From a virus, in the IMG/VR virus record IMGVR_UViG_3300025102_000304, positions 1 to 23,206 of that record: a stretch of DNA of 23,206 bases; one strand, 5' to 3'. The notes beneath the pieces are model-generated. The model had not been told where the DNA came from, searched no databases, and worked only from the letters and a program-made list of their open reading frames with translations. This document shows, one piece after another, positions 1 through 23,206 of this stretch. Each line of letters starts with the position of its first letter. Positions within the stretch are counted from its first letter, which is position 1. A program made the translations under genes and the position numbers.

Positions 1-2
1 AA

Positions 3-58
3 TTAACAAAAGTTTAACATTCAAAACTTGGTGTTTATCGTATTTTTTTGTATATTAT
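3..58 (+). promoter_or_regulatory. Bacteroidota-type promoter with two TTAACA boxes
   Basis: TTG at 28-30 and TATATTAT at 51-58 are separated by 20 nt, matching the Bacteroidota sigma-A layout (TTG, about 20 nt, TAnnTTtG). TTAACA boxes lie at 3-8 and 14-19, 11 bp apart. The same arrangement recurs at six other places in the window. It should drive the small-gene cluster that begins at 98. Confidence 0.75.
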
Positions 59-97
59 CAGAGTAATAAAACAATAGATTAGTTATAATGAATCACT

Positions 98-424
98 ATG
101 AAAAAGTTACACTACGAACATTGGAAGGCAATTAAAGAAATGATAAACGATAGGTATACATGGTCACACTATGATAAATCCGGTGTCAAACATTTGTGTA
201 AGGTAGAGTATTATACAGAGGGTGGAGTTCGGATGAATGGTGATTCACGTATTCGACTGAGGTTCAAAGGAATAGATACACCACTTAAAGACTACGATTT
301 GTGTACAAAGACAATTAATAGTCAGATATGGGATATTTTGAGGATTGGATACGATAGATACCTAAGAAGTAATAAACGAAAGAACCATCTATTGGATGTT
401 CTTAATAAATCAAAAGGAAGATGA
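98..424 (+). CDS. Hypothetical protein, 108 aa (paralog of the 611-868 product)
   Basis: I do not recognise this family. The product is hydrophilic and basic, with no signal peptide or membrane segment. Residues 20-45 contain a TWSHYD motif followed by a YYTEGG motif. A matching TWYHYD then WYTQG pair occurs in the product of 611-868, so the two genes are probably diverged paralogs. The ATG at 98 is the first in frame and lies about 40 nt below the promoter ending at 58. The stop codon overlaps the next start (ATGA at 421-424), so translation is likely coupled. As the first gene of a cluster of tiny genes behind a strong promoter, it may be an early host-takeover gene, but that is inference from position only. 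Confidence 0.8.
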   Translation: MKKLHYEHWKAIKEMINDRYTWSHYDKSGVKHLCKVEYYTEGGVRMNGDSRIRLRFKGIDTPLKDYDLCTKTINSQIWDILRIGYDRYLRSNKRKNHLLDVLNKSKGR

Positions 425-618
425 TGAATATAAGTAAATGGCTTAAACACTTATCATTTTGGCATAATAAGTCAGATGATGAATGTATTGAACTGGCAAC
501 AAATGAATATGGTGTAGACGCTGAACAGGCTCTAAAAAATATACTTGAACGAGATTTCTGTACAAGTATTAATAATAATGTTGTAGAAGAACTATTAAAT
601 CAAAAGGAAGATGAGTAA
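421..618 (+). CDS. Hypothetical protein, 65 aa
   Basis: A small acidic protein of unknown function. It has no membrane segment and no domain I can name. The residues around 20-40 (DDECIELATNEYG onward) look helical. The start has two ATGs in tandem at 421 and 424; the first overlaps the preceding TGA. The 3' end runs through AAGGAAGATGAGTAA, in which the ATG of the next gene (611) is embedded before this gene's TAA. The same A-rich junction recurs in the following genes, so this set is probably translated as one coupled unit. Confidence 0.7.
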   Translation: MMNISKWLKHLSFWHNKSDDECIELATNEYGVDAEQALKNILERDFCTSINNNVVEELLNQKEDE

Positions 619-868
619 AATACTATCTTATGAAGAAAAGGCCGGAGTTCTTAAAGAAAATGGTTGGGAAACTTGGTATCACTATGATAACTGGATAAAA
701 AGGGAGTGGTATACTCAAGGTAAAAAAATTGATATGATGGGAATATCAACCGACTCGGCCTATAAATCCTATCTTTATGAATCAAAATTAATAAGAAGAA
801 AAAAAGAAGGATTAAGTAAAGATGAGAAAGCATTTCTTGATAGATTTAAACAAAACAAAGATGAGTAA
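611..868 (+). CDS. Hypothetical protein, 85 aa (paralog of the 98-424 product)
   Basis: Unknown function. The N-terminal half contains ETWYHYDNW and then WYTQGKKIDM, which parallels the TWSHYD and YYTEGG segment of the 98-424 protein and suggests an old duplication. The C-terminal half is highly charged (RRKKEG, DEKAF, QNKDE) and probably helical. The ATG lies inside the last codons of the previous gene in the overlap ATGAGTAA. The same overlap links this gene to the next at 861. Codon use resembles its neighbours. An opposite-strand open frame covering the same stretch looks like a shadow. Confidence 0.75.
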   Translation: MSKILSYEEKAGVLKENGWETWYHYDNWIKREWYTQGKKIDMMGISTDSAYKSYLYESKLIRRKKEGLSKDEKAFLDRFKQNKDE

Positions 869-1043
869 AGTAATTGTACCAAATCTAAAATTTGACCCTA
901 ATGAATTTGAATTAGAAGGTGAAATAGTAGATAATGTAAAACAAAAATGTTTAGATGGTTCTATATTTGAATATTACTTAGTAAAAACAAAATACGGAAT
1001 CAATAAGTATATTAAAGAAGAAATTAAACCTAAAGAAAAATGA
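861..1043 (+). CDS. Hypothetical protein, 60 aa
   Basis: A small protein with a likely beta-rich fold. The segment FELEGEIVDNVKQKC followed by EYYLVKTKYG reads like a short barrel or SH3-like domain, but I cannot assign a family. I chose the ATG at 861 over an in-frame ATG at 822. It gives the ATGAGTAA overlap with the previous stop that is used by the neighbouring genes, and the extra 13 residues would lie inside the preceding gene. The stop overlaps the next ATG (ATGA around 1040). No signal peptide or membrane helix is visible. Confidence 0.7.
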   Translation: MSKVIVPNLKFDPNEFELEGEIVDNVKQKCLDGSIFEYYLVKTKYGINKYIKEEIKPKEK

Positions 1044-1222
1044 GTAACGAAAAAAAATACACAATCAAAAAAACACTCCGAGAAACAAACGTTCAAGTAG
1101 TTCTAAATGATACTATGGGTGTTGTTGCGTATTTCACCTTTGATGAGGCAATAAGGATGTGTCAATTATTAAATGCCAATTCGGATAGTAATTGTAGATA
1201 TGAAGTTGTATGGGTGAATTAG
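1040..1222 (+). CDS. Hypothetical protein, 60 aa
   Basis: A small protein of unknown function that begins MSNEKKYTIKKTL. The pattern is beta strands plus one helix: VQVVLND, VVAYFTF, then a helix EAIRMCQLLNA, then YEVVWVN. That could be a tiny alpha/beta domain. The ATG overlaps the previous stop, again in the ATGAGTAA form. The last 13 nt overlap the start of a further small ORF at 1210. No membrane segment is present. Confidence 0.7.
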   Translation: MSNEKKYTIKKTLRETNVQVVLNDTMGVVAYFTFDEAIRMCQLLNANSDSNCRYEVVWVN

Positions 1223-1368
1223 AACAAATCGAATTGATTCTTATCGAAGCTCAAGCCTTTGGTCTAAGACAAGAGGTTGAACAATCGGCGAATAAGTACC
1301 AAATGGAACACAAAGGTAGTTCAAGATTACGTGCTATTAGCTGGGCATTTGATGAATGGATTAAATAG
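1210..1368 (+). CDS. Small hypothetical protein, 52 aa
   Basis: A short frame beginning ATGGGTGAATTAG and overlapping the end of the preceding gene by 13 nt. The peptide begins MGELEQIELILIEAQAFGL and ends with AFDEWIK. It is largely helical and amphipathic, with a balanced composition typical of coding sequence rather than chance AT-rich frames. Position continues the chain of overlapping genes from 98. It is followed directly by the TTAACA boxes of the next promoter. Function is unknown. Confidence 0.6.
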   Translation: MGELEQIELILIEAQAFGLRQEVEQSANKYQMEHKGSSRLRAISWAFDEWIK

Positions 1369-1377
1369 TTACAAATT

Positions 1378-1434
1378 TTAACAAAATTTTAACATTATCA
1401 CACTTCTTTTTCTCACATTTTTTTTGTATATTAG
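1378..1434 (+). promoter_or_regulatory. Promoter with two TTAACA boxes
   Basis: TTAACA at 1378-1383 and 1389-1394 (11 bp apart), TTC (one mismatch from TTG) at 1404-1406, then exactly 20 nt to TATATTAG at 1427-1434. It lies upstream of the small membrane protein at 1458. Confidence 0.7.
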
Positions 1435-1457
1435 TAGTACACAATTGGATAAACGAT

Positions 1458-1631
1458 ATGAATTATAAAAAACGAGTATTATCTCACATAGGAACATTCA
1501 TAACTGTAACAAGTTTGGCTATCATGTTTAATATATCATTGTTTGGAAATGGTAGTCAAAAGGATTTTATGTATGCACTTTCTGCTTTATTAATCGGAAA
1601 TTTCATGTACAAATCTAATGAAAAAACGTGA
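1458..1631 (+). CDS. Small membrane protein, 57 aa
   Basis: A short frame beginning MNYKKRVLSHIG and ending NEKT. Two hydrophobic stretches, roughly residues 8-29 and 37-51, are separated by a polar turn GNGSQKD, so it is probably a two-helix hairpin in the inner membrane. The positive N terminus suggests that end stays in the cytoplasm. It has its own promoter (TATATTAG at 1427-1434) and about 25 nt of leader. Small two-helix phage proteins are often holins or superinfection-exclusion proteins. A muramidase gene lies about 500 nt downstream, which makes a holin possible but unproven. Confidence 0.6.
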   Translation: MNYKKRVLSHIGTFITVTSLAIMFNISLFGNGSQKDFMYALSALLIGNFMYKSNEKT

Positions 1632-1674
1632 AAAATACTGAACAAATAATATTCTGTTTTTTTTGACAAAATAG

Positions 1675-1705
1675 TTGTATTGTTTATAAAAATTTTGTAT
1701 ATTTA
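1675..1705 (+). promoter_or_regulatory. Bacteroidota-type promoter without TTAACA boxes
   Basis: TTG at 1675-1677, 20 nt, then TATATTTA at 1698-1705. No TTAACA box is present upstream. It should drive the secreted-protein gene at 1742 and the muramidase behind it. Confidence 0.65.
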
Positions 1706-1741
1706 TTCTAAATTTAAATCTGTTCAAAAATAGGACAACAT

Positions 1742-2128
1742 ATGAAACAAGTATTCACATTTTTACTACTACTAATGGCATTTACATCAATCGGCCAAGG
1801 TAAATTAACATTTGTTAAGACATTATCAACCGAAAATGTTACATCTATTGCACCATCGATGAAATATAGCACTGAAATCGTATCATATGATGGTGATTTT
1901 ATAAAATTGGTGATTTCTATAGAAACAAATACCAATGAAAGTATATTAAGACAACTATATAAGGTTGGTAGATACAATGTATCTATTGAAAATGGTGCTA
2001 TTTCTCTTATTAATATAAATAAAGATATATATATCAAGGGTGAAAAACTTTTAGAGGACATCCTGTTAGAAATAAAAGTTCCAATCGGTTTAGAATTACA
2101 GATTGATGTGGACGAATTACTTAACTAA
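1742..2128 (+). CDS. Secreted hypothetical protein, 128 aa
   Basis: The N terminus has a clear signal peptide: KQ followed by a hydrophobic core FTFLLLLMAFTSIG, with likely cleavage near GQG at residues 19-21. The mature part is beta-rich (LTFVKTLST, VSYDGDFIKLVISIET, YNVSIENGAISLINI, ELQIDVDELL) and contains no cysteine. I do not recognise the family. The gene has its own promoter and is followed after 10 nt by the muramidase gene, so the product probably acts in the periplasm or at the outer membrane, perhaps alongside lysis. An opposite-strand open frame over the same region is a shadow. Confidence 0.75.
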   Translation: MKQVFTFLLLLMAFTSIGQGKLTFVKTLSTENVTSIAPSMKYSTEIVSYDGDFIKLVISIETNTNESILRQLYKVGRYNVSIENGAISLININKDIYIKGEKLLEDILLEIKVPIGLELQIDVDELLN

Positions 2129-2138
2129 TACATTTATT

Positions 2139-3029
2139 ATGAAAATTTTCAAGTTTATAACTGAATCTCTTAGACAAATTACTCAATTAGCAATATTTTC
2201 AATCCTTTTACTCACATCTATAATAATTTATATATCAACATACCCAACTGATAGACAACCAATACCTGATGAATTTGATATTCATATGCACGTAACCAAT
2301 GATACGGTTATGTATACCACTAAAATAGATACTCAATTGGTATACGCCGGTAGATATGATACAATTCCTACCGAAATTCCTAAGAAAAACATCAAGTTAT
2401 CGAAATATTTATCTAATGGAGCTCCACGAAATCGAACTTGGTTGACTTACAAAGAATGGAAAGGTAGTCATTGTAAGTCATTTAAACAACGTAAAGCGTT
2501 CAAAGAGTGGAAATCTCATCAAATAGATAGTTTTATTAACTATATGTCATTTGCCGCGGTGGTTGAATCAATAATATTTCCAGATATTCCACCAGAACTT
2601 ATCGTTGCTCAATCAATTTTAGAGTCAAATTTCGGTAAATCACGATTAGCATCAGAGGCAAACAACTTTTTTGGCCATAAATACAATGGAAGTAACAAAC
2701 ATTTATTCGTTGTTGCCGCCGATGATACACCAAATGACCGATTTACGAAGTATCGCTCACTCTGGTTCTCAATTCGTGGACATAGTAAAATACTAATGAA
2801 TCGTTATAGAAAGAGAATCAAAGGTGAACCAAACCTAAATAATTGGTTATATGCCCTATGTGGTGGTTTAACAGTTGAACAAAGTAAAAAATGGAGGGCT
2901 AGAGGTAACTCGGTATATGCTACATCGTGTATGACAGATGTATGTTACTCTCAAAAACTAAGAAGTATTATAAATATTTATTCATTAACAGAACGTTGTT
3001 CTAATTTTACAAAAATAGGAAATGTATGA
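2139..3029 (+). CDS. Membrane-anchored glucosaminidase-type muramidase (GH73-like)
   Basis: The product probably cleaves peptidoglycan glycan strands, as lysis enzyme or envelope remodeller. An N-terminal signal anchor (about residues 15-35, AIFSILLLTSIIIYIST) places the rest in the periplasm. The C-terminal half has the glucosaminidase pattern: AQSILESNFGKS with the likely catalytic Glu162, then NNFFGHKYNG, then RFTKYRSLWFSIRGHSKIL. I chose the ATG at 2139 over the upstream in-frame TTG/ATG at 2103-2106. It follows the previous stop by 10 nt, and the longer form would push a polar stretch ahead of the anchor. The gene overlaps the next start by 4 nt. A signal-anchor endolysin would be exported by the host without a holin pore; this is inference. 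Confidence 0.85.
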   Translation: MKIFKFITESLRQITQLAIFSILLLTSIIIYISTYPTDRQPIPDEFDIHMHVTNDTVMYTTKIDTQLVYAGRYDTIPTEIPKKNIKLSKYLSNGAPRNRTWLTYKEWKGSHCKSFKQRKAFKEWKSHQIDSFINYMSFAAVVESIIFPDIPPELIVAQSILESNFGKSRLASEANNFFGHKYNGSNKHLFVVAADDTPNDRFTKYRSLWFSIRGHSKILMNRYRKRIKGEPNLNNWLYALCGGLTVEQSKKWRARGNSVYATSCMTDVCYSQKLRSIINIYSLTERCSNFTKIGNV

Positions 3030-3856
3030 AACAAACAGTAACTTACCACGAAATCACTCAGAAATTGAGGGATTTTTTTTTATCTAAAGGGTATGTAGAA
3101 GTACCTTCACAAAGTAGAAAATCAATTTTAGCGGCATGTGAGAACCCACATTCAGTTGCGACATTTACATACGATGGTGTGGTTTGGCCTTTACCACAAA
3201 CGGGTCAGATGTGGTTAGAGTATGAACTACTCAAGAATCCAGATTGGAAAGGGTGTTTCTGTGTATCGACATCTTACAGAAATGAGAAAGACCCAATTCC
3301 TGGTAGACATGAAAAGATTTTCCCTATGTTTGAGTTTGAGTCAAAAGGTAATTTTGATGATTTAAGAAAGCTTAACATTGAATTAACAGAATACTTAGGA
3401 TTTGATACACCTAAACAAATTGACTATGATACAACAAGTGAGAGATATGCCGCACCTATCTTAGAGGATGAACACGAATCAAGAATGTGGCAAGAGTTGG
3501 GTCATTCAATATCATTGGAAACATTTCCTATTAGAACATCACCATTTTGGAATATGAAGTATATTGGTGATGGTAAATTCAACAAATGTGATATCATACT
3601 ATTTGGACAAGAAACATTTGGAACTGCTGAACGTAGTTGTAGTGCTGAAGAGATGAGAAACTTTTTCTATACCATTATGGACGGAACATATTGTGAGAAA
3701 CTATTTGAACTGTTTGGTAAAGAAAGAGTAGAGGCAGAGTTAGAAGAGTTCCTATCATATGATTTCTTCCCACGATTTGGTGGTGGTATAGGTCTAACAA
3801 GATTAGGAAGAGCATGGGAAATGTTAAAGGAAGAAAAACAACCTGAGTTGGTGTAA
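3026..3856 (+). CDS. Class II aminoacyl-tRNA synthetase-like enzyme (AspRS/AsnRS type) without an anticodon domain
   Basis: The product is a stand-alone class II catalytic core of the Asp/Asn/Lys subgroup. Residues 55-68 (PLPQTGQMWLEYEL) match the active-site segment before motif 2. Motif 2 is SYRNE (Arg85, Glu87) with RHEKIF (Arg94, His95) and EFE. Residues 193-203 are FGQETFGTAER, and motif 3 is GGGIGLTRL (Arg259). At 276 aa it lacks the N-terminal OB-fold anticodon-binding domain. Known trimmed relatives include archaeal-type asparagine synthetase derived from AspRS, and enzymes that aminoacylate other targets. It could therefore make asparagine or modify an RNA or protein rather than charge a tRNA for translation. 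It overlaps the muramidase stop by 4 nt and ends at a strong terminator. Enzyme class is secure; substrate is not. Confidence 0.85.
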   Translation: MKQTVTYHEITQKLRDFFLSKGYVEVPSQSRKSILAACENPHSVATFTYDGVVWPLPQTGQMWLEYELLKNPDWKGCFCVSTSYRNEKDPIPGRHEKIFPMFEFESKGNFDDLRKLNIELTEYLGFDTPKQIDYDTTSERYAAPILEDEHESRMWQELGHSISLETFPIRTSPFWNMKYIGDGKFNKCDIILFGQETFGTAERSCSAEEMRNFFYTIMDGTYCEKLFELFGKERVEAELEEFLSYDFFPRFGGGIGLTRLGRAWEMLKEEKQPELV

Positions 3857-3868
3857 ATGATGTATATT

Positions 3869-3903
3869 AAAATCAGTATCATATAATGTGGTACTGATTT
3901 TTT
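3869..3903 (+). terminator. Intrinsic terminator after the synthetase-like gene
   Basis: AAAATCAGTATCATA at 3869-3883 pairs with TGTGGTACTGATTTT at 3887-3901 (15 pairs, two G-T wobbles), closing on a 3-nt loop and running into Ts. Confidence 0.85.
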
Positions 3904-3921
3904 CACTTAAATAAATTAGTT

Positions 3922-4371
3922 ATGGGATACAATAAATTCAGATGGTGGACAAATGGTAGACATAAAAAAGTATTACCTGCATCAGAACCACTATTACTTA
4001 GAATCAAAAATGGTGATTTTGAATATTCACCATACTTTAAAGAGGGTTATGATAATTTAAAGTTAGCAAAAGATATCTATGATAAAACCCTAAAAACATC
4101 AAACGCTGTAAACAGACATAGAGAGGCATTTGATGCCAGTAAAATGAAACGAGTTAAATATCTAAGGTTGATGGAAGAGGCTGATTTTCACGAAACCAAA
4201 CGACTGGTATTGCTACGTAAGGCTCTAACAAAAGAATTTGGTAAAGACTATTGGGATGAAGCCATGAAACGTCAGAGGGGTAAAGGAACGACTGAGGATT
4301 TATATTGGTGGTATAAGAAAAAAAGTAAGATGGGTACTACACCATCTGAGATTAAATTACAATTAAGATAA
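3922..4371 (+). CDS. Hypothetical basic protein, 149 aa
   Basis: Unknown function. It is strongly basic and mostly helical, beginning with MGYNKFRWWTNGRHKK. It has a long charged helix near residues 45-115 and a tryptophan-rich stretch near the C terminus (EDLYWWYKKKSKMG). The charge suggests nucleic-acid binding, but there is no recognisable motif. It starts about 20 nt after the terminator and is followed by a small acidic ORF after 3 nt. No dedicated promoter is obvious, so it may depend on read-through. Confidence 0.75.
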   Translation: MGYNKFRWWTNGRHKKVLPASEPLLLRIKNGDFEYSPYFKEGYDNLKLAKDIYDKTLKTSNAVNRHREAFDASKMKRVKYLRLMEEADFHETKRLVLLRKALTKEFGKDYWDEAMKRQRGKGTTEDLYWWYKKKSKMGTTPSEIKLQLR

Positions 4372-4374
4372 ATT

Positions 4375-4611
4375 ATGGTAACAGACGAATTAAACGAATT
4401 ATCAGATGAAGAGTTGTTTGATATGTTAGATAAAAAATCTGCTCAATTAAAGGAATCAGCTAAACCTTTAATGTCGTATCAAACCAAAAGGTATGCCGCT
4501 ATATCAACTTTGATTAATAGTGGTGAACTTAGTGATGAGATAATTGATAAGGCACACGATATCGGAAAAGATAATGAAAGGGAATTTTTTAAAAAGATAG
4601 ATGGTGATTGA
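4375..4611 (+). CDS. Hypothetical acidic protein, 78 aa
   Basis: A small acidic helical protein of unknown function (DELNELSDEELFDMLDKKS, then a helix through AISTLINSG). It starts 3 nt after the stop of the basic protein at 3922. An adjacent basic/acidic pair could bind each other; this is a guess from charge only. No signal peptide or membrane segment is present. The gene is followed by TTAACT/TTAACA boxes of the next promoter. Confidence 0.7.
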   Translation: MVTDELNELSDEELFDMLDKKSAQLKESAKPLMSYQTKRYAAISTLINSGELSDEIIDKAHDIGKDNEREFFKKIDGD

Positions 4612-4628
4612 ATAAACATAACAGAAAC

Positions 4629-4682
4629 TTAACTTATGGTTAACACTAAATCGTGATTCATTAAAAATATTTTTATATTTAG
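4629..4682 (+). promoter_or_regulatory. Promoter with TTAACW boxes before the outer-membrane and permease genes
   Basis: TTAACT at 4629-4634 and TTAACA at 4640-4645 are 11 bp apart, and TATATTTAG lies at 4674-4682. The expected -33 position (4651-4653) reads TCG, a poor match. A weak core with intact boxes suggests dependence on an activator. Confidence 0.55.
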
Positions 4683-4714
4683 TATTGAATTAAAAGTTTA
4701 TAAAAATAAACGTT

Positions 4715-5311
4715 ATGATAAAATGTATATTACTAATATTTTTTCCGATAATTCTAATTGGTCAAGAGTTTCAAAGTTGGAATACATTTAACATTAAAGG
4801 AAAACTTGGTGATAAATGGGAATTGGCAGCAGAGCCTGAGTTACGATATTCACTTGATGATATAGAGTATTTTCACTTTGATATTGGTGTTGTTTATAAA
4901 GTAATTGATAACCTAAAAGTTGGGTTATACTATAGGGAAATCTTTGAAAACAAATCTAATATGAGAGTACATGAAATGAGGCCCCATATTGATGTATTCT
5001 ATAAATTTAACAAGTTCTTTAAGGTAAGAGTCAGAAACGAATATCAGATAAAACAAATATCTGAGAATGTTTGGCGTATACGATTTAGACCTACATTTAC
5101 ATACAAGATACATGAACTATTCCAACCATACATCCAAACTGAACCTTTTTTTACGGTAAACGGATTTATTAGAAACCGATTAAACGTAGGTATTGGTTTA
5201 GTACATAAAAAAATGTGGTTCAAACCTGGATATCAACTTCAAACAGATTTAAAAAATGGCAATGTATCACAAATACATACCTTATGGATTAATATAGGAA
5301 TTAAATTATGA
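4715..5311 (+). CDS. Outer-membrane beta-barrel protein, DUF2490-like
   Basis: A signal peptide (MIKCILLIFFPIILIGQ) precedes alternating aromatic beta strands across the whole 198 aa: FQSWNTFNIKGKL, WELAAEPELRYSL, FHFDIGVVYKV, LKVGLYYREIF and so on. It ends WINIGIKL, a typical outer-membrane barrel C terminus. EPELRY, MRPHID and RVRNEY fit DUF2490 proteins of Bacteroidota. It should insert in the host outer membrane as a small barrel. The stop overlaps the start of the PiT-like permease by 4 nt, so the two are very likely made together: a barrel for entry into the periplasm and a permease across the inner membrane. That functional link is inference from the coupling. The family name is likely, not certain. 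Confidence 0.75.
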   Translation: MIKCILLIFFPIILIGQEFQSWNTFNIKGKLGDKWELAAEPELRYSLDDIEYFHFDIGVVYKVIDNLKVGLYYREIFENKSNMRVHEMRPHIDVFYKFNKFFKVRVRNEYQIKQISENVWRIRFRPTFTYKIHELFQPYIQTEPFFTVNGFIRNRLNVGIGLVHKKMWFKPGYQLQTDLKNGNVSQIHTLWINIGIKL

Positions 5312-6441
5312 AATCGTTAATAAAATTAGTTTTTGGAAAAAAGTATTCGTACCCAGCTCCATTAAAAGTAACAGCAAAGGATAAGACATTTATTTGGACT
5401 TTGTTAATTGGATTCATTGTATCAATGGTAGTAGTTCCATACCCATCTATTGCGATGTGGGTTGGGTTTATTTTTGCAGGTTATGCCGCAATTGCGAATG
5501 ATAGTATACAAACAATAGGTACATTTATAGCCAGTAATTCTGATAAAAAATGGTATTGGTTGTGGTTATTTTTGGGTTCTATCTTTGTAGCTACTGTAGG
5601 TTATAGTTGGGTAGTTTATGGTGGAGATGTAACACATCAACGTTTATCTGCAAAAGGATTTGAAGTTGCACCTACATCTTTTCATTATTTACAATTAATA
5701 GCACCATTACTACTATTGATGTTAACACGATTGAAAATGCCTGTATCAACAACATTCCTATTATTGAGTTCGTTTGCAACAACAAGTGGTATCGGTAGTG
5801 CTCTATTTAAATCATTATCTGGATATGTACTTGCATTTGTATTAGGATTTTTAGTATTTATAATCATATCCAAACTAACAGTAAGGTGTTTAAAAGATAA
5901 AGCATCGGAATGGTGGACTCCGATTCAATGGAGTGTTTCAGGTCTGTTATGGTCTATATGGTTAATGCAAGATGCCGCAAACATAGCGGTGTATCTACCA
6001 AGAAGTCTAAACGTTTTTGAATTTCTAGCATTTACATCCATAATAGTAATTGGACTTGGTGTATTGTTGTGGAAACGTGGTGGTAAGATACAACAACTTG
6101 TAACTGAAAAATCAATAGTTACAGATGTAAGGGCCGCAACCATGATAGATTTTTTATATTGTATAATATTATTTTACTTCAAACTATATTCTAAAGTTCC
6201 TATGAGTACAACTTGGGTTTTTATTGGATTACTTGGTGGTAGAGAAGTGGCTATGGCAGTATGGAAATCTGCAAATAATGGGTTTATGGGAACATTAAAG
6301 TTAGTTAGTAAAGATGTATTATACGCTGGTATAGGATTAACCGTATCTATACTTATAGCGGTTATGGTCAATGATAATGTTAGTTTATCAGATATCAGTA
6401 TTCAGTTCACCAACCAATTAAACAAACTTATCAAACTTTAA
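5308..6441 (+). CDS. PiT-family-like inorganic phosphate permease
   Basis: A 377-aa inner-membrane protein with about ten hydrophobic segments. It shows the duplicated PiT signatures. The first half has AND at residues 63-65 (in AIANDSIQTIGTF) and PVSTTF at 145-150. The second half has the degenerate QDAANIAV at 221-228 and PMSTTW at 298-303 followed by GLLGGRE. Family members carry phosphate, sometimes sulfate, with a cation. A phage copy would support phosphate supply for DNA synthesis, comparable in purpose to pstS in cyanophages. The gene is translationally coupled to the DUF2490-like barrel gene. The tmRNA promoter begins at its stop codon. The second AND motif is altered, so specificity may have shifted. 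Confidence 0.8.
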   Translation: MKSLIKLVFGKKYSYPAPLKVTAKDKTFIWTLLIGFIVSMVVVPYPSIAMWVGFIFAGYAAIANDSIQTIGTFIASNSDKKWYWLWLFLGSIFVATVGYSWVVYGGDVTHQRLSAKGFEVAPTSFHYLQLIAPLLLLMLTRLKMPVSTTFLLLSSFATTSGIGSALFKSLSGYVLAFVLGFLVFIIISKLTVRCLKDKASEWWTPIQWSVSGLLWSIWLMQDAANIAVYLPRSLNVFEFLAFTSIIVIGLGVLLWKRGGKIQQLVTEKSIVTDVRAATMIDFLYCIILFYFKLYSKVPMSTTWVFIGLLGGREVAMAVWKSANNGFMGTLKLVSKDVLYAGIGLTVSILIAVMVNDNVSLSDISIQFTNQLNKLIKL

Positions 6442-6493
6442 GAAAATTTTAACACTTTAAATTTTGATTTTTGTAATTATATTTGTATATTTA
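6438..6493 (+). promoter_or_regulatory. tmRNA promoter with TTAACA box
   Basis: TTAAGA at 6438-6443 (covering the permease stop) and TTAACA at 6449-6454 are 11 bp apart. TTG at 6464-6466 is 19 nt from TATATTTA at 6486-6493. Transcription would start near 6500, leaving a short 5' extension for removal before 6517. Confidence 0.7.
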
Positions 6494-6516
6494 AGTATTA
6501 GTTATTTGAAATCATT

Positions 6517-6844
6517 GGGGATGACTGGAATTGACAGGTTGATGGAAGTTCTAAGTTCAGTATGGGTGATGACCTACATCAAACTTTTAAGTGGCAACAC
6601 TTCTTATGCAATGGCTGCCTAATTAGGTAAGTATTGTACACCATATCATTGAGTATGCTTGTAGATGGGTTAGGTGTAAAAGGAAGCAGATGGTATGATA
6701 AGGTAATGATAGAAAACCGTTAAACATCCTATTGTTTATTAATCCTATCAGTTTTGGAAGTTTAGAAAAACTTATCCTAATACTGTAAAAGACTTATTAT
6801 GGAAACATCTCTGGACGTGGGTTCGACTCCCACCATCTCCACCA
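6517..6844 (+). ncRNA. ssrA: Transfer-messenger RNA (tmRNA)
   Basis: A complete one-piece tmRNA of 328 nt. The 5' end GGGGATG pairs with CATCTCC near the 3' end, including the G3-U70 wobble that marks it for alanylation. The 5' half continues ACTGGAATTGACAGG, as in tmRNAs. The T arm is GTGGG-TTCGACT-CCCAC, and the 3' end ACCA is encoded. The tag frame at 6593-6622 ends in YAMAA. The molecule should rescue stalled ribosomes and tag the peptide for proteolysis, using host AlaRS and SmpB. It lies alone between a phage permease gene and a small ORF with its own promoter. Few phages are known to carry tmRNA. No SmpB gene is seen in this window. Confidence 0.95.
6593..6622 (+). other. tmRNA tag reading frame: GNTSYAMAA, stop
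   Basis: The frame GGC AAC ACT TCT TAT GCA ATG GCT GCC TAA encodes GNTSYAMAA, with the resume codon GGC preceded by AGT. Bacteroidota tags commonly end YALAA. Here the Leu of the degradation signal is Met, and the second residue is Asn rather than Glu. The hydrophobic-Ala-Ala end should still be read by ClpXP-type proteases. Confidence 0.85.
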
Positions 6845-6877
6845 CCATTGATAGCTTAATAAAATATAAATTAAAAT

Positions 6878-6908
6878 TTGGATAATTAAAATAATTTTTG
6901 TATATTTA
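6878..6908 (+). promoter_or_regulatory. Promoter for the small ORF and the two cloverleaf RNAs
   Basis: TTG at 6878-6880, 20 nt, TATATTTA at 6901-6908. No TTAACA boxes. The predicted start point (about 6913-6915) falls on the ATG of the next ORF, so the message could be leaderless. Confidence 0.65.
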
Positions 6909-6913
6909 ATAAA

Positions 6914-7168
6914 ATGAATTGGGATTCTGTAAATATAAGTGATAAAATACAATGGTTAAAGAGTGTTGTAATGAACTCTACACATTATGTATCGGATGAT
7001 GAACATATATTAAATGCACTTATTACAGGTTCTACTAATACTTTTAGTGGTGATATTGGATTTGATATACAATCACATCATATAGAGTTTATGAGAAAAT
7101 TATGGGATAAGCATATAAAAACGCAAAAAGATAATACAATCATACACAAAATGCGAAAGAGGAGTTAA
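6914..7168 (+). CDS. Hypothetical protein, 84 aa, ending inside a cloverleaf RNA
   Basis: Unknown function. It is hydrophilic and probably alpha-helical, with a MNWDSVNISDKIQWLKSVV start and a HHIEFMRKLWDKHIK helix. Composition (four His near 60-75, three Trp) is reasonable for a real protein. The ATG is only 6 nt beyond the -7 box, so translation would start at or next to the mRNA 5' end. The last five codons and the stop (TAA at 7166-7168) lie inside the first cloverleaf RNA (7153-7223). Processing of that RNA at its 5' end would remove the stop codon and leave a nonstop message. It could also be a chance frame in the RNA leader. Confidence 0.55.
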   Translation: MNWDSVNISDKIQWLKSVVMNSTHYVSDDEHILNALITGSTNTFSGDIGFDIQSHHIEFMRKLWDKHIKTQKDNTIIHKMRKRS

Positions 7169-7223
7169 GAGAAACTCGCTACACATCCAGTGTAGAGAAG
7201 TTGGGGCAGTTCCAACCTTTCGC
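7153..7223 (+). ncRNA. tRNA-Gly-like cloverleaf RNA, copy 1
   Basis: A 71-nt element with tRNA geometry. Acceptor stem GCGAAAG/CTTTCGC (7 bp), 2 nt, D-like arm GAGTT-AAGAGA-AACTC, G26, anticodon-like arm CTACA-CATCCAG-TGTAG, 4-nt variable region, T-like arm GTTGG-GGCAGTT-CCAAC, then T73. The Gly identity set known from E. coli is present: G1-C72, C2-G71, G3-C70, U73 and C35-C36 within UCC. Canonical tRNA features are missing: position 8 is A, 33 is A rather than U, the D loop has no GG, and the T loop is GGCAGTT rather than TTCRANY. CCA is not encoded. Copy 2 shares all loops but has different, compensated stems. It is unlikely to decode, so its role is open. Confidence 0.75.
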
Positions 7224-7229
7224 TCAAAT

Positions 7230-7300
7230 GCGGGAAAAGAGTTAAGAGAAACTCGTTGTACATCCAGTACAAAGATGGTGGGGCAGTTCCACCTTCCCGC
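7230..7300 (+). ncRNA. tRNA-Gly-like cloverleaf RNA, copy 2
   Basis: Also exactly 71 nt, 6 nt after copy 1. Acceptor GCGGGAA/TTCCCGC followed by T73 equals the acceptor stem of E. coli tRNA-Gly(GCC). Then AA, GAGTT-AAGAGA-AACTC, G, TTGTA-CATCCAG-TACAA, AGAT, GGTGG-GGCAGTT-CCACC. Against copy 1, the acceptor, anticodon-like and T-like stems change on both strands so that every pair is kept, while the loops AAGAGA, CATCCAG and GGCAGTT are identical. That pattern is direct evidence of a selected RNA fold. U8, U33, the D-loop GG and the TTC T-loop are absent here too. Transcription is probably from the promoter at 6878-6908, and 3' trimming plus CCA addition would be needed for charging. Confidence 0.75.
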
Positions 7301-7318
7301 TCTAAATAATTTAATATA

Positions 7319-7726
7319 TTGAATTTAATATCAACACATCCAATTAAAAAATCCGACTTAGGATTTCACTCAAACCTATTCGGTGGAAAGTTATTGGCTT
7401 GGTTAGATGCTGCAGGAGCTGCCTATGCAATGGAAGTTACTGATACTCCACGAATCGTTACTATTAAAATAGATGAATGTATTTTTAAGAAACCTGCACG
7501 AGAGGGCCAGTTGATTAAAATCTATGGGTCTGTTTTTGATATAGGTACTACATCCCTTACTTTATACTTAGAGGCTAGGGCACATAACGTATACTCTGGC
7601 ACTCAAACCACAGTATTATCAACTAAAATAAAATTTGTTAGGATTGATGAAAACAATGACCCTATCCCAATTTCAGAGCGAGTTAAAAACAAGTATCGTG
7701 ATGAGATTGAAAAAAACAAATCTTAA
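7319..7726 (+). CDS. Acyl-CoA thioesterase-like hotdog protein (YciA/BACH type)
   Basis: The product likely hydrolyses acyl-CoA to free fatty acid and CoA in the cytoplasm. STHPIKKSDLGFHSNLFGGKLLAWLDAAGAAYA matches the N-terminal hotdog strand and helix, with the N-x-x-GG-x-LL-x-W-x-D motif (Asp about residue 31). Downstream come FKKPAREGQLIKIYG and TSLTLYLEARA strands. The length of 135 aa is normal. There is no in-frame ATG before the conserved region. The TTG at 7319-7321 follows an in-frame TAA at 7307, so a TTG start is the best choice. It lies 18 nt after the second cloverleaf RNA and may be cotranscribed with it. A thioesterase is unusual in a phage and could alter host lipid metabolism. 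True substrate is unknown. Confidence 0.85.
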   Translation: MNLISTHPIKKSDLGFHSNLFGGKLLAWLDAAGAAYAMEVTDTPRIVTIKIDECIFKKPAREGQLIKIYGSVFDIGTTSLTLYLEARAHNVYSGTQTTVLSTKIKFVRIDENNDPIPISERVKNKYRDEIEKNKS

Positions 7727-7798
7727 CAAACGTTAACAAACTTTAACAAAATCTTAACATTTAAAGCTTGACTTTTTGACTAAAATGTATTATCTTAG
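7723..7798 (+). promoter_or_regulatory. Promoter with four phased TTAACA boxes (VWA gene)
   Basis: TTAACA at 7723, 7733, 7743 and 7754, spaced 10, 10 and 11 bp. TTG at 7768-7770, 20 nt, TATCTTAG at 7791-7798. This is the largest box array in the window. It closely matches the promoter of the partner AAA+ gene at 9947-10013. Confidence 0.8.
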
Positions 7799-7857
7799 TA
7801 ATGTAAGGTTGATATAGAGATAATATCATATTCATTAAACGATAAAAATTATATAGT

Positions 7858-9942
7858 ATGTCAAAAAACAAATATTCTAACTTTTGGATTGGTGATAATT
7901 TCTTTGATTCAGATAGATTTGATGATGAGAATATCAATAAGACAGATGTTATGGCACTGGCTTCTTGTAAGAGGGCTGTAAAAAACTTCGTTAACATAGT
8001 TACCAATAAGGACATCAAAGTTAAGTTTACTACGGCTGGTGATTCTCATACAGATGGTAAGTATGTTACAATATCATCCAAAGTAACCGATAGTGATTTT
8101 GACCCTATTGTTGGGTTAGCTCTTCACGAGGGGTCTCACATCAAACTTACTGATTTTGATGTCTTGAAATCTATGATAGGGGCTAGGTTTGATGACTTGG
8201 GTAATTGTTCAAGTGAGTATTTTATGTTGTCTTATGATTACTGTAAATCTTTAATAAATAAACATAGTTCAATTGATGAAATGTGGGATTCTATGTATTA
8301 CATCACAAGTAAAGTTAAGGATTTACTTAATGTGATTGAAGACAGACGTATTGACAATTACATTTATACTACCGCTCCTGGTTACAAAGGTTACTACCAC
8401 TCAATGTATGAGAAGTATTTCAATGCTAAAATCATTGACAGAGGACTTAAATCAAGTGAGTATAGAGAAAATACTTGGGACTCTTATATGTTTCGTATCA
8501 TCAACTTGACTAACAAAAATAGAGACTTGGATGCGTTACCTGTGTTAAGACAAGTTTGGAACTTGATTGACTTAAAGAATATATCAAGACTAAAAAATAC
8601 TACTGAGGTATTGACTCTGGCTTTTGAGATTTTCAAATTGATTGAGGATACTGTTCCGGCTTCAAAATCTGATAGTAAGGAACGTGGTGAGAGTGAACAA
8701 CAAGAGACTGAGGATGAATCTAACGACAATAGTGGTAATGGTTCTCAAGGTGGTGACTCAGATGGTGATGGTGAATCTAAAAATGATTCTCAAGGTGGTG
8801 ACTATACAGATGGTGACGCAGAGGGTGAAGAATCAAATGGTAATAAAACATCCAAAGGTAATGGTAGTCTTAGTGACAGACAACGTAATCAATTAGAAAA
8901 AGCCATCAAGAAACAAAAAGAGTTTGGTAATGGTGAAATCAAAAAGAAACGTATTTCCAAAAAAGATAATGCTGATGTAGAAACTATATCTGAATCTGGT
9001 GTTGACCAACGGATAGCAGGTAAAGATTATACACATTACAATAATTCAGATAAAATCACAAAAACAAAAGTAACAGTAATTAAAAAGCTGACTAAAAAAT
9101 TATGTGAATCTCGAATATTTGATAGTATATTATGTAGACCTACAAGTTGGCAATTGAATTGTAACTCAGAAGCCGTTTCTAAGGGTGTTCAACTTGGAAC
9201 TATTTTAGGTAAAAGATTAAAAGTTAGGTCTGAGGAACGTACCTTAGTTACTCCACGAATGAAATCAGGTAGAATATCAGGTAGGTTAATTCACGAACTT
9301 GGTATGGGTAATACAGATATATTTGATAACTTGATAATAAATAAACATAGACCGGCGTTGATACATATTTCGGTTGACGCTAGTGGTTCAATGGGTGGGG
9401 AGTTGTTTACAAAAACACAAACAGCAGTTGTTGCAATCGCTAAGGCGGCATCAATGACACCAAATATGGATGTAGTAATCTCATATAGAAGTTGTCACGA
9501 ATCAAATAGGAATAGCACACCATTGGTATTGATAGCTTATGATTCTCGTATTGATAAGTTTAGTAAAATTACAAGTTTATTTAAATATTTAAGAGCTGGT
9601 GGAACTACACCTGAGGGTTTATGTTTTGAGGCTATATTGGATGAAATCACTAAAGGTGACCCAAGTACAGATAGATACTTTATTAACTTCTCAGATGGAA
9701 TGCCCTGTTACAGTAGTAAAGAAATATATTACAATGGACATCAGGCTATAGAGCACACTTCAAGACAGATTAAGAAAATCAGACAAAGTGGTATTAAAGT
9801 TTTATCATATTTCATATCAAGTTACTACAGTTCAGATACAACTTTGGCTAATTTTAAAACTATGTATGGTAACTCATCACAAGTGATAAACATTACAAGT
9901 ATGATACCATTGGCTAAATCATTGAATAAAATGTTTGAATAA
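7858..9942 (+). CDS. CobT-like protein with HEXXH zincin motif and VWA domain
   Basis: A 694-aa protein in three parts. The N-terminal region (about 1-270) has ALHEGSHI, a HEXXH zinc motif (His90, Glu91, His94), and NVIEDRRIDNY (Glu161, Asp162). This pairing is shared with CobT and metallopeptidase/VWA proteins. Residues 270-345 are an acidic Gly/Asp/Ser-rich linker. The C-terminal VWA domain has a full MIDAS: DASGSM (Asp507, Ser509, Ser511), GGTTPEG (Thr583-584) and FSDGMP (Asp613). With the MoxR/CobS-like AAA+ product at 10084 it should form an ATP-driven complex that acts on a protein or metal-chelatase target. The family is well supported; cobalamin synthesis itself is not, as no other such gene is seen here. 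The start ATG follows a leader like that of the partner gene. Confidence 0.85.
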   Translation: MSKNKYSNFWIGDNFFDSDRFDDENINKTDVMALASCKRAVKNFVNIVTNKDIKVKFTTAGDSHTDGKYVTISSKVTDSDFDPIVGLALHEGSHIKLTDFDVLKSMIGARFDDLGNCSSEYFMLSYDYCKSLINKHSSIDEMWDSMYYITSKVKDLLNVIEDRRIDNYIYTTAPGYKGYYHSMYEKYFNAKIIDRGLKSSEYRENTWDSYMFRIINLTNKNRDLDALPVLRQVWNLIDLKNISRLKNTTEVLTLAFEIFKLIEDTVPASKSDSKERGESEQQETEDESNDNSGNGSQGGDSDGDGESKNDSQGGDYTDGDAEGEESNGNKTSKGNGSLSDRQRNQLEKAIKKQKEFGNGEIKKKRISKKDNADVETISESGVDQRIAGKDYTHYNNSDKITKTKVTVIKKLTKKLCESRIFDSILCRPTSWQLNCNSEAVSKGVQLGTILGKRLKVRSEERTLVTPRMKSGRISGRLIHELGMGNTDIFDNLIINKHRPALIHISVDASGSMGGELFTKTQTAVVAIAKAASMTPNMDVVISYRSCHESNRNSTPLVLIAYDSRIDKFSKITSLFKYLRAGGTTPEGLCFEAILDEITKGDPSTDRYFINFSDGMPCYSSKEIYYNGHQAIEHTSRQIKKIRQSGIKVLSYFISSYYSSDTTLANFKTMYGNSSQVINITSMIPLAKSLNKMFE

Positions 9943-9946
9943 AATA

Positions 9947-10013
9947 TTAACAAACTTTAACAAAACCTTAACACTTTAGGGCTTGACTTTTTGGATATAA
10001 TGTCGTATCTTAG
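9947..10013 (+). promoter_or_regulatory. Promoter with three phased TTAACA boxes (AAA+ gene)
   Basis: TTAACA at 9947, 9957 and 9968 (10 and 11 bp apart), TTG at 9983-9985, 20 nt, TATCTTAG at 10006-10013. The core GCTTGACTTTTTG is identical to that of the VWA promoter, and both leaders end in an ATAAAAATTATATA stretch before the ATG. Confidence 0.8.
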
Positions 10014-10083
10014 TATTGTAAGTTGTTGAGGTGGTAAGAATTGAAAATTTTAAACATCTATTATTAAATAAAAATTATATATT

Positions 10084-11361
10084 ATGGCAAAGTCTCAAAG
10101 ATTTGTATTTTTAACAGTTGAACGAAATGATAATAAAGAATTGTTTTTAGTAGACTCCGCAGGTTCTAAGTTTTTCGTACCTGAAATAAACGAAAAGGGT
10201 ACTTCACTTTATAAACGTGCAGTATCAGCTTCTAATAATCCATCTAAATGGTGTTTCAAGGCTCGTATAAGTGGTAATCTAACAAGTGGTACTTTAATGT
10301 TTTCTAAAGTTCCTGCTGAGAAGTTTAGTGGGGCTGAGCCTGTTACTAACTTCAATAAACCAAATGGTGGTTTGGAACAATATTCAGTTAATGTAACACC
10401 AACTCAATCTACAGATAGTGTTACTCCACCAGCTCCAGAAGAGTTGCTAAACTTTATTCACTCAGAGTCTAACGAACTAAAACCACAGATGTTATTTATG
10501 ACAGATTTGAAATGGAAATATTTGATTCGTAACATCCTTAGAGGTAAGAACATTATGATGACTGGCCCCGCTGGTTGTGGTAAGACTATGGCGGCCAAAG
10601 CGGCGGCCAATTGTTTGGATGGTTACAATATGGAAATATTCAATCTTGGTTCAACTCAAGACCCACGTATTACATTGATTGGTAATACTCAGTTTGATAC
10701 TAAAAAAGGAACTGTATTTAATCCATCACCATTCGTAAAAGCAATACAGACTCCAAATACAGTTATCGTTTTGGATGAGTTGACTCGGGCACATCCTGAA
10801 GCTCATAACATCTTAATGTCTGTTTTAGATAGTGGACAAAGATACTTGAGACTTGATGAGGCTTCCGATTCACCAATAGTAAAAGTGGCCGATGGTGTTT
10901 CGTTTATCGCTTCGGCTAACATTGGTAATGAATATACGGCCACTCGTCAATTGGATAGAGCGATTGTTGACCGTTTCACAATCATTGAAATGGATACTCT
11001 TAATATGGATGAGGAACATTCACTACTTAGTATGATGTACCCATCTGTTGATAGTTCACTTTTACAATCTGTGGCTGAGATAACCTCAATGACTCGTAGT
11101 GAGGTTAAAAAAGAAACTCCACAACTTACGAACTCAATATCAACTCGTTCAGCAGTAGAGATTGGTTCACTACTTTATGATGGGTTTAGTCTTGAAGAGG
11201 CCGCTGAAATAACAGTTTATCCATTATTTGATGAGGCTGGTGGAGCTGAATCTGAGAGAGTTTACATCAAACAGTTTGTACAAAAATTCATTGATAATAA
11301 TACTAATGATGACTTGTTCAATACAAATGATGGTGATTTAGAAAATCCTTTTAATAATTAG
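10084..11361 (+). CDS. MoxR/CobS-like AAA+ ATPase, partner of the VWA protein
   Basis: A 425-aa protein. Residues 1-125 form a phage-specific N-terminal region with a proline-rich linker. The AAA+ core follows: Walker A GPAGCGKT at 161-168 (Lys167), Walker B VIVLDE (Asp231, Glu232), sensor 1 Asn279 in ASAN, and Arg292/Arg297 in LDRAIVDRF as arginine-finger candidates. The order fits the MoxR/CobS clade, whose members form hexameric rings that work with VWA partners (RavA-ViaA, CobS-CobT, NorQ-NorD). The adjacent VWA gene has an almost identical promoter, so the two are probably made together in controlled ratio. Phage CobS-type genes are common in marine T4-like phages, with the target unproven. 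The gene ends at a strong terminator. Confidence 0.9.
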   Translation: MAKSQRFVFLTVERNDNKELFLVDSAGSKFFVPEINEKGTSLYKRAVSASNNPSKWCFKARISGNLTSGTLMFSKVPAEKFSGAEPVTNFNKPNGGLEQYSVNVTPTQSTDSVTPPAPEELLNFIHSESNELKPQMLFMTDLKWKYLIRNILRGKNIMMTGPAGCGKTMAAKAAANCLDGYNMEIFNLGSTQDPRITLIGNTQFDTKKGTVFNPSPFVKAIQTPNTVIVLDELTRAHPEAHNILMSVLDSGQRYLRLDEASDSPIVKVADGVSFIASANIGNEYTATRQLDRAIVDRFTIIEMDTLNMDEEHSLLSMMYPSVDSSLLQSVAEITSMTRSEVKKETPQLTNSISTRSAVEIGSLLYDGFSLEEAAEITVYPLFDEAGGAESERVYIKQFVQKFIDNNTNDDLFNTNDGDLENPFNN

Positions 11362-11371
11362 ATGTATATAT

Positions 11372-11404
11372 GGTAGGCCCCATATTGGGGTTTACCTTTT
11401 TTTT
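11372..11404 (+). terminator. Intrinsic terminator after the AAA+ gene
   Basis: GGTAGGCCCC (11372-11381) pairs with GGGGTTTACC (11387-11396), with two G-T wobbles and a 5-nt loop ATATT, followed by eight Ts. Confidence 0.9.
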
Positions 11405-11421
11405 AAATTAAATATAATGTA

Positions 11422-11721
11422 ATGGATAGTGTAGATGCAAAGAACATAACCAAAATGGTAATAGAAACTCTTGATGAAGAGGGTGTCTTAGATAACAAAT
11501 TTTTTGATGAACATAAATTCAGAAGTAGATGTTACAAAACTTTGATATCATCTGATATTAATGTAAAGGACTACGAAAAAATATTGGATTTGGCTATGTA
11601 CATAGCTGATAGTATCGTAGTTGATAATATCAATTCTACTTTTAAAGGGTTAATAAACAAAGGTATTTTATCAGAAACCGAAAATGATTCTGGTGATATT
11701 TCATATAAATTAAATAATTAA
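11422..11721 (+). CDS. Hypothetical acidic protein, 99 aa
   Basis: Unknown function. It is acidic and mostly helical: VDAKNITKMVIETLDEEG, KFRSRCYKTLIS, DYEKILDLAMYIADSIV. It ends with a turn and strand segment LINKGILSETENDSGDISYKL, which resembles the end of a small winged-helix fold, but that is weak. It starts about 18 nt below the terminator and no separate promoter is clear. It opens a run of nine tightly spaced small genes. Confidence 0.7.
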   Translation: MDSVDAKNITKMVIETLDEEGVLDNKFFDEHKFRSRCYKTLISSDINVKDYEKILDLAMYIADSIVVDNINSTFKGLINKGILSETENDSGDISYKLNN

Positions 11722-11732
11722 ACTTTAAAAAA

Positions 11733-12104
11733 ATGGTTGAAAAAAACTTATCTGATGAGCAGATACAAAAAGAAATCGAACAATTGACACATCAAGCTCT
11801 TGAAGAGTTAGATAAAGGTTCTTATTGGGTTGAAATGGATGAAGATTATTTCAATGAATTAAGGGAACGTTTTGAAAAAGGGCCCGATGAAATTGGCCCA
11901 CGACAGTTTAAAACGTACATAAACAACGATTTACCAATATATATGATTGTTATACCAGCAGGTAAACAACATAATGGTGATGAAAGCGTACAATACTTTC
12001 ATACAATTGTTGAGGATTTAGAATTAGGTGAATGTAATGGTTCATATGGATTGATTACAGAAACTGAATTAGAGAACAAATATAATATTATTTATTTTAA
12101 CTAA
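11733..12104 (+). CDS. Hypothetical protein, 123 aa
   Basis: Unknown function. The N-terminal third is an acidic helix (DEQIQKEIEQLTHQALEELDKG). The rest looks alpha/beta, with YMIVIPAGKQH and YFHTIVEDLELGECNG strands. No signal peptide or membrane segment. It lies 11 nt after the previous stop, behind an A-rich stretch (TTTAAAAAA) that probably serves as the ribosome contact region, as is usual in Bacteroidota where Shine-Dalgarno sites are rare. It is followed by a DUF4494-like gene after 9 nt. Confidence 0.7.
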   Translation: MVEKNLSDEQIQKEIEQLTHQALEELDKGSYWVEMDEDYFNELRERFEKGPDEIGPRQFKTYINNDLPIYMIVIPAGKQHNGDESVQYFHTIVEDLELGECNGSYGLITETELENKYNIIYFN

Positions 12105-12113
12105 AACATTATT

Positions 12114-12311
12114 ATGGCATATTACATAGCAAAAGTAAAGGTAGTTGTTTCAGATAACAACGGTAAACAAAAAAAGAATGTAGAACAGTATTTGGTAAAC
12201 GCAGTATCGGTTACTGATGCAGAAACTAAGATTCACGAGGACTTTAAAAACACAGTCATTGACTTTGAAGTTTCATCGGTTTCAGAAACTAAAATTATAA
12301 AAGTTATTTAA
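12114..12311 (+). CDS. DUF4494-like small protein, 65 aa
   Basis: The pattern YIAKVKVVVSDNNGKQKK, then VEQYLVNAVSVTDAETKI, then FEVSSVSETKI matches the core of DUF4494, a family found in Bacteroidota and their phages. Its members share a K-V-K strand, an E-x-YLV-x-A-x-S-x-T-x-AE segment and a final strand. This copy is short and contains only that core. Function of the family is unknown to me. It lies in the small-gene run and supports the Bacteroidota host assignment. Confidence 0.7.
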   Translation: MAYYIAKVKVVVSDNNGKQKKNVEQYLVNAVSVTDAETKIHEDFKNTVIDFEVSSVSETKIIKVI

Positions 12312-12323
12312 TCGGAGTAATCA

Positions 12324-12557
12324 ATGAATTATATGACAGGCTCAATTGTTATATTATCTGTTTTTAATAAATTAAAAGTAGGCAAAGTTATAGATAAGTC
12401 ACCAAACAAAGGTGGCTTTATCTATTCGATAAAAACTGAAGATGGTAAAATATATGATGATGTTTGTGTTAACGATACAAGCAACAGTATATTTATTCAT
12501 TCAAGTATTACAAAATCATTTCTAAAATCACATGAAGGTGGAAATAACAAAGAATAA
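12324..12557 (+). CDS. Hypothetical small beta-rich protein, 77 aa
   Basis: Unknown function. The segment SIVILSVFNKLKVGKVID, then GGFIYSIKTEDGKIYDDVCVND, reads as a small SH3-like barrel. The C-terminal tail is helical (SITKSFLKSHEGG). The ATG at 12324 follows a GGAGTAATCA sequence, one of the few purine-rich pre-start regions here. A second in-frame ATG lies three codons later. The 3' end overlaps the next gene by 26 nt in a different frame. Confidence 0.65.
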   Translation: MNYMTGSIVILSVFNKLKVGKVIDKSPNKGGFIYSIKTEDGKIYDDVCVNDTSNSIFIHSSITKSFLKSHEGGNNKE

Positions 12558-12831
12558 GTTAACAAGAATTAAGAAAAAAGTTTTGAAAGAATATCCAAAG
12601 GCTAAATGTATGATGCGTAATGGTGGGTATTATATATGGGATGGTTCTGATGATTACATACAGAACGAATATATGATACCATTACAACGTAGTTCAGCTA
12701 TGGCTTGGTATTGGTTCAATGAAATAAACAAAACTAATACTAACATCCAACGAACTCATCCTAATAGAATGTGTTTGGATACATTCAACAAAAAGTTTGA
12801 AAGAATATCAAATCGTAATAAGAAAAAGTAA
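12532..12831 (+). CDS. Hypothetical basic protein, 99 aa
   Basis: Unknown function. It is very basic, with a lysine-rich N-terminal helix (KNKLTRIKKKVLKEYPKAK), a beta hairpin with aromatic residues (MMRNGGYYIWDGSDDYIQNEY), then AMAWYWFNEI and a basic tail ending NRNKKK. Binding of nucleic acid is plausible from charge. It overlaps the previous gene by 26 nt. In-frame alternatives near the start are lacking, so the ATG at 12532 is the natural choice. Confidence 0.7.
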   Translation: MKVEITKNKLTRIKKKVLKEYPKAKCMMRNGGYYIWDGSDDYIQNEYMIPLQRSSAMAWYWFNEINKTNTNIQRTHPNRMCLDTFNKKFERISNRNKKK

Positions 12832-12866
12832 TCACATTTAATAACATTTATTTCAATATTTATTTG

Positions 12867-12874
12867 TAGATTAT
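12867..12874 (+). promoter_or_regulatory. Possible weak promoter -7 element
   Basis: TAGATTAT preceded by TTTG, in the only gap (about 60 nt) inside the small-gene run. No TTG lies 20 nt upstream, so support is weak. Confidence 0.3.
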
Positions 12875-12893
12875 TTAACTTAAAATATAAACA

Positions 12894-13181
12894 ATGGCAC
12901 GTAGAAAAAATTTCAAAGGTTCTGTAAATCACATACATGCAGTACCATCGGATATTAAGAAGAAACAAAACAAATTTGGTAAGAACTATTCAAGTATAGA
13001 TTTTGGAATGTCTGATAGTATTAATGAATTCAATTATAGGGATAAATCTTTGCCAATCGGCTCACTTAAAATAGGTAACCTAGAAACTGAACTTACTTCT
13101 CACGAATGTAATAGAATAATATCAACACTTGAAAACGCATTATCAATTCACGATACGAAAATAAAGTTGGGTATAAAGTAG
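12894..13181 (+). CDS. Hypothetical protein, 95 aa
   Basis: Unknown function. The N terminus is basic and probably disordered (MARRKNFKGSVNHIH, then DIKKKQNKFGKNY). The C-terminal third is a helix with a serine/histidine-rich turn (LTSHECNRIISTLENALSIHD). No signal peptide or membrane segment. It starts after a 62-nt gap that carries a weak promoter-like element. The next gene starts 4 nt after its stop. Confidence 0.65.
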   Translation: MARRKNFKGSVNHIHAVPSDIKKKQNKFGKNYSSIDFGMSDSINEFNYRDKSLPIGSLKIGNLETELTSHECNRIISTLENALSIHDTKIKLGIK

Positions 13182-13185
13182 TATA

Positions 13186-13566
13186 ATGGAACTCGGTACA
13201 TTTTTAGTCAACGTATATAAGCGTGCGGTTGATAATATGGTATCTGATTATACCAAGGCAAGTCCTATTACTAATAATCAAGTGTACTATTTAGAAAAAA
13301 CTATTATTAGTACATTCTTTAAATCAGAAATTAATGCTAATGATGAGTATATCACTAAGATGTTACGCCGGTTAAAATTGATACGGTTAACACTTCAGAC
13401 AGATTCACTAAAATTAGGATTTGAAACTGTGTATCTTAAACACTTTATTAATTTATGTGATGAGTATATTAAGACTGAAAAACGAGTTTTACCAATGGGA
13501 GTATTAAAAATACTTAACATTATTTACAAAAGAAAAGGGGATATATTAGATATTTATAGAAAATAG
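13186..13566 (+). CDS. Hypothetical all-helical protein, 126 aa
   Basis: Unknown function. The sequence reads as a bundle of helices: GTFLVNVYKRAVDNMVSDY, NNQVYYLEKTIISTFF, DEYITKMLRRLKLIRLTLQTD, LKHFINLCDEYI, VLKILNIIYKRKGDIL. It is basic, with no membrane segment long enough to span a bilayer. Such helical proteins in phage early clusters often bind host proteins, but nothing here points to a partner. It sits 4 nt after the previous stop. Confidence 0.7.
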   Translation: MELGTFLVNVYKRAVDNMVSDYTKASPITNNQVYYLEKTIISTFFKSEINANDEYITKMLRRLKLIRLTLQTDSLKLGFETVYLKHFINLCDEYIKTEKRVLPMGVLKILNIIYKRKGDILDIYRK

Positions 13567-13575
13567 ATGTAGACT

Positions 13576-13767
13576 ATGAGTATAAAAGAACCATTTATAA
13601 GTGATATCATTAAAATATTATCTGATGATGCAGATTATGAATCACAATTACAATCTTTAAAACTGTACATATTGGAAAATAAAGATTATTTTAAACAATT
13701 TATTAATGGTGCTGATGTAACTTGGTTAACTAAAGTTATTTATAGTCTAATTAAAAACAAACATTAA
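13576..13767 (+). CDS. Hypothetical small helical protein, 63 aa
   Basis: Unknown function. The product is helical throughout: EPFISDIIKILSDDADYESQLQ is the first part and KVIYSLIKNKH the last. It is near neutral in charge. It starts 9 nt after the previous stop and ends 2 nt before the next start, so the three genes around it are probably translated together. Confidence 0.6.
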   Translation: MSIKEPFISDIIKILSDDADYESQLQSLKLYILENKDYFKQFINGADVTWLTKVIYSLIKNKH

Positions 13768-13769
13768 GT

Positions 13770-14138
13770 ATGAGTATGGTTGATAATGATTTTTGGGATA
13801 AAGATGAATTTGAATTTTTTAATCAATTAGATGATAGCTCTAAACTGTTGTATATATACGACTTAATGATATCTGATTTTGATGATGAATTCATGTGGGG
13901 TGATGGTTTACAATCCGAAATATGGGATGAGATGGATTATGAAGTTGCTAACCAAGATACTTCATTATTTAAGCGTATTAAGATAACGGCTGAAACTTTA
14001 GATGATATTAAGGACATAGTAGATATGATGATGATGAATGGTTTAATTGTGACTGATAGTAATCTGAATATCACAACTGAAAATGTAGAAATGACATACA
14101 CTCTACTATCTAAATCAAATCCAATATGTGTAAACTAA
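13770..14138 (+). CDS. Hypothetical acidic protein, 122 aa
   Basis: Unknown function. It is strongly acidic in its first half (NDFWDKDEFEFFNQLDDSS, then DFDDEFMWGDG). The second half may be a small helical/winged domain (IKITAETLDDIKDIVDMMMMNG, then LIVTDSNLNITTENVEM). Acidic phage proteins of this size can mimic DNA or bind host factors; that is only a possibility. It is the last gene of the small-gene run and is followed by a hairpin. Confidence 0.7.
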   Translation: MSMVDNDFWDKDEFEFFNQLDDSSKLLYIYDLMISDFDDEFMWGDGLQSEIWDEMDYEVANQDTSLFKRIKITAETLDDIKDIVDMMMMNGLIVTDSNLNITTENVEMTYTLLSKSNPICVN

Positions 14139-14142
14139 CAAT

Positions 14143-14171
14143 ATGTCATCTATGATATGACATTTTGTCAT
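14143..14171 (+). terminator. Likely terminator or overlapping hairpins with TGTCAT repeats
   Basis: ATGTCAT (14143-14149) pairs with ATGACAT (14157-14163), followed by TTTTG. The second arm can instead pair with TGTCAT at 14166-14171 through a 3-nt loop, so two hairpins compete. This could be a terminator, or an operator before the Hsp20 gene. Confidence 0.5.
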
Positions 14172-14242
14172 ATATTTTGGGTTGGTATACTAATTGATTA
14201 ATAGTAAGTATAAATTATTTTAAAACTAAAAAAGAGTATATT

Positions 14243-14590
14243 ATGCTATTAACAAGAACGTACAACAACGATTTTTTAAATGATGTATTTGATACATTTT
14301 TAAACTTACCAAAAGAATTCTCAAATGATTATCAGATTGATGGTGATACCATAAAGATGGAATATGAAGTACCAGGTTTATGTAAAAAAGATTTTACCAT
14401 TACAGCCGATGGTTCTGTTTTAACAATCGATGGTAAATCAGATAACAGAACCTTTAGTAAAAAATTTAGAGTTAATAAAGATTTCGATATATCTAAAACT
14501 GAAGCTACTGTTAAAAATGGTGTATTGAATTTAACTATTCCAAAATTTGAAGAAAAGAAACGTAAGGTTATTGAAATTAATGTTAAGTGA
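14243..14590 (+). CDS. Small heat shock protein, Hsp20/alpha-crystallin family
   Basis: An ATP-independent holdase that keeps unfolded proteins soluble. The N-terminal arm is short (1-35, LNDVFDTFLNLPKEF). The alpha-crystallin domain follows, with IKMEYEVPGLCKKDFTITADGSVLTIDGK strands and the conserved KNGVLNLTIPK signature near residues 92-102. The C terminus has the I-x-I motif (IEINVK) used for oligomer contacts. The length of 115 aa is at the short end for the family. Hsp20 genes are frequent in T4-like cyanophages. The promoter is unclear: TATAAATT lies about 30 nt upstream and could be late-type. A small ORF overlaps its stop. Confidence 0.93.
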   Translation: MLLTRTYNNDFLNDVFDTFLNLPKEFSNDYQIDGDTIKMEYEVPGLCKKDFTITADGSVLTIDGKSDNRTFSKKFRVNKDFDISKTEATVKNGVLNLTIPKFEEKKRKVIEINVK

Positions 14591-14769
14591 TGTTTAATAA
14601 AGAAGTTATAGAATCAGGTAATAAGTTATATTTAGTCATTAGAAAGATTCATATGCAACACAATCCAATAGTTAATAATTGGAAAGAACATCTAAGAGCA
14701 GATAGAGTCTTTAAGAGAGAACCTTACTTTTATTTTGTAAAAGACATTATAGATTTAGAACCTAATTAA
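14590..14769 (+). CDS. Hypothetical basic protein, 59 aa
   Basis: Unknown function. It is basic and rich in aromatic residues: FNKEVIESGNKLYLVIRKI, HMQHNPIVNNWKEHLRADR, then YFYFVKDIIDLEP. The ATG at 14590 overlaps the Hsp20 stop as TGATG, so I prefer it to the GTG one codon earlier. It is probably translated by coupling with Hsp20. It is followed at once by the TTAACA boxes and terminator at 14772-14818. Confidence 0.6.
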   Translation: MFNKEVIESGNKLYLVIRKIHMQHNPIVNNWKEHLRADRVFKREPYFYFVKDIIDLEPN

Positions 14770-14771
14770 TT

Positions 14772-14828
14772 TTAACAATATCTTAACATAAGGAGGCTTG
14801 GAAAAGTCTCCTTTTTTTATTATCTTTA
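14772..14828 (+). promoter_or_regulatory. Promoter with two TTAACA boxes, overlapping a terminator (uvsE)
   Basis: TTAACA at 14772-14777 and 14783-14788 (11 bp apart), TTG at 14798-14800, 20 nt, TATCTTTA at 14821-14828. The -33 TTG lies in the stem and loop of the terminator at 14790-14818. Confidence 0.7.
14790..14818 (+). terminator. Intrinsic terminator between the Hsp20 unit and uvsE
   Basis: AAGGAGGCTT (14790-14799) pairs with AAGTCTCCTT (14804-14813) with one G-T wobble, closed by a GGAA tetraloop and followed by T to 14818. Confidence 0.88.
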
Positions 14829-14861
14829 CTATATAAAGAATATATAACTAAACATATTAAT

Positions 14862-15776
14862 ATGACGAATTTAGGATACGCATGTATTAACATGACGTTG
14901 GGTAAACAAAAACCCAAAATTACCACCAATCGTAGTATGATTAAACGAACCTTTTTAGAAAGAGGTATTTCATATGCGTCTGAGTTAGGTATACAAAATG
15001 TTAGAGATTTGATAGAGATTATCAAATGGAATCATCAGAATGATATTAACTTTTTTAGGATATCATCTAATATGTTTCCTTGGGCATCTGAGTACAAATT
15101 ATCAGATATGCCACATTACCATCGTATCAGGAATTTATTGATTGGTGCAGGTAACTTAGCTAAGAAGTATAATCAACGTATAACGGCTCATCCTGGTCCG
15201 TTTAATGTATTGGTATCGCCTAATGAAAAAGTTGTTCAGAATACGATTACAGACCTTTCTATACATGGTGAGGTCTTTGATATGATGGGGTTATCACGTA
15301 CACCTTATAACAAATTAAATATTCATTGTAATGGTGTCTATGGTGATAAAAAATCTGCAATGGATAGATTCTGTAAAAACTTTGAAAGACTTCCACATTC
15401 AGTACAATCTCGTCTTACTGTAGAGAATGATGATAAGGCATCTATGTACTCTGTAAAAGATTTGATGTACATACATGAACGAATTGGTATACCTATCGTA
15501 TTTGATTACCACCATCACAAATTCAATACAGGTGGGTTATCTGAAAAAGATGCATTAGAGTTAGCTATGACAACATGGCCTGAAGATATTACACCAGTAG
15601 TGCATTATTCAGAATCTAAATCTTTACATGAGAACAATTCTAAGATTAAGCCACAAGCACATTCAGATTTTATATCTGATACTATTAAGACTTATGGTAA
15701 CAATGTAGATGTAATGGTTGAATCTAAAATGAAGGAATTATCCATTTTACAATACAGACAAACCATCTTGGTATAG
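14862..15776 (+). CDS. uvsE: UV DNA damage endonuclease (UvsE/UVDE)
   Basis: The enzyme nicks DNA immediately 5' of UV photoproducts to start repair. The family pattern is clear across a TIM barrel of normal length (304 aa): NLGYACINMTL at the N terminus, FFRISSNMFPWAS near residues 67-80, ITAHPGPFNVL near 108-118, LTVENDD near 186-192, PIVFDYHHHKF near 209-220, and VVHYSESK near 247-254. These His, Glu and Asp residues are those expected to bind the metal cluster. In a marine phage it would protect packaged or replicating DNA from sunlight damage. The gene has its own TTAACA-type promoter just after a terminator, so it forms a separate unit. Confidence 0.93.
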   Translation: MTNLGYACINMTLGKQKPKITTNRSMIKRTFLERGISYASELGIQNVRDLIEIIKWNHQNDINFFRISSNMFPWASEYKLSDMPHYHRIRNLLIGAGNLAKKYNQRITAHPGPFNVLVSPNEKVVQNTITDLSIHGEVFDMMGLSRTPYNKLNIHCNGVYGDKKSAMDRFCKNFERLPHSVQSRLTVENDDKASMYSVKDLMYIHERIGIPIVFDYHHHKFNTGGLSEKDALELAMTTWPEDITPVVHYSESKSLHENNSKIKPQAHSDFISDTIKTYGNNVDVMVESKMKELSILQYRQTILV

Positions 15777-15884
15777 AATCTCCTTTAGGCTTGTTATATT
15801 ATATTTATTTTATATTATTATTTTAATACTTATTATTAATGGGATTATTATTCCATTATACCTAATTTAATAAAAATTATTTAG

Positions 15885-15892
15885 TATAAATA
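15885..15892 (+). promoter_or_regulatory. Possible T4-type late promoter (TATAAATA)
   Basis: An exact TATAAATA lies about 40 nt upstream of the membrane-protein gene in a 155-nt gap. The window encodes a gp55-like late sigma factor, which recognises this box in T4. In DNA this AT-rich several copies are expected by chance, so support is limited. The gap also has a weak hairpin (TAATGG at 15837, CCATTA at 15853). Confidence 0.35.
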
Positions 15893-15931
15893 CAATTTTA
15901 ATATTTAATAAAACTAATAATTCACAAAAAA

Positions 15932-16921
15932 ATGAATAAAATATTTAATAGCCATAATATTTTTGTGGTATTGATGGTCAGTAGTACACTATTATTAGCA
16001 GGTTCAGCCGCATATTATTCTGTGTTTGGATTAAGTTCTTTGTTTGCTGGTGCTAGATTTGAAGTAGTCATTTTAGCAGGTGGTTTGGAATTTTCAAAAC
16101 TAATAGTGGCTTCATATCTACATAATCATTGGAAAATTGCAGGTTGGATGAAATACTATCTATGTATTGCTGTTTTTATCCTAATGGTAATTACATCAGT
16201 AGGTATATACGGATTTCTAACTTCTGCATATCAAAAAACATCTGATGAATTGATGATTACAGATAAGAAAATATCAGTAATAGAATTAAAGAAAGATAGA
16301 TTCCAAACTCAGTTAGATGGGGTTGTGGTTGAAAAGGAACAACTAAACACATCCATTTTAGAATTATCTAAGGGATTATCTAACAATGTTATTCAGTACA
16401 AAGATAAAGAGACTGGTCAGATTATAACAACTACATCATCATCAACTCGTAGAGCTTTACAAAAACAATTGGGTGATAATAAAGAGATATTAAATAAAGT
16501 ATCACAAAAAGTAGAATCACTAACCGATTCTATAACTAAGTTAGATTTTCAAATATTAGATATTCAATCAAACAATGAGGCCGCAGCAGAGATAGGCCCA
16601 CTACGATATCTATCAAAACTTACAGGCAAATCAATGGATGTTATTGTTAATTGGTTTACATTATTAATAGTATTTGTATTTGACCCATTGGCCATAGCTA
16701 TGGTTATTGCATTAAACAAACTTACATCATTCGGTAAAACAGATAAGGTTGTACAACCGATACCATTTGAAATAGTTAATCCTACAAAAAAGACTGAACC
16801 TATTGATGATACTAAAGATGAAAAACCTAAACCCAAACCAAAACAACCAGATATAAATTTGTATAATGAACCACAGAAAGGTGGGTATAGTGATGGTGAT
16901 AATGCAAATATGGGTAAATAA
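15932..16921 (+). CDS. Membrane protein with central coiled coil, 329 aa
   Basis: I do not recognise a named family. Hydrophobic segments lie at about residues 10-30, 43-63 and 75-97. A long charged coiled coil follows (about 102-215, e.g. ITDKKISVIELKKDRFQTQL). One further membrane segment is near 238-262 (NWFTLLIVFVFDPLAIAMVIAL). The C-terminal tail of about 65 residues is Pro/Lys-rich (EKPKPKPKQPD) and likely disordered. This suggests an inner-membrane protein with a coiled-coil domain on one side and a cytoplasmic tail. Similar architectures occur in phage proteins of unknown role, possibly superinfection exclusion or envelope remodelling. It is preceded by the longest gap in this part of the window. 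Confidence 0.75.
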   Translation: MNKIFNSHNIFVVLMVSSTLLLAGSAAYYSVFGLSSLFAGARFEVVILAGGLEFSKLIVASYLHNHWKIAGWMKYYLCIAVFILMVITSVGIYGFLTSAYQKTSDELMITDKKISVIELKKDRFQTQLDGVVVEKEQLNTSILELSKGLSNNVIQYKDKETGQIITTTSSSTRRALQKQLGDNKEILNKVSQKVESLTDSITKLDFQILDIQSNNEAAAEIGPLRYLSKLTGKSMDVIVNWFTLLIVFVFDPLAIAMVIALNKLTSFGKTDKVVQPIPFEIVNPTKKTEPIDDTKDEKPKPKPKQPDINLYNEPQKGGYSDGDNANMGK

Positions 16922-16923
16922 AT

Positions 16924-16954
16924 TTGGAATATTGGAATATTTTTTGTATATTTA
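16924..16954 (+). promoter_or_regulatory. Promoter for the ClpP-GroES unit
   Basis: TTG at 16924-16926, 20 nt, TATATTTA at 16947-16954. No TTAACA boxes are present, in contrast to the tmRNA promoter. Confidence 0.65.
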
Positions 16955-16979
16955 ATAAAATTAATTTAAATAACAATAT

Positions 16980-17612
16980 ATGAGTTTGTATAATGATAAC
17001 CGTACATCCACAACTGAATCGGATGTAAACTATACATCGACATCAAAGCAAGAACGTGATAGGTATTTTCAAGAATTTAGAGAATTTGACTATGGTATTG
17101 ATATTAGTGATAATGTTATACTAATACAAGATGATATTCAAACAGGTTTACTATTTGATGTTATATCAAAAGTTAGATTACTCAAAAAGATTAATTCAGA
17201 TTTAAAGTCTGTAACAATATTATTAAATTCAGGCGGTGGTGATGTTGTTGAAACTTTAGGATTAATAGATTACATTCGTTCATTAGATAGAGATGGTATA
17301 AAAACAAATATAGTATGTAGAGGTATGGCTATGTCGGCTGCAGCATTATTGTTAGCATCTGGCACTGGTCTAAGGGCGGCATCTAAACATTCAAAAATAA
17401 TGGTACATCAATTATCATCATTTACGGCTGGTAAGTTATCTGATATAAAATCCAATGCTAGATTCGCTGAACAACTTGAAGAAGATTGTAATCAGATAAT
17501 GGAAGATTGTACTAACAAAGATAAAACTTGGTGGAAAAACACCCAACAAAATGATTATTTTTTAACATCAGAAAAAGCATTAGAATTAGGTATAATAGAT
17601 AAAATAATTTAA
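16980..17612 (+). CDS. clpP: ClpP-like serine protease
   Basis: A 210-aa ClpP-fold protein. ILLNSGGGDVVETLGLIDYI (about 81-100) is the substrate-binding glycine-rich segment. Ser119 lies in GMAMSAAALLLASG, in the place of the catalytic serine, and His143 in KIMVHQ is the catalytic histidine. The C-terminal part TWWKNTQQNDYFLTSEKALELGIIDKI aligns with the region that holds the catalytic Asp. The expected Asp is not clearly present: Asn187 or Thr188 falls nearby and Asp192 is slightly displaced, so activity needs care. It could be a general protease used with host ClpX/ClpA, or a head-maturation protease. Its place next to groES, far from head genes, favours protein quality control. The first 25 residues are polar and probably a propeptide or flexible end. 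Confidence 0.88.
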   Translation: MSLYNDNRTSTTESDVNYTSTSKQERDRYFQEFREFDYGIDISDNVILIQDDIQTGLLFDVISKVRLLKKINSDLKSVTILLNSGGGDVVETLGLIDYIRSLDRDGIKTNIVCRGMAMSAAALLLASGTGLRAASKHSKIMVHQLSSFTAGKLSDIKSNARFAEQLEEDCNQIMEDCTNKDKTWWKNTQQNDYFLTSEKALELGIIDKII

Positions 17613-17615
17613 GTT

Positions 17616-17912
17616 ATGGAAATGAATTACAAACCGTTAGGTGATAGAGTTGTTGTTGAGATAATTAAACGACATGACGAAAAAACAAAAGGTGGTTTAT
17701 ATAAACCAGCTGGTTCTGAAACAACAATGTTAGGTACAGTCATTGCAGTAGGTGATGGGTTATTTACACATACAGGTGATAAAATCCCAATGACAGTACA
17801 AATTGGTGATACAGTATTATTGGATGGTACTGGTTTTAAACATAAGAATGGTGGTAAAACATACCACATATTCAGAGAGAGTGAATTATTATCCATATTA
17901 AATGAGGTGTAA
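17616..17912 (+). CDS. groES: GroES-like co-chaperonin
   Basis: A 98-aa co-chaperonin that would cap the host GroEL ring. YKPLGDRVVVEII at the N terminus is the family start. The mobile loop KTKGGLYKPAG (about 24-34) binds GroEL; the normal GGIVLP is changed to GGLYKP. VIAVGDG near 43-49, IGDTVLLDGTG and the C-terminal ESELLSIL complete the barrel. T4 gp31 has the same role in folding the major head protein, although it differs strongly in sequence; this copy is much closer to cellular GroES. The gene starts 3 nt after the ClpP-like gene and shares its promoter. The altered mobile loop may tune GroEL affinity to phage proteins. Confidence 0.93.
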   Translation: MEMNYKPLGDRVVVEIIKRHDEKTKGGLYKPAGSETTMLGTVIAVGDGLFTHTGDKIPMTVQIGDTVLLDGTGFKHKNGGKTYHIFRESELLSILNEV

Positions 17913-17915
17913 TTC

Positions 17916-17971
17916 ATTGATATTCAATCAGTTACGCCGTTCACTATCATCACAACACATTGATAATCAAT
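17916..17971 (+). promoter_or_regulatory. Two AT-rich palindromes upstream of the HD gene
   Basis: ATTGATATTCAAT (17916-17928) and ATTGATAATCAAT (17959-17971) are near-identical palindromes with centres 43 bp apart, about four helical turns. They lie in the 83-nt gap between groES and the HD gene and could bind a dimeric repressor. Confidence 0.45.
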
Positions 17972-17995
17972 AAGTTAACAATTAAAAATTAAACT

Positions 17996-18772
17996 ATGGT
18001 ACACATTTTAGATGAAAATAAAATCCAAGAAAACTACAATAAGTTTAGAAAACTAATCAACCAAACTTTTAATGGTGATAGATTGGAATCCTTAAACAAT
18101 ATGTACGACCATATTGAGGATAGAATTATTCTAACACCAGCGTCATCAACAGAACATTTTCATAATGCGTTTGCGGGTGGGTACATCGACCACATACTTA
18201 GGGTTACTAGAAATGCAGTAAAAGTATATGACTTATATACTGAATTGGGAATTGGTGATGGTGGTTATGATAAAGAAACTGTAATATTTACAGCACTACA
18301 TCACGACTTAGGAAAAGTTGGTAACGCTGATGAGAGTTGGTATATTCCAAACGATTCACAATGGCATATTGAGAATCAAGGTAAAATTTATAAAACTAAT
18401 CCATCAATGCATTGGATGAATCTAAATGATAGAACCTTTTGGTTGTTAAATCATTTTGGAATAAAAATATCAGAGGTTGAATATTTAGGTATTAAACTAA
18501 CTGATGGGTTGTATGATGAATCTAATAAAGAATACTATATTTCATACAATAAAGATAACTCATTAAAGACTGGATTACCTTTTATCATGCATCAAGCTGA
18601 TATTATGGCCGCAAGATATGAGAATGAAAGATGGTTAAAACTTAAACAAAATAAAATTACAAATAAAAATGTAGGTGGTAGACCATCTAAAAAACAAAAA
18701 TTAAAAGAAGTAAAAATGCCAGAGAAGATTGATTTCAAATCTATATTTGGTGATACTAATGTTAAAAGTTAA
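17996..18772 (+). CDS. HD-domain phosphohydrolase
   Basis: A metal-dependent phosphohydrolase of the HD superfamily. The metal site is visible: His66 in GYIDHILRV, the HD pair His103-Asp104 in ALHHDLGKVG, and an Asp in MHQADIMAARYE near residue 197. A helical stretch between them (HWMNLNDRTFWLLNHFGI) carries further His residues that may bind a second metal or the substrate. Phage HD proteins can cleave nucleotides or cyclic-nucleotide signals, so it may act on dNTPs or on host alarm molecules. The substrate cannot be read from sequence. The C-terminal 45 residues are lysine-rich and likely disordered. Two palindromes precede the gene. The HD assignment is firm. Confidence 0.85.
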   Translation: MVHILDENKIQENYNKFRKLINQTFNGDRLESLNNMYDHIEDRIILTPASSTEHFHNAFAGGYIDHILRVTRNAVKVYDLYTELGIGDGGYDKETVIFTALHHDLGKVGNADESWYIPNDSQWHIENQGKIYKTNPSMHWMNLNDRTFWLLNHFGIKISEVEYLGIKLTDGLYDESNKEYYISYNKDNSLKTGLPFIMHQADIMAARYENERWLKLKQNKITNKNVGGRPSKKQKLKEVKMPEKIDFKSIFGDTNVKS

Positions 18773-18782
18773 ACTGTGCAAT

Positions 18783-19082
18783 ATGATTATCACCACATCA
18801 TTTCTTATTATATCCATACTTACAATCATAACTCAAGTGTTTGTAATACGTAATTTATTAATCAAATATGAAATTATGGAAGATGAATTACAAAATACAG
18901 ATGAATTTTTTTCTGACTTATATGAGAGTTTAAAGTTAGGATATGACAGAATGAAAAAAATAGACCGATTGGGTTCATTTGAATCTGATGATGAATCAGG
19001 TTATATATTTGAACAGATAAAAAATTCAATGGAATTATTGAATAGTAAATTAGATTTAGATGCCACGCAAGAGAAAGAATAA
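18783..19082 (+). CDS. Small membrane-anchored protein, 99 aa
   Basis: A single N-terminal membrane segment (about residues 3-25, TTSFLIISILTIITQVFVI) is followed by a charged, probably coiled-coil cytoplasmic or periplasmic part (KYEIMEDELQNTDEFFSDLYESLKLGYD, then FEQIKNSMELLNSKLDLD). I chose the ATG at 18783. An open frame extends upstream to 18729, but that part lies inside the HD gene and would add a second hydrophobic stretch that looks accidental. The 3' end overlaps the gp55-like gene by 23 nt. Role unknown; a small spanin-like or exclusion protein is possible. Confidence 0.65.
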   Translation: MIITTSFLIISILTIITQVFVIRNLLIKYEIMEDELQNTDEFFSDLYESLKLGYDRMKKIDRLGSFESDDESGYIFEQIKNSMELLNSKLDLDATQEKE

Positions 19083-19776
19083 AAGGTATTTCACAAAAAT
19101 AACAGAGATAGCTATAAACGCTTATAATAATTGTGAAGACCAAAGATTAAAAAATAAAATCTATAACAGATTTATACATTACCCATTTAATAAGTTAGCT
19201 GAGAATGTAATTCATACATACAAAACATACTACTTTGATGTACCATATGAGGATGTAAAAGCAAGTGTTGTTGCTTTCTTGAATGAAAAGATACATAAGT
19301 TTAATGGTGATAATGGTAGAGCATTCTCATATTTTACAGTTGTAGCTAGAAACTATCTTTTCAATGAAAATAATGCAAATTATGCCCGAATGAAAGCTAG
19401 AGATGATATATCAAAAATTGATACATCACGTAATATTACAAATGAGGTTGTGGCGCATAACAATAGAGAATCAAAATGTGATTTTATAGACCAGTATGTT
19501 GAATATATCGATATCCATTTGTTTGATTTATTTCTAAAGGATAGGGATAGAGCCATAGCTGATAGTATAAATGAGTTATTTAGAACTCGTAATGATTTGT
19601 ATTCATACAATAAGAAAGCTCTTTACATACTTATTAGAGAGAGAACAGGAGTTCATACACAGTATATAACAAAAGTTGTTAGTAGATTAAAACGTATATA
19701 TGCTGAATTACTAATTGAGTATAATAAAGATGGATATTTATCCAATAGTTATAAGTTGAAGGAATTTAATGAATAA
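19060..19776 (+). CDS. 55: Late-transcription sigma factor, T4 gp55-like
   Basis: A 238-aa protein that should direct host RNA polymerase to late promoters. The central region matches the sigma region 2 fold of gp55-type proteins: NKLAENVIHTYK, YEDVKASVVAFLNEKIHKF, and GRAFSYFTVVARNYLFNENN, the last being the DNA-melting and -10-contact helix typical of the family. The N terminus is basic (MPRKRKNKRYF). The C terminus (IYAELLIEYNKDGYL onward) would hold contacts to the sliding clamp in T4, but I see no clear clamp motif. It overlaps the previous gene by 23 nt and the next by 8 nt. Its place at the head of the baseplate genes fits a late-gene activator. Confidence 0.85.
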   Translation: MPRKRKNKRYFTKITEIAINAYNNCEDQRLKNKIYNRFIHYPFNKLAENVIHTYKTYYFDVPYEDVKASVVAFLNEKIHKFNGDNGRAFSYFTVVARNYLFNENNANYARMKARDDISKIDTSRNITNEVVAHNNRESKCDFIDQYVEYIDIHLFDLFLKDRDRAIADSINELFRTRNDLYSYNKKALYILIRERTGVHTQYITKVVSRLKRIYAELLIEYNKDGYLSNSYKLKEFNE

Positions 19777-20140
19777 GGATACAGAACTTTTTAAGGGTAA
19801 GTCATTCGCTGATATCATGTCAGATATCTACACGAATTCAAAAAAGAAAGATAGACAACTCAAATTACTAATAGCTCAATTAGAACCATTGGTAAAGGAT
19901 ATAAATGATGCAACTGTGGTTGTACCTTTGATAAAAGAGTACATGGAAGTATCGGTTAGGAACGATGAACAGATAGTTAAGTTAGCGGCCATAATTCAAC
20001 GAATGATGAAAGATGTAAATTCTGATGATTCTGATGGTGGGCTTGGATTAACTGATGAGGAAAAAAGACAACTACTACAGAACGCAAAAGATATTGATGA
20101 TAAGATTGATTCATTAAAAAATGATGGAGATGGTGAATGA
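19769..20140 (+). CDS. Hypothetical acidic protein downstream of gp55 (gp33-like role possible)
   Basis: A 123-aa helical protein with an acidic C terminus: the middle has LKLLIAQLEPLVKDINDATVV, and the end is EEKRQLLQNAKDIDDKIDSL followed by NDGDGE. No domain is recognised with confidence. In T4 the late co-activator gp33 (112 aa) is small, helical and acidic and works with gp55. The size, charge and direct coupling to the gp55-like gene (8-nt overlap) make that a reasonable guess. No sequence motif supports it directly. A structural role as a helper for the following baseplate gene is the main alternative. Confidence 0.7.
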   Translation: MNKDTELFKGKSFADIMSDIYTNSKKKDRQLKLLIAQLEPLVKDINDATVVVPLIKEYMEVSVRNDEQIVKLAAIIQRMMKDVNSDDSDGGLGLTDEEKRQLLQNAKDIDDKIDSLKNDGDGE

Positions 20141-21234
20141 GTTATAAAACAGGCACTATTGCAAGTGTAACTTTAAATGATAGAGATGTAAATGAAATTT
20201 ATAGTGTTCAAGTTCATTGTGGTGATGGATTCACATTAACGGCATATCCGTTAGATTCTAATATAGCTAGAATACCACTTGTTGGTGAAACCGTTTTGTT
20301 ATTTAGTGGTATTGGTGTTAACAGAAATTTGGGTGGTAATTCACGATTATACTATACAAGTCCTATTAAGTTACAACTCAATCCAAACAACAATTCGTTA
20401 CCTTTATCAAATGTACCTACATCAACACAACCTACAAATCAATCATATGATGAGGCATCAGCTGGAAATCCAACTCCAAGTAATGTTGATGATGATACTG
20501 ATTTAGGTGATGGGTTTGAAGAAGATTCTAACATAAGCCCACTACAACCATTTATTGGTGATGTTTTGATAGAGGGTAGATTCGGACATTCACTTAGATT
20601 TGGATACACACCAAATACAACAGAGACTTCACAACGACCATCATGGTCATCAAACAATAGTTCAGACCCAATAACCATACTATCTAATGGCAGAGGTTCA
20701 CAAGGTGAATATAATAAGTTTATAATAGAGGATGTTGATGATGATAAATCATCAATGTGGATGACATCAACACAAAAGATACGACTATCAACTTCACAAA
20801 ACAATTTAGGTACAGGTGTTCAATCACCAGCACAATATGATAACGCATCAATCATATTAAACTCAGATAGATTATTACTGAATGCTAAATCAGAGAGAAT
20901 AATACTAAGTGCATCTGAAACAGTAAATGTAGCTACACCAAATTGGGCAATGGATTTAGATTCACTATTTACAGAGATTAAAAATTTAATTGATAAAGTC
21001 ATAGATTTAAATGATAATGTAGAAAAAGCTCACGAGGAAATCGCATCAATTGCATTAGCATCATCAGTAATGACACATAATGTTACTGCACCTGGAGCTC
21101 CAACAGGCCCACCAATTAATATAGCATCTTTTATACAATCACAAACCAAAGCTAATGTTAATAAGGTACAGACCCAAACAATAAAACAGAGTATACAGAA
21201 CATCCTACAAACCATTAGTAGAATGGAGCAGTAG
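20137..21234 (+). CDS. 5: Baseplate hub/spike protein, gp5-like
   Basis: A 365-aa baseplate protein. The N-terminal 75 residues form an OB-fold domain like T4 gp5/VgrG (GTIASVTLNDRDVNEIYSV, then IARIPLVGETVLLFSGIG). Residues 95-140 are a Pro/Asn/Asp-rich linker. IGDVLIEGRFGHSLRFG near 140-156 is a recurring motif of marine-phage gp5 proteins. The rest holds strands such as KIRLSTSQNNL, SIILNSDRLLLNAKSERIILSASE, which look like the start of a beta-helix spike. A helical C terminus follows. The T4 gp5 lysozyme domain is absent, as in other marine T4-like phages, so cell-wall cleavage at entry must come from another protein. It starts with a 4-nt overlap with the previous gene. Confidence 0.85.
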   Translation: MSYKTGTIASVTLNDRDVNEIYSVQVHCGDGFTLTAYPLDSNIARIPLVGETVLLFSGIGVNRNLGGNSRLYYTSPIKLQLNPNNNSLPLSNVPTSTQPTNQSYDEASAGNPTPSNVDDDTDLGDGFEEDSNISPLQPFIGDVLIEGRFGHSLRFGYTPNTTETSQRPSWSSNNSSDPITILSNGRGSQGEYNKFIIEDVDDDKSSMWMTSTQKIRLSTSQNNLGTGVQSPAQYDNASIILNSDRLLLNAKSERIILSASETVNVATPNWAMDLDSLFTEIKNLIDKVIDLNDNVEKAHEEIASIALASSVMTHNVTAPGAPTGPPINIASFIQSQTKANVNKVQTQTIKQSIQNILQTISRMEQ

Positions 21235-21274
21235 TAAAACCAAACATTTTGATATTTATATAAAAACTATTACT

Positions 21275-21793
21275 ATGGATACAAGACAAACAGTAAAATT
21301 AATAGAAGCAATCGTTAGAAAAGTGGTAAGAGAGGAACTCAGACCAATTATTAAAGAGGTTAAACAAACTAAACCTAAGAAAACCAAACGTGTTAAAAAG
21401 GTTAAAGATGTTGACCCATTTGATGTATCACATATATTTAAAAATAATGGTACATTAAATGAACAGACATCAAAACCCAAACCTAAAAAAAACTTTTCCA
21501 AAGATAAGGTTTTAAATGGATTACTTACAGAAACTTATGAAAGTGATGAATGGAGAAACATGAATGGTAATTCAATGTATACATCACAAAACGCTCAAGG
21601 TTTTGGTAGAGCTAACATGGCAGAGATGATTGGATATGGTAGTTCACAACCAACTGTTAATAATATGGCACCGACTGTTGACCCTGATGGTAGACCGATG
21701 GATGTTAATTTAGAGGGAACTGGTGTTGGAAAAGCACTAACGAGAGATTATTCAGCTTTGATGAAAAAACTAAACTCTAAAAAAGGAGTATAG
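21275..21793 (+). CDS. Hypothetical structural or baseplate-associated protein, 172 aa
   Basis: Unrecognised. The N terminus is an amphipathic helix (TVKLIEAIVRKVVREELRPI), followed by a very basic Lys/Pro stretch (KEVKQTKPKKTKRVKKVKD). A second Lys/Pro stretch is near residue 66-75. The C-terminal half is Gly/Asn/Met-rich with low complexity (NGNSMYTSQNAQGFGRANM) and is probably disordered. It lies between gp5-like and gp25-like genes, so a baseplate or tail chaperone role is likely from position. It has a small gap before it (40 nt) with an A/T-rich TATAAAAA stretch. Confidence 0.7.
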   Translation: MDTRQTVKLIEAIVRKVVREELRPIIKEVKQTKPKKTKRVKKVKDVDPFDVSHIFKNNGTLNEQTSKPKPKKNFSKDKVLNGLLTETYESDEWRNMNGNSMYTSQNAQGFGRANMAEMIGYGSSQPTVNNMAPTVDPDGRPMDVNLEGTGVGKALTRDYSALMKKLNSKKGV

Positions 21794-21797
21794 CTAA

Positions 21798-22241
21798 ATG
21801 GCTCAACGAAAAGAATATTTCTATAACCCATTAGATTTAGAAAAAGATATAGCTATTGGTATAACGCTTCCATTTGGTAAAAATAAAAATGGTGGTTTAT
21901 TCAATCTTAGTTACACAACTGAACAGCAGGCAATATCTAATCTAAAGAACTTACTATTGACAAGAAAAGGTGAAAGGCCGTTTCAACCAAACTTTGGGTC
22001 TACCATACCATCTTTATTATTTGAACCAATGGATAGTAATTTGGAAACAAGTATAGATGAATCTTTAAGAGAGGATATTTCTTTTTGGTTACCATATATA
22101 GTAATAGATGAAATTGAAAGTAATGTTGATTTTGATAGAAATAGTATAAGTGTTAGAATAAATTTTAAAGTAACAGAGCAGGGAGCTAATACACAAATAA
22201 TTATATTCGTTGATTCTGCCGGAGTTACGGATATACAATAA
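21798..22241 (+). CDS. 25: Baseplate wedge protein, gp25-like
   Basis: A 147-aa wedge subunit with the gp25 superfamily layout. The start is FYNPLDLEKDIAIGITLPFG. The central helix and signature, TEQQAISNLKNLLLTRKGERPFQPNFGSTI, contains the conserved LLLT-RKGER-PFQPNFG segment typical of gp25/W proteins. It continues LLFEPMDSNLETSIDESLREDI and ends with strands INFKVTEQGANTQIIIFVD. In T4 gp25 joins gp6 and gp53 in the wedge core and is found in contractile tails generally. The gene lies 12 nt before the gp6-like gene, the same order as in other myoviruses. Confidence 0.92.
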   Translation: MAQRKEYFYNPLDLEKDIAIGITLPFGKNKNGGLFNLSYTTEQQAISNLKNLLLTRKGERPFQPNFGSTIPSLLFEPMDSNLETSIDESLREDISFWLPYIVIDEIESNVDFDRNSISVRINFKVTEQGANTQIIIFVDSAGVTDIQ

Positions 22242-22253
22242 TAGGTGGTAAAT

Positions 22254-23206
22254 ATGCCAAGTAGTACAAAAAAATATGATTTAGTACAAAAAGAAGTAAG
22301 TTTAATAAACAGAGATTTCGGCCAATTTAGAAAAAATCTCATAGATTTCGCTAAAACTTATTTTCCAAATACATATAATGATTTTAATGAATCATCGCCA
22401 GGTATGATGTTTATAGAAATGGCATCTTATGTTGGTGATGTATTATCATTTTATACAGATACTCAACTCAGAGAATCATTACTAACTAATGCAGAAGAAA
22501 AGGTAAATCTATTTAATTTAGCCGCAGTATATGGATATCAACCAAAAAACACTTGTCCAGCCACCACCACATTGGATGTATTTCAGTTAGTACCATCAAC
22601 GGGCACAGGTGACAATGTTAAACCTGATATGAGTTATGCACTTAGAGTATCGGCTGGTATGACTGTGGGTTCTTCTGAATTTGATAATGTTGAATTTACA
22701 ACTACTCAAGCAGTTGACTTTAATACATCATCATCGTTTGACCCTATGGAAATATCAGTTTATGAAATTGATACTACAACAAGTAAACCAACATTTTATC
22801 TTTTAAAGAAACGAGTTAAAGCATCAAGTGGAACTACCAAGTCAAGTACATTTACATTTGGGTCACCACGTATATATGATAAAATAAAAATAACAGATAC
22901 TAATATAATAAGAGTTAAGTCTATTGTAGATAGTGATGGTAATGATTGGACTAAAGTTCCATACTTAGCTCAAGATACAGCATTTGAACAAGTTGAAAAC
23001 AATGCAAATAACTCAACAGAGTTTTCACCATATAGTGGTAATACACCATTTTTACTACAACTAAAACGTATACCACGAAGATTTACCACAAGATTTGAAG
23101 ATAATGAAAACTTGGTAATACAATTTGGAGCTGGTATATCGGCAAATGCTGATGAGGAAATAGTACCAAATCCATCCAATGTAGGTTCTGCTTTATATTC
23201 GGCTAT
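22254..23206 (+). CDS. 6: Baseplate wedge protein, gp6-like (BaseplateJ family), partial
   Basis: The open frame runs through the end of the window (317 full codons visible). The N terminus has INRDFGQFRKNLIDFAKTYF and the segment YNDFNESSPGMMFIEMASYVGDVLSFYTD, both typical of T4-like gp6. DTQLRESLLTNAEEKVNLFNLAAVYGYQPK is the gp6 helical signature. A beta-rich domain with a Ser/Thr-rich stretch follows. gp6 dimers form the inner iris of the baseplate. The start ATG follows a GGTGGTAAAT stretch 9 nt after the gp25-like stop. The rest, including the C-terminal dimer domain, lies outside the window. Confidence 0.9.
   Translation, partial: MPSSTKKYDLVQKEVSLINRDFGQFRKNLIDFAKTYFPNTYNDFNESSPGMMFIEMASYVGDVLSFYTDTQLRESLLTNAEEKVNLFNLAAVYGYQPKNTCPATTTLDVFQLVPSTGTGDNVKPDMSYALRVSAGMTVGSSEFDNVEFTTTQAVDFNTSSSFDPMEISVYEIDTTTSKPTFYLLKKRVKASSGTTKSSTFTFGSPRIYDKIKITDTNIIRVKSIVDSDGNDWTKVPYLAQDTAFEQVENNANNSTEFSPYSGNTPFLLQLKRIPRRFTTRFEDNENLVIQFGAGISANADEEIVPNPSNVGSALYSA

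Follow-up and report, generated by a model that had tools for sequence, protein, structure and literature searches.

Two tRNA-Gly-like elements in tandem

The window, namely the whole stretch of DNA analyzed here, is an IMG/VR virus record of 23,206 bases that carries two adjacent tRNA-Gly-like elements, the first of which is overlapped by the end of a small open reading frame (ORF) (Table 1). Each element forms a perfect cloverleaf, which consists of a 7-bp acceptor stem, two nucleotides, a D-like arm of 5 bp with a 6-nt loop, one nucleotide, an anticodon-like arm of 5 bp with a 7-nt loop, four nucleotides, a T-like arm of 5 bp with a 7-nt loop, and the discriminator U73. A check of the sequence reproduced this geometry and the coordinates (7153-7223 and 7230-7300, before U73) given in a preliminary description. 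The two elements constitute a 77-nt direct repeat with an identity of 79%. As had been described, the copies diverge in their acceptor, anticodon and T stems while every pair is retained, exemplified by the acceptor stem GCGAAAG/CTTTCGC of element 1 that covaries with GCGGGAA/TTCCCGC of element 2, whereas the three loops are identical, as is the D stem.

Table 1. Coordinates of the elements and other features in the window and in further records
Feature	Record	Coordinates	Strand	Remark
tRNA-Gly-like element 1	window	7153-7224	+	includes discriminator U73 (7224); followed by CAA, without encoded CCA
Element 1, acceptor stem 5' strand	window	7153-7159	+	GCGAAAG; pairs with 7217-7223 CTTTCGC
Element 1, D-like loop	window	7167-7172	+	AAGAGA; without G18G19
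Element 1, anticodon-like loop	window	7184-7190	+	CATCCAG; 34-36 = UCC
Element 1, T-like loop	window	7205-7211	+	GGCAGTT; without TTCRA
tRNA-Gly-like element 2	window	7230-7301	+	includes U73 (7301); followed by CTA
Element 2, anticodon-like loop	window	7261-7267	+	CATCCAG
Element 2, T-like loop	window	7282-7288	+	GGCAGTT
Small ORF, 84 aa	window	6914-7168	+	from the ORF list; TAA stop within the D arm of element 1
Class II synthetase-like gene	window	3026-3856	+	PF00152, phrog_29758
Phage tmRNA	window	6517-6844	+	tag GNTSYAMAA; Rfam 92 bits
UV endonuclease UvdE	window	14862-15776	+	
ClpP-like protease	window	16980-17612	+	
Intermediate element	L024	5445-5516		T loop TTCAAAT, encoded CCA
Intermediate element	L173	1535-1605		T loop TTCGACT
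Intermediate element	L006	4964-5035		T loop TGCGATT
tRNA-Gly beside mom	L249 (Appa)	2157-2231		
tRNA-Gly beside mom	L259 (Phonegingi)	2151-2225		
Mom-like protein	L135	1268-2218	+	

The small ORF has the same end point in L001 and related loci. A phage tmRNA is located just upstream of the elements, and genes for UvdE and a ClpP-like protease lie farther downstream. ARAGORN called only the tmRNA in the window and neither of the elements. Similarly, an Rfam search at E≤10 gave no tRNA or other relevant match for the elements, and the tRNA model RF00005 at the same threshold had no match within positions 7000-7450.

A structured RNA family not represented in Rfam

The two elements are members of a structured RNA family that is absent from Rfam and previously undescribed. 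Scanning viral contigs with patterns built on the conserved loops, followed by a structure check, gave 73 unique exact-pattern sequences from contigs of 29-69% GC. More than 100 members were collected altogether. As scans not aimed at the stems of the window elements yielded dozens of homologues, the family extends far beyond chance.

Analysis of 44 distinct and diverse sequences revealed two-sided changes in 17 of the 22 pairs, with 98.7% paired cells and a covariation score of 0.749; shuffled controls reached 0.210, and slid structures did not exceed 0.151. Over the family, five of the seven acceptor pairs show two-sided changes. GU wobbles (54) far exceed A-C mismatches (2), which assigns the RNA to the plus strand. 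The covariance model built from the family, termed R1, gave 113 matches across 79 sources, none of which is an ordinary tRNA; it assigns 92.3 and 94.6 bits to elements 1 and 2, respectively, both of which belong to its training set. At 12 element loci, RF00005 (E≤10) did not match the elements, while the true tRNAs there scored 54-73 bits. No Rfam family was matched by the elements at the gathering score, and a blastn search against isolated phages gave no match. Two of the checks that the preliminary description had proposed, a comparison with Rfam and covariation in homologues, favor its suggestion of a new structured RNA class. The covariance model is a tool that annotators lack, as the tRNA finder used here misses nearly all such genes.

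Glycine identity is retained, whereas decoding features are lost

The consensus of tRNA-Gly comprises G1-C72, C35, C36 and (G10-Y25):G45, and U73 and C2-G71 are additional determinants (PMC9976931); moreover, U73 protects Gly-tRNA from DTD (PMC6097841). In the 73 members, G1-C72 and C2-G71 are invariant and G3-C70 is almost so. The residues C35, C36, U73, G10, Y25 and G45 are retained across the family, with CC at positions 35-36 in 75 of 75 sequences. The invariance of these positions is in part imposed by the search patterns. However, a scan that left the acceptor and the anticodon loop free returned solely members bearing the glycine identity features. Moreover, among the 13 elements that were detected starting from the Mom protein (see below), eight were inspected, all of which have U73, C35 and C36; the Mom-derived members agree with the identity set, with a single exception at G45. 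The anticodon-like loop follows the pattern C-N-N-CCAG, in which position 33 is variable and U, C or A occurs at position 34. Throughout the model set, C32-G38 is constant, but U-A takes its place in a few members, which makes a sixth pair of the anticodon stem likely.

The loops that form the elbow of a tRNA are replaced. The D-like loop has the consensus (A/T/G)(A)(G/A)AG(A) over the 73 unique members, without GG, and the T-like loop is GGCRGNN in 73 of 73, partly as imposed by the search pattern; in members found via the Mom protein, it is GGCAGTT, GGCGGTT or GTCAGTT. TTCRA is found in none of the 73, and U8 in two. The pair 51-63 is U-A, C-G or A-U, but G51-C63 in 0 of 73. By comparison, 119 of 125 neighboring phage tRNAs keep U8, the D-loop GG and the T-loop TTCRA altogether. 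The absence of U8, the D-loop GG and a TTC-type T loop, as initially described, applies to both copies and to the family consensus, apart from the two members with U8. The reported lack of U33, in contrast, is correct for the window copies but not family-wide, as about 45% of members have U33.

These features resemble the staphylococcal non-proteinogenic tRNA-Gly, the donors for FemX/A/B, which share U73, a glycine anticodon, an altered D loop and T-stem pairs of weak EF-Tu binding (PMC4052509), and have also lost G51-C63 (PMC4052509). From the lack of both G51-C63 and the D-loop GG in the 73 members, an escape from EF-Tu is predicted for the present family. There are also differences: the element is phage-encoded, has a GGCRGNN T loop, has lost U8 and shows no sequence-family match to the staphylococcal RNAs. 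The latter donate an amino acid outside translation (PMC4052509), and the element may do likewise, though with a DNA modification enzyme rather than cell-wall enzymes as the partner.

Compared to ordinary bacterial and phage tRNA-Gly, the element has the same acceptor, anticodon positions 35-36, U73 and G10-Y25:G45, but replaced elbow loops and no match to the tRNA model at E≤10. The two are linked through intermediates. The one in L024 has A8A9, the anticodon stem and the variable region of the family, yet its T loop is TTCAAAT and CCA is encoded, whereas those in L173 and L006 have the T loops TTCGACT and TGCGATT, respectively; the T loops of the three are thus canonical or close to it. Through these intermediates the family grades into tRNA-Gly, from which it is descended.

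The element lies at the 3' end of mom

All-against-all comparison of the neighboring ORFs outside the T4-like phages pointed to a single protein family right at the element. It is Mom, a phage enzyme that modifies adenine in DNA, namely phrog_1384 “Mom-like DNA modification protein”, and matches PF25680 with 64-178 bits against a cut-off of 27.1. In 34 of 35 non-T4-like loci, mom and the element are encoded on one strand, the element overlapping the mom 3' end or adjoining it; this count comprises 33 overlapping or abutting loci and L125, where the element sits deeper within a long ORF, the exception being L078. As these loci were found by RNA patterns alone, the association with Mom was not built into the search. 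The reverse search, starting from the Mom protein, found an element in 13 of 80 loci, always at the mom 3' end, and none within 3 kb of mom in the other 67. Among 392 genomes of Planctomycetota, two have the element, in three copies altogether, with mom at every copy.

The pairing has outlasted an exchange of the protein. In L046 (5700-6617) and L089 (559-1401), near-identical elements overlap the ends of very different Mom proteins, which are split by a long, fully supported branch, indicating that the type of Mom was swapped while the pairing of element and mom persisted.

Two cultured Microbacterium phages, Appa and Phonegingi, have a tRNA-Gly ~32 nt past mom on the opposite strand. This tRNA carries A8 where U8 is expected and, like the GC-rich elements, a G7-A66 mismatch, is otherwise canonical, and scores 39.9 bits with R1. 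It is the sole annotated tRNA of Appa. The anticodons of the two phages differ, being CCC in Appa and UCC in Phonegingi.

Many phages with Mom have no element, hence Mom does not need it. The best score in phage Mu was 7 bits, which is at the chance level, and R1 found no element in ICP1, RaK2, LP-026, P12002L, Melnitz-3 and an Edwardsiella phage, where a too-divergent copy could escape this model. Element-free Moms would use the host tRNA-Gly or a different donor, the element being an accessory in some lineages.

Element and mom co-occur in T4-like phages

In T4-like phages, the group to which the window belongs, the element is located inside tRNA clusters, tens of kb from mom, which indicates that it acts in trans. 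Mom (PF25680) was found in 21 of 50 element-bearing records; the 29 without it are nearly all fragments, the largest being G048 (169 kb, three elements). Of the 13 element-bearing records of at least 113 kb, 12 encode mom, compared to 1 of 16 control records of the same minimum size chosen for a different gene (Fisher p=3e-6, an optimistic value as the large records are partly related and not independent lineages). In the large records, two elements are usually accompanied by two tandem mom genes. Several element-bearing T4-like phages encode an ordinary tRNA-Gly as well.

The 23-kb fragment in the window has no mom. Its neighboring genes are common to L030, L038 and L042, which derive from phage records of 173-178 kb with two moms and two elements each; the phage of the window may have mom beyond this fragment.

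In large T4-like phages (L220, L223, L224, L226, L227, L228, L231 and L233), the two mom genes are diverged and lie near each other, and each has the catalytic Ser. In the 484-kb phage LR756508 (W05), several weak Mom domains lie at ~159-218 kb in ORFs of 500-800 aa, which are probably fusions.

The element-linked Mom and the known Mom base

An AlphaFold model (pLDDT 87.5) of one Mom linked to the element resembles the crystal structure of Mu Mom (PDB 8bv8), with a Z-score of 20.9 over 198 residues. In this comparison against the PDB, GNAT acetyltransferases rank below Mu Mom, and no aminoacyl-tRNA transferase is among the matches listed. Ser124 is changed to Ala in the inactive mutant 8bv8; every Mom in the alignment, including the two paralogues, has Ser or Thr at this position. 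From its fold and Ser124, the element-linked Mom is predicted to be competent. Compared to the com-mom system of Mu, the element-linked Moms belong to the same family PF25680, with the Mu Mom fold and Ser124, but Mu has no such RNA.

The known Mom base, N6-carbamoyl-methyl-adenine, is a derivative of glycinamide. It exceeds adenine by C2H3NO (+57.02), exactly one glycine residue, and is an isomer of N6-glycyl-adenine. It is the modified base of Mu and is also named N6-(1-acetamido)-adenine (PMC10286901). For the donor, an acyl-CoA such as glycyl-CoA has been predicted (PMC7824862).

A proposed role as the glycine donor of Mom

We propose, with a probability of roughly 0.7, that the element is a non-decoding tRNA-Gly that is charged by the host and donates glycine to Mom. 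The element genes, which stem from ordinary tRNA-Gly, would be dedicated to this role, and their RNA would undergo the ordinary tRNA-type end processing, followed by the addition of CCA. The host GlyRS would then charge it with glycine, whereas the loss of U8, of the canonical D and T loops and of pairs favorable to EF-Tu would keep it from translation. Mom, which has a GNAT fold, may transfer the glycyl group from the charged element onto an adenine of the phage DNA. The glycyl group might be placed on N6 and then undergo an intramolecular N-to-N migration, a five-membered Smiles-type rearrangement, to give the known Mom base. The modified adenine would eventually shield the phage DNA from restriction. 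A Mom that depends on Gly-tRNA would favor a dedicated, translation-silenced Gly-tRNA, as staphylococci do for cell-wall glycine (PMC4052509). Among the options of the preliminary description, that of a glycine donor outside translation, listed first, is also supported here, with Mom as the explanatory link and charging as a predicted step.

A broader version, to which we give somewhat less weight but still consider probable, holds that this is a phage tRNA used solely for DNA modification, from which Mom moves glycine to adenine; a Gly-tRNA would then be the donor for Moms in general, that of Mu included. The donor of Mom has been an open question for decades, and the linkage to the element makes it directly testable. 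If true, the proposal would join aminoacyl-tRNA chemistry to phage DNA hypermodification, and provide a reason for a tRNA to lose its decoding features and yet stay conserved. Our search of openly readable papers found nothing that links a tRNA to Mom; an earlier published account of the Mom donor, which may exist, would make the donor claim less new while leaving the RNA family unaffected.

A related precedent is TacT, which has a GNAT fold. TacT-type toxins read tRNA-Gly via U73 and G71 (PMC9976931). They acetylate the tRNA-bound glycine, whereas the element would itself supply glycine, with DNA as the acceptor.

Alternative explanations

The linkage to mom might also reflect control rather than supply. 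The element could be a regulator or inhibitor of Mom that is never charged, either a tRNA mimic that binds Mom or an mRNA structure that controls mom translation, comparable to Com and mom of Mu. Such a role, which we consider unlikely, would fit the position of the element within the mom 3' end in many loci and the toxicity of Mom expressed out of context (PMC12707154). However, in T4-like phages the element lies in tRNA clusters far from mom and hence would act in trans, and the retained GlyRS identity set, including U73, C35 and C36, would be superfluous for a mere binder of Mom.

Two further readings, both improbable, take the element as a tRNA of more general use. One is a decoy or spare tRNA-Gly that counters a host defence, for instance an anticodon nuclease, or else a GlyRS sink; it agrees with the location among phage tRNAs in large phages and with the variable position 34, but leaves unexplained why the element is linked to mom, why Mom types were exchanged behind one element, and why small phages that lack other tRNAs carry it as a single copy. 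Our analysis found nothing in favor of the decoy for GlyRS or an anticodon nuclease that the preliminary description had also listed. The other, equally doubtful, is a divergent tRNA-Gly that translates phage genes, to which the glycine anticodons NCC throughout, the partial retention of U33 and the location in tRNA clusters would be suited; it conflicts with the ordinary tRNA-Gly encoded by several of the same phages, and with the loss of elbow features that the neighboring tRNAs retain.

The idea that the class II synthetase-like protein of the window charges the elements as an orthogonal pair, prompted by a gene 3.3 kb upstream with 27.5 bits to PF00152, is largely refuted by co-occurrence, as the protein is encoded in 0 of 50 element-bearing records and a clear element is present in just 1 of 39 synthetase-bearing records.

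The synthetase-like protein, which comprises a catalytic core, has at least 598 viral relatives and shares 44-56% identity with the “tRNA ligase” of Prochlorococcus phages P-SSM2/5/7 and of megaphages. In L135, the Mom-like protein is encoded directly upstream of a close relative of this gene with 88% identity. In P-SSM5 and P-SSM7, a tRNA-Asn of 85-86 nt, longer than usual, directly follows the “tRNA ligase” gene, and the two possibly form a phage AsnRS/tRNA pair.
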